Shown piece after piece: positions 1-64,000 of a stretch of DNA of 64,000 nucleotides. This DNA is from Aureibaculum luteum (GTDB lineage Bacteria; Bacteroidota; Bacteroidia; Flavobacteriales; Flavobacteriaceae), in contig NZ_QRGD01000008.1 of assembly GCF_003449015.1 (NCBI RefSeq), positions 1-64,000 of the forward strand, read 5' to 3'. The notes beneath the pieces were generated by a model that worked only from the letters and a program-made list of their open reading frames with translations, ran no database searches and was not told where the DNA came from. Both the position numbers and the translations under genes were made by a program. Numbering within the stretch: position 1 is the stretch's first letter; each line of letters opens with the position of its first letter.

Positions 1-2528
1 CCATTTGTACCAGCATCACCTTTTTCACCTTGGATACCTTGAGCACCTGTTGCACCATTAATTCCATTCGTTCCGTCAGTACCATTTGTACCAGCACCAC
101 CTTGAGCACCGTCAATGCCATCAATTCCATTTGCACCGTTAGTTCCGTCAGCACCATTTGCACCCGTATCACCTTTTTCACCTTGGATACCTTGAGCACC
201 TGTTGCACCGTCTACACCATTAATTCCATTAGTTCCGTCAGTACCATTTGCACCAGTATCACCTTGTTCACCTTTATCACCTTTAGTACCATTCGTTCCG
301 TCAGTACCATTTGTACCAGCACCACCTTGAGCACCGTCAATGCCATCAATTCCATTTGCACCGTTAGTTCCGTCAGCACCATTTGCACCCGTATCACCTT
401 TTTCACCTTGGATACCTTGAGCACCTGTTGCACCGTCTACACCATTAATTCCATTAGTTCCGTCAGTACCATTTGCACCAGTATCACCTTGTTCACCTTT
501 ATCACCTTTAGTACCATTCGTTCCGTCAGTACCATTTGTACCAGCATCACCTTGAGCACCGTCAATGCCATCAATTCCATTTGCACCGTTAGTTCCGTCA
601 GCACCATTTGCACCCGTATCACCTTTTTCACCTTTTTCACCTTGGATACCTTGAGCACCTGTTGCACCGTCGGCACCATTCGTTCCGTCAGTCCCATTTG
701 TACCAGCATCACCCTGTTCACCTTTATCTCCTTTAGTACCATTCGTTCCGTCAATACCATTTGTACCAGTATCACCTGTTAAACCTTGAATACCTTGAGC
801 ACCTGTTGCACCATCGATACCATTTGCACCCGTATCACCTTTTTCACCTTTATCTCCTTTAGTACCATTAGTTCCGTCAGTACCATTTGTACCAGCATCA
901 CCTTTTTCACCTTGGATACCTTGAGCACCTGATGCACCGTCTACACCGTTAATTCCATTCGTTCCGTCAGTACCATTTGTACCAGCATCACCCTGTTCAC
1001 CTTTATCTCCTTTAGTACCATTAGTTCCGTCAGCACCATTTGTTCCATCAATACCGTTAATTCCGTCGATACCATTTGTACCAGCATCACCTTGTTCACC
1101 TTTAGTACCATTCGTTCCGTCAGTACCATTTGCACCAGTATCACCTGTTAAACCTTGAGCACCCGTTGCACCGTCAGCACCATTTATACCAGCATCACCT
1201 TGTTCACCTTTATCTCCTTTAGTACCATTTGCACCAGTGTCACCTTTTTCACCTTGAGCACCCGTTACACCGTTAGTACCGTTTGTTCCGTTTGTACCAT
1301 CAGTTCCTTCTAAAGAAGTTAACCATGCAGCTTCAGTTCCTGAAAAACCATTAGCTATAGCTACTTGATACGCTGAATCTCCATCATCACCCTTATCACC
1401 TTTTTCTCCTTTTAATAGGATTGGTGTTAAATCAATTTGTTCAGTACCACCATTTTCTAATGTTAATGTAATAGTGTTGGTTGTGTTATCTAAACTAAAA
1501 TCCGATATTTTTTGATTGTCTGTATTGTCTAAGTAATTACTTAAATCGACCGTACCACCATCTTCTAAAGTTAAGATGTTGTTATCAATACTTAATTTTT
1601 GATCATCAGAACTAGAACTAGCAATATCTACAGTTTGTGTATTCCCATTTTCTAATGTAATGGTAAGCATAGAACCAGCTAAACTAAAATCAGATATTTT
1701 TTGATTGTCTGTATTGTCTAAGTAATTACTTAAATTGACAGTACCACCATCTTCCAACGTTAAGATGTTGTTATCAATACTTAATTTTTGATCATCAGAA
1801 CTAGAACTAGCAATGTCTACAGTTTGTGTATTACCATTTTCTAATGTAATGGTAAGCATAGAACCAGCTAAACTAAAATCCGATATTTTTTGATTGTCTG
1901 TATTGTCTAAGTAATTACTTAAATCAACCGTACCACCATCTTCCAACGTTAAAATGTTGTTATCAATACTTAATTTTTGATCATCAGAACTAGAACTAGC
2001 AATGTCTACAGTTTGTGTATTACCATTTTCTAATGTAATGGTAAGCATAGAACCAGCTAAACTAAAATCCGATATTTTTTGATTGTCTGTATTGTCTAAG
2101 TAATTACTTAAATCGACCATACCACCATCTTCTAAAGTTAAGATGTTATTGTTGATACTTAATTTTTGATCGTCTGTATTTATGAATTTTGATAAATCTA
2201 CCGTACCACCATCTACTAAACTAAGGATGTTGGTATTTGAATCAAAGCTTAATTTTTGATTATCAGTACCTGTATCACATAAATTGGTCCAGATTGTGGA
2301 GTATTGAAAAACACATTTTTCATCAGTATTGTAAACTAATGCTCCATTTAAGGGAGTCATATTGTTCATCTCAATGTTGGTTATTCTTGTCAAAACAAAT
2401 GCTTTGTTAGAGCTCTCTAGCTCCAATAAAGAAGAAGAGTCTATAGTATTTGGGTTTTCTCCTATTTTAACCTGACCGTAGACAGCAGATGAAACTAGAA
2501 GAAGGAATAAAAATTTAAATATTTTCAT
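1..2528 (-). CDS. Secreted collagen-like repeat protein (3' end outside window)
   Basis: The gene starts with ATG at 2528 and stays open to base 1, so the C-terminus is missing. The protein begins with a signal peptide (MKIFKFLFLLLVSSAVYG, then Q). A short head of about 85 residues follows, then about three and a half copies of a 63-residue unit (motifs DDQKLSIDNNILTLEDGGTV and NYLDNTDNQKISDFSLAGS), then a hinge containing KGEKGDKGDDGDSAYQVAIA and GTEAAWLTSLEG, which resembles linkers in phage-fibre and bacterial collagen-like proteins. From about 1300 down to base 1 there are uninterrupted Gly-X-Y triplets rich in GTNGTDG, KGDKGEQGD and GAQGIQGEKG. Such regions fold as collagen triple helices in known families. 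It is probably a surface or secreted adhesive or structural fibre. A T9SS or anchoring tail may lie beyond the window. The function is inferred. Confidence 0.85.
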   Translation of the reverse strand, partial: MKIFKFLFLLLVSSAVYGQVKIGENPNTIDSSSLLELESSNKAFVLTRITNIEMNNMTPLNGALVYNTDEKCVFQYSTIWTNLCDTGTDNQKLSFDSNTNILSLVDGGTVDLSKFINTDDQKLSINNNILTLEDGGMVDLSNYLDNTDNQKISDFSLAGSMLTITLENGNTQTVDIASSSSDDQKLSIDNNILTLEDGGTVDLSNYLDNTDNQKISDFSLAGSMLTITLENGNTQTVDIASSSSDDQKLSIDNNILTLEDGGTVNLSNYLDNTDNQKISDFSLAGSMLTITLENGNTQTVDIASSSSDDQKLSIDNNILTLEDGGTVDLSNYLDNTDNQKISDFSLDNTTNTITLTLENGGTEQIDLTPILLKGEKGDKGDDGDSAYQVAIANGFSGTEAAWLTSLEGTDGTNGTNGTNGVTGAQGEKGDTGANGTKGDKGEQGDAGINGADGATGAQGLTGDTGANGTDGTNGTKGEQGDAGTNGIDGINGIDGTNGADGTNGTKGDKGEQGDAGTNGTDGTNGINGVDGASGAQGIQGEKGDAGTNGTDGTNGTKGDKGEKGDTGANGIDGATGAQGIQGLTGDTGTNGIDGTNGTKGDKGEQGDAGTNGTDGTNGADGATGAQGIQGEKGEKGDTGANGADGTNGANGIDGIDGAQGDAGTNGTDGTNGTKGDKGEQGDTGANGTDGTNGINGVDGATGAQGIQGEKGDTGANGADGTNGANGIDGIDGAQGGAGTNGTDGTNGTKGDKGEQGDTGANGTDGTNGINGVDGATGAQGIQGEKGDTGANGADGTNGANGIDGIDGAQGGAGTNGTDGTNGINGATGAQGIQGEKGDAGTN
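101..685 (-). repeat. 225-bp tandem repeats inside the collagen-like gene
   Basis: The unit beginning CTTGAGCACCGTCAATGCC (plus strand) starts at 101, 326 and 551, exactly 225 bp (75 residues, 25 Gly-X-Y triplets) apart. Copies 101-325 and 326-550 differ at very few bases. The third copy gains 9 bp (an extra KGE triplet) near 625 and then diverges. Near-identity at synonymous sites indicates recent amplification or gene conversion. Confidence 0.9.
1504..2140 (-). repeat. 189-bp (63-residue) tandem repeats in the stalk
   Basis: The marker GATATTTTTTGATTG (plus strand) recurs at 1504, 1693, 1882 and 2071, each 189 bp apart. Units differ by only a few, mostly silent, bases. Each unit encodes DDQKLSIDNN...LEDGGTVDLSNYLDN...ISDFSLAGSMLTITLENGN, which looks like alternating short beta-strands. 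The copy number is likely to vary between strains. Confidence 0.9.
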
Positions 2529-2949
2529 AGCAGGGGTATTTACTTTTTTTATCTTTTTTAAATTGAAATTATTATGCATGCATAACTGTTAATTAATGAT
2601 GTAACAACTTCAATGGTGTTCTTCCCCAATAAAAGCTATTGTTTTTTTTGTAAAATAATTGGAAATGAAAAAGTTAGACTATCAATAAAACAGATTTATA
2701 CAGCTGTTTTTATCAATTTGGTTAACTTAGCATCAAATAATTAGTAATAACTCCCTAAAACCTAAAAATGATGAAAGATTTTAAAATCAGAAATTATTTT
2801 ATTACTTAAGATAAAATTTTGGGTTATTCGTAAAAGGTTAGTAATTTCATAGTTCCACTTATGTTGTATTGGGAAAACGGCGAAATTTCAATAATATTAT
2901 GCGTGCATATTATTTACACAGGTTAATTATGGGAGGTATTATACTTATT
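2529..2949. other. Intergenic region, no gene seen
   Basis: This 421-bp AT-rich gap separates the collagen-like gene's start from the end of the ATP-grasp gene; both are on the minus strand. I see no convincing ORF or paired TTG/TAnnTTTG promoter. A perfect 12-bp palindrome TATGCATGCATA lies at 2573-2584, and a one-mismatch copy TATGCGTGCATA at 2898-2909, near the two ends of the gap. Confidence 0.5.
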
Positions 2950-3999
2950 TTAATGTTTTTTAAGTAATTGAGCATATGCTTTCAACCAAAACATTTCTTT
3001 TAAAAAAGGAATAAGTGAAGGGTAAGGTATTTTAAAGTTGTTATGGTTTTTTCTGGCAATCTTATTCATTATTCTCCAATGATTTAAGATTGTTTTTAGA
3101 GACACAAAATAGTTAGATTTATCAGTGTCATAAATATGGGTAGGTTCCGCAATTACACCGTTAAGTTCAAGTATTTTAAAATCTTTCGCTTTTTTTAGTT
3201 TATCTAATGTTTTAAATTTTATATCGAAACGACCATAGTTGAAATCGGGTATATTTGCAGTTAATTTATCTAAAAATTGCTCTAATTCATTATCAATTAA
3301 ATGATTCCCATTAACAAATTGAGTTCCTTTAGAATGGTTTCCTATAACCGTTAGCCTTATAATTTCTCCTCTATTAGGAATAGTATTAAGTTTGTTTTTA
3401 TGTAAATTCTGAAATAACTTATAGTATAAAAAGGCACGATTATCAATTAAAATTAATTGAGATAAGTTATCTACACCATTACCAGTAACAGTAATAAATT
3501 TCTTTAATGTAATAGAAGTAATTTTACCTTTGTTTTCTCCTGGAATTTTATAATAAAACAAGCCACATTCTTCAGTAAATGCTGCATATTCTTGTAAAAT
3601 AATGTCTATTGATATTTCTTTAAGATAATTTTCTAAATCAGTTATGGTGTCAATTTTTTTAACCAAAAAACCTCTAAAACCAATATCTGGCTTAGCTATT
3701 AAGGGAAAAATTATTTGTGCTTTTTTTAAAGAATCTAAAACTGAATTAAATTCAGTAGTTGGAGAAATTAGTAAGGATTTAGGGATATAAGCTTCAGGTA
3801 ATAAACCAAGGGTTTTATATTTAGATTCAGTACCCATCCCCGAATATTTAATAGCTGGATTTACTGCTAAAAAAAAAGTTAAACTTCTGGCTAAAATTGA
3901 TTTATATAAGAAATAGGGGATAAGGGGAACATAGAATAGATAGGTAGGCCAATGTTCGGAATGAAAAATTTTTGTTAATAAAATTCTAGCTCTTATCAT
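2950..3999 (-). CDS. ATP-grasp domain protein, unknown substrate
   Basis: This is a protein of about 350 residues with an ATP-grasp fold. IAKPDIGFRGFLVKK supplies the ATP-binding lysine region. LQEYAAFTEECGLFYY forms the central hinge. YGRFDIKFK and the late LELNGVIAEPTHIYD carry the acidic and Asn metal ligands. Relatives are often labelled D-alanine-D-alanine ligase-like, but the true substrate is not evident. The longest reading begins with TTG at 4017. I prefer ATG at 3999 because AAGGA lies 7 nt upstream; ATG at 4008 is another option. It overlaps the upstream small membrane-protein gene by 14 bp and follows murQ, so it is probably co-transcribed with a cell-wall sugar recycling gene. 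A role in wall or cofactor peptide ligation is inference only. Confidence 0.7.
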   Translation of the reverse strand: MIRARILLTKIFHSEHWPTYLFYVPLIPYFLYKSILARSLTFFLAVNPAIKYSGMGTESKYKTLGLLPEAYIPKSLLISPTTEFNSVLDSLKKAQIIFPLIAKPDIGFRGFLVKKIDTITDLENYLKEISIDIILQEYAAFTEECGLFYYKIPGENKGKITSITLKKFITVTGNGVDNLSQLILIDNRAFLYYKLFQNLHKNKLNTIPNRGEIIRLTVIGNHSKGTQFVNGNHLIDNELEQFLDKLTANIPDFNYGRFDIKFKTLDKLKKAKDFKILELNGVIAEPTHIYDTDKSNYFVSLKTILNHWRIMNKIARKNHNNFKIPYPSLIPFLKEMFWLKAYAQLLKKH

Positions 4000-4228
4000 T
4001 CGCTTCATCCTTGTCAAAAATAAATCTTGAAATTTTCATTAAGCCATATGCAGTTGACAAAATTGCAACTAACCCTAAGGCTAACCCTAAAATCAAAAAT
4101 ATATAATTACCATCTTTTTTCAAAGCTTTAAACCCAATTGTAATAACTACTGGGGCAATAAAAAACAGCGGAAAGGCTATGCCTAAAAATTTTAATGCAC
4201 CAAATAATGTGGGTTTATTCTTTTTCAA
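3986..4228 (-). CDS. Small two-helix membrane protein (DUF6095-like)
   Basis: The product has 80 residues with two hydrophobic helices, at about 14-34 (LGIAFPLFFIAPVVITIGF) and 43-65 (FLILGLALGLVAILSTAYG). A lysine-rich loop lies between them, and the tail DKDEANDKS is charged. It looks like the small flavobacterial inner-membrane family I know as DUF6095, recalled from the pattern rather than searched. The start codon overlaps the end of murQ by 14 bp, and its own end overlaps the next gene by 14 bp, so the three genes form a tight minus-strand operon with probable translational coupling. Function unknown. Confidence 0.7.
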   Translation of the reverse strand: MKKNKPTLFGALKFLGIAFPLFFIAPVVITIGFKALKKDGNYIFLILGLALGLVAILSTAYGLMKISRFIFDKDEANDKS

Positions 4229-5036
4229 GGAGATAATTATTTATGGCATTTCTAACATTACCATATTTTTTAATGAGTGTTTCTGCTAAAGGTCTTTCAA
4301 TATTAAGTTCTTTCATTAACATTTTATGACCTCTATCTACTAGTTTATTGTTAGAAAGCTGCATGTCAATCATTTTGTTACCTTTTACTTTTCCTAACTG
4401 AATCATAATGGTAGTTGTAATCATGTTTAGCACCATCTTTTGAGCCGTACCGGCCTTCATTCGTGAGCTACCTGTAACAAATTCAGGCCCTACAACTACA
4501 ACAATAGGATATTTTGCAGTTAATGCTAATGGACTTGCATCATTACAAGTAATACAACCTGTAATAATTCCTTTTTCATTACATTTTTCTAAGGCAGAAA
4601 TAACATAAGGTGTTGTACCTGATGCTGCAATACCTACTACAACATCTTTATCTGAAATATCATAGTCTTGTAAGTCTTTCCAGCCTTGCGTTTTAGAATC
4701 TTCCGCATTTTCAACTGCTTTTCTAATAGCAATATCGCCACCTGCAATTAAACCAATTACAAGATCAAAAGGAACACCAAAAGTTGGAGGACATTCAGAG
4801 GCATCTAAAACACCTAATCGACCACTTGTGCCTGCTCCAATATAAAACAAACGTCCACCATCTCTCAATTTAGGAACAGCTGGTGTAACTAAATTTTCTA
4901 TTTGCGGAATTGCTTTTTCTACAGCTTGAGCTACTGTTTTATCTTCATTATTTATATTGGTTAACAATTCATTAATACTCATCTTGTCAAGATGAGTATA
5001 ATTAGAGTCTTGTTCGGTGGTTTTAGTAAAGTTCAT
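4215..5036 (-). CDS. murQ: N-acetylmuramic acid 6-phosphate etherase
   Basis: MurQ cleaves the lactyl ether of MurNAc-6-phosphate to give GlcNAc-6-phosphate and D-lactate during peptidoglycan recycling in the cytoplasm. The SIS domain is clear: YIGAGTSGRLGVLDASECPP at about residues 66-85 is the family signature, followed by GLIAGGDIAIRKAVENAED and VVGIAASGTTPYV, then GSSRMKAGTAQKMVLNM. The length of 273 residues is slightly shorter than the roughly 300 of E. coli MurQ, with a reduced C-terminal helical part. ATG at 5036. It is the first gene of the operon with the small membrane protein and the ATP-grasp protein. A TATTTTTG box on the minus strand at 5065-5072 may be its promoter, but no well-spaced TTG partner is seen. 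Confidence 0.93.
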   Translation of the reverse strand: MNFTKTTEQDSNYTHLDKMSINELLTNINNEDKTVAQAVEKAIPQIENLVTPAVPKLRDGGRLFYIGAGTSGRLGVLDASECPPTFGVPFDLVIGLIAGGDIAIRKAVENAEDSKTQGWKDLQDYDISDKDVVVGIAASGTTPYVISALEKCNEKGIITGCITCNDASPLALTAKYPIVVVVGPEFVTGSSRMKAGTAQKMVLNMITTTIMIQLGKVKGNKMIDMQLSNNKLVDRGHKMLMKELNIERPLAETLIKKYGNVRNAINNYLLEKE

Positions 5037-5090
5037 TTTATTATTGTGGTTAGTACTTAAAATTCAAAAATACATTATTTTTTATTCAAC

Positions 5091-5903
5091 TTACTGAATT
5101 TCGTATGTGAATTCATCTACTTCTGATAATCTGAAATAGCCTAATGGATAATTTTCTTTGTTTGTTGTATTAATACAGTTGCCTCTCACAGTAGCTGGTT
5201 GCGTTTCAAAAGGCCCTCCACCGCCATCACTTGTCTGTTGTAAAAGTATAAACATAAATTCATAATATCGCTCAGAAGTACCATAAGACCTTATTTTTAT
5301 TTCGTTACCAACTTCTAAATCCTCATCAGAAAAGTAGGCAAATATCTCATTACCATTGACAAACTCATCTTTAAAAACTTCTAACGTAGGTAATGTGGGT
5401 ATATCATTCGAAAATTCAAGAAGATAGTAATTGTCTTCATTTTCAGGATCTTGTGTATAGGCTTTAATTTCATAGTCTTCAGCTAAAAAACCACCAGTTT
5501 GGCTTTGCTCAATGCGTGTTATTGGACTAACAGATTTTAAGGTTTCTGAGGCAATATAGGTTTCGCTATTATAAACTATTGTTAATTGGTATGTTTCATC
5601 AATAACAGGGCTAAATGTATTATTTGTATAATACCCAGAATCACCTTCTTCGGCAAATACAAATTCAGTATTTTGTGAATTGGTTATTTTAACTTCAGCA
5701 TTATTAGCAGGAGGAATAATTGTATCGAAATAGGGAGCAGAAAGGCTTAACTTAATCAATTGTGAACTACCGGAAGTTCCTTTTAGCCAGTTGATTGAGG
5801 CGTCAATAATCAGTCTTGGTTCTGATTGAGGTAAATCTACATCAATAACATCTTCACAAGATATAAAACCAATCAACACAATAAAAAACAATATTTTTTT
5901 CAT
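5091..5903 (-). CDS. DUF4249 lipoprotein, partner of the TonB receptor
   Basis: This is a 270-residue lipoprotein with the signal peptide MKKILFFIVLIGFISC; the Cys is the lipidation site. The next segment, EDVIDVDLPQSEPRLIIDAS, is the hallmark start of DUF4249 proteins. The rest is predicted beta-rich (NAEVKITN, GDSGYYTN, YQLTIVYNSETY). In Bacteroidota, DUF4249 genes commonly follow a TonB-dependent receptor in the position otherwise held by a SusD-type lipoprotein. Here the gene starts 7 bp after the receptor's stop, so the two are one operon. It is probably a surface-exposed lid or accessory of the outer-membrane transporter. The substrate is not identifiable. Confidence 0.88.
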   Translation of the reverse strand: MKKILFFIVLIGFISCEDVIDVDLPQSEPRLIIDASINWLKGTSGSSQLIKLSLSAPYFDTIIPPANNAEVKITNSQNTEFVFAEEGDSGYYTNNTFSPVIDETYQLTIVYNSETYIASETLKSVSPITRIEQSQTGGFLAEDYEIKAYTQDPENEDNYYLLEFSNDIPTLPTLEVFKDEFVNGNEIFAYFSDEDLEVGNEIKIRSYGTSERYYEFMFILLQQTSDGGGGPFETQPATVRGNCINTTNKENYPLGYFRLSEVDEFTYEIQ

Positions 5904-5910
5904 AATCTTC

Positions 5911-8286
5911 TTAAAATCTAAAATTATAAGATATAGAAGGAACTATACCGAAAATGGATAATCGTGTGGCTTCGTTAACCCCAGTTTCATTATTAGTACT
6001 AAAATTTATGGAAGCGGCATTTTTTCTATTGTAAATATTATAAAGACCAAAAACCCATTCGCTTTGCCACCCTTTGTTCTTATTTGGCTTTGGTACATAA
6101 TTCGCTGAAATATCTAAGCGATGATACGATGGTAATCTAAATTCATTTCTAGCTGTAAAACTAGGAATAGTAACACCATTATATTGATATTGCGAATTAG
6201 GGAAGGTAGTGGGTTGACCCGTTTGAAATAAAAAATTAGAGCTAAAGGTCCATTTTTTATTCAACTCATAACTTCCGGTTAAAGAAATATCATGGGTTTT
6301 GTCATATCCTGTTTTATACCAATTGCCATTATTTATACCAATTTCTGAAACTGTTCTTCCTGGAGTTTTTTGTTCAGATCGAGATAAGGTGTAAGCCAAC
6401 CAACCTTTAAATTTTCCTTGATTTTTTCTCAATAAAAATTCTAAACCATAAGCTCTTGCTTCACCATTAAGTATAACTTGCTCAATAGCATTGTTCGCAA
6501 TTAAATCTGCTCCATCAACATAATCAATACGGTTTTTAATATCCTTAAAAAAACTTTCCACTTCAACCGAATATTTATCATCATTAATACTTTTAAAGTA
6601 TCCAATAGCGTATTGATTTAGCAATTGAGGTTTTATGTATTTACCGCTAGGAGCCCAAACATCTAAAGGCGTTGGTGAGCTGGTATTAGATAGTAAATGC
6701 AAATACTGACTCATTTTGTTATAACTCAACTTTACGGATGAGACATCATTTAGTTGATAAGCTAATGAGAATCGAGGTTCTAAATTACCAAATGATTTTA
6801 TGGTTTCACTTCTTTTTAGTGATTGCGTTCCGATGGGTTCCGCTTTCTCATAAATCTGAAGGGCTTCGTTAAAAATAATAGGATTATCATTTTCATAAAT
6901 ATTTAATTCGTCCTGCCCTAAGCGAATAAAGGAACTGTATCTCAATCCATATGATAGGGCTAACTTATCAGTTAGCTGATGTTCAGCATCAATGTATAAT
7001 GCATTTTCAAAAGCATATTTGTCTATTAACTTAAAACGATTAATACCTGAAGTTGGCGTTGACGGTTCAATTTCGCCAGGATTGAATTTGTAATAAATAC
7101 TATTTAAACCATATTCTAATTTAAATGTATTACTCAAATAGTGTTTAAAATCATATTTAACATTAAAGTTTTGGATACCTGAATTCCAATTGAATTCTAC
7201 TAAATTTAATTTTAACCCATAATAGTAATCCGAATAAATCAATGAAACATTAGAAAATAATTTATCTGAAAATAGATGATTCCATCTAAAATTTACGACG
7301 GTATTTCCATAGGTATTTTGGAAGCTATCAGAAATACTAAAAACATCTCTACCAAAATAGCCAGATAAATATATATTATTATTTGGGTTTAATTTATAAC
7401 TTAATTTAGTGTTTAAATCATAAAAATAAGCCACATTGTCAAGATCAAAAAGGGGTAAAAATAAATGAGCATACGAACCCCTACCACCGAGTAAAAAAGA
7501 TCCTTTGTCCTTTTTTAATGGGCCTTCTAACAGTAACCTACTTGAAACAATGCCTATACCGCCATTGGCATGAAATGTTTTACTATTCCCTTCTTTTTGA
7601 TAGATATCTAAAACGGAAGAGACTCTACCACCATATCTAGCAGGTATACCTCCTTTATATAATTTTAAATCTTTTATAGCGTCGGGATTAAAAACGGAGA
7701 AGAAACCAAATAAATGTGATGAGTTATATATTGTTGCTTCATCTAATAAAATTAAATTTTGATCTGCAGCACCACCACGGACATTGAACCCAGATGATCC
7801 TTCACCAGCATTAGTAACTCCGGGTAATAATGTAATAGATTTTATAACATCAACTTCTCCTAGTACCACAGGCATTTGCTTTATTGTAGCGGAAGTTAGT
7901 GCATTAACACTCATTTGCGGTTTTCTGATATTGAGTTTTTCGACATTTTCTTTTATGATAACTTCATCTAGTGCTTCTGTAGTTTCTTCTAAATTAAAGT
8001 TTTTAGAAATATCATTTTCTAAAATGATACTCGTTTCAATATCTTTAAAACCTATATAGCTTATGAGCACATTATATGTTCCTTCTGGTAATGTTATAGA
8101 GTAGAACCCATATTCATTCGTAGTGGTACCAGTTTGTAACTCGGGAAAAACAATTGAGACTCCGATAAGCGTTTCATTACTGGATTTTTCTGAAATAGTT
8201 CCACTTAATGTGAATTTTTCTTGAGAGAAAAGGTGAGTCCCATAAAATAAAAGAAATAGGAGTGAAGTTAGTTTTAGTTTGCTCAA
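5911..8286 (-). CDS. TonB-dependent outer-membrane receptor
   Basis: This is a 791-residue outer-membrane transporter. The signal peptide ends near THLFSQ. A carboxypeptidase-regulatory-like domain covers about 25-105 (LSGTISEKSSNETLIGVSIV). The plug domain at about 110-230 contains SGFNVRGGAADQNLILLD and IPARYGGRVSSVLDIY, and the rest is a beta-barrel ending in SISYNFRF, whose final Phe fits BAM recognition. The start is TTG at 8286: an in-frame stop lies a few codons upstream, and no ATG occurs before the mature region, so TTG is well supported. The DUF4249 lipoprotein follows immediately. No SusD homologue or carbohydrate enzyme is adjacent, so the substrate cannot be assigned. Confidence 0.93.
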   Translation of the reverse strand: MSKLKLTSLLFLLFYGTHLFSQEKFTLSGTISEKSSNETLIGVSIVFPELQTGTTTNEYGFYSITLPEGTYNVLISYIGFKDIETSIILENDISKNFNLEETTEALDEVIIKENVEKLNIRKPQMSVNALTSATIKQMPVVLGEVDVIKSITLLPGVTNAGEGSSGFNVRGGAADQNLILLDEATIYNSSHLFGFFSVFNPDAIKDLKLYKGGIPARYGGRVSSVLDIYQKEGNSKTFHANGGIGIVSSRLLLEGPLKKDKGSFLLGGRGSYAHLFLPLFDLDNVAYFYDLNTKLSYKLNPNNNIYLSGYFGRDVFSISDSFQNTYGNTVVNFRWNHLFSDKLFSNVSLIYSDYYYGLKLNLVEFNWNSGIQNFNVKYDFKHYLSNTFKLEYGLNSIYYKFNPGEIEPSTPTSGINRFKLIDKYAFENALYIDAEHQLTDKLALSYGLRYSSFIRLGQDELNIYENDNPIIFNEALQIYEKAEPIGTQSLKRSETIKSFGNLEPRFSLAYQLNDVSSVKLSYNKMSQYLHLLSNTSSPTPLDVWAPSGKYIKPQLLNQYAIGYFKSINDDKYSVEVESFFKDIKNRIDYVDGADLIANNAIEQVILNGEARAYGLEFLLRKNQGKFKGWLAYTLSRSEQKTPGRTVSEIGINNGNWYKTGYDKTHDISLTGSYELNKKWTFSSNFLFQTGQPTTFPNSQYQYNGVTIPSFTARNEFRLPSYHRLDISANYVPKPNKNKGWQSEWVFGLYNIYNRKNAASINFSTNNETGVNEATRLSIFGIVPSISYNFRF

Positions 8287-8313
8287 ATTATCAAATTTTC
8301 AAGTAAAAATATT

Positions 8314-8340
8314 AAAAAAAGCCGCTTGAAAGCCGCTTTT
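8314..8340 (-). terminator. Probable terminator after the tolC-like gene
   Basis: On the minus strand, AAAAGCGGC and GCGGCTTTTTTT bracket an imperfect hairpin (AAAAGC/GCTTTT outer arms, GCT/AGC inner arms) followed by a run of seven T. It lies between the end of the efflux gene (8439) and the start of the TonB receptor (8286). Confidence 0.5.
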
Positions 8341-8438
8341 AACTTTTATTTAATATAATATTAAATTTTAATAAATAGAATTTATACAATTGATTTGGCT
8401 TATTACTTCTTTATTATGCCTTAAAATTGATCTAAATT

Positions 8439-9899
8439 TTATTCATTAAAGATAGCATCTGAAGTTATTTTTTTATCGTTTAAAAAATCATAAAGCGTTA
8501 ATTTTCTTAAGATGTAATAATCTACCCAAAATTTCTGTAAAGAATTTAAATATTGAACGGCAGCTTTGTCTTTTTCTTCTTGTGCTAAATTTAAATCAGT
8601 AATTGATATTTTTCCTAAAATATATCTTTTTTTCGTGATGTCATATCTTTTATTTCCTATTTCTTGAGCTTTCTCAGAGGTTAATAGAAATTCTCTTTGA
8701 TTGGACCAATTCAGCGTATGCAAATAAATTTCTTGTTCAAAAGCTTGTTTTTCCTGCTCTATATTATTATTGAGTAAGTCTAAATTAGCTTCTGCCATTT
8801 TACGTCTCGATTTTGAAACGCCCCAATCAAAAATGGGTAGTCCAACAGATAAAGAAAAATACTGTTGTTTATTGTAATTTTGATACAGCTCATCAAATAC
8901 ATCACCTTGTTGAGAAATTCCGAAATTAGCATTCAAACCAAGCGTTAATTTGTTACTACCTTTAACTCTTGCCAATTCCTTTTCTGACTCTAAACGTCTT
9001 CTTCTAAATTCAATTACAGCTTTTCTGTTGTTTTGAGCTTCTGCCATTGCTTTTTCAACATCAACAGTAAAAAGTGATAATTTATTTGGTATTTCTAATA
9101 GAATATTTTCGGAATCTAGCTCTAAATAACGGGCAAAATCTTGTGATGCCTTTTTTAACGAAATAGAAACTGTTGTAAGTTTATTTTTAGAATTTAAAAG
9201 AGCAAGTTCCATTTGTAACAGATCGTTTTCTGCAATTTTGCCCATTCTAAATCTACCTTTTGCAATTTGAAACAATGTATCTTGGTTAGATAAGTTTTTT
9301 TCTGCGATATCTAATTGTGTTTGAGCATTGAGAAGGTCAAAATAACGACTGCAAGTATTTAAAGAAATTTGCTCCATATTTTCAATAAAATCTCTCTTTG
9401 ATTCCTCATATATAAGAGGTTCAATTTTTTTATTCCATTTAAAGGGATTGTAAAATATTGAATTTTGAGAATAACTTAAGGAAAACGGTACGACTGAATA
9501 ACCCGTATTTTCGTTATTTCCATAAATATCAACTCTTTCTAGACTAGAGCCAACCGATAAGGTACCTCCTGTATAAGGAATATTTTGAGATAAAGATAAG
9601 TTACCTTCTATTCTGGATTGGTTTTGATTTACAAATATATCTTCACCTAGGTCATTCGTAATTCTTTTGGTATAATTAGAGAATTCAGGTAAGGTAGCAC
9701 TTAATTCTAATTGAGGTAAAAAACTAGCTTTGTAATTTTTAAATCGCCAATAACTAGATTGATTTTTATTTAAGTTGGTTTTATAGTCTGGTGATTTTTG
9801 CCTAGCAATTTTTATAGCTTCGTTTAACGTTATCTTTTTCGATTGACTAAAAGTTATAAATGGGAAAGTAACTAAAAGTACGAGTAATATTTTTTTCAT
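8439..9899 (-). CDS. TolC-family outer-membrane efflux protein
   Basis: This 486-residue protein has the signal peptide MKKILLVLLVTFPFITFSQS. Two OEP repeats of long helices and short strands are visible, for example SLNTCSRYFDLLNAQTQL and ENDLLQMELALLNSKNKL in the first half and FSLSVGLPIFDWGVSKSR and LNLAQEEKDKAAVQYLNSL in the second. These are typical of TolC/OprM trimers that form the outer-membrane duct of tripartite pumps. The gene is the last of a minus-strand set after the HlyD adaptor and the MacB-type permease, with a 128-bp gap to the permease. The exported substrate is unknown; siderophores, peptides or antibiotics are possible by analogy with MacAB-TolC. Confidence 0.9.
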   Translation of the reverse strand: MKKILLVLLVTFPFITFSQSKKITLNEAIKIARQKSPDYKTNLNKNQSSYWRFKNYKASFLPQLELSATLPEFSNYTKRITNDLGEDIFVNQNQSRIEGNLSLSQNIPYTGGTLSVGSSLERVDIYGNNENTGYSVVPFSLSYSQNSIFYNPFKWNKKIEPLIYEESKRDFIENMEQISLNTCSRYFDLLNAQTQLDIAEKNLSNQDTLFQIAKGRFRMGKIAENDLLQMELALLNSKNKLTTVSISLKKASQDFARYLELDSENILLEIPNKLSLFTVDVEKAMAEAQNNRKAVIEFRRRRLESEKELARVKGSNKLTLGLNANFGISQQGDVFDELYQNYNKQQYFSLSVGLPIFDWGVSKSRRKMAEANLDLLNNNIEQEKQAFEQEIYLHTLNWSNQREFLLTSEKAQEIGNKRYDITKKRYILGKISITDLNLAQEEKDKAAVQYLNSLQKFWVDYYILRKLTLYDFLNDKKITSDAIFNE

Positions 9900-10027
9900 T
9901 TGAATAAAATTTAGCCAACCCCTTGGTTTTATTTATTTATGGTTGTTATTATTGTTTATTTCATATAGCTTCCTCTTTGCATATTAAATGATAAATACAG
10001 AAAGTAAAGTATTATTATACAAGGTGC

Positions 10028-11389
10028 TTATTCATCTCTAATAGCTTCAATGGGTCTCTTGTTAGCAGCTGCTCTAGCTGGTGCAATTCCAAAGACAATT
10101 CCAATAATTATTGCTACAAAAAATGATAATATTATTGAATTAATCGATAATATGGTTTCAATACCAGTTGCAAATTGAATTACATATGCTCCAATAATTC
10201 CTACAATAATTCCTATGATTCCACCACCAATGCTAATAAGAACAGATTCTGATAAAAATTGTAAAATCACATCTTCTTGAGTTGCCCCAATGGCTCTTAT
10301 AATACCAATTTCTTTGGTTCTTTCTAACACTGAAGCCAGCATTATATTCATAATTCCAATACCTCCAATTAATAAAGAAATACCAGCAATTATACTTAAC
10401 ACAACATTAAAAATTTGTTTCGTTTTTTGCTGCTGTTTTAAAAGTTGTATGGGGATGGTAATTTCAAAATCCAACACATCATTATGCCTCCGTTTAATCA
10501 TTCTACTTAAAACATCGGCTGTAGCTTGAAGTTCATTTGTGTTGTTTACTTGAACTGTTAATTTATCAATTTGATGATAATTTCCTCTAGGAAACCTTTT
10601 TTTAGGCCCAGTATTTTGATTTTGAAAATTGCTAATGTCTATATTGTCTGTAATAATTTTTCGGTCCCTATATCTAACTAAAAATGTTTTTATGGGTATA
10701 TACACATCCTGATTTAAGTCTCTAATGCCTAAATTTTCTTGAGCTTTTTCTGAAATTAATTTATCTTCAATAATTCCTACAACTTGGAGCCAAACATTTT
10801 TTACCTTTATATTTTTACCGAGTGCACTTTCTCCGGTGAATAATTTTTTCTCTACTTTTTTACCAATAATACAAACAGAAAGGGCATTTGAAGTTTGATA
10901 TTCTGAGAAGTTAGATCCAGTTTCAATATCAATGTTAGAAGCTTTGAAAAAAAGCGGGCTAACCCCAATAAGTTTTACCGAATTTTGTTTGCCATTATTA
11001 ATTACATAGGTATCTAAAATAATTTCTGGGCTCACTAATTTTACCGAAGGAATGTTTTTCTGTATACTAAGGGCATCTAAAATATCTAGACCTTTAGAAA
11101 ACCTTTTTGGTTCACTATTTTCACCTACCTCTTCATATTCATCGCTATTACTTGAATCTTCATTGTCAGGTAAAGGAGTAATAACAACATTGTTAACTCC
11201 CACTAACTCCAATTGAGCTAAGATTTCTTTTTCAGCTCCGTTACCTATTGCTAACATCGCTATTACTGCAGCTACACCAAAAATTATACCTAACGCCGTT
11301 AAAAAGGTTCTTACTTTGTTCGTGATTATTACGCGATAGGCTTCACTAAAATTGGCTTTTAATTTTTCTATAAAGATTTTATCTACCAT
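10028..11389 (-). CDS. MacB-type ABC transporter permease
   Basis: This is a 453-residue permease. The first membrane helix is in KVRTFLTALGIIFGVAAVIAMLAIGNGAEKEIL at about 24-56, followed by a large periplasmic MacB_PCD domain of about 250 residues. The FtsX-type core has three more helices, around NVVLSIIAGISLLIGGIGIMN, LSESVLISIGGGIIGIIVG and SINSIILSFFVAIIIGIVFG, with ERTKEIGIIRAIGATQED as the cytoplasmic coupling motif. There is no nucleotide-binding domain, unlike E. coli MacB, where permease and ATPase are fused. ATG at 11389 follows the adaptor stop directly. A separate ATPase must exist elsewhere; the only lone ABC ATPase in the window (59556-60455) sits with another permease. Confidence 0.9.
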   Translation of the reverse strand: MVDKIFIEKLKANFSEAYRVIITNKVRTFLTALGIIFGVAAVIAMLAIGNGAEKEILAQLELVGVNNVVITPLPDNEDSSNSDEYEEVGENSEPKRFSKGLDILDALSIQKNIPSVKLVSPEIILDTYVINNGKQNSVKLIGVSPLFFKASNIDIETGSNFSEYQTSNALSVCIIGKKVEKKLFTGESALGKNIKVKNVWLQVVGIIEDKLISEKAQENLGIRDLNQDVYIPIKTFLVRYRDRKIITDNIDISNFQNQNTGPKKRFPRGNYHQIDKLTVQVNNTNELQATADVLSRMIKRRHNDVLDFEITIPIQLLKQQQKTKQIFNVVLSIIAGISLLIGGIGIMNIMLASVLERTKEIGIIRAIGATQEDVILQFLSESVLISIGGGIIGIIVGIIGAYVIQFATGIETILSINSIILSFFVAIIIGIVFGIAPARAAANKRPIEAIRDE

Positions 11390-11390
11390 T

Positions 11391-12638
11391 CTATTTTTGC
11401 AATAGCGTTATAGTATTGTCATCTGAATTTTCTGGCTTGTTTAAGTAAACAACATCATTTTCTTCCAGTCCTTTGGTAATAATAACCATTTCATTATTGG
11501 CTAACCCAAGTTCAACTTGCTTTTTGTTGATAGAATATCCTGATTTTACAAAAGTATAACTAATTGAATCTTTAGAGAAAATAGCCTCAAGAGGTACCAT
11601 AAGTACATCTTCTTCTTCATGCGTTAGAATGCGATTAGATGTTGTCATTCCAGGTCTAATATTTTTATTTATCTCATTCAATTTTATTAAAACTTGAAAT
11701 AATTTTATATCCGATCCTCTTTTGTTTTCACCTACATTAGCAACATCAGTCACAATACCATCTAGTTCTATATCGGGAAAAGCATCAAAACCAATTTTAA
11801 CGACTAAATCTTTTTTTATTTTTCTAATATCGACTTCATTACTATACGTTTTGGATTCCATTTTAGTCAAATCTGGTAAACTAGCAATTGCAGGTTCCCA
11901 TGGAGAGATGGTAGAACCAACTTTCTTTTTTGTACCATTCCAGTCCTTAACATAAGTAACCATCCCTTCATCTTCAGAATAAATAGTAAATTCCTTTTGT
12001 AAACTGTTTAATTCTTCAATTTTCTTTTTGATTTTGGAAACTTCAGTGCCAACTTCAATCATTTTGGCATTAGCTTGTCTTTTTTTGATCGAGTAATCTT
12101 CTTTCTTTTCTCTTAAATCTCTATCAAGTTTTTCAAGTTTTATCTCTAATTGTCTGATTATTGAAGGAGCCTCATAGATAGATTGCTTTGCTTCCAATTT
12201 AGCTTCTTCAATCTCAAATTGCAAATCTTTAATTCCGTTTCTTTCCTGTTTTAATGAAAGGGTAGTGTCCAACTGCTGCTGTGTATATTTAGATTGTGCA
12301 TTTTCTAAATTTAATAAGGCGTCGTTAATTTTCCCATTAACCTCAGATGCATCTAGTTTACCTATATATCCACCTTTTTTAACGACAGTACCTTCAGCTA
12401 CCAAATCTTGTATTTTTAGCTGATAGATATTATGTCGTCTGGCGTTTATAGGACCATTTATATCTTTCGAACTCGTAGATTGAGCTTCGCCAGATATAAT
12501 TACTTCGTTTTTAAAAGTTCCTTTTTGTACTTTTGCTGTGAGCGATATATTTTCGTCATTTTCCTTTTGATAATAAAAATAACCTATTATTATAAGTATA
12601 ACAATACCAGCTGCAATTGCAAGCTTTTTTTTATTCAT
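11391..12638 (-). CDS. Efflux periplasmic adaptor, HlyD/MacA family
   Basis: This 415-residue adaptor has one N-terminal membrane helix (KLAIAAGIVILIIIGYFYY). It continues with a lipoyl/barrel-sandwich half (VKKGGYIGKLDASEVNGK), a long coiled-coil hairpin at about 95-210 rich in Glu, Lys and Gln, the second lipoyl half (YSEDEGMVTYVKDWNGTKKK), and a beta-barrel plus membrane-proximal domain (NIRPGMTTSNRILTHEEEDV, VMVPLEAIFSKD). It should dock the MacB-like permease to the TolC-like duct. It is the first gene of the three-gene efflux set, with the permease starting 1 bp after its stop. A gap of about 85 bp separates it from the isocitrate dehydrogenase gene. Confidence 0.9.
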   Translation of the reverse strand: MNKKKLAIAAGIVILIIIGYFYYQKENDENISLTAKVQKGTFKNEVIISGEAQSTSSKDINGPINARRHNIYQLKIQDLVAEGTVVKKGGYIGKLDASEVNGKINDALLNLENAQSKYTQQQLDTTLSLKQERNGIKDLQFEIEEAKLEAKQSIYEAPSIIRQLEIKLEKLDRDLREKKEDYSIKKRQANAKMIEVGTEVSKIKKKIEELNSLQKEFTIYSEDEGMVTYVKDWNGTKKKVGSTISPWEPAIASLPDLTKMESKTYSNEVDIRKIKKDLVVKIGFDAFPDIELDGIVTDVANVGENKRGSDIKLFQVLIKLNEINKNIRPGMTTSNRILTHEEEDVLMVPLEAIFSKDSISYTFVKSGYSINKKQVELGLANNEMVIITKGLEENDVVYLNKPENSDDNTITLLQK

Positions 12639-12724
12639 GACATACGTGGGTTGATCGTTTTTTCAAAAATAGTAAAAAAGAAATTGAAGCAGTGAGATAT
12701 TTCGTTAATATGCTCTTAAAATTG

Positions 12725-15019
<2,295 letters not shown>

Positions 15020-15070
15020 CTATATGATTTAAGAATTTGTTAGCATTTTACTTCAATTTCTTTATATGCA

Positions 15071-15099
15071 AAAAGCACCTTTAATAAAAAGGTGCTTTT
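15071..15099 (-). terminator. Rho-independent terminator
   Basis: A perfect 12-bp stem, AAAAGCACCTTT at 15071-15082 paired with AAAGGTGCTTTT at 15088-15099, has a 5-nt loop and T-rich flanks on both strands. Its position suits termination of the minus-strand gene ending at 15387, upstream of isocitrate dehydrogenase. Confidence 0.75.
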
Positions 15100-15174
15100 A
15101 GTTGATGCTCTTTTATTGATATTATCTATCGTGTGCTAAACACCATGTTAACATAAAGTTTAAGAACAATACAT

Positions 15175-15251
15175 CTTGAATCTAAAACTCATAGTATTTT
15201 CAAAATAAAAAACAAAAAGGGGTAAATTATTATTTTGAATTTAGATTCAAG
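15175..15251. repeat. 12-bp inverted repeat with 53-bp spacer
   Basis: CTTGAATCTAAA (15175-15186) and TTTAGATTCAAG (15240-15251) are exact reverse complements in a non-coding stretch (14951-15386). The spacer is too long for a terminator. It could be a looped operator pair, a structured RNA base or chance in AT-rich DNA. The rest of the 14951-15386 gap shows only the terminator at 15071-15099. Confidence 0.4.
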
Positions 15252-15386
15252 TGGTTAAAAGTACACTTAAAAGCCTTGAATTGTGTGAATTGTGTAATGT
15301 AATTTGTTAACTTGATATGAACAACAGTTATAAACAAATGTTAATAACGGACGTGTAAGAAATTTCTTTTTTTTATCTAACATTTA

Positions 15387-16112
15387 TTAATGATCTCCTG
15401 TACCATCAAAATTAATTTCAGAGATGCACAAATCCTCATATTTTTTTCCAGGATAGATTTTCATGATCTTAAATTCAAAAGTTAGACTGGTATCTGCTAA
15501 AAATTTTTGAACATCAATAGTAAATTTTTGAACATTTCTTACATCTTCAAGTTCAAGGTAAGCATAGTGTTTACCATTTATACTTAAGGCTATCTTTTTT
15601 GCTCTACTATTATTTTTCCAAGTAGATTCTGACTTTTGGTATCCGTTATAAATTTGTATTTGATGAATTGATAACGTTCTTGTTTTCCCAAAAACAAAAG
15701 TAATTTGCTCACCAATACCTCTGTTTTTATTTGTAGCCCAAGTATTGGACAAGTCAAAATCATGGATATTCCATGCTTTATAGGTATCAGAATCGTCAAG
15801 CGTACTGCTGGCGATAACATTATTTATTAATGCAGCACAATACCAACTGCAACCAGGAGTATCCGTTGAATTGGGTGGCGTATCCATTTCATGCAACTCT
15901 AAATATTCAACATCTAATTTCGATATTCCTTCAGGCCCCATCGTTTCATAATCATTTTGAATACGATTTAATTTACTTTGAATCTTCTGATATACTTTTA
16001 TGCCACTTTCAGAAATATCATGACTTTTACCTAGTTCGGGTGTAATTATTTTTTCAGTAGCTAATTTTAAATTTTGAGCTATTGTAAAAGAACTAAAACA
16101 GGTTATGGTCAA
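15387..16112 (-). CDS. NADase-type glycan-binding domain protein with disrupted 5' end
   Basis: The mature region has about 230 residues. The C-terminal 150 form a discoidin-like domain: YKAWNIHDFDLSNTWATNKN, IGEQITFVFGKTRTLSIHQI, IQIYNGYQKSESTW, NSRAKKIALSINGKHYAYLE, KIYPGKKYEDLCISEINFDG. This matches what is called the NADase-type glycan-binding domain. The signal peptide is odd. In frame from ATG 16145 the sequence reads MIHPIK, stop TAA (16125-16127), FLIILTITCFSSFTIAQ. One base change (AAA to TAA) would explain it. The only conventional in-frame start after the stop is TTG at 16112, which leaves a 13-residue stub too short for a signal peptide. It is therefore either a recent pseudogene or translated from a weak start. 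No partner gene is adjacent. Confidence 0.6.
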   Translation of the reverse strand: MTITCFSSFTIAQNLKLATEKIITPELGKSHDISESGIKVYQKIQSKLNRIQNDYETMGPEGISKLDVEYLELHEMDTPPNSTDTPGCSWYCAALINNVIASSTLDDSDTYKAWNIHDFDLSNTWATNKNRGIGEQITFVFGKTRTLSIHQIQIYNGYQKSESTWKNNSRAKKIALSINGKHYAYLELEDVRNVQKFTIDVQKFLADTSLTFEFKIMKIYPGKKYEDLCISEINFDGTGDH

Positions 16113-16378
16113 TATGATTAAAAATTATTTTATAGGATGTATCATGTAGTAGTATGATTTTAGAAAGGTTAGAAGTAACATATAACGCATAAAACTGCCT
16201 TGCATTACTATTAATAAAATATTCAATAAAAATAATCAAGTAGCGGTTAAAAATATCCCCTGTAAAGAAGTGAAATAGAGCTACTGAATATAGGGAGTAA
16301 ATAGAGGGAACTTCTTATGATTTTTAAAAACAATAGAAATAGCTGTTATCAATGGGTAAGACTTTTATAAAAAACTAA

Positions 16379-16410
16379 AGCCATAACAGAAATTAATTTC
16401 AATTATGGCT
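16379..16410. other. Hairpin with nested palindrome
   Basis: AGCCATAA (16379-16386) pairs with TTATGGCT (16403-16410), and the centre GAAATTAATTTC is itself self-complementary. On the minus strand it is followed after a few bases by a T-rich run, so it might be a terminator of a decayed or unseen minus-strand transcript. Confidence 0.4.
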
Positions 16411-16640
16411 ATTAGCTGAAATAGTTAACTCAAGTTTATGATGACTTGCGAATCATAATGACTATTAAAAAATAGTGTACTCAGTTAAAAATTTCTTTAA
16501 AATACATTTACAATCAGTAAGATGTTACAATCTAAATTGTATCATTATGCTTGTAGTTGCATTTTAAGTTGTTTTAATAACAGTGACAATTCCAATTATT
16601 CATGCTAAACACTTGGTAAAGGTTTTGTATTAAAACAATA

Positions 16641-16656
16641 AAAAGAACGTTCTTTT
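16641..16656. promoter_or_regulatory. Perfect 16-bp palindrome, possible operator
   Basis: AAAAGAACGTTCTTTT is its own reverse complement and lies in non-coding DNA. The size and symmetry fit a dimeric repressor site, but there is no adjacent regulated gene start. Confidence 0.3.
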
Positions 16657-16851
16657 CAGATTTTTAGTAAACTAGTTTGAGCTATTGTCTGGTACGAATA
16701 CCAAACGTAATATCTAAATCAGATGTTTACTTTAAAATCTTATCTCAAAGATAACTAAGTAATATGGATTTAAAAAAAATGTAGACTTCTAGTTATTAAT
16801 AAGTTTTGAGTGGGGTTTATTAACATTTGTTAAAAACTTAAGCTCATAGAA

Positions 16852-16882
16852 AAACCCCAATTCTTTAGAAGAAATGGGGTTT
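16852..16882 (-). terminator. Terminator after rplS
   Basis: AAACCCCA (16852-16859) pairs with TGGGGTTT (16875-16882), and inner arms TTCTT/AAGAA pair around a TAG loop. On the minus strand it is followed by TTTTTC. It ends the rplS transcript, whose stop is at 16904. Confidence 0.85.
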
Positions 16883-16903
16883 GATATATTGAACACTAAT
16901 TGT

Positions 16904-17254
16904 TTAGCGTTGTACTTCTTTAATTCTAGCTTTTTTACCAGTAAGTTTTCTAAAGTAGAAAATTCTAGCTCTTCTTACGGCACCTTTTTTGTTTATTTCA
17001 ATTTTTTGAATTGCAGGTAAGTTAATAGGGAATATTCTTTCAACACCTACAGTACCAGACATTTTTCTAATTGTAAAAGTTTCAGATAAACCAGAACCTC
17101 TACGTTGAATAACTACACCTTTAAAAAATTGCGTACGTTTTTTTTCACCTTCCTTAATTTCATAATACACAGTAATTGTGTCTCCGGCAGCAAACTCAGG
17201 AATTTCATTTTTTGCTACAAATTCGTTTTGTACAAATTTTACTAAATCTTCCAT
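16904..17254 (-). CDS. rplS: 50S ribosomal protein L19
   Basis: L19 sits at the interface of the 30S and 50S subunits. At 116 residues it has the normal length. The family motifs TITVYYEIKEGEKKRTQFF, GVVIQRRGSGLSETFTIRKM and GVERIFPINLPAIQKIEI followed by KKGAVRRARIFYFRKLTGKK are all present. ATG at 17254. It has its own probable promoter (TATATTTG on the minus strand at 17324-17331) and a structured leader of about 65 nt, and ends at a strong terminator. It lies downstream of trmD, which matches the common trmD-rplS order in bacteria, here separated by 114 bp. Confidence 0.97.
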   Translation of the reverse strand: MEDLVKFVQNEFVAKNEIPEFAAGDTITVYYEIKEGEKKRTQFFKGVVIQRRGSGLSETFTIRKMSGTVGVERIFPINLPAIQKIEINKKGAVRRARIFYFRKLTGKKARIKEVQR

Positions 17255-17274
17255 TTTTTATATTTTGAGAAAAT

Positions 17275-17319
17275 TTCAAAGATCAACATTCACGATTTTC
17301 GTCAGAGGTTGATTTTGAG
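17275..17319 (-). promoter_or_regulatory. Hairpin filling the rplS 5' leader
   Basis: ATCAAC (17282-17287) pairs with GTTGAT (17308-17313). The stem continues outward with TTCAAA/TTTGAG pairing across one bulged G (17281), and an inner ACGA/TCGT stem sits at 17292-17302. Almost the whole predicted leader folds into this element, ending about 20 nt before the rplS start. Ribosomal proteins often repress their own mRNA through such leaders, so an L19 autoregulatory element is plausible but unproven. Confidence 0.5.
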
Positions 17320-17323
17320 TGTG

Positions 17324-17331
17324 CAAATATA
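17324..17331 (-). promoter_or_regulatory. -7 promoter box of rplS
   Basis: The minus strand reads TATATTTG, matching the Bacteroidota TAnnTTTG box, 70 bp before the rplS ATG. A TTG box at the usual distance is not visible. Confidence 0.5.
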
Positions 17332-17368
17332 ATAAATTATTTTTGAAGTGAGTTGTGAAATGTTAAAA

Positions 17369-18055
17369 TTATTTTTCACTCTTTTTTAATAAATCAGGCC
17401 GTATGTTTTTTGTCCTTTCTATAGCTTTTTCTGTTCGCCATTCTTCAATTTTAGGAAAATTACCTGATAGTAATATTGCCGGTACTTTTAATCCATTATA
17501 CTCTGAAGGTCTTGTATAAACGGGAGGAGCCAACAACCCATCTTGAAATGAATCACTTAAAGCAGAGGTTTCATCACCTAAAACTCCGGGTATTAATCGG
17601 ATAATACTATCTGATAAAACAGCAGCTGCTAATTCGCCACCACTGAGTACATAATCGCCAATTGAAATTTCTTTAGTAACTAATAAGTCGCGTACACGAT
17701 GATCTATACCCTTATAATGGCCACATAAAATAATAATATTCTCCTTTAAAGATAACGTATTTGCTGTTTGTTGATTGAGCATTTCGGCATCTGGCGTCAT
17801 ATAAATCACTTCATCGTAATTCCGCTCTAATTTTAACTTTGAAATGCATTTATCAATGGGTTCAATCATCATCACCATGCCAGATTCTCCACCGTAAGGT
17901 GAATCATCTATTTTTCCATATTTATTAACTGCATAATCTCTTAAATTATGAAAATGAATTTCCACCAATTTTTTATCAATGGCTCTTTTGATTATTGAAT
18001 GCTCAAAAGGACTTTTAATAAGATCAGGTGAAACAGTAATTATATCTATTCTCAT
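17369..18055 (-). CDS. trmD: tRNA (guanine-37-N1) methyltransferase
   Basis: TrmD methylates G37 next to the anticodon using S-adenosylmethionine, preventing +1 frameshifting. It belongs to the trefoil-knot SPOUT family. The 228-residue product carries [57 protein letters not shown] and [19 protein letters not shown] followed by IPGVLGD, the knot and SAM-binding loops. [20 protein letters not shown] near the end is also characteristic. ATG at 18055. It lies upstream of rplS and downstream of a long perfect hairpin (18080-18117). Confidence 0.97.
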
Positions 18056-18079
18056 ATTATTTTAGGTGCATTTTATATA

Positions 18080-18117
18080 GACTTTCGTTTGTTATTTATC
18101 ATTAACAAACGAAAGTC
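18080..18117. terminator. 15-bp perfect hairpin between glucan phosphorylase gene and trmD
   Basis: GACTTTCGTTTGTTA (18080-18094) pairs exactly with TAACAAACGAAAGTC (18103-18117) around an 8-nt loop. It follows the stop of the gene at 18126 on the minus strand. Neither strand has a clear T-run after it, so it may be a weak terminator, an RNA 3'-end stabiliser, or part of the trmD leader. Confidence 0.5.
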
Positions 18118-18125
18118 AATTAGAA

Positions 18126-19766
18126 CTAATAAAGCTCTTTATAGTATTGTGTTGCCATACGTTTACTTCCAAATTCTGGAAGTACATCATCAATACCATT
18201 AAATACAATTTCTTGCCATTTTTTTGGCGAATCATAGTAAGTAGGTAATACTTTATTTTCTAAAATATCATAAAGGCTTTCGCTATCCAGTCTATCTTGA
18301 TCCCAAGAAGGTAAATTATGATCTACTTCAGGAAAAACGAAACAGTTTTTGCTATCTTTTACAAATTCTGGTATCCATCCATCATTAGTAGATACATTTA
18401 CAGATCCATTCATTGCAGCAGTCATTCCACTGGTACCAGAAGCTTCTCTCGTTATTCTTGGCGTATTTAACCAGATATTTGAACCTTCTTTTAGTTTTTT
18501 TGATAATTCAATTTCATAACCAGTAAGTACGGTAATATTTTTTCTAGGTTTTGAGTAGTTCACTAAATAATTAAAACTATCAATAGCTCCATAATCAAAT
18601 GGATAAGGTTTACCTGCCCAAATAATTTGTACCGGATATTTTTCATTTGATATGAGTCTTTCAAAACGCTCAATATCAAAAAGTAATAAGTCAGCTCTTT
18701 TGTAACCTGCAAAACGACGTGCCCAAACGATTGTTAAAATAGTTGGATCAAATTGTTTGCCTGTTTGCATATAAACTTCGGAAAATAAATCTGATTTTAA
18801 TTCCGTTTTTCTTTTGGTAAATGCCTTCGCGTTTTTAGTTTTAGCGGCCTTCTTTATTTTATCATCTTGCCAAAATTTTTGATTTTGAGCATTGGTTATA
18901 GGAATAATTTTACTCACACCTTTAAAGTCTTTCCACATATCTTGAGAAACCTTAGCATGCAATTTAGAAACCGCGTTTGATTTTTTTGCCATTCTTAAGG
19001 CTGACACAGTATAATTGATCATTCCTCCATTAACAGCTTCTTTCGATAGTTCATCGTTAGATAAGTTTCTTCCAAAAAATCCACAACGGTTTAAGAAACG
19101 AGCTTCACGTTCCTCGTTTCCTGCTTTTTCTGGAGTGTGGGTAGTAAAAACCATTTGGCTCTTTTTTACACCTTGATCTCTTAAATAATAAAAAGCGGGT
19201 AAACCATGGCCTTCATTCAAATGATAAACATCTGCTCCTCCTAAGGCTTCAACAATTTTTGCACCAGCAAGACCCAAAACGATACTTTGTGATACACGTG
19301 TTACTTCATTAGAATCATAAAGATGATTGGTAATAGTTCTAGATAAATGGTCATTTCCTTCCACGTCAGTGGTTAGCAAATAGATAGGCACAGTACCAAA
19401 GATCTCTGGTTTTAGTACCATTGCTCGTACTTTTACAGCAGGATTATCATGTAGTTTTATCTCAACCTCTAAGCCTGAATCTTCTAAAAAATCGAAATGT
19501 TTTTCAGTGAAATCAGCTTTCATGGTTTGATCTTCATTCCTGTTTTGATCATAATAGCCATATTTCCATAACATACCAATACCGATCTGGTTTTGTTTTA
19601 ATTCAAAAGCTGAACGCATATGTGAACCGGCTAAAAAGCCTAAACCACCTGAATATATATTTAAAGCTTGGTCAATTCCAAATTCCATACTAAAATAGGC
19701 AACTTTTTTACTGAATTTTTTTGCTGGAGTGTAGGGATGATACCACTGATTGTATTTCGAAGACAT
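18126..19766 (-). CDS. Short alpha-glucan phosphorylase family protein (GT35), PLP lysine absent
   Basis: This 546-residue cytoplasmic protein belongs to the short alpha-glucan phosphorylase group (TIGR02094-like), against about 800-850 residues in classical GlgP. Motifs seen are KVAYFSMEFGIDQALNIYSG, GGLGFLAGSHMRSA, VYHLNEGHGLPAFYYLRD, FTTHTPEKAGNEE, WARRFAGYKRADLLL and IWAGKPYPFDYGAID. At the cofactor site, where phosphorylases read EASGT-xx-MK with the Lys bound to PLP, this protein reads EASGTSGMTAAMNGS; the codon is ACT (Thr). Without that lysine, PLP-dependent phosphorolysis is doubtful. It may be a non-phosphorolytic GT-B enzyme acting on alpha-glucan or regulatory. I recall similar Thr variants in other Bacteroidota but cannot verify. 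No other glycogen gene is adjacent. Confidence 0.85.
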   Translation of the reverse strand: MSSKYNQWYHPYTPAKKFSKKVAYFSMEFGIDQALNIYSGGLGFLAGSHMRSAFELKQNQIGIGMLWKYGYYDQNRNEDQTMKADFTEKHFDFLEDSGLEVEIKLHDNPAVKVRAMVLKPEIFGTVPIYLLTTDVEGNDHLSRTITNHLYDSNEVTRVSQSIVLGLAGAKIVEALGGADVYHLNEGHGLPAFYYLRDQGVKKSQMVFTTHTPEKAGNEEREARFLNRCGFFGRNLSNDELSKEAVNGGMINYTVSALRMAKKSNAVSKLHAKVSQDMWKDFKGVSKIIPITNAQNQKFWQDDKIKKAAKTKNAKAFTKRKTELKSDLFSEVYMQTGKQFDPTILTIVWARRFAGYKRADLLLFDIERFERLISNEKYPVQIIWAGKPYPFDYGAIDSFNYLVNYSKPRKNITVLTGYEIELSKKLKEGSNIWLNTPRITREASGTSGMTAAMNGSVNVSTNDGWIPEFVKDSKNCFVFPEVDHNLPSWDQDRLDSESLYDILENKVLPTYYDSPKKWQEIVFNGIDDVLPEFGSKRMATQYYKELY

Positions 19767-19893
19767 AATTATTTTAATTTATTTTTGAAGCTACAAAAAT
19801 AATACAATTTATGACCGAAATTATGTATTTCGAATAAGTTTTTATTGAGAATGTGATAGGTTAACAGTCAAGAAACCTAATATTAATACTAAC

Positions 19894-21381
19894 TTATTTT
19901 TCAATAACAATTTTCTTGTTTATTATAGTATTCTCAAGTTGTATGGTTAATAAGTAAATTCCGCCCGAAATAGTGGAAACATTAATTGTAGTATTAGTTA
20001 GGTTCAACGTTTTAATTTTCTGCCCGTTCATATTAAATAAGGCGATGTTCTTAATTTTTTGCCCACTATCATTATCGATGGTGATTTGATCCTTAACGGG
20101 ATTAGGATATATGTTTATTGAATTTTCTAAGATATTATCATACACGGCTAATGCTGAGTTATATATGGGTAGTTCTACTACATAGCAATCTATCGATTTG
20201 CCATCATCAGAGCCACTCCAGTCAGATCCAAAAAGCACTCTAGTGCCGGTAGGACTTAAAACAGCATGTGGTTCACCCCAATAATCAAATTGATCTTCGT
20301 CAGCTCTATGATGACCAATTCTATATACTTTAATGTTGTTTTTATCCGCTTTGGCAATGACCAGCTCTTGATCCAATAGTGTTTGTCCATTTTGTCCACC
20401 ATCTTTATAGCCAACCAGAGATGCTGCTACCCATCCGGGTTGTGTGTTTTTATGTGCCAGTGCGGATATATGAGTACCCGATTGTGTGTAATTATACCCT
20501 AGTGATTCGCTGATAATTGAAAAGCATTCTCCACTTGCCATGTTATGAGCCACAATATCTCCTGTACAACCACCTTGTGATGTTGGGTCAAAGGCAACGG
20601 CGAAATAAGCATCGTTCCCATTCGCTAATTTTCCCATACAAGAATGTTCGCCTTTTAATTCATTTAATGTGGTTTGTATATTTCCAGCCGAATTGTAAGA
20701 TATTTTATCATGGTAGAAGTAATTGCCTGATGGTGTTGGCATAGGGGCAAGGTAATTTATAGTGTTGATATTAAATGAGGTTGTTACTCCTGTTGAAATT
20801 TTATAATAAAAAGCACTGCTATTATCGCACCTAAAACTAATGATGTCAGAGTCCCATGACATCATTTGTACGTCATTACCTAAACTTATATTACCATTGC
20901 AGCCTGATGCTGTATCTAAATTGACTAAAATTTCTTTAGAGTTAGTGTCTACATTGTATTTGATAAAATCATCGGACGTAGCTTCTAAATAGTAAAAGTA
21001 TTTGGGGTTGTTAAAGTCCCAAAATAGTTGTTCTATATCATCTGGCTTAACATCTAACGTTTTAATAAATTGATAAGTTGTTCCGTTTAAAAGTAAGTGA
21101 CCTTTACCAACTTGATAAACAAGCATATAAGATTCATCTGCATTCCAAGCTTGTATGGTGCTATACATTGGTTTTATAATTTCACCATTAGCTGCATTTG
21201 TAATACGTCTAATCGTGGTGCCAAAAGAAGGGTCGGTAATGGTTTGAAGATAGCCCGGTTTATCAATATTTTGCATTGGTCTGTTGGTTAAATCATTTGC
21301 AACAAGACCGTAGCCTAAATCTTGTGAATACGTAAAAGTTATGAAAAAAAAAGTCAAGAATAAAGCAATACAGCTCCTCAT
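19894..21381 (-). CDS. Secreted beta-propeller protein with T9SS type A sorting domain
   Basis: The protein has about 495 residues from ATG 21381 (signal peptide MRSCIALFLTFFFITFTYSQ). The frame also allows TTG at 21405, but the ATG gives a cleaner signal. The body has WD40/PD40-like blade motifs (NADESYMLVYQVGKGHLLLN, DIEQLFWDFNNPKYFYYLEA, GEPHAVLSPTGTRVLFGSDW), reminiscent of TolB or oligogalacturonate-lyase-type propellers, but no catalytic set can be assigned. The last 80 residues are a type A sorting domain: ENSINIYPNPVKDQITID, IKNIALFNMNGQKIKTLN, ISGGIYLLTIQLENTIINKK. That domain directs export by the type IX system and surface attachment. It is apparently monocistronic. Unknown substrate. 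Confidence 0.85.
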   Translation of the reverse strand: MRSCIALFLTFFFITFTYSQDLGYGLVANDLTNRPMQNIDKPGYLQTITDPSFGTTIRRITNAANGEIIKPMYSTIQAWNADESYMLVYQVGKGHLLLNGTTYQFIKTLDVKPDDIEQLFWDFNNPKYFYYLEATSDDFIKYNVDTNSKEILVNLDTASGCNGNISLGNDVQMMSWDSDIISFRCDNSSAFYYKISTGVTTSFNINTINYLAPMPTPSGNYFYHDKISYNSAGNIQTTLNELKGEHSCMGKLANGNDAYFAVAFDPTSQGGCTGDIVAHNMASGECFSIISESLGYNYTQSGTHISALAHKNTQPGWVAASLVGYKDGGQNGQTLLDQELVIAKADKNNIKVYRIGHHRADEDQFDYWGEPHAVLSPTGTRVLFGSDWSGSDDGKSIDCYVVELPIYNSALAVYDNILENSINIYPNPVKDQITIDNDSGQKIKNIALFNMNGQKIKTLNLTNTTINVSTISGGIYLLTIQLENTIINKKIVIEK

Positions 21382-21558
21382 AATGTTAGCGTTAATAATT
21401 TTCAATTAAATTTTTCACGATTAAGTAGGGGCTGAATTCAATCAAATTAATCGTAATATCTTTTAAAAGAAAAACACATATAAGGGAAATGTGTTTAGCG
21501 TTTAAGAGCTAAAGATATTCAAAGAATCTAAAGGAAATCTAAATTTAAAGAGCGGGTA

Positions 21559-22605
21559 TTATTTTTTGACAGGTAACGGAATTACGGTGTCGTTTCCGGA
21601 AATAATATTTGCTATTCCTCTTGTTTCTGGGTATTGTTCTAATATGATTTTTATGAATACCGTTATAGGAATAGACATTATCATACCTGGAACACCCCAA
21701 ATAAAGCCCCAAAACATTAACATTACCAATACGGTAATAATATTTATGGAGAATGATTTCCCCATAAAAATTGGTTCTAAAATACTTCCGAATAAAACTT
21801 GTACTCCCGTAATTGTTAAGACAAAAAATAGTAAAATACTATTAGGATCTAATTCTACAAAAGCAAATAAAGCTAATAGAATCACAGTTATAAAGGAGCC
21901 AATCATTTGAACAAAGTTTATGACAAAGGCGAACAGTCCCCAGAAAATTGGAAAACTAACATCAAAAAAGTAACATGCTAATCCAGTAAAAATTCCTGTA
22001 CCTAAACTCACTAAAAATTTTACTTTAATGAATTTTATTAAGTCTTTCTCAATTTTCATAAAAGTCTTTACAGAAGTATGCTTTTGTTTAAGGATGGTAT
22101 TGTTCATGAGTTTTTGAACATTAATAGACTCAGCAAGCCATAAAACAACGAAAAATGCAGTCATCAAAGTCATTGTTAACGTATTACCAATATAACTAAT
22201 GGTTGAGCCGAAATTGTCTTTATTAAGAAAGTGGTTTAAAAAATTAGTATCTGCCCCTTGTTCAACTCCAAAAATATCTTGGTAAGAATTTAAAATAGCT
22301 ACTAATTTTATCTGGGCTTTTTCGATAAAAGCTTCATTTGTAGCAATTATTTCCCTACTAGATAATTGTATCAGTTCGGCTATAATTTTTAGGCCACCTA
22401 TAATTATAAGTATAACTATGGAGATGCTTATCGCTTTAGCTATTCCTTTTTTTTGTAACCAACGCAACAATGGTAAAAATAATAATGCAATAAACATTGA
22501 GAATACCAATGGTATAAAAATAAATGAGAGTATATTTAATAAATAGAATACTACAGGTACTACTAAAATTAGCAATAATGTATTTGTTGTTTTAAGATTA
22601 TTCAT
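21559..22605 (-). CDS. AI-2E family transporter (PerM-like)
   Basis: This 348-residue inner-membrane protein has about seven or eight helices: TLLLILVVPVVFYLLNILSF and FIPLVFSMFIALLFLPLL at the N-terminus, KAISISIVILIIIGGLKIIA, then a soluble loop, LTMTLMTAFFVVLWLAESI, and a C-terminal block with FWGLFAFVINFVQMIGSFIT, PNSILLFFVLTITGVQVLFG and MFWGFIWGVPGMIMSIPITV. The GVPGMIMSIP motif typifies the family once named UPF0118. Members export diverse molecules or ions; the AI-2 label is historical and should not be taken as proof of a quorum-sensing role. It lies 32 bp after the region encoding prmC on the same strand, so it may be co-transcribed with prmC and the GNAT. Confidence 0.88.
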   Translation of the reverse strand: MNNLKTTNTLLLILVVPVVFYLLNILSFIFIPLVFSMFIALLFLPLLRWLQKKGIAKAISISIVILIIIGGLKIIAELIQLSSREIIATNEAFIEKAQIKLVAILNSYQDIFGVEQGADTNFLNHFLNKDNFGSTISYIGNTLTMTLMTAFFVVLWLAESINVQKLMNNTILKQKHTSVKTFMKIEKDLIKFIKVKFLVSLGTGIFTGLACYFFDVSFPIFWGLFAFVINFVQMIGSFITVILLALFAFVELDPNSILLFFVLTITGVQVLFGSILEPIFMGKSFSINIITVLVMLMFWGFIWGVPGMIMSIPITVFIKIILEQYPETRGIANIISGNDTVIPLPVKK

Positions 22606-22636
22606 TAATGTCGCAAAATTTAATTTGCAAAGTTAA

Positions 22637-23536
22637 TTAAAGATTTGATTTGTTAGTTGCTTTTAACATTCTTTTGTTTCCGTAAATATCTTCTCTTATT
22701 TCAATCATTTCAAATCCCTTTTGTTCTAATAAAAGAGCGGTCTCAGAAGCCAAATATTGATTGATCTCAAAATAAATCAATCCATTTTCTGTTAAGTTCT
22801 CTTTGGCAAATTCTGCGATTTTCTCATAAAACAAAAGAGGGTTATCGTTATCTACAAATAAGGCTAAATGAGGTTCGTTCTGTAATACATTATTTTGCAT
22901 TTCTTCTTTCTCCAATTCACGAACGTATGGTGGGTTGCTTACAATAATGTCATATTTTTTTAATAAGGTAGTGTTAAGTTTACGAGGTAAGTTTACAATG
23001 TCTTGTTCAATGAAATTGATATCAACATCGTTTACTTTTGCATTCTCCTTTGCGGTAGTCAAAGCATTTTTGGAAACATCTAAAGCACTTATCTTAGTGT
23101 TAGGGCATTTTTTAGCGAGGCTAATCGCAATACAACCGCTACCAGTTCCAATGTCTAATATTGATGTTCGGCTACTGTCTGTATCTTTTTGATTTGAAAT
23201 TTCAGAAATCCTATCTGAACAAATCCAATTGACTAATTCTTCTGTTTCAGGTCTGGGAATCAACACATTTTCATTAACTTTAAATATAAAGCCGCAAAAT
23301 TCTGTATTCCCTAAAATATATTGAATTGGCTTTTCTTGCTTTAAAAGTGCTATAGAATTTTTAAATTGACTCAAATGCTGAGTAGATAATTCAATAGTAG
23401 GCTCTAAAAAAACTTCCTTTTTTTGTAATTGTAAAAACCCTTCAATTAATAAATAATAAATTGATAAAATTTCATCTTTAGGGTAAATGTCCGTTAATTC
23501 ATCTATAAAAAGAGATTTTAATTGTAATAAGTTCAT
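22637..23536 (-). CDS. prmC: Release factor glutamine methyltransferase
   Basis: PrmC N5-methylates the Gln of the GGQ motif in peptide release factors RF1 and RF2, raising termination efficiency. The 299 residues comprise an N-terminal helical domain (about 1-90) and a class I SAM-methyltransferase domain: SILDIGTGSGCIAISLAKKC is the SAM loop, ISALDVSKNALTTAKENAKV follows, and IVSNPPYVRE is the NPPY motif that binds the target Gln. The segment NVLIPRPETEELVNWI is the conserved family linker. ATG at 23536 abuts the stop of the upstream GNAT gene, so the two are co-transcribed. Confidence 0.95.
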   Translation of the reverse strand: MNLLQLKSLFIDELTDIYPKDEILSIYYLLIEGFLQLQKKEVFLEPTIELSTQHLSQFKNSIALLKQEKPIQYILGNTEFCGFIFKVNENVLIPRPETEELVNWICSDRISEISNQKDTDSSRTSILDIGTGSGCIAISLAKKCPNTKISALDVSKNALTTAKENAKVNDVDINFIEQDIVNLPRKLNTTLLKKYDIIVSNPPYVRELEKEEMQNNVLQNEPHLALFVDNDNPLLFYEKIAEFAKENLTENGLIYFEINQYLASETALLLEQKGFEMIEIREDIYGNKRMLKATNKSNL

Positions 23537-24013
23537 TTATAAAGTTTTTAGCATCCAAACGCTACATGAGCTGTGACCAGTATCACCTAAAGAGCTTTCT
23601 AATGAGGTGAAACCATTCTTTTTGTATAAGTGTATGGCCGCCTCCATTCTCGGGTCCGTTTCTATGTAACATGCACTAAATCCGAAGTTTTTCGCTTCTT
23701 GTAAGCATTTTTTTATAAGGACGCTACCTACACCTTTACCTCTGGCAATAGGGCTGAAGTACATTTTTTGAAGTTCGCAAACGCCTTCAGTATTATTTTT
23801 TAAAGCTTTAATTCCAGCACCACCAACAATTTTATTTTCGTTTTCTATAACAAAATAAACTTCTTTGTTTTTTTGATACGACGCATACATTTTTGTGGTT
23901 TCTATATCTTCATAAGCAGTACCATTAGTAGGTAAGCCAAATTCTAATATAGTTTCTTTAATTATTTGTTCTATTTCTTGATTATCTTTCGGTTCTATTT
24001 TTCGAATAATCAT
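23537..24013 (-). CDS. GNAT family N-acetyltransferase
   Basis: This 158-residue GNAT-fold enzyme should transfer an acetyl group from acetyl-CoA to an amine. KMYFSPIARGKGVGSVLIKK contains the acetyl-CoA pyrophosphate-binding R/Q-x-x-G-x-G/A signature as ARGKGVG. IVGGAGIKAL forms the preceding strand, and AAIHLYKKNGFTSLE the usual C-terminal helix. The substrate is unknown. It starts only 27 bp from the divergently transcribed ribD and runs directly into prmC with no intergenic base. Confidence 0.85.
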   Translation of the reverse strand: MIIRKIEPKDNQEIEQIIKETILEFGLPTNGTAYEDIETTKMYASYQKNKEVYFVIENENKIVGGAGIKALKNNTEGVCELQKMYFSPIARGKGVGSVLIKKCLQEAKNFGFSACYIETDPRMEAAIHLYKKNGFTSLESSLGDTGHSSCSVWMLKTL

Positions 24014-24028
24014 ATCTTTTTAAATCTG

Positions 24029-24036
24029 TATTTTTG
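24029..24036 (+). promoter_or_regulatory. -7 box of ribD, 4 nt from the start codon
   Basis: TATTTTTG fits TAnnTTTG. The GTG start at 24041 follows after four bases (CGAT), so a transcript from here would be nearly leaderless. No well-placed TTG box is visible. Confidence 0.5.
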
Positions 24037-24040
24037 CGAT

Positions 24041-25087
24041 GTGAAGATACATGAAAAATACATAAAACGCTGTTTAGAATTGGCAAAAAACGGATTGGGT
24101 TTAACAAGACCTAATCCCATGGTGGGTTGTGTTATTATATGCGATGATGCTATTATTGGAGAAGGTTTTACCAGCCCATATGGAGGGAATCACGCAGAAG
24201 TAAACGCGATTAATTCAGTGGTAGACAAAAGTAAGTTGCAAAAATCAACACTTTATGTGAGTTTAGAGCCATGTAATCATTATGGAAAAACGCCTCCTTG
24301 TTCTGATTTGATTGTTAAGCATAAACTTCAAAAAGTTGTTGTGGGATGTGTAGATCCGTTTGAGGCAGTTGCAGGAAAAGGTATTGATAAATTAAGAAAA
24401 TCGGGTTGTGAGGTAATTGTTGGTGTTCTAGAAAACGAATGTATTGCGTTAAATCGTCGCTTTTTTACTTTTCATAATAAAAAAAGACCTTTTATTATAT
24501 TAAAATGGGCAGAAACAACAGATGGCTTTATTGCTCCTGTTAAAAGAGTTGTAAAAAATGAACCAGTATGGATTACCAACCGATATTCACGTCAATTGGT
24601 GCATAAATGGCGAGCTGAGGAACCTGCTATTTTAGTGGGTACTAATACCGTGATGCAAGACAATCCTAAATTGGATGTGCGAGATTGGGCTGGAGAAAAT
24701 CCGTTGAGATTGGTATTAGATAGAAAATTACGAATTCCAGATAGTTGTCATGTTTTAGATGGGGGAAATAAGACCATCGTGTTTAATGAAGTCGAAAACA
24801 GAGAAGAGGAAGCCTTAGTCTATTGTAAAATTAATTTTTCAGAAAATGTTCCTCAGCAAATTTGTAATTATTTATATCAAAATGAAATTCAATCAGTACT
24901 AATAGAAGGAGGTGCTAAAACGTTACAATCTTTTATAGAGGCTAATTTATGGGATGAAGCGAGGGTTTTTGTTGGAAATTCAACTTTTTATGATGGAGTA
25001 AGAGCTCCTTATATTAAAGGTGTTGAAATTTCAAAAAAAGAAATTAAGTCTGATTCATTAAAAATTTTGGTTCCAAAGGTTTTGTAA
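24041..25087 (+). CDS. ribD: Bifunctional riboflavin deaminase/reductase
   Basis: RibD performs two steps of riboflavin synthesis: deamination of the pyrimidine intermediate, then reduction of the ribosyl side chain with NADPH. The zinc-dependent deaminase domain is at about 1-145, with GGNHAEVNAI (His and catalytic Glu) and SLEPCNHYGKTPPC (two Cys ligands). The reductase domain spans about 150-348, with FIILKWAETTDGFIAP, AILVGTNTVMQDNPKLDVRD and SVLIEGGAKTLQSFIEANLW. I take GTG at 24041 (KIHEKYIKRCLELAKNGLG follows) as the start, because family members begin here. The frame extends to 23966, but that would overlap the divergent GNAT gene and its promoter. Other rib genes are not nearby. Confidence 0.93.
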   Translation: MKIHEKYIKRCLELAKNGLGLTRPNPMVGCVIICDDAIIGEGFTSPYGGNHAEVNAINSVVDKSKLQKSTLYVSLEPCNHYGKTPPCSDLIVKHKLQKVVVGCVDPFEAVAGKGIDKLRKSGCEVIVGVLENECIALNRRFFTFHNKKRPFIILKWAETTDGFIAPVKRVVKNEPVWITNRYSRQLVHKWRAEEPAILVGTNTVMQDNPKLDVRDWAGENPLRLVLDRKLRIPDSCHVLDGGNKTIVFNEVENREEEALVYCKINFSENVPQQICNYLYQNEIQSVLIEGGAKTLQSFIEANLWDEARVFVGNSTFYDGVRAPYIKGVEISKKEIKSDSLKILVPKVL

Positions 25088-25096
25088 TTAAATTTG
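25067..25096 (+). promoter_or_regulatory. Complete promoter for the YigZ gene
   Basis: TTG (25067-25069), a 19-bp spacer, then TAAATTTG (25089-25096) matches the Bacteroidota -33/-7 promoter exactly. The predicted transcription start is about 25100, inside the short ribD-yigZ gap. Confidence 0.6.
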
Positions 25097-25139
25097 AGTA
25101 AACATTAAAATAATAAATATCGATACCTATAAAACCATA

Positions 25140-25718
25140 TTGAAAGCTTCGGAAGAAGTAATATTTAAAGATAGAGGTAGTAAGTTTTTAGGCTATGCCT
25201 ATCCTTTAATTGATGAAGAAAATGTAAAGCAACTTGTTGATAACCTTAAAAGTCAACACCATAAGGCGAGACATTGGTGTTATGCATGGCAAATTGGTGT
25301 AGAAGATGTGCATTATCGTGTAAATGATGATGGTGAGCCTAATAATTCTGCAGGCCAACCTATTTATGGGCAAATTCTATCCAAAGACATGACGAATGTT
25401 TTGGTCGTAGTAGTTCGTTATTTTGGTGGTACTAAATTGGGGGTTGGAGGCTTAGTGAATGCTTATAAAACGGCGGCACAACTTGCATTGGAGTCATCGA
25501 AAATAGTGATCAAGACTATAAATACGAAGTTTCAATTATCTTTTGAATATGCTCAAATGAATGTTGTAATGAGAATTATCAAAGAAACAAATGCGGATAT
25601 AATAGAGCAAATAATGGAAATGAAGTGCGAATTCGTAATTGCCATAAGAAAAAGTGAAGCTAAAAAGTTGCAATTAGTCTTAGAAGAATCAAGGCATATA
25701 CATTGGAAAATTATTTGA
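25140..25718 (+). CDS. yigZ: YigZ/IMPACT family protein
   Basis: This YigZ (UPF0029/IMPACT) protein has 192 residues from the first conventional start, TTG at 25140. The IMPACT N-terminal domain is evident: RGSKFLGYAYPLIDEENVKQ, HHKARHWCYAWQIG, VNDDGEPNNSAGQPIYGQIL, NVLVVVVRYFGGTKLGVGGL. A ferredoxin-like C-terminal domain follows. Family members are linked to translation control; the bacterial role is unsettled. The in-frame codons just upstream of the TTG read INIDTYKTI, and DTYKTI looks like the usual family N-terminus, so the true start may be the ATT at 25104 or an ATA at 25110/25113. No ATG, GTG or TTG exists there, and a stop lies at 25095-25097. Confidence 0.88.
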   Translation: MKASEEVIFKDRGSKFLGYAYPLIDEENVKQLVDNLKSQHHKARHWCYAWQIGVEDVHYRVNDDGEPNNSAGQPIYGQILSKDMTNVLVVVVRYFGGTKLGVGGLVNAYKTAAQLALESSKIVIKTINTKFQLSFEYAQMNVVMRIIKETNADIIEQIMEMKCEFVIAIRKSEAKKLQLVLEESRHIHWKII

Positions 25719-26123
25719 TTAAAAATAAGGATTAATTTTTTCTAAAATATACTCAGGAGCTTTCGTTGGTCGGTTACGTTTTATGTCAATAAAAACTAAA
25801 GTTGTAGTTGCTTTTGTTAATAACTCATCCGCTTCATTGTAAAGTTCATAGGCAAAATCTATTTTAAATCCAGGTAGTTTTATCAAAGTAGTTTTAAGGG
25901 TAAGTAGGTCGTCATATTTAGCAGGTTTTAAATAGTTAATATTCATATTGATAACGGGAAGCATAACGCCAAATTCTTCCATCTTTTTATAAGACAAACC
26001 TAGGTTGCGAAGCCATTCAACTCTACCCATTTCAAAGTATTGAGCGTAATTACCATAGTACACATATTTCATTTGATCGGTTTCTCCGTAACGTACTCTA
26101 ATATTTATTTCATGGTTCAACAT
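25719..26123 (-). CDS. Acyl-CoA thioesterase, hotdog fold (YbgC/4HBT type)
   Basis: This single-hotdog thioesterase has about 134 residues. INIRVRYGETDQMKYVYYGN holds the 4HBT signature (Y-x-E-T-D-x-M, then YYGNY) with the catalytic Asp in ETD. YFEMGRVEWLRNLGLSYKKM and NINYLKPAKYDDLLTLKTTL are further family segments. It should hydrolyse acyl-CoA or acyl-ACP in the cytoplasm; the exact acyl group is unknown. ATG at 26123 (MLNHEINIRVRYGETD) is chosen because the longer frame to 26174 adds an atypical Phe-rich extension. It converges with yigZ, the stops being adjacent, and diverges from dnaA. Confidence 0.88.
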   Translation of the reverse strand: MLNHEINIRVRYGETDQMKYVYYGNYAQYFEMGRVEWLRNLGLSYKKMEEFGVMLPVINMNINYLKPAKYDDLLTLKTTLIKLPGFKIDFAYELYNEADELLTKATTTLVFIDIKRNRPTKAPEYILEKINPYF

Positions 26124-26288
26124 AAATTTGCTATATTTGAAGACGAGTGTAATAAAAAAAAAGTTGAAAAACAAGGATAAAAAAATTTTTTATAATAAAA
26201 TTTATTCACATTTTTGTAGCTCGAAATAAGAGAGAGCATAACCCCAATTTTAAGCTCTTTTTTAAACTAACAAAACTAAATAATTAGA
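26124..26288 (+). promoter_or_regulatory. dnaA upstream region
   Basis: This 165-bp gap holds TATATTTG (26132-26139, TAnnTTTG) and a near-match CATTTTTG around 26219, either of which could start dnaA transcription. It also contains one DnaA-box-like TTATTCACA at 26212-26220, which could allow autoregulation. A single box is not enough to call an origin. Confidence 0.4.
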
Positions 26289-27716
26289 ATGAGTAAAACT
26301 GCTACTTCAGTTTGGAATAATTGTTTGTCTTTTATTAAAGATAACATTAAGCCCCAAGCATATAAAACATGGTTTGAACCGATTTTACCCGTAAAAATAG
26401 CTGGAGAAGCGTTAACTATTCAAGTTCCGAGTAAGTTCTTCTACGAATGGTTAGAAGAGCATTACATTAAATTGTTGAGAGTTGCTTTGGTAAGGGAGTT
26501 AGGAGATGATGCTAAATTAGTGTATGATGTTAGGATGGAAAATGCTTATAGTAGTAAAAATCCGCATACGGTAAAAATACCAAGCTCTAATAGAAAGCCA
26601 TTTAATAGTCAGGGAATAACCGTACCGTTAGAAATTGATAAAAGAGAGTTAAGAAACCCTTTTATTATTCCAGGTATTCAGAAAGTGAAAATAGAATCTC
26701 AACTTAACCCAAATTATAATTTTGATAGTTTTATAGAAGGAGATTCAAACCGTTTAGCAAGATCTGCGAGTATGGCAGTTGCTAATAAACCAGGTGGTAC
26801 TTCGTTTAATCCTTTGTTGATTTATGGAGGTGTTGGTTTAGGTAAAACGCACTTGTCTCATGCTATTGGTGTTGATATTAAAGATAAATATCCGGAAAAA
26901 ACAGTATTGTATATCTCTGCTGAAAAATTTACACAACAATATATAGATTCTGTAAAGGGAAATACACGTAATGATTTTATTCATTTTTATCAGATGATAG
27001 ATGTTTTAATTGTTGATGATGTGCAGTTTTTATCTGGTAAATCAGGTACGCAAGATGTATTTTTCCATATTTTTAATCATTTGCATCAAAATGGTAAACA
27101 GGTAATTTTGACATCCGACAAGGCTCCTGTAGACATGCAAGATATTGAACAACGCTTGTTGTCACGTTTTAAATGGGGATTATCAGCCGAATTAATGGCA
27201 CCTGATTATGAAACAAGAATTTTAATATTACAGAAAAAACTATTTAGAGATGGTGTAGAGATGCCTGATGAGATAGTTGAATATATTGCTAAGAATATAA
27301 AATCGAACGTTAGGGAGTTAGAAGGAGTACTTATATCTATGATTGCCCAAGCTTCTTTTAATAGAAAGGAATTTACGTTAGCTCTTACTAAACAGATAGT
27401 TGACAAATTTGTTAAAAACACGAAACGTGAAGTTTCTATTGATTATATTCAGAAAGTAGTTTCTAAATATTTTGAAATGGACGTAACGACGCTACAATCT
27501 AAAACGCGTAAGCGGCATATTGTGCAAGCTCGTCAATTAGCTATGTATTTCGCAAAACGTATGACTAAAGCTTCATTAGCTAGTATTGGTTCTCAAATAG
27601 GAAGTAGAGATCATGCTACGGTATTACATGCTTGTAAAACTGTAGATAACCTTACCGAAACTGATAAGCAATTTAAAAAGTACGTTGAAGATATAACTAA
27701 GAAGTTGTCATTTTAA
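26289..27716 (+). CDS. dnaA: Chromosomal replication initiator DnaA
   Basis: DnaA opens the replication origin after binding 9-mer boxes. At 475 residues it has the normal length. Domain I (about 1-90) starts SVWNNCLSFIKDNIKPQAYK, domain II is a short linker, and domain III is an AAA+ ATPase with Walker A YGGVGLGKTHLSH, Walker B VLIVDDVQFLSGK and sensor-type sequences LTSDKAPVDMQDIEQRLLSR. Domain IV has the DNA-binding helix-turn-helix (IGSQIGSRDHATVLHACKTV). ATG at 26289. The next gene begins 11 bp after the stop, so dnaA heads an operon with the phosphatase and methylase genes. Confidence 0.98.
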   Translation: MSKTATSVWNNCLSFIKDNIKPQAYKTWFEPILPVKIAGEALTIQVPSKFFYEWLEEHYIKLLRVALVRELGDDAKLVYDVRMENAYSSKNPHTVKIPSSNRKPFNSQGITVPLEIDKRELRNPFIIPGIQKVKIESQLNPNYNFDSFIEGDSNRLARSASMAVANKPGGTSFNPLLIYGGVGLGKTHLSHAIGVDIKDKYPEKTVLYISAEKFTQQYIDSVKGNTRNDFIHFYQMIDVLIVDDVQFLSGKSGTQDVFFHIFNHLHQNGKQVILTSDKAPVDMQDIEQRLLSRFKWGLSAELMAPDYETRILILQKKLFRDGVEMPDEIVEYIAKNIKSNVRELEGVLISMIAQASFNRKEFTLALTKQIVDKFVKNTKREVSIDYIQKVVSKYFEMDVTTLQSKTRKRHIVQARQLAMYFAKRMTKASLASIGSQIGSRDHATVLHACKTVDNLTETDKQFKKYVEDITKKLSF

Positions 27717-27726
27717 TACCAAAGCA

Positions 27727-28188
27727 ATGACTCGTATTTTAATGGTTTGCCTCGGTAATATTTGTCGCTCACCATTAGCTGAAGGTATTTTAAAATCTAA
27801 AGTTGATTCTCAAAAAGTTTTTATAGACTCAGCCGGAACGGGAGGTTACCATATTGGTAAATTACCTGATAGTCGTTCTATTGCTGTTGCTAAAAAATAT
27901 AACATTGACATTACAGATCAGCGTTGTAGAAAATTTCAACAATCAGATTTTGATGAATTCGATTTAATTTATGTAATGGATGCCTTTAATAGAGACGATA
28001 TTTTAAGTTTAGCAAGAAATGAAGATGATAGGGCTAAGGTTAAAATGATTCTTAATGAATTGTTTCCAAATGAAAATGTTGATGTTCCAGATCCGTATCA
28101 TGATACAGAACGTGGTTTCGAAAATGTTTATCAAATGCTAGATAAATCATGTGCAATAATTGCTAATACACTGAATGATGGAGAATAG
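27727..28188 (+). CDS. Low-molecular-weight protein-tyrosine phosphatase
   Basis: This 153-residue enzyme has the LMW-PTP signature CLGNICRSP (nucleophilic Cys, phosphate-binding Arg) at residues 8-16 and the general-acid loop VPDPYHDTERGFENVY near 118-133. It dephosphorylates tyrosine residues or small arylphosphates. In many bacteria, relatives act with polysaccharide tyrosine kinases, but no capsule gene lies near. It sits 11 bp behind dnaA, and its last 14 bp overlap the next gene, an arrangement suggesting translational coupling. Confidence 0.92.
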   Translation: MTRILMVCLGNICRSPLAEGILKSKVDSQKVFIDSAGTGGYHIGKLPDSRSIAVAKKYNIDITDQRCRKFQQSDFDEFDLIYVMDAFNRDDILSLARNEDDRAKVKMILNELFPNENVDVPDPYHDTERGFENVYQMLDKSCAIIANTLNDGE

Positions 28189-28894
28189 TAAAGGGAAACT
28201 CTATTTAATTCCTACTACTTTAGGTGACAATGAACCTTTGGAAGTATTACCGATGTCTGTGAAAAAAATAATTGAGCGGACAGATCATTATATCGTTGAA
28301 AATGAAAAAACAGCTCGACGATTTATAAAAAAAATATCACCTAGAAAGTCACAGCCCAATTTAACGATATATCTTCTAGATAAATTTACAGATATCTTAG
28401 AGATTCAAAATTACTTAGACGTTTGTTCTGAAGGTATTAATGTAGGGTTGTTGTCAGAAGCAGGTGTGCCTGCAGTCGCTGATCCGGGAGCTTCAATAGT
28501 GCAGTTAGCACATCAAAAAGGTATCGGTGTTGTTCCGTTAGTTGGGCCATCTTCTATTATAATGGCAATGATGGCATCGGGTTTAAACGGACAAAGCTTC
28601 GCGTTTAATGGCTATTTACCCATTGAAAAGGGAGAGCGTAAAAAAACTATAAAACAATTAGAGAAATTATCTTTCGATAAAAACCAATCACAAATTTTTA
28701 TCGAAACACCCTATCGCAACGAGAAATTGCTTGAAGATTTAAAGCAAACGCTTTCTGGTCAAACAAAATTATGTATCGCAGTAGATATCACATTGTCTAC
28801 AGAATATATTAAGACAATGACCGTAAATGATTGGAAGAGGCAGAAAGTAAATTTACATAAAAGACCTGCTATTTTTATTATTCATAAAATGTAA
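28175..28894 (+). CDS. SAM-dependent methyltransferase, RsmI-like tetrapyrrole-methylase fold
   Basis: This 239-residue protein has the tetrapyrrole methylase fold used by RsmI, which 2'-O-methylates C1402 of 16S rRNA. Motifs are KLYLIPTTLGDN at the N-terminus, GLLSEAGVPAVADPGASIVQ for the SAM-binding region, VPLVGPSSIIMAMMASGLNG and AFNGYLPIEKGERKKTI, IFIETPYRNEKLLEDL, and LCIAVDITLSTEYIKTM. This resembles a compact Bacteroidota paralogue related to RsmI rather than canonical RsmI (about 280 residues), so the rRNA target is uncertain. Two ATGs (28175 and 28178) are possible; the first overlaps the phosphatase gene by 14 bp. Confidence 0.85.
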   Translation: MMENSKGKLYLIPTTLGDNEPLEVLPMSVKKIIERTDHYIVENEKTARRFIKKISPRKSQPNLTIYLLDKFTDILEIQNYLDVCSEGINVGLLSEAGVPAVADPGASIVQLAHQKGIGVVPLVGPSSIIMAMMASGLNGQSFAFNGYLPIEKGERKKTIKQLEKLSFDKNQSQIFIETPYRNEKLLEDLKQTLSGQTKLCIAVDITLSTEYIKTMTVNDWKRQKVNLHKRPAIFIIHKM

Positions 28895-28896
28895 AA

Positions 28897-28919
28897 ATCC
28901 CCAATGTAACATTGAGGAT
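28897..28919 (-). terminator. Terminator between convergent genes
   Basis: ATCC/GGAT outer and CAATG/CATTG inner arms pair around a TAA loop. On the minus strand the hairpin is followed by ATTTTTAC, suiting the gene ending at 28971. Confidence 0.6.
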
Positions 28920-28970
28920 CTTCGTTGATAGTTAGAATTATTTTTGTGATTTTAAGTTTAAATCAGCCTT

Positions 28971-29600
28971 TTATAGAACAGGATGTCTGTTTGCTTCAAT
29001 AAACGAAGTGTCATAGCCAGCAAATTTCTTAATGTAATATTTTATGCTACTTCCGTATGCATCTTCAAAAGTTATTTGACCATAGCTCCGTAAATACGTT
29101 TTTACATTACCGGCACCGGCAAGGTGTGCGGCAGCTAAAATACCAGATTCAGTAATTTTAACGCCATTAATCGTTTTACCTACAAATCTTTTGATATCTC
29201 TTTTTAAGATCCATTTGTTTACAGAGCATAAAGCTAAAAATGCTTCTTCCTGTAATTGAGGGTCTTTTAAGAATTCAGCAGTATTGTAGATTTTAAACCG
29301 TTTTAAAGTTCCTTTACCAAATTGGTACTTGCCTAAATAACCATAGGTGTTAATGCTGTTATACTTTCCTTGCGATTCTTTAAAAGCCAATGCTTCTTTA
29401 AAACCAATAAAGGATTTACCAATATTAGGAGAGTCAAAATCAACAAAAGGTTCTGCAAGTTGAGGTACGGTAGCAAAATAATCTGCACTAGGCACATTGA
29501 ATTTTGCTGTTTTAGTTTCTATTTTATACATATCGGTAAATCCGTATATCGTAAAAATGGATACTAATAATACTAATAGTTTACTAGTTTTCTTTTTCAT
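28971..29600 (-). CDS. Lysozyme-like (lytic transglycosylase-type) exported protein
   Basis: The product has 209 residues from ATG 29600 (MKKKTSKLLVLLVSIFTIYG signal or anchor). A further ATG at 29630 is possible but adds a polar prefix. The core ALAFKESQGKYNSINTYGYL then GKYQFGKGTLKRF resembles the SLT/lysozyme pattern of a catalytic Glu (KES) followed by a G-x-x-G-x-Y/M-Q motif. LAAAHLAGAGNVKTYLRSYG matches the later conserved helix. Peptidoglycan cleavage is inferred, not proven. The neighbourhood (mltG, dapF) supports a cell-wall role. It is convergent with the RsmI-like gene. Confidence 0.7.
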   Translation of the reverse strand: MKKKTSKLLVLLVSIFTIYGFTDMYKIETKTAKFNVPSADYFATVPQLAEPFVDFDSPNIGKSFIGFKEALAFKESQGKYNSINTYGYLGKYQFGKGTLKRFKIYNTAEFLKDPQLQEEAFLALCSVNKWILKRDIKRFVGKTINGVKITESGILAAAHLAGAGNVKTYLRSYGQITFEDAYGSSIKYYIKKFAGYDTSFIEANRHPVL

Positions 29601-29705
29601 TGTTGATGCATTAAAAGGGGTTAAACGCATTTTTCAAATCAGTCGGCAAATATATAACAATTTATTTAAACTAACCTAATTTTTAATCATTTAGAAATCA
29701 ACAGT

Positions 29706-30659
29706 TTAAAAATATAGCATATGGAATTTGGTACGCCCATTGGAGTTTATTTCGAATGTTGGGGCTGGTATTTTGATAAAGTTTATCGTTGAGAAGATTG
29801 TTTTTAGGAATTTTGATTGTGTTTTTATCTTAGATAAATCGACATCTAAACTTAAATAAAACTGTCTGAGTCGCTGTGGTTTATTTATTATAGCATTATC
29901 AATAAAATAATCATTGTTGCTAGATATCATACCATCGGCTCCATAACCAAAAGCAATATTCAGCCATTTAGGAAAACGACTCTCTTTTGCAAATGACCAT
30001 ATATTGGTTGATAGCCAATACGTTTGGCCATTGTAATCCTTTAAGGTTTGTTCCAAAATGTTTTCACCTAATAATTCAGGTCGGCGGTTTGCGTATTTGG
30101 TAGTATGAAAAGAGTATTTCATTAAAATGCGTTGTTCATCCCATAATAATTCTTGTCCTATTAAAAGACCAGCACCTGTCGCATTTGCTAGAATATCTGA
30201 TGGTGAAAATCCCCACTCTTTCGAAAACCCGTCAAAGATTTCTACAACGCTTAAAAAGCCAAAACCTAAGGTTGCACCGTATAGTAATTGATTCTTTTTA
30301 CTTTCACCTGCCCAATCTAAAACATTCATCCCCATTTTACCTACATAATAAGCACTCATGGTATGTCCTGCCTTATCCATTTGTAACCAATCATTACTAT
30401 CATTAATAGTATGAAAAGATGAGGAATCATAATTAGCATACCATAGCTGATGAATACCTAATAAAGCTAAACTAGCTAATGATCCTTCTGTTATATAAAC
30501 GGCATTTTTTCTCTTAACATTAAGACTATCAGCTTTTGTCCAAAAAGTTGACTTATGCTGAGCTACCGATGAAAAACAATAGAATAATATAAAAAGCGGG
30601 ATAAAAATAGTTCTAATTGAGCTTACTTGAAAAGAATAATTTTTGGTACAATCCATCAT
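29706..30659 (-). CDS. DUF2279 (YfiM-like) envelope protein
   Basis: This is a protein of about 317 residues with a hydrophobic N-terminal signal (IRTIFIPLFILFYCFSSVAQ). DUF2279 features include LLGIHQLWYANYDSSSFHTI, DWLQMDKAGHTMSAYYVGKM, GATLGFGFLSVVEIFDGFSK and WGFSPSDILANATGAGLLIG. The conserved DKxGH and FSPSD motifs recall other membrane-associated YfiM-like proteins. The C-terminal half (YWLSTNIWSF, FGYGADGMISSN) may be beta-rich. I chose ATG 30659 (MMDCTKNYSF). The longer frame begins with TTG at 30710, and the ATG at 30656 is also possible. Function unknown; it lies between a lysozyme-like gene and mltG. Confidence 0.8.
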   Translation of the reverse strand: MMDCTKNYSFQVSSIRTIFIPLFILFYCFSSVAQHKSTFWTKADSLNVKRKNAVYITEGSLASLALLGIHQLWYANYDSSSFHTINDSNDWLQMDKAGHTMSAYYVGKMGMNVLDWAGESKKNQLLYGATLGFGFLSVVEIFDGFSKEWGFSPSDILANATGAGLLIGQELLWDEQRILMKYSFHTTKYANRRPELLGENILEQTLKDYNGQTYWLSTNIWSFAKESRFPKWLNIAFGYGADGMISSNNDYFIDNAIINKPQRLRQFYLSLDVDLSKIKTQSKFLKTIFSTINFIKIPAPTFEINSNGRTKFHMLYF

Positions 30660-30749
30660 AGACGTATCACTCGAGCTAATCTTTGTCAACAAATTTTTGA
30701 TTTTATGCAAAACAAAATACTTTTATCTGAGCGGTAAAAGTAATAACAA

Positions 30750-31784
30750 TTATCTATTCACACCTTGCTTATTAAGCCATTGTTGGTATTTTTTAGCATT
30801 TAGGTTATGCTGAGATAGTGTTCTCGCAAATTCATGAGACCCAATATTTGATATACTCGCACACATATAGTAATATTCATGATTTTCAGAATTTAACACC
30901 GCGTCTATAGAAGAAATATCAGGCATCGCAATTGGAGCAGGAGGTAAGCCCGTATTTTTATAGGTATTGTAAGGTGAGTCAATTAGAAGATCAGCATTTA
31001 ATACACGCTTTACTTCATAGTCTTGACCATGTTTTTGTTTCAACGCAAATATTACGGTTGGATCGGCCTGTAATGCCCAACCATCTCTATAACGATTTAA
31101 ATAAAGTCCAGCCACTGTAGGTCGTTCACTTACTTTAGCCGTTTCCTTTTGAACAATAGACGCTAAGGTAATGACATTGTTCTTAGACATATTCAGTTTT
31201 TTGGCCTTTGCAATTCTATCTGTATTCCAAAATCGGTCATATTCTTTCAACATTTTATTTCTAAAATTTTCAACAGAAGTATTCCAGTAGAACTCATAAG
31301 AATTAGGTATAAAAAGACCTAAGACAGTAGCTTTAGTAAAATGATTTTTAGCTAAAAATTTAGAATCTGTTAAGGCTGTTAATATTTGAAGTGAGTCAGG
31401 TTCTATTTGAGCTGCTATTCTACCAGCTAATTTTTCTAAAGTATCTTGATTGTTAAAAGTCAGTGTTAAAGGCGTTTGTTTTCCACTGCGTAATAAGTCA
31501 ATTAAGGCGTTATTACTCATTCCTTCTTTAATAAGGTACTTACCTGATTTTATAACATTAGGATAGTTCTTTTGATTGGCTACCCAAACAAAACTATCAA
31601 TATTACGCACAACAGGAGTTAAAACCTCTTTTACTTCATCAAAAGTAGCATTTGTGGGAATAAAAATAGCGGTATCTTCTTTTACATTGGTACCGTATAT
31701 TTTTCCGTAGAATTGATAGGCAATTAGTGCTCCTCCAATAAGGAGTATTGCAATTACGGCTAGAATTATTTTTTTAAGCTTCAT
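30750..31784 (-). CDS. mltG: Endolytic murein transglycosylase MltG
   Basis: MltG cuts nascent glycan strands in the inner membrane and is thought to set glycan length. The 344 residues start with one membrane helix (KKIILAVIAILLIGGALIAY). A LysM-like subdomain follows, then the YceG catalytic domain: FIPNSYEFYWNTSVENFRNK, VITLASIVQKETAKVSERPT (catalytic Glu in QKET), VAGLYLNRYRDGWALQADPT, SPYNTYKNTGLPPAPIAMPD. ATG at 31784. It sits in a minus-strand run with dapF and GNAT upstream and DUF2279 downstream, all consistent with cell-wall metabolism. Confidence 0.95.
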   Translation of the reverse strand: MKLKKIILAVIAILLIGGALIAYQFYGKIYGTNVKEDTAIFIPTNATFDEVKEVLTPVVRNIDSFVWVANQKNYPNVIKSGKYLIKEGMSNNALIDLLRSGKQTPLTLTFNNQDTLEKLAGRIAAQIEPDSLQILTALTDSKFLAKNHFTKATVLGLFIPNSYEFYWNTSVENFRNKMLKEYDRFWNTDRIAKAKKLNMSKNNVITLASIVQKETAKVSERPTVAGLYLNRYRDGWALQADPTVIFALKQKHGQDYEVKRVLNADLLIDSPYNTYKNTGLPPAPIAMPDISSIDAVLNSENHEYYYMCASISNIGSHEFARTLSQHNLNAKKYQQWLNKQGVNR

Positions 31785-31853
31785 TAAGATATATTTAAAG
31801 AATCTAATTAGTCTGTAATTATTAGTGTTTTTTAGAATCTACTCCAAATGGTT

Positions 31854-32378
31854 TTAGGAGTTCAGTAATTGATATAGAACTTCATCTTTAAATTCCCCTT
31901 CCATAAAAATCCACTCTTTTTTGATACCAATTTCTTTAAAATGATACTTTTTAAACAGTTTTGTACTCTTTTTATTGTCTTTGGTTATGTTAGCGAATAA
32001 TTGATGTAAGTTTAGATTTTTAAAACTATAATCAATCAACAATTCTAAAGCTTCAGAGGCATATCCTTTTTGCTGTTCCTTTTCTAATAGTAAAATGCCG
32101 ATTCCCGCACGTTTATGTTGTGGATTAAAATCGAAAAGATCAATTAAACCAATAGGTTCGTCAGATTTATTAATACCGATAACCAAACGAAGCTGTTTCG
32201 CCTCATAAATGTCCAAGTGGGCATTTGCTAAATATTGTTGTAAAATATATTTAGAATAAGGTGTTTCTGTACTACTAACTTCCCAAAAAGTTGAATCATT
32301 TTCAATCTCGTATAAAAACTCTAGATCTTCTGGTTCTAAAGCTCTTAAGTGAACGTTGTTTCCTGTTAATGCTCGCAT
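31854..32378 (-). CDS. GNAT N-acetyltransferase, RimJ/RimL type
   Basis: This 174-residue GNAT enzyme begins NNVHLRALEPEDLEFLYEIE, typical of RimJ/RimL-like and SpeG-like acetyltransferases. LLLEKEQQKGYASEALELLI contains the acetyl-CoA-binding Q-K-G-Y-A turn, and LNLHQLFANITKDNKKSTKL with FKKYHFKEIG forms the C-terminal part. It acetylates an amine; protein N-terminus, amino acid and polyamine are all possible. It starts 7 bp after the dapF stop and is almost certainly co-transcribed with it. mltG follows. Confidence 0.87.
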   Translation of the reverse strand: MRALTGNNVHLRALEPEDLEFLYEIENDSTFWEVSSTETPYSKYILQQYLANAHLDIYEAKQLRLVIGINKSDEPIGLIDLFDFNPQHKRAGIGILLLEKEQQKGYASEALELLIDYSFKNLNLHQLFANITKDNKKSTKLFKKYHFKEIGIKKEWIFMEGEFKDEVLYQLLNS

Positions 32379-32384
32379 CTTTTA

Positions 32385-33167
32385 TTATAATTCAAATAAA
32401 CCTTTAAATACCATTGTTGCTTTACCTTTTAAAAACACATTTTTATAAGAATTAGTATCTGAGTCAAAAGAAACTTCTAATGTTCCACCTAGGGTTTCTA
32501 AAAAAACATTGTTTTTACTTGTTTTTTTTGAATGATGTGCAGCTATGGCAACTGCTGTGGCACCCGTACCACAACTTAAGGTTTCATCTTCTACACCACG
32601 TTCATAGGTGCGGATTTTAAAAGTATTTTCATTTTGCTGCTCTACAAAGTTTACATTCGTTCCTTTTTCAAAATAAGGAGCACCATATCTAATACTTTTC
32701 CCTGTATTATAAACATCAAAATTCTGTATACCATCTACAAAAGCAATATGATGAGGAGACCCCGTATCTAAAAACAAATAATCTGAAAATTGTTCAACAT
32801 CAGCTACATTTTTCATTTTTAAACTAACGATACCGTCTTTAATTTGAGCTTCATGTAAGCCATCAACAGCATCAAAAATTGTATCGGTTTCAATAACCTT
32901 TAATTGTTTTGCAAAAGCGACGAGACATCGCCCTCCATTTCCGCACATACTTCCTTCATTTCCGTCAGCATTATAATATTTCATAGTGAAATCATGCAAT
33001 TTTGACAGTTCCAATAGTATTAAACCATCGGCTCCTATGCCAAATTTTCGGTCACATAGTCGTGCTATTAATTTGGTATCATTTTTGGGAAACTGTTGTT
33101 GGCGATTATCAATCATAACAAAATCGTTTCCTGTACCTTGATATTTGTAAAATTCAATTTGACTCAT
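32385..33167 (-). CDS. dapF: Diaminopimelate epimerase
   Basis: DapF converts LL- to meso-diaminopimelate, the peptidoglycan cross-linking amino acid and lysine precursor. The 260 residues form two related halves, each with a catalytic Cys: MCGNGGRCLVAFAK in the first and ETLSCGTGATAVAIAA in the second. FYKYQGTGNDFVMIDNR at the N-terminus and FDAVDGLHEAQI are family marks, as is LDTGSPHHIAFV. ATG at 33167. It is the first gene of the dapF-GNAT-mltG run and has a complete promoter 4 nt from its start codon. Confidence 0.96.
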   Translation of the reverse strand: MSQIEFYKYQGTGNDFVMIDNRQQQFPKNDTKLIARLCDRKFGIGADGLILLELSKLHDFTMKYYNADGNEGSMCGNGGRCLVAFAKQLKVIETDTIFDAVDGLHEAQIKDGIVSLKMKNVADVEQFSDYLFLDTGSPHHIAFVDGIQNFDVYNTGKSIRYGAPYFEKGTNVNFVEQQNENTFKIRTYERGVEDETLSCGTGATAVAIAAHHSKKTSKNNVFLETLGGTLEVSFDSDTNSYKNVFLKGKATMVFKGLFEL

Positions 33168-33171
33168 GGTG

Positions 33172-33201
33172 CAAATGTAAACATTTTTTTAATCTGCCCA
33201 A
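33172..33201 (-). promoter_or_regulatory. Complete promoter of dapF, nearly leaderless
   Basis: On the minus strand TTG (33201-33199), 19 bp, TACATTTG (33179-33172), then CACC and the ATG at 33167. Both boxes and spacing match the Bacteroidota consensus. The transcription start should fall on or next to the start codon. Confidence 0.65.
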
Positions 33202-33215
33202 TTGATTTGTTTTTT

Positions 33216-33258
33216 GTTAAAGTACCGTTAATAACGGCGTTAAAGTATCGTTAAAGTG
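33216..33258 (+). promoter_or_regulatory. Four phased GTTAA direct repeats upstream of htrA
   Basis: GTTAAAGTA (33216), GTTAATAAC (33227), GTTAAAGTA (33239) and GTTAAAGTG (33250) start 11, 12 and 11 bp apart, on one face of the helix. They end just before the place expected for the -33 box of the TAATTTTG promoter at 33282. This is the arrangement of OmpR/PhoB-family activator sites; LytTR sites (9-mers about 12 bp apart) are the alternative. Confidence 0.55.
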
Positions 33259-33281
33259 GTTTTTACCATAAAATAAGTTGT

Positions 33282-33289
33282 TAATTTTG
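33282..33289 (+). promoter_or_regulatory. -7 box of htrA
   Basis: TAATTTTG matches TAnnTTTG, 45 bp before the ATG. A TTG box at -33 is absent (TTT instead), which fits a promoter needing an activator. Confidence 0.5.
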
Positions 33290-33334
33290 AATGTTAATAA
33301 GAAAGAGATTTTAAAAATATAAAATATTTAGAAA

Positions 33335-34780
33335 ATGAAAAAAATAGTAAGTTTAGTTTTCGCTTCCCTATTAGGAGGAGTTATTGCGTTAGGTGCCTAT
33401 GTATTTGTTTTAGGTAATACTGAAATTATAAATAGTAGTGAATCCTCAAATCAACCTAAAATAGTCCAAGCGAATTATAATATACCGAGCTCTAGTTATA
33501 TTGCAGAGGCAACTGATTTTACAAAAGCAGCGGAAATTACCGTTCATGCAGTGGTGCATGTTAAAAATACTTCTGTGTCAAAGTCAAATCCTTTAGCAGA
33601 GTTTTTCTACGGTGAAGGAGCAGGTGGTGGAGGAAGAACAACTGTTGGTACAGGGTCTGGCGTAATCATTTCTCCTGATGGATATATAATTACAAATAAT
33701 CATGTAATTAATGGAGCTAAGGAATTGCAAATCACATTGAATGATCAGAAATCATATTTAGCTGAAGTTATAGGATCTGATCCAAATACTGATATTGCCT
33801 TGATAAAGATAGATGCTGAAAATTTGCCATTTGTTTCTTTTGCAAATTCAGATAATGTTAAGGTTGGCGAATGGGTATTGGCAGTTGGTAATCCGTTTAA
33901 TTTAACATCAACGGTTACCGCAGGTATTGTTAGTGCTAAAGCTAGAAATATTAATATTTCCGGAGGTAAAATGGTAGAATCATTCATTCAAACAGATGCA
34001 GCTGTAAATCCAGGTAATAGTGGTGGAGCTTTAGTCAATGTTAGAGGAGAATTGGTAGGGATTAATACAGCAATTAGTTCTCAAACAGGTTCTTATGTAG
34101 GGTATTCTTTTGCTGTTCCTTCTAATATTGCAAAAAAAGTAATTGAAGATTTGATGGAGTTTGGAGACGTGCGTACTGCTTATTTAGGTATTCAATCTGC
34201 AGATTTGAACGGAGAATTGGCTAAAGAATTGAATATAAATCAGACCCAAGGTGTTTTAGTGGCCAGTGTAACTGAGAGCGGAGGAGCAATTAAAGCAGGA
34301 ATTGAAAAGAATGATATCATTATTCAAATAGATAACATTAAAATAAACAAGTTTGCTGATTTGAAAGGCTTCTTAAGTACGAAAAGACCTGGAAATAAAA
34401 TTAATGTTACTGTTTTAAGAGATAATGAAGAGAAACAGTTTGAAGTGAAATTGGGGAACCAATTTGGTAAGGAAACCATAGATGAATTAGATTATTCTAA
34501 AAATCTATTGGGTAGTTTAAATAAAATTTCCAAAAAAGATGCTGCGAAATTTAGAATTAATTATGGGCTACAGTTAGAAAGAGTAAGAAGTTCAACCTTA
34601 AGAAAGAATGGTGTTAAAGATGGAGATATTATTTTAAGCATTGCAGATACGAAAATCTATGAGGTACAAGATGCCGAAGATATTTTAAGACAACATAAAG
34701 GAGAACAGGTTATTGTTAAAGTGTTAAATAGTGAAGGTGAAGGTTATGTAGAATATTATAGAATAGCTGTAGGAAACTAA
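33335..34780 (+). CDS. htrA: Periplasmic serine protease/chaperone of the HtrA (DegP/Do) family
   Basis: HtrA degrades or refolds damaged envelope proteins. The 481 residues have an N-terminal signal anchor (KKIVSLVFASLLGGVIALGA) and a chymotrypsin-like domain with the triad His in ITNNHVINGAK, Asp in PNTDIALIKID and Ser in AAVNPGNSGGALVN. Two PDZ domains follow, at about 275-370 (YLGIQSADLNGELAKELNIN) and 385-475 (LKDA-type GVKDGDIILSIAD). ATG at 33335. It is monocistronic, with a strong terminator at 34802-34832. The phased repeats upstream suggest stress-responsive control. Confidence 0.95.
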   Translation: MKKIVSLVFASLLGGVIALGAYVFVLGNTEIINSSESSNQPKIVQANYNIPSSSYIAEATDFTKAAEITVHAVVHVKNTSVSKSNPLAEFFYGEGAGGGGRTTVGTGSGVIISPDGYIITNNHVINGAKELQITLNDQKSYLAEVIGSDPNTDIALIKIDAENLPFVSFANSDNVKVGEWVLAVGNPFNLTSTVTAGIVSAKARNINISGGKMVESFIQTDAAVNPGNSGGALVNVRGELVGINTAISSQTGSYVGYSFAVPSNIAKKVIEDLMEFGDVRTAYLGIQSADLNGELAKELNINQTQGVLVASVTESGGAIKAGIEKNDIIIQIDNIKINKFADLKGFLSTKRPGNKINVTVLRDNEEKQFEVKLGNQFGKETIDELDYSKNLLGSLNKISKKDAAKFRINYGLQLERVRSSTLRKNGVKDGDIILSIADTKIYEVQDAEDILRQHKGEQVIVKVLNSEGEGYVEYYRIAVGN

Positions 34781-34801
34781 TAGTATTAATGGTTTAATAG
34801 G

Positions 34802-34832
34802 AATCCCTCAACTTTGTTGGGGGATTTTTTTA
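34802..34832 (+). terminator. Terminator of htrA
   Basis: ATCCC-T-CAAC pairs with GTTG-G-GGGAT around TTT, with one wobble pair, followed by seven or more T. Confidence 0.85.
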
Positions 34833-34873
34833 TTGAAAATAAACTAAAACTTTTACGAAAACGTTTGAAATAG

Positions 34874-34881
34874 TACTTTTG
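34874..34881 (+). promoter_or_regulatory. -7 box of the GAPDH gene
   Basis: TACTTTTG matches TAnnTTTG, 50 bp before the ATG at 34932. No TTG box at the consensus distance. Confidence 0.45.
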
Positions 34882-34931
34882 TATTAAAATACTTCTCATT
34901 TGTAATGAAAGAGAATAAAACTAAATAAGCA

Positions 34932-36377
34932 ATGTCATTAGACCACACCTACGAATCAGAATTAGCATTTCAGGCCGATAGAAGACGAGCCACGGTTGAA
35001 TTTATTAAAATTATTAGTGATCTCTGGTATGACAATGCCATAGAATTGATACTTTTTAGAAACCAATTAATCAATAGAAATGTAAGTGAAATTCTAAACT
35101 TGATAGAATATGCAAGTGAGTTTGTGCAAAAACCCATTTCTATTTTTGATGCTGTTGAAATCTCTAGGGCTATTCAAGAAGTAGATTTACCACCTGCAAA
35201 ATTAGATATTGGTAAACTAGCTTATGAGTTTCATCTTACTGAAGAAGATGAGGATGTAATCGATTTTGTAAATGACAAATTAAAAGGAGCAGAAAAAACT
35301 GATGATATTGAGCCTAAAGATGTTGTACTATACGGTTTTGGTAGAATTGGCAGATTAGTAGCTAGAGAATTAATGGTAAGAACAGGCAAAGGCAAGCAAA
35401 TGCGATTGCGTGCTATTGTAACACGAGGAGAAATCACAGAGACCATATTAGAAAAAAGAGCTTCCTTATTAAGAAATGATTCTGTTCATGGTAATTTTCC
35501 GGGAACAGTAAAGGCAGATGTTGAAAATAGTGCTTTAATCATAAACGGTACAACTGTGTTTATGATCTCTGCTCGTAATCCTGAAGATATAGATTATACC
35601 AGATATGGTATAAATGAAGCTCTTGTTATTGATAATACAGGAGCTTTTCGAGATAAAGAAGCGTTAAGTCGTCATTTATTAAGTAAAGGGGCGGACAAGG
35701 TTTTACTTACGGCTCCAGGAAAAGAGATACCTAATATAGTGCATGGTGTTAATCATTTTAATTATGATCCTGATAAAGTTTCAATTTTTTCTGCAGCATC
35801 TTGTACCACCAATGCCATTACTCCAATTTTAAAGGTAATTGAGGATAGTTTTGGTATAATAAGTGGACATTTAGAAACTATTCATGCGTATACCAATGAT
35901 CAGAATCTAGTAGATAATATGCATAAAAAGTATCGTAGAGGTAGGGCAGCAGCTTTAAATATGGTAATTACAGAAACTGGTGCGGGTAGTGCGGTTGCAA
36001 AAGCGTTACCATCTTTGGAGGGAAAATTATCATCAAATGCAATTCGTGTACCAGTTCCGAATGGATCTTTGGCCATTTTAAATTTACGGTTAGATAATTC
36101 AACCAGTAAATTAAGCCTTAATTCGGTAATGAAAAAATATGCCTTGGAGGGCGATTTGGTAGAGCAAATTCAATATTCGTTAAGTAATGAATTGGTTTCT
36201 TCTGATATTGTTGGTGCTTCGGCTCCTGCAATATTTGACAGTAATGCTACTATAGTAACTGATGATGGTAAAAATGCAATTGTTTATGTTTGGTATGATA
36301 ACGAATATGGCTATAGCCATCAGGTAATTAGATTGGCAAAACATATTTCTAAAGTGAGACGTTTTACGTATTATTAG
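34932..36377 (+). CDS. gap: Glyceraldehyde-3-phosphate dehydrogenase, long form
   Basis: It oxidises glyceraldehyde-3-phosphate to 1,3-bisphosphoglycerate with NAD(P). At 481 residues it exceeds the usual 335: about 130 extra N-terminal residues (helical, for example TVEFIKIISDLWYDNAIELI) precede the Rossmann start VVLYGFGRIGRLVARELMVR. The catalytic Cys is in SAASCTTNAITPIL and the His partner is expected in HLETIHAYTNDQNLVDN. Later segments RRGRAAALNMVITETGAGSA and RVPVPNGSLAILNLRL are normal for GAPDH. Similar long forms occur in Bacteroidota and some proteobacteria, from memory. The role of the N-terminal extension is unknown. Apparently monocistronic. Confidence 0.93.
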   Translation: MSLDHTYESELAFQADRRRATVEFIKIISDLWYDNAIELILFRNQLINRNVSEILNLIEYASEFVQKPISIFDAVEISRAIQEVDLPPAKLDIGKLAYEFHLTEEDEDVIDFVNDKLKGAEKTDDIEPKDVVLYGFGRIGRLVARELMVRTGKGKQMRLRAIVTRGEITETILEKRASLLRNDSVHGNFPGTVKADVENSALIINGTTVFMISARNPEDIDYTRYGINEALVIDNTGAFRDKEALSRHLLSKGADKVLLTAPGKEIPNIVHGVNHFNYDPDKVSIFSAASCTTNAITPILKVIEDSFGIISGHLETIHAYTNDQNLVDNMHKKYRRGRAAALNMVITETGAGSAVAKALPSLEGKLSSNAIRVPVPNGSLAILNLRLDNSTSKLSLNSVMKKYALEGDLVEQIQYSLSNELVSSDIVGASAPAIFDSNATIVTDDGKNAIVYVWYDNEYGYSHQVIRLAKHISKVRRFTYY

Positions 36378-36429
36378 TGAGGTGGTTTGAGGTTGGGAAA
36401 CCGACGAATTAAAAAATAAATAACGATTT

Positions 36430-36461
36430 ATTGAATACGCTGTCTCAGTTTTGTATTCAAT
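36430..36461 (+). terminator. Hairpin after the GAPDH gene
   Basis: ATTGAATAC (36430-36438) pairs exactly with GTATTCAAT (36453-36461) around a 14-nt loop, followed by TTCTTT. AT-rich but well placed as a weak terminator. Confidence 0.4.
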
Positions 36462-36558
36462 TTCTTTATGTACTTAACATGAAATATTCTGTCTATCAAA
36501 AAATTACATATCTTTAAAATGTAAAACAGTCTTTTCTCACAAAACAAACAATATAACC

Positions 36559-36984
36559 ATGAAAGTTTCCATTTTAAAAGCTTCTGAAGTCAATGAGAAT
36601 TTATCAAAACAAGTTAAAGCACTTTTCGGTGAATTAAATTCAGAAATTAATCAAATTGATTTAGCGACACTGTTTAACCCAAAGAACGATATTGTTTTTG
36701 CCTATTGTATGGATGGTGATAAATTAGCGGGTATGGCTTTAATGTGCAACTATGCTGTTATTTCTGGTTACAAAGGTTGGGTTGAAGATGTGGTGGTTGA
36801 TAGTAATTATAGAGGTAAAGGTCTGGGTAGAAAATTAATGAATAAGTTGTTGGAAGAAGGTAAGAAAAAAGGACTTTCGGAAATTTTACTTTTTAGTAAT
36901 GAGAAACGACTAGCAGCCATAAGCCTTTATAAGAGCCTTGATTTTAAACAAAAACATAGTGGGCTTTATATTTTAAGAATGTAA
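36559..36984 (+). CDS. GNAT family N-acetyltransferase
   Basis: This is a 141-residue GNAT enzyme. VEDVVVDSNYRGKGLGRKLM contains the acetyl-CoA-binding R-G-x-G-x-G turn (RGKGLG), preceded by the strand AGMALMCNYAVISGYKGWVE and followed by EILLFSNEKRLAAISLYKSL and DFKQKHSGLYILRM. The pattern resembles small GNATs acting on amino acids or proteins. Substrate unknown. It stands alone between the GAPDH and S9 peptidase genes, with gaps of about 180 and 230 bp in which no other gene is visible. Confidence 0.87.
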   Translation: MKVSILKASEVNENLSKQVKALFGELNSEINQIDLATLFNPKNDIVFAYCMDGDKLAGMALMCNYAVISGYKGWVEDVVVDSNYRGKGLGRKLMNKLLEEGKKKGLSEILLFSNEKRLAAISLYKSLDFKQKHSGLYILRM

Positions 36985-37216
36985 TTATGTTTTTATTGGT
37001 CTAACATTTTAAAATAAGGACAAGAAGTGCAATGGCATTATTTACTTAAATTATAAAATGCTTTTCAACGCTACTTTTATTGTCATATTACTTTTTTGTC
37101 CTAAAATTTATAGGGATAGTAGAGATGAAATTCCTATTTTCAATATTTCAGCCCCGTTATTAATTCAATTTTTATATATAATTGTATATTTAGGGTTCAA
37201 TTAACCCCTTATAATT

Positions 37217-40048
37217 ATGTTAAAAAAGATCACCTTATCTTTAATAGTATTGAGTTTTTCATTGAGTTACGCTCAGCAAAAAAGAAGTCTTACGCACGAT
37301 GATTATGATTTGTGGAAAAGAATAGAAAGTCCCCAAGTTTCTGACAACGGTAAATTAGTAGTTACTGCTGTGAGCACAGCAACAACTAGAGGAGATGGCT
37401 ATTTGAAAATTTACAATGTAAAAACAGGTAAATCTAGTAAATTTCACAATGGTAGTGGAGCCAAGATTTCTAACGATAATAAATTTGTATTCTTTCTTCA
37501 AAAACCAGATTATCAAACTATCAGAGCAGAGAAGAAAAAAGAGGTAAAAAAAGACAAACAGTCTAAAAATAAGCTCTTAATTTATGATGTGGCCGCTAAC
37601 AAAATTATAGATAGTATTTTAAGAGTTAAAAGTTTTGATGTACCCAAAAAATATAATGATTGGCTTATTATTGAAAAAATCAAAAACTTAAAACCACCAA
37701 AAGATACAACTCAAACGAAATCTAAAGAGTCTAAGGATGCTAAAGAAAAGAAAAAAGATAGCATAAAAACTAAAAACCCTGCACTCGAAGCCGATTATGC
37801 CTTGGTTTATAATCTTATAAGTAAAACTTCCGATACTATTTTTTATATCAAATCTTTAAAATTAGCAGAAGACGCACTCGCCTTATATTTTACAAAAACC
37901 AAAACTAAAAAGAAAGGAGATATTGGTATTTATCAATATGATTTTGCTGATGGCAATGAGAAAGTTATTGATACAGGTAAGTATGCATATGATAGATTAG
38001 CAATTGATAAAAGAGGTGATTATTTAGCTTTTTTATCTGCTAAAGATTCTATAGGGAAAGATTCCTTAAAATATGAATTATTTTATCTTACAAAGAATAA
38101 TTTAAAACAAGTTACAGATACGTTAGGAAAGAATTTACGTACAGATTGGGAGTTGAGTGGAGCTCAAAACCCTTATTTTTCTAAACATTCAAAACGGTTA
38201 TATTTTTATTCTAAACCCATAGTCAATTATGATATCGACACAACGTTATTAAAAGAAGAAATTCCAGAAGTTGATGTTTGGAATTATAAAGATAAGTTAA
38301 TACAACCTGAACAAAAATCAAAATTAGCATCTTTAAAGGATAAAGCCTATTTATCTTTCATTAATTTGAGTAATGACAACGTAGTACAATTGCAAGACGA
38401 ATCAATTAATAATATGCTTTTTGATACTGATAAAGAGCAGAAATATGTATTAGGAAATTCTTCTAGTCCCTATGATGTGGAACGTTCTTGGGAGTACCCT
38501 TGGTTATCAGATTATTATATTATAAATACGGAAACGGGTATGAAAGAATTGGCAATGGAAGGTACTTCTGCTCGTCCGTATTTATCACCTGATGGTAATT
38601 TTGCTGTTTATTTTAATGGGGAGAGTCAACATTGGTGGGCATTAAATTTAACGAACAATAAAAAAATAAACTTAACTCAAAATATTGGTGTTCCTTTTTA
38701 TGATGTAGAAGATGATCATCCAGCCACAGCCGGATCTTATGGTTTTGGTGGTTTTGATAAAGAGGGGTTTGCATTATTAAATGACCAATTTGATATTTGG
38801 AAAGTTGATTTAAAGAGTGTTAAGTCACCAGTAAATATAACTAAAGATGGAAGGAAAAAGAATCTTGAATACAGAACTTTACGTTTGGATGTAAAAAATA
38901 GAAATAAAGCCTCTTATTTTAAAAAGCAGTTATTAGTAGATGTGTTTGACAGATCAAATAAAACAAATTCGATTGTAGGACTTAATGCTAAAAGTTATCG
39001 AGCAAAAGAAATAGTAAGTGCCGATAAAATGCTTTTAGGTGGATTTAGAAAAGCAAAAGAAGCAGATGTTTTATTATACACTAAGGAGAATTTTAAAGTC
39101 TTTCCAGATTTGCACTATTTCGATGGTAAAAAATCGCGACAAATTACTGATGCTAATCCGCAGCAAAAAGATTTTTTATGGGGAACTTCGGAGAAATTTA
39201 ATTGGACGGCATATGACGGTACAAAGTTGGATGGAATTATATACAAACCTGAGAATTTTGATGCCACTAAAAAATATCCATTAATAAATTATTTCTATGA
39301 AAAACGTAGTAATAGTTTAAATAGTTATCATACCCCAAGACCAAGTGCTTCAACTGTAAATATGAGTTATTTGGTAAGTAATGATTATGTAGTTTTCGTA
39401 CCAGATATTGTTTATACAGATGGTAAGCCTGGTCAAAGTGCATATAATTGTATTGTTTCTGGTGTTGATGCCGTGGAAAAATTAGGATATATAGATAGTG
39501 ATAATATGGCTATTCAAGGGCAGAGTTGGGGTGGTTATCAAGTTGCTTATTTAGTGACAGTAACTAATAAATTTAAAGCGGCAATGGCAGGTGCACCCGT
39601 AAGTAACATGACATCCGCCTATGGAGGAATTCGTTGGCAAAGTGGTTTAAGTCGAGCCTTTCAATACGAAAAAACACAAAGTAGAATTGGTAAGACGCTT
39701 TGGGAAGGTTTTGATTTATATGTAGAAAATTCACCTGTATTTGGTATTCCGAAGATTGAAACGCCATTATTGATGATGCATAATGATGCCGATGGAGCGG
39801 TACCTTACTATCAAGGTATTGAAATGTTTATGGGGATGCGTAGACTAAATAAACCAGCTTGGTTATTGGTTTATAATAACGAAGCACATAATTTAAGAAA
39901 GCAAAAAAATAGACAAGATTTATCCATAAGAATGATGCAATTTTTTGATCATTATCTAAAAGGAGCTCCTGCTCCAAAGTGGATGACAGAAGGAGTATCT
40001 CAAGTAAGAAAAGGAAAGGATTTTGGCTATGCGTTAGAGGACAATTAA
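37217..40048 (+). CDS. S9 family peptidase (prolyl oligopeptidase-like), exported
   Basis: This 943-residue enzyme has the signal peptide KKITLSLIVLSFSLSYAQ. A long beta-propeller of roughly 600 residues (WKRIESPQVSDNGKLVVTAV, GTSARPYLSPDGNFAVYFNG) gates an alpha/beta-hydrolase domain at about 660-910. The nucleophile Ser770 is in GQSWGGYQ, the Asp in MHNDADGAVPYYQG and the His in NNEAHNLRK. A lysine-rich insert near 165-185 (KESKDAKEKKKDS) is unusual and probably a surface loop. It should cleave peptides in the periplasm. It ends at a strong bidirectional terminator facing pepD, another peptidase gene. Confidence 0.92.
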   Translation: MLKKITLSLIVLSFSLSYAQQKRSLTHDDYDLWKRIESPQVSDNGKLVVTAVSTATTRGDGYLKIYNVKTGKSSKFHNGSGAKISNDNKFVFFLQKPDYQTIRAEKKKEVKKDKQSKNKLLIYDVAANKIIDSILRVKSFDVPKKYNDWLIIEKIKNLKPPKDTTQTKSKESKDAKEKKKDSIKTKNPALEADYALVYNLISKTSDTIFYIKSLKLAEDALALYFTKTKTKKKGDIGIYQYDFADGNEKVIDTGKYAYDRLAIDKRGDYLAFLSAKDSIGKDSLKYELFYLTKNNLKQVTDTLGKNLRTDWELSGAQNPYFSKHSKRLYFYSKPIVNYDIDTTLLKEEIPEVDVWNYKDKLIQPEQKSKLASLKDKAYLSFINLSNDNVVQLQDESINNMLFDTDKEQKYVLGNSSSPYDVERSWEYPWLSDYYIINTETGMKELAMEGTSARPYLSPDGNFAVYFNGESQHWWALNLTNNKKINLTQNIGVPFYDVEDDHPATAGSYGFGGFDKEGFALLNDQFDIWKVDLKSVKSPVNITKDGRKKNLEYRTLRLDVKNRNKASYFKKQLLVDVFDRSNKTNSIVGLNAKSYRAKEIVSADKMLLGGFRKAKEADVLLYTKENFKVFPDLHYFDGKKSRQITDANPQQKDFLWGTSEKFNWTAYDGTKLDGIIYKPENFDATKKYPLINYFYEKRSNSLNSYHTPRPSASTVNMSYLVSNDYVVFVPDIVYTDGKPGQSAYNCIVSGVDAVEKLGYIDSDNMAIQGQSWGGYQVAYLVTVTNKFKAAMAGAPVSNMTSAYGGIRWQSGLSRAFQYEKTQSRIGKTLWEGFDLYVENSPVFGIPKIETPLLMMHNDADGAVPYYQGIEMFMGMRRLNKPAWLLVYNNEAHNLRKQKNRQDLSIRMMQFFDHYLKGAPAPKWMTEGVSQVRKGKDFGYALEDN

Positions 40049-40071
40049 TTGTCAATATTTAGTACAATAAA

Positions 40072-40114
40072 AAAGAATACCATTAAACATATATTGAGTT
40101 TAATGGTATTCTTT
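40072..40114. terminator. Bidirectional terminator
   Basis: A perfect 17-bp stem (40072-40088 with 40098-40114, arms AAAGAATACCATTAAAC / GTTTAATGGTATTCTTT) sits between two convergent genes. Confidence 0.9.
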
Positions 40115-40118
40115 GGTT

Positions 40119-41570
40119 TTAAGCCTTTTCTGGAATCTCTTTCAAAATCTCCAACACATATTTCCAAAATTTCTGTGTAGAACTAATACTTGCTCTTTCA
40201 TCAGGTGAGTGTGCTCCCTTTATCGTTGGACCAAAAGAAATCATATCCATTTTAGGATAATTTTGTCCTAAGATACCACATTCTAAACCTGCATGGCAGG
40301 CCATAATGTGAGGTTTTTCATTGAATAAATCTTGATAGGTTTTTTCTAACACTTTTAGAATGTTAGAATCAGGATTTGGTTTCCATCCAGGATAAGTACC
40401 TGAGGTTCTTACGGAATAATGAGCCAATTCAAATACAGATGAGATGGTGTTTACTAAATTGTCTTTACCTGAATCTACGGAGCTACGTGTAAGACATAGT
40501 ATTTTAATTTGACCATCTTTAACCAAGACGCGAGCAACATTATTAGAAGTCTCTACTAAATCTTTAATATCAGGACTCATTCTAAAAACACCGTTATGAA
40601 TTGCATATATAACTTTCAATAATGTATTTTGATCTTGTTTTGAAAGGGCATTTACAGGTTTGTCGCAACCATTACAGGTAATTTCTATATCTTTTTCAAT
40701 CGATTTATATTCTGCAATTATTGCTTTAGAAATTGCATTAAACTGAGCCGTGAAGTCATCTAAATTATTCGTTACAACAGTAGCATTACTTTCTCTTGGA
40801 ATGGCATTTCGTAAACCACCTCCGTCAATCTCTGAAATAGACATTACCTTTTTTAAATCAAAGAGAATACGATTCATGAGTTTATTTGCATTGCCAAAAC
40901 CTTTATGAATATCCATACCTGAATGTCCACCTTGTAATCCATTTACGGTTATTTTAAAAGCGGTAACATTATCAGAAGTTCTTACTGGTTTATATGATTT
41001 TGAGGCGGTAATATCAATTCCGCCTGCACAACCAACACCAATTTCATCATCATCTTCAGTATCTAGGTTTAAAAGTATTTCTCCATTTAACCATCCCCCT
41101 TCCAAGCCCATGGCACCTGTCATTCCGGTTTCTTCATCAATAGTAAATAAAGCTTCAAGAGCAGGGTGTTGTATGTCAGTGCTTTGTAAGATACTCATTA
41201 TGGTAGCCACCCCCAAACCATTGTCTGCTCCTAAAGTAGTGCCTTTAGCTTTTACCCAGTCACCATCAACAATCATTTGTATTCCTTGTTTACTGAAATC
41301 AAAATTGGTTTCATTATTTTTTTGATGTACCATATCTAAATGGGACTGCAAAACCACGGTCTTTTTATTTTCCATACCCGCTGTCGCAGGTTTAGTGATG
41401 ATAACATTACCTACCTTATCTACTTTAGTGGTTAAACCTAATTTTTTACCAAAATTTACCATAAACTGAATAACACGTTCTTCCTTTTTAGACGCTCTAG
41501 GTACAGCATTTAAATCAGCAAAATTGTTCCAAATAGCTTTGGGTTCTAGGTTTCTTATTTCATTGTTCAT
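40119..41570 (-). CDS. pepD: Aminoacyl-histidine dipeptidase (PepD)
   Basis: PepD is an M20-family zinc peptidase that cleaves Xaa-His dipeptides such as carnosine. The 483 residues carry VLQSHLDMVHQKN (metal His and Asp), GTTLGADNGLGVATIMSIL (bridging Asp), FTIDEETGMTGAMGLEGGWL (catalytic and ligand Glu), LNLDTEDDDEIGVGCAGGID, GLQGGHSGMDIHKGFGNANK in the lid domain, and MISFGPTIKGAHSPDERASI (last metal His). ATG at 41570. A gap of about 130 bp with no feature separates it from the nitroreductase gene. Confidence 0.95.
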   Translation of the reverse strand: MNNEIRNLEPKAIWNNFADLNAVPRASKKEERVIQFMVNFGKKLGLTTKVDKVGNVIITKPATAGMENKKTVVLQSHLDMVHQKNNETNFDFSKQGIQMIVDGDWVKAKGTTLGADNGLGVATIMSILQSTDIQHPALEALFTIDEETGMTGAMGLEGGWLNGEILLNLDTEDDDEIGVGCAGGIDITASKSYKPVRTSDNVTAFKITVNGLQGGHSGMDIHKGFGNANKLMNRILFDLKKVMSISEIDGGGLRNAIPRESNATVVTNNLDDFTAQFNAISKAIIAEYKSIEKDIEITCNGCDKPVNALSKQDQNTLLKVIYAIHNGVFRMSPDIKDLVETSNNVARVLVKDGQIKILCLTRSSVDSGKDNLVNTISSVFELAHYSVRTSGTYPGWKPNPDSNILKVLEKTYQDLFNEKPHIMACHAGLECGILGQNYPKMDMISFGPTIKGAHSPDERASISSTQKFWKYVLEILKEIPEKA

Positions 41571-41702
41571 TTTCTATCTTGTTTAATCGTTTATTAATCA
41601 ATTTAATTGTCAACTTGTTAATGAAGAGCCCGTTTTAAATCTAAAACTGTGGTTAAAGATGAATTAATTCCTCCGTTCTATGAATTCTATTAGAATTAAT
41701 AA

Positions 41703-42335
41703 TTACCTCCTTATGACTGTATTTTCAACAGGTTTTCTTACTTTTTTTAGGGTACTCATAAAATCATCATCGGCTCTGTAACCCACAGGTAAAACTAAAA
41801 CTGATTTTAAGCTGTCTTCTTTTAAATCTAAAACTTCATCAAATTTCTGTGCATTAAAACCTTCCATTGGGCAGGCATCTATTTTTTCTATGGCACAAAC
41901 GGTCATTAAATTCCCCAAGGCTATATATGCTTGATTGATAGCTGACTCTTGTTTTTCGATGGTTGATTTATTTGAAAATATATCTTTTAATTGTGTTCTA
42001 TACTTTTCTATAATATCTTCTGAAGTACCTCTTATTTCTTTTTCAAGATCAAAATATTTATCAATATCTTCTAAAGTGAAATAATCCTGAATGCATATAA
42101 CCAATACATGTGATGCTGAAACTATTTGCTTTTGATTAAAAGAATGCGTCATCAATTGTTTTTGCAATTCCTTATTCTTTATGATAAGCATTTTTATGGG
42201 TTGCAATCCGAAAGAGGTTGCCGTTAGATTAAATGCTTCGGATAAAATATCAATTTTGTCTTCAGACAATATTTTTGTTTCATCAAATTTTTTGCAGGCA
42301 TAACGCCATTTTAGGCTATCAATTGTTTTGTTCAA
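41703..42335 (-). CDS. Nitroreductase-family NAD(P)H oxidoreductase
   Basis: This 210-residue FMN-dependent oxidoreductase is of the NfsB/nitroreductase fold. SLKWRYACKKFDETKILSED is the usual opening with the FMN-phosphate Arg, FNLTATSFGLQPIKMLIIKN supplies the Ser/Thr-rich FMN loop, and QAYIALGNLMTVCAIEKIDA with CPMEGFNAQKFDEV are conserved. Physiological substrates could be quinones or nitroaromatics. The start is TTG at 42335: an in-frame stop lies about 8 codons upstream and no ATG or GTG intervenes, and the family start falls here. It lies between pepD and the ABC exporter. Confidence 0.88.
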   Translation of the reverse strand: MNKTIDSLKWRYACKKFDETKILSEDKIDILSEAFNLTATSFGLQPIKMLIIKNKELQKQLMTHSFNQKQIVSASHVLVICIQDYFTLEDIDKYFDLEKEIRGTSEDIIEKYRTQLKDIFSNKSTIEKQESAINQAYIALGNLMTVCAIEKIDACPMEGFNAQKFDEVLDLKEDSLKSVLVLPVGYRADDDFMSTLKKVRKPVENTVIRR

Positions 42336-42400
42336 TATTTCAGATTTTAAAGATTAGGATTTTAAATTTTGGATCAAAAGTAGCTTTGAACTTTAATTAA

Positions 42401-44227
42401 TTATCCTAGTGACTGCATTTCAACTAGTTTTCTATAGATACCGTTATTCGCCATTAATTCTGAATGTTTACCTTGCTCCATAATAACACCTTTTTGAAGT
42501 ACTACAATGGTATCTGCTTTTTGAATTGTTGATAAACGATGAGCAATAACCAATGACGTTCTATTTTTCATCATATTTTCCAACGCAACTTGTACTAATC
42601 TCTCTGATTCAGTATCTAATGCAGATGTTGCTTCGTCTAACACCATAATTGGGGGGTTTTTAAGAACGGCTCTTGCAATGCTTAAGCGTTGTTTTTGTCC
42701 GCCTGAGAGCTTACCACCTGAATCACCAATATTAGTATCTATTCCCTTTGGTAATTCACTTACGAATTCCCAAGCATTAGCAATTTTTAAAGCTTCTATA
42801 ATTTGTTCATCATTAGCATTTTCATCACCTAAAAGGAGGTTGTTTTTTATAGAATCATTAAATAGAATGGCGTCTTGAGTAACAATACCCAATTGAGCAC
42901 GCAAAGATTTTATGGTTAAATCTTTAATGTCCAATCCGTCAATAGTGATACTGCCAGAATTTACATCATAAAAACGAGTGATTAAATTCGCTAAGGTCGA
43001 TTTTCCGCTACCCGATTGTCCAACTAATGCCACGGTTTTCCCTTTGGGAATTGTAAGTGAAAAATCTTTTAAAACAAATTCCTCATCATATTTGAATGAT
43101 ATATGGTCAAACTTAACATCAGTATAAAAACCATCAATTACAATAGCATTTTCTTTATCTTTTAAAGGATTTTCAGTTTCAATAATTTCTAATACGCGTT
43201 CTGCGGCAGCATTCCCTTTTTTTACACTATAACTCGCTTTAGAAATAGCCTTTGCGGGAGTTAAAATGTTATATGCTAAGCCCATAAAAGCTAAAAAAGC
43301 TTCACTACTTAAAGATTTATCAACTAAAACTAAAGTACCACCATACCATAAAAGAACAGCAATAACACCTATACCCAAAAATTCACTAGTTGGGCTCGCT
43401 AAATTTGTTCTATTTAATAAACTATTGGAGAATTTATTAAATCTACTTGTTGATTCATTGAATTTTTTGTTAAAGATACCTTCAGCGTTAAAACCTTTAA
43501 TAATACGAAGCCCACTTAATGTTTCTTCAATTAAAGATAAAAAGTATCCCTGTTCTTTTTGCACTCTATCCGATTTTCGTTTTAAATTTTTACCAACTAA
43601 AGAAATTAAAAATCCTGAAAGGGGAATAAAAATAAAAACAAATAAAGTAAGCTGAGGACTTAGTGTTAACATAAAAATTATTGTAAATATAATAGTCAAC
43701 GGCTCTCTAAACAGTAGTTCTAAAATAGAAAGAAAGGAATGTTGTATTTCCAAAACATCTGTACCTATTCTTGCCATAATATCACCTTTTCTCTTTTCAG
43801 AAAAGTAGGAGAGGGGTAATTCTACTGTTTTTTTGTATAGTTGGTTTCTTAAATCTTTTAAAACACCATTTCGTAAAAACGTAATATAATACATGGCTAA
43901 ATAATTGAATATGTTTTTTAAGAAAAACACGACCATAATCAATACAATAACCACTAACAATGCCTTTGACTTATCATCACCAGCAATTGATGTAATTTGG
44001 TAGCTTACATAATTGTTAAAAAAATCAGATAAAGAAGTAATGCCTTCATAAACTGGTTTTTTAGTAACTTGATTAAGTTCTGGATTAAATATAACTTTCA
44101 ATAATGGCATTAATACCATAAAAGATAAGCCACTAAATAAGGCATATAAAACATTAAAAATAATATTTAATATGCCATATATTTTATAAGGATAAGCAAA
44201 GCGTAAAATCTTTTTAAAATACTCCAT
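42401..44227 (-). CDS. ABC exporter, fused membrane and ATPase domains (MsbA-like)
   Basis: This 608-residue type IV ABC half-transporter is probably a homodimer in the inner membrane. Six helices occupy about 1-320 (for example IYGILNIIFNVLYALFSGLS and ALLVVIVLIMVVFFLKNIFN). The ATPase domain has Walker A VALVGQSGSGKSTLANLI, signature KLSGGQKQRLSIARAVLKN, Walker B PPIMVLDEATSALDTESE and the H-loop LVIAHRLST. Closest by pattern to MsbA/lipid A flippases, but multidrug exporters look similar. Its start codon overlaps the stop of the upstream phosphohexomutase gene (ATTAA on the plus strand), so they are coupled. Confidence 0.93.
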   Translation of the reverse strand: MEYFKKILRFAYPYKIYGILNIIFNVLYALFSGLSFMVLMPLLKVIFNPELNQVTKKPVYEGITSLSDFFNNYVSYQITSIAGDDKSKALLVVIVLIMVVFFLKNIFNYLAMYYITFLRNGVLKDLRNQLYKKTVELPLSYFSEKRKGDIMARIGTDVLEIQHSFLSILELLFREPLTIIFTIIFMLTLSPQLTLFVFIFIPLSGFLISLVGKNLKRKSDRVQKEQGYFLSLIEETLSGLRIIKGFNAEGIFNKKFNESTSRFNKFSNSLLNRTNLASPTSEFLGIGVIAVLLWYGGTLVLVDKSLSSEAFLAFMGLAYNILTPAKAISKASYSVKKGNAAAERVLEIIETENPLKDKENAIVIDGFYTDVKFDHISFKYDEEFVLKDFSLTIPKGKTVALVGQSGSGKSTLANLITRFYDVNSGSITIDGLDIKDLTIKSLRAQLGIVTQDAILFNDSIKNNLLLGDENANDEQIIEALKIANAWEFVSELPKGIDTNIGDSGGKLSGGQKQRLSIARAVLKNPPIMVLDEATSALDTESERLVQVALENMMKNRTSLVIAHRLSTIQKADTIVVLQKGVIMEQGKHSELMANNGIYRKLVEMQSLG

Positions 44228-45948
44228 TAATTTAATTTCATCTCTTTGATGATTCTATCAATTTTCTGAGTGAGTAATTTGTCAACAATAGTAGCATCTT
44301 CAGTTTTTTCTAAAGGAAGATTAACACTAAAATAGAATTTAATTTTAGGTTCAGTTCCACTAGGTCTTGCAGCTACTTTTGTACCATCTTTAGTTTGGTA
44401 AATTAACACATTAGATTTTGGCAAATCTATAGCTGTTTTTTCACCAGTTAATAAATTTGTACAAATAGAAGATTCATAATCAAATAAAAATTCTACTGGC
44501 GATCCATCTATATTTTTCAAAGGACTATTTCGCATATCCACCATCATTTGGCTTATTTGTTGAGCCCCATCCATTCCCTTTTTTGTTAATGAAATTAAAG
44601 ACTCTTTGTAATACCCATGTTTAGAATACAAGTTCAACAATTCTTTATAGATTGTTGAATTGTTATTTTTTGCATGAGCAGCAATTTCACATGCTAGTAG
44701 CGTGGCAGTTACAGCATCTTTATCACGAATAAAATCGCCTACCATATATCCGAAACTTTCTTCACCACCACCAATAAATTCCTGTTCGCCTTCTGCTTCT
44801 CTTATTAAATCTGCAATCCATTTAAATCCTGTCAAGCAAACTTTAGTGACAACATTATAACTTTGTGCGATTTTTTCAATCAAATTAGTAGAAACTATGG
44901 TAGTAGCAACAAATTGGTTTCCGTTTAATCGACCATCTTCATGCCATTGCTTAATTAAATAGTCAGTCATTACTGCCATGGTTTGATTTCCATTAAGTAA
45001 CACTAATTTATTATCTAAATCTCTAACGGCAATACCTAATCTATCAGAATCAGGGTCAGTACCTATTACAATATCAGCACCAATTTTTTCGGCTAAATCA
45101 GTTGCCATTTTTAAGGCAGCTGGTTCTTCTGGATTTGGAGAAGTGACAGTAGGGAAATCGCCATCTGGTTTCTCTTGTTCCTTAACAATATGTACATCTT
45201 TAAAGCCGGCCATTTTCAACACTTTAGGAACTGACATTATAGAAGTTCCATGTAATGAAGTAAAGACAATTTTTAATTTATTTCTATTTGGAGTGTTAAA
45301 AGTACCATTCGCAACAGACGCTTTATTAAATACGTCATCAACTTCTTTACCAATTATATTTAATAAATTTTCATTGGCTTTAAAGTTAATTTTATCAAAA
45401 TTTACTGAGCTTACTTCGTCAATTATTTTTTTATCGTGTGGTGGCACGATTTGTCCACCATCGTTCCAATATACTTTATACCCATTATATTCTGGAGGAT
45501 TGTGTGAAGCTGTTAAAACGATGCCCGCATCGCAACCTAAATGTCTAACTGCAAAAGAAAGTTCTGGAGTTGTTCTTAAGTCCTCGAACAATAAGGCTCT
45601 AATATTATTAGCTGTAAGTACATCAGCTACTATTTTTGCTAATGATTTACTATTATGACGACAATCAAAAGCTATGGCAACTTTTAGTTCTTTATCAGGA
45701 AAGGTTTGACGTAAATAATTTGCCAAGCCTTGTGTAGCTCTACCCAACGTATATTGATTGATACGATTAGTACCTACACCCATGATACCACGCATACCAC
45801 CGGTACCAAATTCCATATCTTTATAGAAACTTTCAGTTAAGTTTTCATCATTATTATCAATTAATTTCTGTACTTTTTCTTGGGTAGTGGCATCAAAAGG
45901 TGCAACTAACCATTGTTTGGCTTTTTCTAGAATTTGTTGAGTGCTCAT
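44227..45948 (-). CDS. Phosphohexomutase (phosphoglucomutase/phosphomannomutase family)
   Basis: This protein of about 573 residues interconverts hexose 1- and 6-phosphates through a phosphoserine. FGTGGMRGIMGVGTNRINQY opens domain 1, VLTASHNPPEYNGYKVYW holds the catalytic Ser, IVIGTDPDSDRLGIAVRD is the metal loop, GFKWIADLIREAEGEQEFIG then GGEESFGYMVGDFIRDKDAV the sugar-binding loop, and AARPSGTEPKIKFYFSV the phosphate-binding loop. Long PGM2-like type. I start it at ATG 45948 (MSTQQILEKAKQW) because the frame's extension to 46029 is an atypical hydrophobic prefix. A TATATTTG box lies on the minus strand at 45965-45972. It should feed nucleotide-sugar or glycogen synthesis. Confidence 0.93.
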   Translation of the reverse strand: MSTQQILEKAKQWLVAPFDATTQEKVQKLIDNNDENLTESFYKDMEFGTGGMRGIMGVGTNRINQYTLGRATQGLANYLRQTFPDKELKVAIAFDCRHNSKSLAKIVADVLTANNIRALLFEDLRTTPELSFAVRHLGCDAGIVLTASHNPPEYNGYKVYWNDGGQIVPPHDKKIIDEVSSVNFDKINFKANENLLNIIGKEVDDVFNKASVANGTFNTPNRNKLKIVFTSLHGTSIMSVPKVLKMAGFKDVHIVKEQEKPDGDFPTVTSPNPEEPAALKMATDLAEKIGADIVIGTDPDSDRLGIAVRDLDNKLVLLNGNQTMAVMTDYLIKQWHEDGRLNGNQFVATTIVSTNLIEKIAQSYNVVTKVCLTGFKWIADLIREAEGEQEFIGGGEESFGYMVGDFIRDKDAVTATLLACEIAAHAKNNNSTIYKELLNLYSKHGYYKESLISLTKKGMDGAQQISQMMVDMRNSPLKNIDGSPVEFLFDYESSICTNLLTGEKTAIDLPKSNVLIYQTKDGTKVAARPSGTEPKIKFYFSVNLPLEKTEDATIVDKLLTQKIDRIIKEMKLN

Positions 45949-46087
45949 AAGGTATAATTTTAAACAAATATAAGGATTAATTGAAAGAATTAAATGGTAA
46001 AAAATAAGATTCAAATAGTAACAATACAATAATGCGACACAAGAAGTTTTTATAATAACTAACGTAACATAAAAAATAGAATCATTT

Positions 46088-47029
46088 TTAAACTACTTCG
46101 CTAATTTTATAACGCTCATCATTCCGTTTAGAACGAAGTATAAGCTCACCTAAAAATCCTGCTAAGAATAATTGTGTACCAATAATCATAGCAACAATGG
46201 AAGCATAAAATTGAGGTCGTTCTGTAAGTAATCTGCCTGAAGTATTGAAAAACATTTTGTCTATACCTAAAAATAATGCAAAACAGAATCCGATAAAAAA
46301 CATAAAACTACCCAATAAACCAAACAAATGCATAGGGCGTTTTGCAAACTTGGACAAAAACCAAATGGTAATTAAATCTAAAAATCCGTTAACGAATCTG
46401 TCCATTCCGAATTTTGTAGTTCCATATTTTCTGGCTTGATGCTGTACTACTTTTTCATCAATTTTAGTAAAACCTTCATTTTTTGCCAAAACAGGAATGT
46501 ATCGGTGCATTTCGCCATAAACATCAACACTTTTAATGACGATGTTTTTATAAGCTTTAAGTCCACAATTAAAGTCATGAAGTTTTAGACCTGATGTTTT
46601 TCTTGCGGCTGCATTAAACAGTTTTGAAGGTATATTTTTTCTAATTTTAGAATCGTAGCGTTTCTTTTTCCAACCAGAAACGAGATCCAATTTGTTTTCA
46701 GTAATCAGTTCGAAAAGTTCTGGAATCTCATCAGGACTGTCTTGTAAATCCGCATCCATAGTAATAACTACGTCACCTTTTGCTATTTTAAATCCAGCAT
46801 TTAAAGCTTGAGATTTACCATAGTTTTTTTGAAAACGAATTCCTTTGACAGCGGAGTCCTTTTTTGATAAAGCTTCGATAACTTGCCAAGAATTATCTGT
46901 GCTACCATCATCAATAAAGATAATTTCGTAACTAAACTGATGGGCTTGCATAACTTTTGCAATCCAAACATATAATTCGCTTAATGACTCGTCTTCGTTA
47001 AGTAGTGGGATAACTACTGAAATGTTCAT
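46088..47029 (-). CDS. Family 2 glycosyltransferase with two C-terminal membrane helices
   Basis: This 313-residue enzyme resembles the dolichol/undecaprenyl-phosphate sugar transferases (DPM1/GtrB/ArnC type). NISVVIPLLNEDESLSELYV starts the GT-A domain, IIFIDDGSTDNSW binds UDP/GDP, VVITMDADLQDSPDEIPEL gives the DxD-like metal site, and FNCGLKAYKNIVIKSVDVYG is the acceptor region. Two C-terminal helices are at about 235-260 (LFGLLGSFMFFIGFCFALFL) and 275-300 (YASIVAMIIGTQLFLAGFLG). It probably transfers a sugar to a lipid phosphate carrier on the inner membrane. It follows the DUF4199 gene by 14 bp. Confidence 0.92.
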   Translation of the reverse strand: MNISVVIPLLNEDESLSELYVWIAKVMQAHQFSYEIIFIDDGSTDNSWQVIEALSKKDSAVKGIRFQKNYGKSQALNAGFKIAKGDVVITMDADLQDSPDEIPELFELITENKLDLVSGWKKKRYDSKIRKNIPSKLFNAAARKTSGLKLHDFNCGLKAYKNIVIKSVDVYGEMHRYIPVLAKNEGFTKIDEKVVQHQARKYGTTKFGMDRFVNGFLDLITIWFLSKFAKRPMHLFGLLGSFMFFIGFCFALFLGIDKMFFNTSGRLLTERPQFYASIVAMIIGTQLFLAGFLGELILRSKRNDERYKISEVV

Positions 47030-47043
47030 ATTCTATTCGTTGT

Positions 47044-47568
47044 TTAGTATTGATCTTCTTTTTTTTGCATTGCTAATGAAACAATTAAAGACACTACAAA
47101 ACCCAGAAATATGCTGAAAATTAAAATAGAACCTATTGTATAAGCAAAGAAATATTGTCGTGTGTTTTCCCCTATAGTATCTATCATTTCTTCAGCCATA
47201 TTAGGGTTTTCTAAGAATTTTTGTCTTTGTATTTCAATAATATTATCAACAAAATCTGGTTCAATAAATTTTGCGAAAATATAAATATAGATTGCTGAGA
47301 TAATCGCGGAAATTAAGGCAATACCAACACCTACTTTTAGTCCTTGTCCTAAGGATAAAAAACTACCATTTTGTTTCTTATATTCTTTTATTCCTAAAAA
47401 AATCGCAACAACCATTGCAATTAAGGAGATAACATTAATTGACCAATGAGGTTCATAAGCATTACCAAAAGCATAATTAATTACACTTACAATAATTGTA
47501 AAAAAAGCTAATAATAAACCATAGTTCATCATTACACTTTTTCTTTTTGAATTATCTTGATTTTCCAT
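47044..47568 (-). CDS. DUF4199 membrane protein
   Basis: This 174-residue inner-membrane protein has four predicted helices: about 14-34 (YGLLLAFFTIIVSVINYAFG), 41-60 (INVISLIAMVVAIFLGIKEY), 75-97 (LKVGVGIALISAIISAIYIY) and 140-163 (AYTIGSILIFSIFLGFVVSL). KEYKKQNGSFLSLGQGLKVG is the typical DUF4199 segment between helices 2 and 3. This family is common in Bacteroidota and often lies beside a GT2 glycosyltransferase, as here. Function unknown. ATG at 47568. A minus-strand TATATTTG box at 47596-47603 may be its promoter, divergent from the SRP RNA promoter. Confidence 0.88.
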   Translation of the reverse strand: MENQDNSKRKSVMMNYGLLLAFFTIIVSVINYAFGNAYEPHWSINVISLIAMVVAIFLGIKEYKKQNGSFLSLGQGLKVGVGIALISAIISAIYIYIFAKFIEPDFVDNIIEIQRQKFLENPNMAEEMIDTIGENTRQYFFAYTIGSILIFSIFLGFVVSLIVSLAMQKKEDQY

Positions 47569-47658
47569 TGTTTTGAGTTTTTTTGGTTAGTGGAGCAAAT
47601 ATAAATATTTAAGAATTAGTATCTTATTATTTAAAGATTAAAATATTGCAAAAAAAAC

Positions 47659-47688
47659 TTGCAGAGAACTAAATTGATTGTATTTTTG
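47659..47688 (+). promoter_or_regulatory. Promoter of the SRP RNA gene
   Basis: TTG (47659-47661), 19-bp spacer, TATTTTTG (47681-47688), then CC and the first bases of the RNA. This agrees with the Bacteroidota -33/-7 consensus and gives an internal calibration for other promoters in the window. Confidence 0.75.
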
Positions 47689-47689
47689 C

Positions 47690-47796
47690 CGTGGGTAAGT
47701 CCTACACAACCAGCTCCCTTTGAATCCTCCAGGGCAGGAATGCAGCAAAGGTATTAGGTCGTAGCGGTGTGATGTAGGTCGCTTACCCATTTTTTA
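47690..47796 (+). ncRNA. ffs: Signal recognition particle RNA (small bacterial type)
   Basis: The 4.5S-type RNA scaffolds Ffh in co-translational targeting. End arms TGGGTAAG (47692-47699) and CTTACCCA (47782-47789) pair. The domain IV apex with GGCAGGAATGCAGCAAAGG around 47733-47751 carries the GGAA tetraloop and the asymmetric AGCA loop that bind Ffh. A T-run (TTTTTTATTT) follows the closing arm and terminates transcription. It is on the plus strand, upstream of the SDR gene. Confidence 0.93.
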
Positions 47797-47895
47797 TTTA
47801 ACTTATATAGTAGGTTGAATAGCTTCAGAAGAAATCAAATTATCCACAATAGCTTCATTTAATAATTTCTTACATTTACATTTTAAACAAATAGC

Positions 47896-48699
47896 ATGTC
47901 AAAAGTTGTTTTAATTACTGGTGCTTCATCAGGAATTGGTAAAAGTATAGCCGAATATTTACATCAAAAAGGAATGGTTGTTTATGGTACGAGTCGTAAC
48001 CCTAAAGAACCCGTTATAAATGGAGTAAAAATGCTTGCTTTAAATGTACTAGAGGTTGGTACTATTGAAAAAGCAGTTGATACAATTGTAAAAAATGAAG
48101 GCCATTTAGATATATTAATCAATAATGCAGGTATGGGTATTACTGGGCCTATAGAAGATACGCCTACTGATGAGATGCGTGCTGTTTTTAATACGAACCT
48201 TTTTGGACCTATTGATGTGATGAAAGTAGTTTTGCCTCAAATGCGTCAACAAAAATCTGGGTTAATTATCAATATTACTTCAATAGCTGGTTATATGGGC
48301 TTGCCTTTTCGCGGAATTTACTCAGCGAGTAAAGGTGCCTTGGAGGTCATTACCGAAGCTACACGGATGGAGGTTAAAGAATTTGGAATACATATTACAA
48401 ATGTGGCTCCAGGTGATTTTGCTACAAATATTGCGGCAGGTAGATATCATACTCCTGTTTTTGATACTTCTGCATATAAAGAAAAGTATGCTGAAAACTT
48501 AGCGTTATTGGATCAACATGTTGATGGAGGGCTAGACCCTGAAGTGATGGCTCATTCTATTTATAAGATCATACAGCAAAAACAACCAAAAATTCATTAC
48601 AAAGTTGGTGGGTTTATGGAGAAGTTTTCAATAGTTTTAAAACGTATTTTACCAGATTCTTGGTATGAAAAATTACTAATGAACCATTATAAATTATAG
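47896..48699 (+). CDS. Short-chain dehydrogenase/reductase
   Basis: This 267-residue classical SDR has the cofactor loop LITGASSGIGKSIAEYL (T-G-x-x-x-G-x-G), ILINNAGMGITG (N-N-A-G), IINITSIAGYMGLPFRG with the catalytic Ser, and YSASKGALEVITEATRMEVK with the catalytic Tyr and Lys. VYGTSRNPKE after the second strand suggests NADP preference. The C-terminal KVGGFMEKFSIVLKRILPDS looks like a membrane-associated helix, as in retinol-dehydrogenase-like SDRs. The substrate is unknown. It lies 100 bp after the SRP RNA. A TTATCCACA sequence (a perfect DnaA box) is at 47840-47848 in the gap. Confidence 0.9.
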   Translation: MSKVVLITGASSGIGKSIAEYLHQKGMVVYGTSRNPKEPVINGVKMLALNVLEVGTIEKAVDTIVKNEGHLDILINNAGMGITGPIEDTPTDEMRAVFNTNLFGPIDVMKVVLPQMRQQKSGLIINITSIAGYMGLPFRGIYSASKGALEVITEATRMEVKEFGIHITNVAPGDFATNIAAGRYHTPVFDTSAYKEKYAENLALLDQHVDGGLDPEVMAHSIYKIIQQKQPKIHYKVGGFMEKFSIVLKRILPDSWYEKLLMNHYKL

Positions 48700-48894
48700 G
48701 TGTTAGTATTCTTTTAAAGAAATTTTCGGATACTCTATTTCATTTTGGTTTTAATTATTCTTTGACGTACTTATGTTTAATATTTTGAATAATTTATGCT
48801 TTCAGTAATATGTTATTAAGTTAAACGTTATCTTAATAAGCAAAATTTATCACAGGTTTATTTTTGCTTAATTAAACTTAAAGAAGGATAAAGC

Positions 48895-49548
48895 ATGAAG
48901 TTTTTTATAGATACAGCAAACTTAGATCAAATTAAAGAAGCCCAAGAATTAGGTGTTTTAGATGGTGTTACTACCAATCCTACATTAATGGCTAAAGAAG
49001 GAATCACAGGGTACAATAATATTATAAACCATTACAAAGCTATTTGTGAAATTGTAGAAGGAGATGTAAGTGCTGAAGTTATTTCTACAGATTTTGAAGG
49101 AATGGTAAGAGAAGGTGAAGCATTGGCAAAACTACATTCTCAAATTGTAGTAAAAATACCAATGATACGAGAAGGTATTAAGGCGATTAAGTATTTTTCT
49201 GATAAAGGAATAAAAACAAATTGTACATTAGTATTTTCAGCTGGACAAGCTTTATTAGCGGCAAAAGCGGGAGCTACTTATGTATCACCATTTATTGGTC
49301 GTTTAGATGATATTTCAACGGATGGATTAGGTTTAATCCAAGAAATTAGATTAATCTATGATAACTATGGTTTCGATACTCAGATCTTAGCAGCGTCAAT
49401 TAGACATACCATGCATGTTATTGATTGTGCTAAAATTGGTGCAGATGTTATGACAGGTCCAATTAGTGCAATAGATGGATTGTTAAATCATCCGTTAACT
49501 GACATTGGTTTAGCCACATTCTTAGCAGATTATAAAAAAGGTAACTAA
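48895..49548 (+). CDS. fsa: Fructose-6-phosphate aldolase / short transaldolase
   Basis: This 217-residue protein belongs to the short transaldolase/FSA (TalC/MipB) group. [56 protein letters not shown] (Schiff-base Lys in VVKIP), [37 protein letters not shown] and [20 protein letters not shown] are all diagnostic. Members act either as fructose-6-phosphate aldolase or as transaldolase, and sequence length alone does not decide between them. A TATTTTTG box lies at 48859-48866, 28 bp before the ATG, and a strong terminator follows. Apparently monocistronic. Confidence 0.92.
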
Positions 49549-49576
49549 ATAATTATTTAGAAATTGAATGCGTAAT

Positions 49577-49605
49577 AAAAATCCCGCCAATTGGCGGGAT
49601 TTTTA
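49577..49605. terminator. Bidirectional terminator
   Basis: A symmetric palindrome with AAAAATCCCGCCAA arms meeting TTGGCGGGATTTTT, A-run before and T-run after, lies between the convergent fsa and lactonase genes. Confidence 0.9.
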
Positions 49606-49627
49606 TTTTATAATCACTTCAAGGAAA

Positions 49628-50764
49628 TTAAAACAGAATACAAACGGGTGAAGGCACATTAATTTCTTCAAGAAATGTTAGTAATCCCGTTACTTTGTCT
49701 CGTTTAAATGACACTATGTTTTCTGAACGTTGGTTAGCCACTAATAAAAAATTATTATTAGGAGAAAGAGCAAAATTTCTAGGCCAATCACCTTTTACAG
49801 ACTCATATCCAATAGCTGTTAACTCTCCAGATTCTTGATTAATTTCAAAAATGGCGATACTATTATGTCCGCGATTCGAAGCATATAAAAATTTTCCATC
49901 TTTAGAAATATGAATATCTGCACAGAAACTTTTTTCGGAATAACCATCTGGCAAGGTAGAAACTGAAGACTGTACCATGTACTTTCCATTTTCACCTTTC
50001 TTAATCAAAGCAATGGTACTATTCAATTCGTTAATAACATACATCCAATCTTTTTGTGGTTGAAATGCAATATGTCTCGGTCCTGGTTTAGGGTTTACAC
50101 CAATTCTCAACGTTTCTACTATGGTTCCTTTTAATTTATTTTGTACGGTATCTAAAGTGTAAAACCAAAGATCATTTGTTCCCAAATCTGCTGATACAAT
50201 GAGTGAATCATTTATAAAATAGGCAGAATGTGCATGAGGTTCCCACTGTCCTTTTTCTACATGATTATTTGTGTAGTGTTGCTTTTTATCGAGTAAGTCT
50301 GACAAATCACCCTCTTTATTTAATTTAAACAGGCCCAAGTTTCCACTTGAATAGTTGGCCGTTAAAACAAATCCATTCTTATTTACACCTACAAAACAAG
50401 GGTGTGCCCCACCTGAAGATTGTCTACTCATAAACGCTAAACTGTCACCTGTAATTCTATAAGCCTCCACAGTGCCCATACTATCCACAGAATTAATTTC
50501 ATTTACGGCTAATAAGAATTTACCATCTGCAGATTTCGCTAAAAAGGATGGATTTTCCGTTTTTGCTGCCAGTTTTATTTTTTTTATGTTACCACTATTC
50601 GAAAGCGAATAAGAATAAATGCCTTCACTTAAACTATCTGTATAGGTACCTACAAAAAAGGAGATTAGTTTTTCATTTTCTGAAGAAGGTTTTATATCTT
50701 TTTGTGTATTATTTTTACAACCAATAACAGTAGTAATAATCAGCATAAGACTAAGGTATTTCAT
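49628..50764 (-). CDS. Lactonase family protein, 6-phosphogluconolactonase (YbhE/Pgl) fold, lipoprotein
   Basis: This 378-residue protein is a seven-bladed beta-propeller of the YbhE lactonase family: FVGTYTDSLSEGIYSYSLSN, NPSFLAKSADGKFLLAVNEI, HPCFVGVNKNGFVLTANYSS, WEPHAHSAYFINDSLIVSAD, GPRHIAFQPQKDWMYVINEL, DWPRNFALSPNNNFLLVANQ. Cytoplasmic Pgl acts on 6-phosphogluconolactone, but this one starts with a lipoprotein signal (KYLSLMLIITTVIGCKNN), so it should be anchored in the envelope and may act on another lactone or merely bind. ATG at 50764, 1 bp after the stop of the DinB-like gene. Confidence 0.88.
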   Translation of the reverse strand: MKYLSLMLIITTVIGCKNNTQKDIKPSSENEKLISFFVGTYTDSLSEGIYSYSLSNSGNIKKIKLAAKTENPSFLAKSADGKFLLAVNEINSVDSMGTVEAYRITGDSLAFMSRQSSGGAHPCFVGVNKNGFVLTANYSSGNLGLFKLNKEGDLSDLLDKKQHYTNNHVEKGQWEPHAHSAYFINDSLIVSADLGTNDLWFYTLDTVQNKLKGTIVETLRIGVNPKPGPRHIAFQPQKDWMYVINELNSTIALIKKGENGKYMVQSSVSTLPDGYSEKSFCADIHISKDGKFLYASNRGHNSIAIFEINQESGELTAIGYESVKGDWPRNFALSPNNNFLLVANQRSENIVSFKRDKVTGLLTFLEEINVPSPVCILF

Positions 50765-50765
50765 T

Positions 50766-51227
50766 TTAAAGGGCTTTAAGTATATCGTTTATAATTTTTA
50801 TATGATGCGTCGTATGCAACTCTAAAAAACGAATTGTTTTTTTTAAGTGTAATTGTCCGAAAATAGGATGTTCAAAATGACTTTTAGAAGATAGTTTTTC
50901 TATATCAGTTAAGTTTTTATGAACCTCTTTTAGTTGTGATTTTAAGTCTTCTAATTTAATAATTTCAGGAGGGCGAACATGTTTTGGAGCTTTTACTTTA
51001 CCTCTAGGAAAAGAACCTTTTAAAAAGATTATAAATCTCCATTTGTTAAACCTCCATTTGTATTTAGAAGGATCAGAAGCTATTATTACCATGCTAACGT
51101 TATGAATTACTTTTAAGGAATGATCAATATGCCAAGCGATGTTACTCGAAGACACATTGGAAGCTAGCTTATCTGAATGTATAATTGCTTTCTCTAATTC
51201 TGATAATTCAATTTGAAGTATTGACAT
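50766..51227 (-). CDS. DUF1569 / DinB-like protein
   Basis: This 153-residue protein is predicted to form a four-helix DinB-like bundle. The three metal-His positions of such proteins appear as NIAWHIDHSLKVIHNV (His in the second helix) and LELHTTHHIKIINDIL (two His near the end). KVKAPKHVRPPEIIKLEDLK is typical of DUF1569. FGQLHLKKTIRFLELHTTHH matches the fourth-helix region. The reaction is unknown; thiol transfer or metal binding is suggested by the DinB superfamily. It forms a small operon with the lactonase gene downstream and lies 12 bp after the hypothetical gene upstream. Confidence 0.82.
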   Translation of the reverse strand: MSILQIELSELEKAIIHSDKLASNVSSSNIAWHIDHSLKVIHNVSMVIIASDPSKYKWRFNKWRFIIFLKGSFPRGKVKAPKHVRPPEIIKLEDLKSQLKEVHKNLTDIEKLSSKSHFEHPIFGQLHLKKTIRFLELHTTHHIKIINDILKAL

Positions 51228-51239
51228 GGGTTCTCTTTT

Positions 51240-51713
51240 CTAAATAATCTCTTCTAATTCTATATTATAATCGTATTGTAAGTCCTCATGCAATGTACCA
51301 ATTGCTTTTTTTATGAGTATAATTTGCCTGTCAAATATATTTAACAAACTGGTGTTTCTTTCCATTGAAGGATGCATTTCTTTTAGTACTGTACAGAAAT
51401 AAATTAATAATTCTACTTCAGTTTCTTTCTTTTTTGAATAGCGGATGTATTTTTTTACCATTCTCAAAATTTTACGAACACTTTTCTTAATATAAAAGTA
51501 GCTAGCGGTGTTTATTTGATTGAATAATTCAGAAACTTCATCTTTTACACTCTGAATAAAAGCTTCTTCATCTGAGGCTTCAAATAAAAGATAGGTGAGT
51601 AACTCTTTATTTTCTTTTTTAAATTTAGATAATGTTAAGCATAAATTTAAAAGTTCGTCATTAGATTTATACTTTAATTCTTTTTTCAGTACTGTTACTG
51701 TAGCTGTTTTCAT
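51240..51713 (-). CDS. Hypothetical all-helical protein
   Basis: I do not recognise this 157-residue protein. From ATG 51713 it begins MKTATVTVLKKELKYKSNDE. A start at 51743 is possible but adds a short hydrophobic prefix overlapping the terminator region. It appears entirely helical and charged (NQINTASYFYIKKSVRKILR, MVKKYIRYSKKKETEVELLI, HPSMERNTSLLNIFDRQIIL), with no signal peptide or membrane segment, so probably cytoplasmic. It is the first gene of a three-gene run with the DinB-like and lactonase genes. A terminator immediately upstream separates it from the M28 peptidase gene. Confidence 0.7.
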   Translation of the reverse strand: MKTATVTVLKKELKYKSNDELLNLCLTLSKFKKENKELLTYLLFEASDEEAFIQSVKDEVSELFNQINTASYFYIKKSVRKILRMVKKYIRYSKKKETEVELLIYFCTVLKEMHPSMERNTSLLNIFDRQIILIKKAIGTLHEDLQYDYNIELEEII

Positions 51714-51745
51714 AAGATTCAAATTTAAACTAATTTGAAGCATAA

Positions 51746-51775
51746 AAAAAACCTTGCCGTTAGAACAAGGTTTTT
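51746..51775 (-). terminator. Terminator of the M28 peptidase gene
   Basis: AAAAACCTTG (51746-51755) pairs with CAAGGTTTTT (51766-51775), with a 10-nt loop and A/T-runs on both sides. Confidence 0.85.
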
Positions 51776-51790
51776 ATTATTTTATATTTA

Positions 51791-53362
51791 TTATTTTTTC
51801 TCAGTGGGTTTATCAACTACAATACGCTGATCACGATTTGCTAATTCCCAAGCGGTGTGAAAAACTAAACGAGATCTGTTTTCTAATAAATCATATTCTA
51901 TTTTGTCTGGAGTATCTGTATGTTGATGATAATCATCATGGGTTCCATTAAAATAAAAAATTACAGGGATATTATTTTTGGCAAAATTATAATGATCTGA
52001 ACGATAGTAAAATCTATTCGGATCATTTTCATCATTATATGTATAATCCAATTCTACATTGGTATACTTTTTATTTACTTCTTCTGAAATATTATGTAAA
52101 TCACTACTTAATTTATCACTACCAATTAGGTAAACATAATTTCTATCACCTTCTGTTCTTTTTGGGTCAGAACGACCAACCATATCGATATTTAAATCAA
52201 CAACTGTATTTTCAAGAGGAAATATAGGATCAACATCCGCATAATAACGAGAACCTAATAATCCTTTTTCTTCTCCCGTTACATGAAGAAATACAACTGA
52301 TCTTTTAGGAGTTTGTCCATTATCCACAGCTTTTTTAAAAGCTTCTGCAATTTCTAAAATAGCTACCGTACCAGAACCGTCATCGTCAGCACCGTTATAA
52401 ACGTTTCCATCTTTTACACCAACATGGTCTAAATGAGCAGAGATAATAACATATTCATCAGGTTTTTCGGATCCTTTAATATAAGCGACTACATTTTCAG
52501 AATTAAAATCCTCTACATTTGATTTGTAAGTTAAAACAGCTGGAACTTTTACTGTTTTAGATGTTGAATTTGTTGCAATATCACTAACAATAGCCTCAGC
52601 TAATGAAGTATTAATCAACATGAAGTTTATTTCACTATCTTTTTTTTCGGTACTCTTTAGACCCATTCTAGTTCTTCCAGAACCAAATCGTTTAGCAATA
52701 TTTGCATAAGCATCAGGATTGTAATATAAAGCGGCTTTCGCACCTTTCTCTTTAGCAATATCCGTTTTAGAACTAAATTCTTGACGCATGTTAGACCATT
52801 TTCCAGTACTTTCTTCAGTTCCAGAAATAATATAGTTACCGTCTTTATCTTTTGGTTCACCATTTTTGAACAATACTATTTTACCAGTAACATCTATATT
52901 CTTATAATCAGAATATTTTTCATCGTCAATACCGTAACCAACAAATATTACTTCTTCAGCATTAATTGTTCCATTGCTTCCAGAAAATGAAACAAAATCG
53001 TCAACTGATTTATAATCTTTACCATTAATATGTACTGTAACCTCAGGAGAACTTGTACGTTCTAATGGTACTTTTTGAAAATACTCATCATTTGGCAAAG
53101 CTGAAGGTACATTTAATGCGACATAATGTTTCTTTATAAATTCTATTGCTTTTTTCTGACCTGGTTCGCCAGTATCTCTTCCTTCATATTCATCTGATGC
53201 GTAAACATATAGTGCCTCTTTTAATTCTTCGGCCGTAATTGATTTCGCGTAATCTTCAACCGTTAAAGTTGGTTTAGCAGGAGTAGCTGAAGTTGTCTTT
53301 TTGGTACTATTACAGCTTACAAGCACAGCAGCTATTGCTAATAGGGATAAAAGTTTTTTCAT
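51791..53362 (-). CDS. M28 family zinc aminopeptidase, lipoprotein
   Basis: This 523-residue protein has the lipoprotein signal MKKLLSLLAIAAVLVSC. A PA-type insert at about 120-270 (EVIFVGYGIDDEKYSDYKNI, GKIVLFKNGEPKDKDG) precedes the peptidase core. Zinc ligands and catalytic acids are in VIISAHLDHVGVKDG (His), VYNGADDDGSGTVAILEIAE (bridging Asp), LHVTGEEKGLLGSRYYAD (catalytic and ligand Glu), VDLNIDMVGRSDPK (Asp) and the last His in RSDHYNFAKNNIPVIFYF. It should remove amino acids from peptides in the periplasm or at the surface. Monocistronic, with a terminator at 51746-51775. Confidence 0.93.
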   Translation of the reverse strand: MKKLLSLLAIAAVLVSCNSTKKTTSATPAKPTLTVEDYAKSITAEELKEALYVYASDEYEGRDTGEPGQKKAIEFIKKHYVALNVPSALPNDEYFQKVPLERTSSPEVTVHINGKDYKSVDDFVSFSGSNGTINAEEVIFVGYGIDDEKYSDYKNIDVTGKIVLFKNGEPKDKDGNYIISGTEESTGKWSNMRQEFSSKTDIAKEKGAKAALYYNPDAYANIAKRFGSGRTRMGLKSTEKKDSEINFMLINTSLAEAIVSDIATNSTSKTVKVPAVLTYKSNVEDFNSENVVAYIKGSEKPDEYVIISAHLDHVGVKDGNVYNGADDDGSGTVAILEIAEAFKKAVDNGQTPKRSVVFLHVTGEEKGLLGSRYYADVDPIFPLENTVVDLNIDMVGRSDPKRTEGDRNYVYLIGSDKLSSDLHNISEEVNKKYTNVELDYTYNDENDPNRFYYRSDHYNFAKNNIPVIFYFNGTHDDYHQHTDTPDKIEYDLLENRSRLVFHTAWELANRDQRIVVDKPTEKK

Positions 53363-53463
53363 AAAAATAAATTGAGTTAATAGTAGTTGTTGATTATTAG
53401 AAATTTCAATTTACGATATTACGAAAAAAAAATGATATTATTTTTTAGGTATAAAATAGCTAT

Positions 53464-55227
53464 TTACCAGCTTCCGCCGCCACCGCCGCCAAAACCACCA
53501 CCTGATGATCCACCACCAGAAGAACCACCGCTGTTACTGGAAGGGGAGCTTACCATAGTAGAGGTTGTGTTTGACATAGCACTTGAAAACGATTTTGAAA
53601 AGCTATTCATTGATAGGTAGTTACCCGTTGTTGAACGATACCAATTTGGTGGTTCTATATTTAAGGCATCAAATTTATTGGCCCATTTTTTAAACATTCC
53701 AAATGCTAAAGCATATGCCATTGTGGTTTCAAAATAACCTGGATCTTCTTTCAATAGCATTTTTAATTTATTTTCTTCCGCAATTTTTATAAACTGTTTA
53801 AAGCCTTTTAATTCAGAAAACACTTTGTTTCCTTTACTGTTTTTTTTAATCATATAAGTGTTAAATAAAATAAGCATAACACAAGTAATTACGATACCGA
53901 TGGTGGCTATTGGACCCCAGAAAAATAATCCAACTAATCCCAAAACTATCGCCATTAACATCAAAAGGATATAGGTAATTGTTCTTATTTTTTTTGATTC
54001 AGCCTCATAATAAAGTTGAGCATTTTCTTTTAACATGCTTCCGGCACTTGCCATTGTGGTATAGAAAGTCTCCTTTAAGCTACTGACCAATATTTCATTA
54101 GCATTTAGTTTAACTGTTTCAACTCCCAATATATCGTTAAGAAAACTTTTCGTTTTACCTTTATTACTTAGTTGTAAAGAACCACCAAACAGTCCATCAA
54201 ATATTTCATGCTCATACGAAGATGCGGAATTTGGTAATGGTTTTAACTTTATAAGTTTAGTATCAGCTTTACTAAATAGACCTCCCTTTGGAATTTCTTC
54301 AATTTTCAAATAACCATTAGCTCCCCAAAAGGGTAATAATGATATAATATCAGAAGTATCGTTTCTATCGTTTATTAAGAAACCAGCCATGGGTGGATCA
54401 ATGTTTTCTGGCGGATAATAACTCGTTGTACTGACTACGTCATCATCTTTTCCATATTTTTTCCAAACATTATAGAATCCTGCTATCAACCCCAGAACAA
54501 TAAAAGACCAGCCGTAATTAGTCCAAAAAGGCCATAACGGTTTTATTTCTGCAATAGAATTTTTAGGAAGGTTAAGTAAAATGGTTACACTTTCGCCTGG
54601 GTTTGATTGAAAATCAGGGTTACTTGTACCTGAAAAAATATTATTTTTATATGATAAAACAAACGCATCACTTTTTTCAGTAGTACCTGTAGGTCCAGAA
54701 TAAACGAAGCAATTATCTGCATTTAAGGGAATGTCTTTAGGTACATGTATTTTGAAATTCAGCTTGTAAAAACTAGCATTCCATCCATCAGGTTTTATAT
54801 TCCAATAAAAACTGATTTGGTTGTCTTCAAAAAGAAAGGCATTGTGGACACGATATTTTATTTGGTATTGTTGAGGACCAATTACGAATTTATCTTTATC
54901 GCCAATTTTTATCTCTAGAGATTTACTTAACCGTTGTTCAAAATCGAATGGTTTTTCAAAATTATATCCAGGAACTTCAATAGTACTGATTCTAATTTTT
55001 CTTTTTTCTTTCTTTTGATCGTAGGTTACTAGATCATATTCGGTATTAATTGTACGGAAAATACCATGTTTTTGAGCTTCAAAATTCAGATTGTAATTTT
55101 CTACAACATCAAAATATCCTTTTTGATTGATAAAAATATCTACCGAACAGCTATCAACCGTAAAATCTTGAGAAAACCCTAAGGCAGATGTGAAAATTAA
55201 TAAGAATATAGTTAGAATTTTCTTCAT
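53464..55227 (-). CDS. DUF2207 membrane protein with Gly/Ser-rich tail
   Basis: This 587-residue protein has the signal peptide KKILTIFLLIFTSALGFSQ. The N-terminal extracytoplasmic DUF2207 domain (about 20-220) includes VDSCSVDIFINQKGYFDVVE, NYNLNFEAQKHGIFRTI and ISFYWNIKPDGWNASFYKLN. Membrane helices are at about 232-250 (YGWSFIVLGLIAGFYNVW) and 410-455 (TYILLMLMAIVLGLVGLFFW, IATIGIVITCVMLILFNTYM). The C-terminus is GGSSGGGSSGGGFGGGGGGS followed by W, a low-complexity tail common in this family. Function unknown. It is 52 bp downstream of lemA, and the two families often travel together. Confidence 0.9.
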   Translation of the reverse strand: MKKILTIFLLIFTSALGFSQDFTVDSCSVDIFINQKGYFDVVENYNLNFEAQKHGIFRTINTEYDLVTYDQKKEKRKIRISTIEVPGYNFEKPFDFEQRLSKSLEIKIGDKDKFVIGPQQYQIKYRVHNAFLFEDNQISFYWNIKPDGWNASFYKLNFKIHVPKDIPLNADNCFVYSGPTGTTEKSDAFVLSYKNNIFSGTSNPDFQSNPGESVTILLNLPKNSIAEIKPLWPFWTNYGWSFIVLGLIAGFYNVWKKYGKDDDVVSTTSYYPPENIDPPMAGFLINDRNDTSDIISLLPFWGANGYLKIEEIPKGGLFSKADTKLIKLKPLPNSASSYEHEIFDGLFGGSLQLSNKGKTKSFLNDILGVETVKLNANEILVSSLKETFYTTMASAGSMLKENAQLYYEAESKKIRTITYILLMLMAIVLGLVGLFFWGPIATIGIVITCVMLILFNTYMIKKNSKGNKVFSELKGFKQFIKIAEENKLKMLLKEDPGYFETTMAYALAFGMFKKWANKFDALNIEPPNWYRSTTGNYLSMNSFSKSFSSAMSNTTSTMVSSPSSNSGGSSGGGSSGGGFGGGGGGSW

Positions 55228-55279
55228 GTCTAAAAATAAATCTAATTCACAAACATTTATGTCTGTAAATACAAAGTTT

Positions 55280-55840
55280 TTATGAAAATTCTACTTTTAC
55301 ATTTTCTCTACTTACTTCATCGGTTTCAAAATAGTCAAAATGTTGATAGTTGAACATTCCGGCAACAAGAACTCCAGGGAAACTTTCTCCATAGGTATTA
55401 TTTTCTCTTACCGTACCATTATAATATCTACGACTTCGTTCAAGATTTTCTTCTATAGTATTTAGTTTTTCTTGTAAATCTAAATAATTAGTATTGGCTT
55501 TCAGATCAGGATAAGCCTCGCTCAATGCAAAAATACTTCGTAAGGTTTGTTGCAACTGGTTTTCTGCTTTTATTTTAGCATTAATATCACCTGTAGGTAC
55601 TTCCATTGCAGCATTACGAGCACTAATTACGGCTTCTAAGGTAGATTTTTCATGTTTAGCATATCCTTTTACCGTTTCTACTAAATTGGGTATTAGGTCA
55701 TAACGACGTTTAAGAGCAACGTCTATATTACTCCAAGCATCTTTAACGACGTTTTTATTTTTTACAAATTTGTTGAAAACAGAAATAAGGAAAAGTGCAA
55801 TTAGAACGATAATTCCGCCGATAACAATAAAAGGTACCAT
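55280..55840 (-). CDS. lemA: LemA family protein
   Basis: This 186-residue protein has one N-terminal membrane helix (VPFIVIGGIIVLIALFLISV) followed by the LemA helical bundle: VKDAWSNIDVALKRRYDLIP, NLVETVKGYAKHEKSTLEAV, ISARNAAMEVPTGD, AENQLQQTLRSIFALSEAYP, DLKANTNYLDLQEKLNTIEE and RRYYNGTVRENNTYGESFPG. The family is widespread with an unclear role at the membrane. ATG at 55840. It heads a two-gene operon with the DUF2207 protein. About 230 bp of featureless AT-rich DNA separate it from uvrB's end. Confidence 0.93.
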   Translation of the reverse strand: MVPFIVIGGIIVLIALFLISVFNKFVKNKNVVKDAWSNIDVALKRRYDLIPNLVETVKGYAKHEKSTLEAVISARNAAMEVPTGDINAKIKAENQLQQTLRSIFALSEAYPDLKANTNYLDLQEKLNTIEENLERSRRYYNGTVRENNTYGESFPGVLVAGMFNYQHFDYFETDEVSRENVKVEFS

Positions 55841-56073
55841 AATTTATAGATTAGGTTGTTAATTTAATACGAGTCTAATTTAATGTTTTTTAGTTAGAAT
55901 TTAATTCAATAAATAATTTTATTAATGTAATATCTAAACTCTTGTATAATTATTGAAATAGTGGTTATTTATTTTATGAGAAGAAGTATAAAAAAACAAA
56001 CTATAATTCAGATTTTTATTTTCATATTATTTACAACAAGTAAAGCTGTAAATTAGGGTTGTCTTAAAATACT

Positions 56074-58062
56074 TTACAACTGCTCTTTCAGCACTTTTAT
56101 TTCATCTCTTAACTGTGCGGCAACTAGAAAGTCCAACGCTTTGGCTGCTTTTTCCATCATTTTTTGACGATCTCTAATTCGTTTTTCAATTTCAGGTTTT
56201 GGTAAATATTCTAAATCCTCTTCAGCCGCTTTTGTAGCAGCTGCATCGTAATGAAAAGAACTAATATTGTTTTTACTTAAACTATCGTCTAGACTCTTTT
56301 TAATTTGCGTTGGGGTAATGTTATGTTTTGTATTGTAAGCGATTTGTTTTTCACGTCTCCCGTTAGTAGCATCAATGGTTAATTGCATGCTATTGGTGAT
56401 TTTATCGGCATACATAATGGCTCTACCATTAATGTTTCTTGCTGCTCTACCAATAGTTTGGGTCAGGGATCGCTGGCTACGTAAAAAACCTTCTTTATCG
56501 GCATCTAAAATAGCAACTAAAGAAACTTCGGGTAAATCTAACCCTTCACGTAATAGGTTTACACCTATTAACACATCAAACAAACCTTTACGAAGTTGTT
56601 GCATTATTTCGACACGCTCCAATGTATCTACATCACTGTGAATATAACGGCAACGAATATGTATTCTGCTCAAATATTTTGTCAATTCCTCTGCCATACG
56701 TTTGGTAAGGGTAGTAACTAAAGTTCGTTCATCTCTTTCTACACGTAATTGAATTTCTTCAATTAAATCATCAATTTGATTTAAGCTTGGTCTAATTTCA
56801 ATTTCTGGATCTAACAGCCCTGTAGGACGAATTACTTGCTCCACAAAAACACCTTCTGTTTTTTGTAATTCATAATCTGCTGGTGTGGCACTCACAAAAA
56901 TTACTTGATTCTGGACTTCTTCAAATTCTTCAAATTTTAATGGACGGTTATCCATTGCCGCAGGTAATCGAAATCCGTATTCAACTAAATTTTCTTTTCT
57001 GGAACGGTCACCACCATACATAGCATGGGTTTGCGGAATGGTAACATGACTTTCATCTACTACCATTAAATAATCATCAGGAAAATAATCTAATAAACAG
57101 AAGGGTCTTGTACCGGGTTGTCTTCCGTCTAGGTAACGTGAGTAATTTTCTATCCCACTACAATACCCTAATTCACGAATCATTTCTAAGTCAAACTCGG
57201 TACGTTCCTTTAAACGTTTCGCTTCAAGATGTTTACCTATTTCTTTAAAATAATCCACCTGTTTCACCATGTCTTCCTGGATTGCATGTATTGCATTTTG
57301 CAATACATCTGGAGAAGTCACAAATAAATTGGCAGGATATATAGTTAGTTTTTCAAATTTTTCAATGATTTGATTGTTGACAATATCAAAACTTTCCATT
57401 TCTTCTATTTCATCACCAAAGAAATGAACACGATAGCCATAATCTCCATAGGAAGGGAAAATAGTTATTGTATCTCCTTTTACTTTAAAAGTCCCGCTTT
57501 TTACCTCAAATTCTGTTCTAGAATATAAGCTGGTAACCAATTGATGTAAAAACTTAGTACGAGGAATTTTTTGATCAATCTCAATATGTATGACATTCTT
57601 TTTAAATTCAACCGGATTACCGATACCATATAAACAAGAAACTGAGGCAACTACCAAAACGTCTCTACGACCAGATAACAACGAAGATGTAGTGCTTAAT
57701 CGCAGACGTTCAATATCATCATTTATGGAAAGATCTTTTTCAATATACAATCCGCTTGAAGGAATATAGGCTTCAGGTTGATAATAATCATAATAGGATA
57801 CAAAATATTCAACCGCATTATTAGGGAAAAAATGTTTAAACTCAGAATACAATTGTGCCGCCAACGTTTTATTATGAGCTAATACTAAGGTAGGCCGTTG
57901 AATGTTATTAACTACATTGGCTACGGTAAAAGTTTTACCGGAACCCGTTACACCTAACAAAGTTTGATAATTTTCACCGGAAGCTATGGCTTCTGTAAGT
58001 TGTCTGATAGCTTCAGGTTGATCTCCTGTGGGCTTAAATTCTGATTTTAATTCGAATTGCAT
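56074..58062 (-). CDS. uvrB: Excinuclease ABC subunit B
   Basis: UvrB verifies DNA damage with UvrA and recruits UvrC in nucleotide excision repair. The 662 residues hold Walker A LLGVTGSGKTFTVANVV, the beta-hairpin region YYDYYQPEAYIPSSGLYIEK, motif II LMVVDESHVTIPQTHAMYGG, helicase motifs LVTTLTKRMAEELTKYL, GVNLLREGLDLPEVSLVAIL and QTIGRAARNINGRAIMYADK, and a C-terminal UVR motif (KMMEKAAKALDFLVAAQLRD). ATG at 58062. A TATTTTTG box on the minus strand lies only 4 nt upstream of the ATG. Confidence 0.97.
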   Translation of the reverse strand: MQFELKSEFKPTGDQPEAIRQLTEAIASGENYQTLLGVTGSGKTFTVANVVNNIQRPTLVLAHNKTLAAQLYSEFKHFFPNNAVEYFVSYYDYYQPEAYIPSSGLYIEKDLSINDDIERLRLSTTSSLLSGRRDVLVVASVSCLYGIGNPVEFKKNVIHIEIDQKIPRTKFLHQLVTSLYSRTEFEVKSGTFKVKGDTITIFPSYGDYGYRVHFFGDEIEEMESFDIVNNQIIEKFEKLTIYPANLFVTSPDVLQNAIHAIQEDMVKQVDYFKEIGKHLEAKRLKERTEFDLEMIRELGYCSGIENYSRYLDGRQPGTRPFCLLDYFPDDYLMVVDESHVTIPQTHAMYGGDRSRKENLVEYGFRLPAAMDNRPLKFEEFEEVQNQVIFVSATPADYELQKTEGVFVEQVIRPTGLLDPEIEIRPSLNQIDDLIEEIQLRVERDERTLVTTLTKRMAEELTKYLSRIHIRCRYIHSDVDTLERVEIMQQLRKGLFDVLIGVNLLREGLDLPEVSLVAILDADKEGFLRSQRSLTQTIGRAARNINGRAIMYADKITNSMQLTIDATNGRREKQIAYNTKHNITPTQIKKSLDDSLSKNNISSFHYDAAATKAAEEDLEYLPKPEIEKRIRDRQKMMEKAAKALDFLVAAQLRDEIKVLKEQL

Positions 58063-58066
58063 TTTA

Positions 58067-58074
58067 CAAAAATA
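58067..58074 (-). promoter_or_regulatory. -7 box of uvrB, 4 nt from the start codon
   Basis: The minus strand reads TATTTTTG, then TAAA, then the ATG at 58062. It matches TAnnTTTG and predicts an almost leaderless mRNA. No TTG at the consensus distance is seen. Confidence 0.5.
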
Positions 58075-58252
58075 ACGAACTAATTTGTATTAAAGGCATA
58101 TGGCAATCCCTTTAATAAGAAGTGATAGGAATTAATATTGTAGTTTGTAATTTGATAAAAAAACGATGTATATATTCTATAACGCTATCGTTAACATTAA
58201 TTAACACTAAGTATAAATTGTTTAATACTAATTTAACATTAAACGATGAATT

Positions 58253-58334
58253 CCGCCTTAAATTTGCGGTATATTATTTGAGTTAGTTAGTTAAATAATG
58301 GGTGTTGGTTCATAAACAACGCCCATTTTTTTTT
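58253..58334 (+). ncRNA. Candidate structured small RNA, copy 1
   Basis: Three hairpins can be drawn. SL1 pairs CCGC (58253-58256) with GCGG (58266-58269). SL2 pairs ATTATTT (58273-58279) with AAATAAT (58293-58299). SL3 pairs GGGTGTTG (58300-58307) with CAACGCCC (58317-58324) with one G-U wobble, then nine T. SL2 and SL3 plus the T-run look like a small RNA ending in an intrinsic terminator. SL1's loop contains TAAATTTG, which also fits the -7 promoter box, so SL1 may instead be a DNA operator and the RNA may start near 58270. Covariation with copy 2 supports selection on pairing. Target and function unknown. Confidence 0.65.
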
Positions 58335-58518
58335 GAATAGAACTTCAATACTTTTTTCAAAATACACGATTTTCTGGAAAACTTACTGTTTTAGATTTCT
58401 AGGCTTCTAATCGAAAATAGTAATTTTCCATATAATTCAATTTAAATCTTAAAATTTTAACAATTATTAACATTAATCATTAATTGTTTAATAGTAATTT
58501 AACATTAATCAAAAAATT

Positions 58519-58599
58519 CTACCTTAAATTTGTAGTATATTATTTGAGTTAGTTAGTTAAATAATGGGTATTGGTTCATAAACAATACCCATTTTTTTT
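58519..58599 (+). ncRNA. Candidate structured small RNA, copy 2
   Basis: It has the same three hairpins as copy 1 but with compensated changes: SL1 CTAC (58519-58522) with GTAG (58532-58535), SL2 ATTATTT (58539-58545) with AAATAAT (58559-58565) unchanged, SL3 GGGTATTG (58566-58573) with CAATACCC (58583-58590) now fully Watson-Crick, then eight T. Loops (CTTAAATTT, the 13-nt GAGTTAGTTAGTT and GTTCATAAA) are identical in both copies. Identical loops with changing stems suggest the loops contact a partner RNA or protein. Confidence 0.65.
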
Positions 58600-58658
58600 G
58601 TTCATCATTTAAAATAGCAACTAAGCGTTTTAGGTGTTTTTGAATTAAAAATTGAGAT

Positions 58659-59537
58659 TTACAAATCTCTTTTCTTTAATAAGGCGTATGAAGCATAAAT
58701 AAAGATAAATATCCAAACAGTAGCAATTGCAATTTGATACCAATGTACACTAACATCAAAAGCAAAATTTTGCCCTAATTGTTTCCCTGCGGTTTGTATC
58801 GCATTTAGTTTTGTAAAAGGTTGTTTTATCAAGTTAGCCATAGACTCTAATGGGAAGAATTGCATGATATCATTTACACCAATAGAAGATAATGAGTCAC
58901 TACTAATAGTATCATTTGAAGCCAATTTATCAGAATTAAATTTCCAAAATAGAAATAACTTAAAAATACTTTCTACAAAAAACCAAACGAGAATACCTCC
59001 AACCGCAAAGGCTGATCGTTTTACTAAAATTCCCATAAAAAGACCAAACGAAAAGAATGCAGTTAATTTTATAAAGAAGGCAAAAAGATAATCTAGATCA
59101 GAAAATATAATACTCAGCTCATTAAAATCTGAATAAATTAGCCCTAAAGTCATTGATACTACAAATACGAAAAATGTAGAAATTGCCGCAAAAACAATTA
59201 CAGTATAAAATTTTGAAAGAATAAATTCCTTTTTACTTAAACCATCAATTAAGTTTTGTTTCAATGTTTTATTACTATACTCATTTGCCATCATAGAAAC
59301 AATTACCAAGAGTAAAAAGAACTTAAAGATAGATGCCATATAGGTGTTGAAATGCCAGATATACGGAAAGTTAAAAATACCTTGATCTGCTAAATGGAAT
59401 TTTATAACACCAATATCAAATTTTATAGCTGCAATTAATGCAATTGATGTTAGTAATGCAAAGTAGATGATAGTGAGCACTCTACTTGCTCTATTGTGCT
59501 TTAGTTTGTGAAATTCTATATTTAAAAGTCGTAACAT
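58659..59537 (-). CDS. ABC-2 type transporter permease
   Basis: This 292-residue integral membrane protein has about six helices: VLTIIYFALLTSIALIAAIK, SIFKFFLLLVIVSMMANEYS, FYTVIVFAAISTFFVFVVSM, LFAFFIKLTAFFSFGLFMGI, SAFAVGGILVWFFVESIFKL and VHWYQIAIATVWIFIFIYAS. The N-terminal LRLLNIEFHKLKHNRASRVL and NEYSNKTLKQNLIDGLSKKE between helices 2 and 3 are typical of bacteriocin- or lantibiotic-immunity-like ABC-2 permeases (ABC2_membrane_4). The substrate is unknown. It works with the ATPase encoded 18 bp upstream. Confidence 0.87.
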   Translation of the reverse strand: MLRLLNIEFHKLKHNRASRVLTIIYFALLTSIALIAAIKFDIGVIKFHLADQGIFNFPYIWHFNTYMASIFKFFLLLVIVSMMANEYSNKTLKQNLIDGLSKKEFILSKFYTVIVFAAISTFFVFVVSMTLGLIYSDFNELSIIFSDLDYLFAFFIKLTAFFSFGLFMGILVKRSAFAVGGILVWFFVESIFKLFLFWKFNSDKLASNDTISSDSLSSIGVNDIMQFFPLESMANLIKQPFTKLNAIQTAGKQLGQNFAFDVSVHWYQIAIATVWIFIFIYASYALLKKRDL

Positions 59538-59555
59538 TATTTGGTAGCTTATGGG

Positions 59556-60455
59556 TTAGTTGTTGTTGGTAAGGGTTAAAAACTGTTGCTCTAAACTTGG
59601 CATTCGTTTCACTAAATGTGATAGCGTTATTCCGTTTTTAAATAAATACGCATTGATTTCAGATGCTGACAATTCATTTTCCAAGGAGGCAATTAATTTT
59701 CCATCTTCTTTTTTTACGCTAGCTATTGCTGGATGCTTTTCTAATAACTCCCATAGTTTTTCTGATTCGGCTTCTGTATTTAATTCAAAATAGCCATTTG
59801 TTGCTGTAATACCATCAACAGCTCCAGAATAAAGTTTAATACCATTGCGGATTACAACGACATGTGAACATACTTTTTCAACTTCATCTAATAAGTGAGA
59901 TGCTAATAGAATGGTAGTCCCATTACTAGCAATGTCTTTAATAATTTTACGAATTTCATGAATTCCTTGCGGATCTAGTCCGTTAGTAGGTTCATCAAGA
60001 ATTAAAATTTCAGGGTCATTTAATAGGGCAGAGGCAATAGCTAATCGTTGTTTCATACCTAAAGAATAGGTTTTAAATTTGCTATCTCTACGCTCAAATA
60101 AATTAACAACTTTTAGTTTTTCATCAATCTTATCATAAGAAACGCCTTTGATTTTGCAAATAAGTTTTAGATTTTGAACCGCTGTCATGTACGGATAGAA
60201 ATTAGGACGCTCTATAATTGCTCCAACTTTTTTTAGAGCTTCATGTGTAGAAATGTTTCCGTCAAACCAACTGAATTCTCCAGAGGTTTTATTAACAACA
60301 TTTAAAATGATTCCTAAAGTAGTAGATTTTCCACTACCATTTGGACCTAAAATGCCATAAACATTGCCTTTTTCAATATCAAAGGATAGGTTATTTACCG
60401 CATGTACACTTCCAAATTTTTTATCTAAATTTCTGAGGGATAAGATGTTTTCCAA
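59556..60455 (-). CDS. ABC transporter ATP-binding protein
   Basis: This 299-residue ATPase has Walker A GILGPNGSGKSTTLGIIL, signature YSLGMKQRLAIASALLN, Walker B PEILILDEPTNGLDPQGIHE and the H-loop TTILLASHLLDEVEKVC. About 85 C-terminal residues after the core form a small regulatory domain as in BcrA/NatA-like drug or bacteriocin transporters. The start is TTG at 60455 (ENILSLRNLDKKFGSVHAVN follows). A stop lies 8 codons upstream and no ATG or GTG is available. It forms a two-gene operon with the ABC-2 permease. It should not be assumed to serve the MacB-like permease at 10 kb. Confidence 0.93.
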   Translation of the reverse strand: MENILSLRNLDKKFGSVHAVNNLSFDIEKGNVYGILGPNGSGKSTTLGIILNVVNKTSGEFSWFDGNISTHEALKKVGAIIERPNFYPYMTAVQNLKLICKIKGVSYDKIDEKLKVVNLFERRDSKFKTYSLGMKQRLAIASALLNDPEILILDEPTNGLDPQGIHEIRKIIKDIASNGTTILLASHLLDEVEKVCSHVVVIRNGIKLYSGAVDGITATNGYFELNTEAESEKLWELLEKHPAIASVKKEDGKLIASLENELSASEINAYLFKNGITLSHLVKRMPSLEQQFLTLTNNN

Positions 60456-60573
60456 GATTGTGATTGTTTGATTACATTAAATAAGACGAACGAAATTGAA
60501 TTTCGTAACAGAAAAAAACGATTTTCTACTTTATTTAGTTAACCTAATCAAGAATTTTAAATCTCAAAAAATT

Positions 60574-60629
60574 GAATTAAGCGTGCAAGATCTTGCCTTT
60601 ACGTAGAGGCAGGCGGTCTTTTTTAATTC
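60574..60629. repeat. GC-rich nested hairpin at the 3' end of the pRiA4b-like gene
   Basis: Outer arms GAATTAA (60574-60580) and TTAATTC (60623-60629) pair. Inside lie the perfect palindrome GCAAGATCTTGC and a CTTGCCT/AGGCAGG stem, with six T following on the plus strand. GC content is clearly above the flanks. The outer arm overlaps the stop codon (60623-60625). It may be a terminator or a dispersed palindromic repeat. Confidence 0.45.
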
Positions 60630-61141
60630 ATCAACTCATCGAAGTTATCGAAGTCAAAATCATCAAAATTTTCCATGGCATCAAAGTCATCATCATCATC
60701 ATCACCATTAGAACTATCCTCACTGACAAACTCCTTATCGGGAGCTTCACTAGGCACCAAACCTACTGAAAGTAAAATACTTGGTAATTCAACTTCAGGC
60801 GTCTTTTCTTCGACACTTATCAACTCCACATAGAATGTCCACATTGAAAAGAAATCATATACATATAGTAATTTACTCTTATCTTCAGTTAAAATATCTC
60901 TAAGAATAAAACCTTGCATAGAAATATTAGCTTCAGTTTCGTTCATATCAAATAATGGGATTTCTTCACCTTGGTTCCAGTCATCATCCGTAAGGTAAAA
61001 AGCAGCCATTTCTGTACCATCAAAACCAAAGGCATTGGTAATTACATTATGCAAGTCTTCTAATGAATCGTTAAAACCAATAGCTATATCTCTTACAACA
61101 TCTTCTTCAGTATCTAATATCAATCTAATTTTATATATCAT
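60623..61141 (-). CDS. Plasmid pRiA4b ORF-3-like protein with acidic tail
   Basis: This 172-residue protein has a fold pattern of the pRiA4b ORF-3 family: IYKIRLILDTEEDVVRDIAI, FNDSLEDLHNVITNAFGFDG, AAFYLTDDDWNQGEEIPLFD, LYVYDFFSMWTFYVELISVE. The last 35 residues are extremely acidic (SSNGDDDDDDFDAMENFDDF). The family name comes from a plasmid ORF and an IS1096 passenger, but copies like this are chromosomal and single in many Bacteroidota, with unknown function. ATG at 61141, divergent from the thioesterase gene. No other mobile-element sign is present. Confidence 0.82.
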   Translation of the reverse strand: MIYKIRLILDTEEDVVRDIAIGFNDSLEDLHNVITNAFGFDGTEMAAFYLTDDDWNQGEEIPLFDMNETEANISMQGFILRDILTEDKSKLLYVYDFFSMWTFYVELISVEEKTPEVELPSILLSVGLVPSEAPDKEFVSEDSSNGDDDDDDFDAMENFDDFDFDNFDELMN

Positions 61142-61251
61142 AGCATTCTTATCTGGGGCAAAGTTATGTATTTGTTATATATAATAAGAACTGAAAGTAA
61201 CTTTTTCTTTAATAGTCTTTTCATTACTTTTACGGCAAATAGAACTATTTT

Positions 61252-61671
61252 ATGGATAAAGAAGCATTATTAGAAGAACTAAATAGTCGTACAGAGAATA
61301 CCTTGATGGCAACATTAAATATTGTTTATACAGATATTGGTGAGAATTATCTAGTCGCTACTATGCCTGTTAATGCCCGAGTGCATCAACCAGCAGGCTT
61401 GTTGCATGGTGGTGCTTCAGTGGCTTTAGCGGAAAGTGTAGGTAGTACAGCAGCTCATTTTTCTATTGATATCAATACGCAAGAAATACGTGGATTGGAA
61501 ATCACAGCAAACCATATTCGTGGTATAAGAGAAGGGGTAGTTACCGCCATAGCCAAACCTATCCATAAAGGTAGGACAACACAATTATGGGAAATTAGAA
61601 TTGTTGATGAACAAGAAAAATTGATTTCTATTTGTAAGCTTACTGTAATTGTTCTGAATAGAAAAGGATAA
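61252..61671 (+). CDS. menI: Hotdog thioesterase, probable DHNA-CoA hydrolase
   Basis: This 139-residue PaaI/MenI-type hotdog protein has VNARVHQPAGLLHGGASVAL followed by AESVGSTAAHFS, which holds the characteristic HGG and catalytic Glu. GLEITANHIRGIREGVVTAI and TTQLWEIRIVDEQEKLISIC are also family-like. Its operon includes isochorismate synthase, so hydrolysis of 1,4-dihydroxy-2-naphthoyl-CoA in menaquinone synthesis is the best guess. PaaI proteins can act on other acyl-CoAs, so the symbol is provisional. The stop codon overlaps the next start by one base (TAATG). Confidence 0.8.
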   Translation: MDKEALLEELNSRTENTLMATLNIVYTDIGENYLVATMPVNARVHQPAGLLHGGASVALAESVGSTAAHFSIDINTQEIRGLEITANHIRGIREGVVTAIAKPIHKGRTTQLWEIRIVDEQEKLISICKLTVIVLNRKG

Positions 61672-62534
61672 TGATGCCGAAAAGAATCAAGAAGATTTTA
61701 AAATTTATCGCTATTGTTCTTTTGGTATTTTTTATTAGTGTTGTGTTTGCTGCTCATATTTTTTTAAGTCCAACATCTGATAAAAAAGCCTTAGAGGAAT
61801 TAACTATAACAGGTTTACATCCTAATATTATTCACAAAACGTATAATGGGTTTGAATATCGTGCGGTGGAAATGCAGCAAAAAATTGATACGAGTTTGTC
61901 AACATTAGTTTTTGTACATGGCTCACCAGGAGATTTTTTAGACTATAAAGAGTATTTAACGGATAGTACATTAAATGCAAAGGCTAATTTGCTGAGTTAT
62001 GATAGGGTAGGGTATGGTACAGAAAACACAGCTAATGTTCAAGGATCTCTAGCGTTTGAATTGGGCCTTTTGAATAAGGTTACTAATGGTATTTCCGCAG
62101 AAAAAATTATACTAATAGGCTATTCTTATGGTGGCTCAATAGTATTGGCTTCACCCAAAAATTACAAGTATAAAGTATCTTTGGCAAGTGCGGTAAATGC
62201 TAAATTAGAACCTATGTTTTGGGGATTAAAAATATATGATTGGAAATTAACACGATGGATACTTCCAAAAAAAGTACAAGCGGCAGCGAAAGAAAAATAT
62301 TCACACGTATCCGATTTACCTAAGTATGAGAAATTATGGAATAAAAGTCCTTCACCAATTGTAAATATTCAAGGTGATGCTGATTGGATTGTACCCTATG
62401 AGAATTCAATATTTTTACAACAGAAAATTGACACAGATAAATTTAAAATGATCACCATTAAAGGTGTTGGTCATGAATTAGTTTGGTCAAATTTTGATTT
62501 GATAAAAAGTGAAATTTTAAAAACACTTAAATAG
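61671..62534 (+). CDS. Membrane-anchored alpha/beta hydrolase
   Basis: This 287-residue protein has one N-terminal membrane helix (ILKFIAIVLLVFFISVVFAA) and an exported or membrane-tethered alpha/beta-hydrolase domain. LVFVHGSPGDFLDYKEYL gives the oxyanion HG motif, IILIGYSYGGSIVLASP the nucleophile Ser (G-Y-S-Y-G-G), IVNIQGDADWIVPYENSI the acidic residue and ITIKGVGHELVWSNFD the His. It lies between the thioesterase and isochorismate synthase genes, 1-bp overlap on the left and 1-bp gap on the right. The position recalls MenH in men clusters, but MenH is cytosolic and lacks a membrane helix, so I do not assign it. ATG at 61671 or 61674. Confidence 0.8.
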   Translation: MMPKRIKKILKFIAIVLLVFFISVVFAAHIFLSPTSDKKALEELTITGLHPNIIHKTYNGFEYRAVEMQQKIDTSLSTLVFVHGSPGDFLDYKEYLTDSTLNAKANLLSYDRVGYGTENTANVQGSLAFELGLLNKVTNGISAEKIILIGYSYGGSIVLASPKNYKYKVSLASAVNAKLEPMFWGLKIYDWKLTRWILPKKVQAAAKEKYSHVSDLPKYEKLWNKSPSPIVNIQGDADWIVPYENSIFLQQKIDTDKFKMITIKGVGHELVWSNFDLIKSEILKTLK

Positions 62535-62535
62535 A

Positions 62536-63642
62536 ATGTTTGAAAATAAATCTATAAATGAACTTTTCGCTAAGGTTCAACAAGCTTTTGAAACTAAAAA
62601 ACCTTTTGTTGTATATAGGCAGGCTGAGAGTGATTTTGTTAAAGGTTTTTTTCAAACAAATAATGACCTTTGTAATACCAAAGACTATTTAGATTCAGGT
62701 TTCGTTTTTGCACCTTTTGACAATGCTTTACCTTCTATTTTATTTCCATTATCAGAATCTGAATTATACGCTTCTAAATTTACCAATGCTCGCTTTATAG
62801 ATAACCAAAAAGATTTGTCAATGGTATCGAATTTAGAAAATTCAAAAGCGAGTCATATAGCATTGGTTGAAAAGGGAATTAAATTTTTAGAAAATAATAA
62901 TTATAAAAAAGTTGTACTCTCTAGAAAGCAGGCTATTCCTACTTCAGAATTTAACCTAGTTGAAACCTTTAAAAAACTACTTACAAGTTATAGTAATGCG
63001 TTGGTGTATTGTTGGTTTCATCCTAAAGTGGGGTTGTGGTTAGGAGCTACGCCTGAAACTTTGTTAAAGGTTAGTAAAACTACGTTTGCTACAATGGCAT
63101 TGGCTGGTACACAGGTTATTGATAACAAAAATTATTCTTCAGGTCACGATTCAGACTACAAAGATGTAGTATGGAAAGTGAAAGAGATAAAAGAACAAAA
63201 ACATGTCACAGACTTTATATTAGAACAATTCGAGCAGGGACGAGTACTAAATGATTTTAGGGTCTCTAAACCTTATACTTCAAAAGCTGGAAATTTACTG
63301 CACCTTCGTACTGATATTTCAGGAAAATTATCACCTGAACTAACTTTAAAAAATATAATTAATTTATTACATCCAACACCAGCTGTGTGCGGAGTGCCTA
63401 AGCAAGAAGCGAAAGATTTTATTTTACAAAATGAAAATTATAACCGTGAATATTATACTGGATTTTTAGGAGAATTAAACTTAGCAGGAACTTCAAATCT
63501 ATATGTTAATTTAAGATGTATGCAACTTATAAAAAATACTATTGAAATTTATATTGGTGGCGGTATTACAAATGATAGTAACCCTGAAAATGAATGGGAA
63601 GAAACCGTAGCTAAAAGTAAGATAATGTTAAAAGTATTATAA
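62536..63642 (+). CDS. menF: Isochorismate synthase
   Basis: This 368-residue chorismate-binding enzyme converts chorismate to isochorismate, the entry step of menaquinone (or siderophore) synthesis. The catalytic region is at about 120-365: KKVVLSRKQAIPTSEFNLVE (chorismate-site Lys), LGATPETLLKVSKTTFATMA, LAGTQVIDNKNYSSGH, LRTDISGKLSPELTLKNIIN, LLHPTPAVCGVPKQEAKDFI, YYTGFLGELNLAGTSNLYVN and IYIGGGITNDSNPENEWEET. The length of about 370 residues, without a long N-terminal domain, is normal for Bacteroidota MenF. It is the third gene of the operon with the hotdog thioesterase and hydrolase. Confidence 0.92.
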   Translation: MFENKSINELFAKVQQAFETKKPFVVYRQAESDFVKGFFQTNNDLCNTKDYLDSGFVFAPFDNALPSILFPLSESELYASKFTNARFIDNQKDLSMVSNLENSKASHIALVEKGIKFLENNNYKKVVLSRKQAIPTSEFNLVETFKKLLTSYSNALVYCWFHPKVGLWLGATPETLLKVSKTTFATMALAGTQVIDNKNYSSGHDSDYKDVVWKVKEIKEQKHVTDFILEQFEQGRVLNDFRVSKPYTSKAGNLLHLRTDISGKLSPELTLKNIINLLHPTPAVCGVPKQEAKDFILQNENYNREYYTGFLGELNLAGTSNLYVNLRCMQLIKNTIEIYIGGGITNDSNPENEWEETVAKSKIMLKVL

Positions 63643-63754
63643 TTTCACTTTATATTTAGCTCGGTCACTATTTGTATTTGGTTCTAAGAATTTTTATCTT
63701 TTAAGGTTGCTTTCAAAGTGTACGGATTGTAAAATTAGTGTACTTTTAATTGAA

Positions 63755-64000
63755 TTAAGGATTTGTAGACCATAAGGCTGCACTTTTAAGCATTGCTCTT
63801 CTTGGTAGTTTTAATCCTGCAACTATTAATTCAGCAAAATCTTCAGGTTGTAAAACACTATCTTGAGAATCTTTGGTTGCAATACCTAGTTCAATTGACA
63901 TATCAGATGCTATAGTACTTGGAGTTAGTGTACAAACTCTAATATTATTTTTACGAACTTCTTTCATTAGGGATTCTGACATTCCAATAACTGCAAATTT
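63755..64000 (-). CDS. Short-chain dehydrogenase, C-terminal part (5' end outside window)
   Basis: The frame is open to base 64000 and ends at 63755. The last 81 residues are visible. [20 protein letters not shown] contains the Lys of the SDR Y-x-x-x-K motif at its start (the Tyr lies outside). [20 protein letters not shown] is the usual P-G/S-x-x-x-T-x-M segment, and [20 protein letters not shown] the helix before the C-terminus. It resembles 3-oxoacyl-ACP reductase-like SDRs. The real start lies beyond the window. It converges with menF. Confidence 0.82.

Follow-up and report, generated by a model that had tools for sequence, protein, structure and literature searches.

SusC/SusD pairs are the glycan importers of the phylum Bacteroidota. 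In gut Bacteroides, control of SusC by FopS small RNAs (sRNAs) has been shown experimentally, and FopS associates with RbpB (available excerpts of PMC11697453). Among the open-PMC matches listed, no report was found of post-transcriptional control of SusC in Flavobacteriaceae, nor of the seed or the network described below.

The locus considered here belongs to Aureibaculum luteum (Flavobacteriaceae) and lies in the window, that is, the whole stretch of 64,000 nucleotides analysed (contig NZ_QRGD01000008.1, positions 1 to 64,000). It holds two tandem units that are like FopS (RF04319, Bacteroides) in being short multicopy paralogs made of a 5' seed and then a terminator, in having the canonical promoter of the phylum and in pairing with the translation start region of SusC mRNA, the pairing being a prediction in our case (FopS as in the excerpts of PMC11697453). 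Paralogs in the A. luteum genome are the two units and a copy downstream of lipA, and the 24 occurrences of an 11-mer treated below need not all be paralogs. FopS begins with GUGUUUUUCAUgGUAUUAGAU (its R1/R1' seed), whereas the units are without UUUUUCAU and without the UUUUCAU part, and are predicted to pair, unlike FopS, upstream of the SusC start codon. Many motif copies here lie in 3'UTRs, as against one 3'UTR-derived RNA among the 14 FopS of B. thetaiotaomicron (excerpts of PMC11697453). The FopS covariance model gave 16.7 and 15.9 bits on the units against a gathering score of 56, a partial match of unit 1 (17.4 bits) covered model positions 27–71 only, and the A. luteum genome held no FopS match over the cut-off. 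An RbpB-type partner is unlikely, as the genome yielded no RRM_1 protein: the search with PF00076 gave no match at E ≤ 0.001 in an assembly that is 99.97% complete, and was positive in the controls Bacteroides ihuae and Synechococcus elongatus.

No known class had been recognised in an earlier note on this DNA, which advised excluding the flavobacterial RNA motif flavo-1 of Rfam. Indeed, no Rfam family reaches its threshold at the site of the units, and flavo-1 is not among the 13 matches in 58060–58660 even at E ≤ 10. Rfam membership of the units was rejected, because only two RNAs reach threshold in the window, neither of them at the unit site: a Bacteroidales small SRP RNA at 47686–47792 (+) and an L19-Flavobacteria leader at 17284–17311 (−). 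Rfp18 of Flavobacterium psychrophilum is, like the units, a flavobacterial sRNA with predicted base-pairing targets; its third stem-loop is described as pairing with metalloprotease mRNAs, and it is by this description that it differs from the units (excerpts of PMC9723704). MalH of E. coli, a 3'UTR-derived regulator of uptake genes that comes from the end of a transporter operon, recalls the 3'UTR copies of the motif here, but it belongs to another phylum and has another sequence, and for our copies we infer release from the 3'UTR (MalH as in the excerpts of PMC8081044).

Results

Layout of the two units

The units lie on the plus strand, with aligned cores at 58253–58325 (unit 1) and 58519–58591 (unit 2) spaced by 266 bp. 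Their description in the earlier note proved exact to the base: the cores differ at exactly seven positions, every one compensated or wobble, of which four fall in a proposed stem, 'SL1' (CCGC/GCGG in unit 1, CTAC/GTAG in unit 2; two compensated pairs), and three turn GGGTGTTG/CAACGCCC into GGGTATTG/CAATACCC (one compensated pair and one change from G-U to A-U), and the T runs at the ends measure 9 and 8 nt, respectively. The likeness between the units starts about 35 nt upstream of where that note had placed it, and covers two further boxes. One, TGTTTAATA (58219–58227 and 58485–58493, +), does not vary among the 13 sequences of alignment A3 and may have a promoter-associated role; the other, TTTAACATTAA (58232–58242 and 58498–58508, +), is a possible −33 region with TTAACA in all 13 sequences of A3. 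Downstream follow the −7 promoter box TAAATTTG, of the form TAnnTTTG and situated within 'SL1' (58259–58266 and 58525–58532, +; alignment A2), and the seed ATTATTTGAGTTAGTTAGTT, the predicted 5' end of the RNA (58273–58292 and 58539–58558, +), which is nearly invariant in A2 and A3 and complementary to SusC leaders. Each unit closes with an intrinsic terminator, identified by fold and helix conservation: hairpin ATGGGTGTTG/CAACGCCCAT with T9 at 58298–58334 (+) in unit 1 and hairpin ATGGGTATTG/CAATACCCAT with T8 at 58564–58599 (+) in unit 2.

Both neighbours are on the opposite strand. The gene uvrB (56074–58062, −; NCBIfam TIGR00631/NF003673) is divergent from the units and marks the orthologous locus in the genus; on the other side, convergent with the units, is an ORF without NCBIfam match that appears to encode a permease (58659–59537, −), adjoined by an ABC ATP-binding ORF (59556–60455, −) that ABC ATPase models matched below their cut-offs.

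Homologues in the genus

A BLAST search with unit 2 found homologues at E ≤ 1e-4 in nine of the 17 genus genomes, A. luteum included, and in seven of the 11 high-quality ones. Its 15 matches comprise 14 whole units and one short match elsewhere in the A. luteum genome; homologues in this number speak against a chance resemblance. As paired sibling small-RNA candidates, the units were rightly read by the earlier note. In the 14-copy alignment, conservation extends over TGTTTAATA, TTAACA and TA..TTTG and, further on, over the seed and some of the terminator. Tandem units stand beside a uvrB-like ORF in Aureibaculum flavum and A. marinum as well, with two exact copies of the 19-mer TTATTTGAGTTAGTTAGTT each; the A. 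marinum unit sequences agree with genome G003, in which BLAST finds three units. An ORF with the uvrB start MQF.L.S.FKPTGDQP adjoins the unit at L403, L404, L406, L407, L225 and L252. In one A. flavum unit (L011/L225, G002), the GTTA repeat of the seed is expanded by 12 nt.

A model, R1, scored 88.2 and 87.5 bits on the units, values that are not independent of the model, as the units are among the sequences used to build it; the next match in the A. luteum genome had 48.5 bits. All 17 genus genomes have an R1 match at E ≤ 0.01, but in eight the matches are confined to other loci or score low. At the lower end of its scores R1 lacks specificity: owing to the near symmetry of the terminator, it also matches the opposite strand of units, with up to 49.0 bits (G003), and low-scoring matches were not counted as family members.

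Promoter box, terminator and seed

The fold of each unit beats 200 of 200 dinucleotide shuffles, with z = −3.24 and −3.26 for the 82- and 81-nt units and z = −4.47 and −3.77 for versions of 64 and 63 nt that start past the −7 box; the minimum-free-energy fold of the 81-nt unit 2 contains neither 'SL1' nor 'SL2' as drawn. The earlier note had seen in the units the pattern of RNAs held by selection on structure, expecting homologues with preserved pairing in related genomes. Across the 14 homologues this stands for the terminator stem (SL3), in which 100% of cells are paired and two pairs show two-sided changes, and fails for the other two stems, whose pairing is broken in several of the copies: 'SL1' has 73.2% of cells paired, one pair broken in seven of 14 and two pairs with two-sided changes, and 'SL2' has 84.7% of cells paired and zero two-sided changes. 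Covariation of stems as the main signal was rejected, since 'SL1' coincides in part with the promoter box and fails to persist, and 'SL2' is broken in several homologues.

Flavobacterial sigma-A has TAnnTTTG as its −7 consensus (excerpts of PMC9723704). As this box lies within 'SL1' in 14 of 14 homologues, where the pairing is often broken, 'SL1' is probably promoter DNA. The simplest reading is that the predicted RNA starts with the seed, near 58271 in unit 1 and 58537 in unit 2, though a longer transcript may be made. The most conserved transcribed part in A2 and A3 is the 5' stretch ATTATTTGAGTTAGTTAGTT, which is predicted to be about half unpaired (0.53–0.54) in eight of the 14 genus copies, with 0.25 in one and 0.70–0.83 in five. 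None of the 14 predicted RNAs has an ATG, GTG or TTG frame of 20 codons, and the sole reading frame common to all is a two-codon TTG frame within the seed; without a shared ORF, a peptide-coding role was rejected. Three hallmarks that the sequence of an independently transcribed sRNA gene should show, namely a promoter box (14 of 14), a fully paired terminator and the lack of a conserved ORF, were found.

Complementarity to SusC leaders

The A. luteum genome has 35 matches to the SusC model. For 28 SusC leaders (TIGR04056 loci), the 40 nt before the ATG were compared with the seed, the background being 367 ORFs, each 120 aa or longer, that lie in the window and in 400 kb of the same genome. 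At least eight contiguous Watson–Crick pairs with the seed are possible in 16 of the 28 SusC leaders and in six of the 367 background ORFs (Fisher 1.5e-16), and at least nine in nine of 28 as against four of 367. None of 200 shuffled seeds matched the observed excess of SusC over background in mean run length, among shuffled SusC leaders an average of 1.3 of 28 and never more than 6 reached eight pairs, and the reverse complement of the seed, used as a control, did so in none of the 28. When 14 overlapping windows of 20 nt were taken stepwise along unit 2, complementarity peaked at 58540–58559 (15 of 28 versus six of 367; 3e-15); the windows ten bases to either side, which overlap the seed, gave 7 and 6 of 28, and the remaining eleven between 0 and 4. 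Of the 16 pairing blocks, 14 begin at −21 to −11 relative to the SusC start. The other 12 leaders remain below 8 nt of pairing, and several of them carry ACTAACTTAA, which pairs with one G-U.

Two leaders outside the SusC group could mark further targets: that of an ORF at about 1097–2713 (+) of L155, which we take to be PEP carboxykinase, has 10 nt of seed complement, and that of a window ORF at about 51791–53362 (−), presumably a peptidase, has 8 nt.

Copies of the seed motif in the A. luteum genome

The 14-mer TTATTTGAGTTAGT has nine exact sites in this genome, and 23 with one mismatch as against 13 for the reversed control; the 11-mer TTTGAGTTAGT has 24 sites against seven for the control. 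A terminator-like hairpin follows 17 of the 24 exact 11-mers, the same test being positive at 64 of 800 random positions, and one of the 24 is a reverse complement directly before a susC start (L120). In nine of 29 susCD operons, the 11-mer (up to two mismatches; exact in five of the nine) and a hairpin stand after the ORF 3' of susC, which is SusD by Pfam PF07980 in one case and was assumed to be SusD in the others. Operons with the motif after susD do not differ in antiseed in their own susC leader from those without (six of nine versus 11 of 19, p 0.49; with a stricter cut, five of nine versus 10 of 19, p 0.60). Simple autoregulation, in which the motif after susD would pair with the leader of its own susC, was rejected for this lack of association. 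The 3'UTR copies may be released as sRNAs; should they have any effect, it would more probably be cross-regulation than autoregulation, because their presence is uncorrelated with pairing in the same operon.

A second candidate gene downstream of lipA

R1 also matches units downstream of lipA in the genus (L408–L413, L420, L421 and L425, and L121 in A. luteum), in tandem in G012, G014, G015 and G016; lipA was identified by TIGR00510 at L410 and by the common C-terminus at the other loci. A sigma-54-like box, TGGCA-N6-TTGC with at most one substitution, is present in 10 of 12 units of the lipA type, one of the 10 (L179) belonging to another genus. The predicted RNA reads UUUUCAUUGUAU(A/G)AAUUAUUUGAGUUAGUUAA followed by a terminator, with small variations. 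It has UUAUUUGAGUUAGUU and the terminator in common with the window units, whereas UUUUCAUUGUAU, which resembles FopS, and the sigma-54-like box belong to the lipA-downstream sRNA alone.

FopS is the best Rfam family for both tandem copies at L410, over its full length (28.6 and 24.9 bits; threshold 56), and at the A. luteum lipA copy it comes second (23.8 bits) to Phe_leader (25.6 bits), all three FopS scores lying below the threshold; FopS was not among the matches listed for this copy in larger Rfam scans. A reciprocal model, R2, matched three of nine viral-contig elements with a FopS 23-mer (25.0, 23.5 and 16.9 bits), unrelated stretches of the window reaching 21.8 bits, and had zero matches in 20 outgroup SusC loci; seven of the nine viral-contig loci were scanned with Rfam, none of them reaching the FopS threshold. 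On these scores, the lipA-downstream RNAs may, but need not, share an ancestor with FopS.

Spread of the motif in other genera

The exact 14-mer is present in 52 of 120 sampled genomes of the family (genus members G000 and G003 included), with 92 matches as against 10 for the reversed control. Outside the genus, the remaining 118 genomes have 76 exact sites, 74 of them distinct once two whose 74-nt context is identical to L307 were dropped. Of these 74, 41 precede a terminator-like hairpin, 17 are the complement, situated no more than 45 nt from where an ORF of 200 aa or longer starts, one lies within an ORF and 15 are of other kinds. SusC-like proteins, by phmmer against those of A. luteum, are encoded by 15 of the 17 ORFs with antiseed at the start, and 11 of the 15 begin MKLK. 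By this N-terminus the 11 look like one ortholog group; the 15 cases are therefore not independent and would represent about four independent leaders. The antiseed context of 74 nt is identical at L307, L310 and L328 (G042, G020 and G058, listed as three genera), which may reflect recent transfer or assembly mixing.

When the top SusC of each of 34 other family genomes was taken, eight of 34 leaders paired over at least 8 nt; among 454 other ORFs, taken at the 19-mer loci L191–L265, the number was 10 (6e-6). Among 24 SusC of other families of the phylum, one paired to this extent, which is the chance level. In GTDB contigs, 75 stretches hold 77 sites of the 19-mer, and apart from two (Prochlorococcus and Methanothrix) these stretches are titled as flavobacterial or as unspecified Bacteroidota bins; 65 of the 77 are followed by a terminator-like hairpin, and at one site (L238) the complement stands ahead of a SusC-like start. 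At E ≤ 0.05, R1 has matches in 155 of 199 genomes of the family, a figure that includes two genus genomes matched by construction and overstates the spread, because R1 matches the opposite strands of units with up to 49 bits.

The motif has several kinds of surroundings in these genomes. Two consecutive seeds (for example TTATTTGAGTTAGTATTTTTTGAGTTAGTTAGTTT) followed by a terminator form candidate stand-alone RNAs at L164, L174, L176, L177, L180 (downstream of a DUF4197 gene), L183–L186 and L189. Motif and terminator lie in the 3'UTR of leuB at L334 (TIGR00169) and at L298, which has a matching protein start, with similar sites elsewhere, and in the 3'UTR of a small gene at Winogradskyella/Psychroserpens loci (L191, L200 and many more); by Pfam, this gene encodes an ankyrin-repeat protein in L200, and at many of these loci the motif faces a convergent gene, an M48 peptidase in L191. 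The 19-mers of the Allomuricauda type (L201, L233, L240, L241 and L263) are in sense orientation and have no terminator; they start 22–27 nt upstream of a lipoprotein-like ORF, counted to its ATG.

Discussion

Because the complement of the seed is concentrated before SusC starts, and the controls do not reproduce it, we consider it probable that the units are tandem, independently transcribed, trans-acting sRNAs that pair with SusC leaders and likely block the initiation of translation, within a wider network built on the same seed. Each unit would be transcribed on its own as an sRNA of about 60 nt, from a sigma-A promoter whose −7 box is TAnnTTTG down to the intrinsic terminator; a terminator hairpin preceded by the 5' seed AUUAUUUGAGUUAGUUAGUU would make up nearly the whole RNA. 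The seed would pair with ACTAACTCAAAT and its variants, within about 20 nt upstream of the start codon, in the mRNAs of many outer-membrane receptors of the SusC family, where pairing would most likely block translation initiation. To the wider network would belong the motif and terminator after susD in several operons and on other transcripts, and a second stand-alone gene, downstream of lipA and behind a sigma-54-like box. The computation covers sequence conservation, covariation in the terminator, conservation of the promoter box and the complementarity of seed and leaders with its controls; from these we infer transcription, its start site, pairing in vivo and the sign of regulation. What weighs against this reading is the partial pairing predicted for the seed in most genus copies, the 12 SusC leaders with less than 8 nt of pairing, the lack of association within susCD operons, the small margin of the 14-mer with one mismatch over its control and the shared origin of most SusC-like antiseed cases in other genera. 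Repression is the likelier sign, but the sequence itself gives none, and the units may instead activate.

The frequency with which terminator-like hairpins follow the motif (17 of 24 11-mers, 65 of 77 19-mers and 41 of 74 14-mers, versus 64 of 800 random positions) would also suit a termination- or 3'-end-associated site, recognised by an RNA-binding protein, an RNase or a chaperone, in place of a pairing seed. Such a site would leave unexplained why the exact complement is concentrated before SusC starts, and we regard it as improbable as the whole account; nor is it exclusive, as a chaperone site and a seed can coincide. It is also conceivable that the AACTCAAAT box of the SusC leaders has a function of its own in DNA or in translation, as a regulator site or an enhancer for example, and that its complementarity to the small RNAs is a coincidence or the result of ancient inverted copying. 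The leaders of one SusC group are in fact alike over a longer stretch in several genera, yet the position of the blocks (14 of 16 starting at −21 to −11), the failure of the reverse complement of the seed in all 28 leaders and the peak of complementarity at the most conserved part of the RNA make this quite unlikely.

The existence of several sources of one seed within one genome brings to mind sponges or decoys, which would titrate other regulators of SusC mRNAs with net activation as the outcome. Since what the units have in common with the 3'UTR copies is the seed itself, and not its complement, they cannot pair with those copies through it, and a role of this kind seems very unlikely. Least credible of all, in our opinion, are ordinary bidirectional terminators or attenuators serving the flanking uvrB and ABC genes: each unit does end in a strong hairpin, but the flanking genes are on the other strand, and the promoter box and the seed are conserved along with the hairpin.

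SusC control by paralogous sRNAs is already known from the FopS of Bacteroides, and SusC-directed sRNAs at this locus would be a variant with another seed. It is tempting, if rather doubtful, to go further and regard this one seed as a family-wide regulatory code for SusC translation, issued both by sRNA genes (under sigma-A at uvrB and behind a sigma-54-like box at lipA) and by the terminators of transcripts such as susCD and leuB; expression of one glycan system or biosynthetic operon would then damp many others, and the code might be an ancient relative of FopS that works without RbpB. If the units are indeed SusC-directed sRNAs, a defined seed and defined target sites would be at hand for a regulon of many SusC genes. 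This would also suggest feedback from one polysaccharide operon, through its 3' end, on others, and that the units tune sugar uptake by way of SusC messages.
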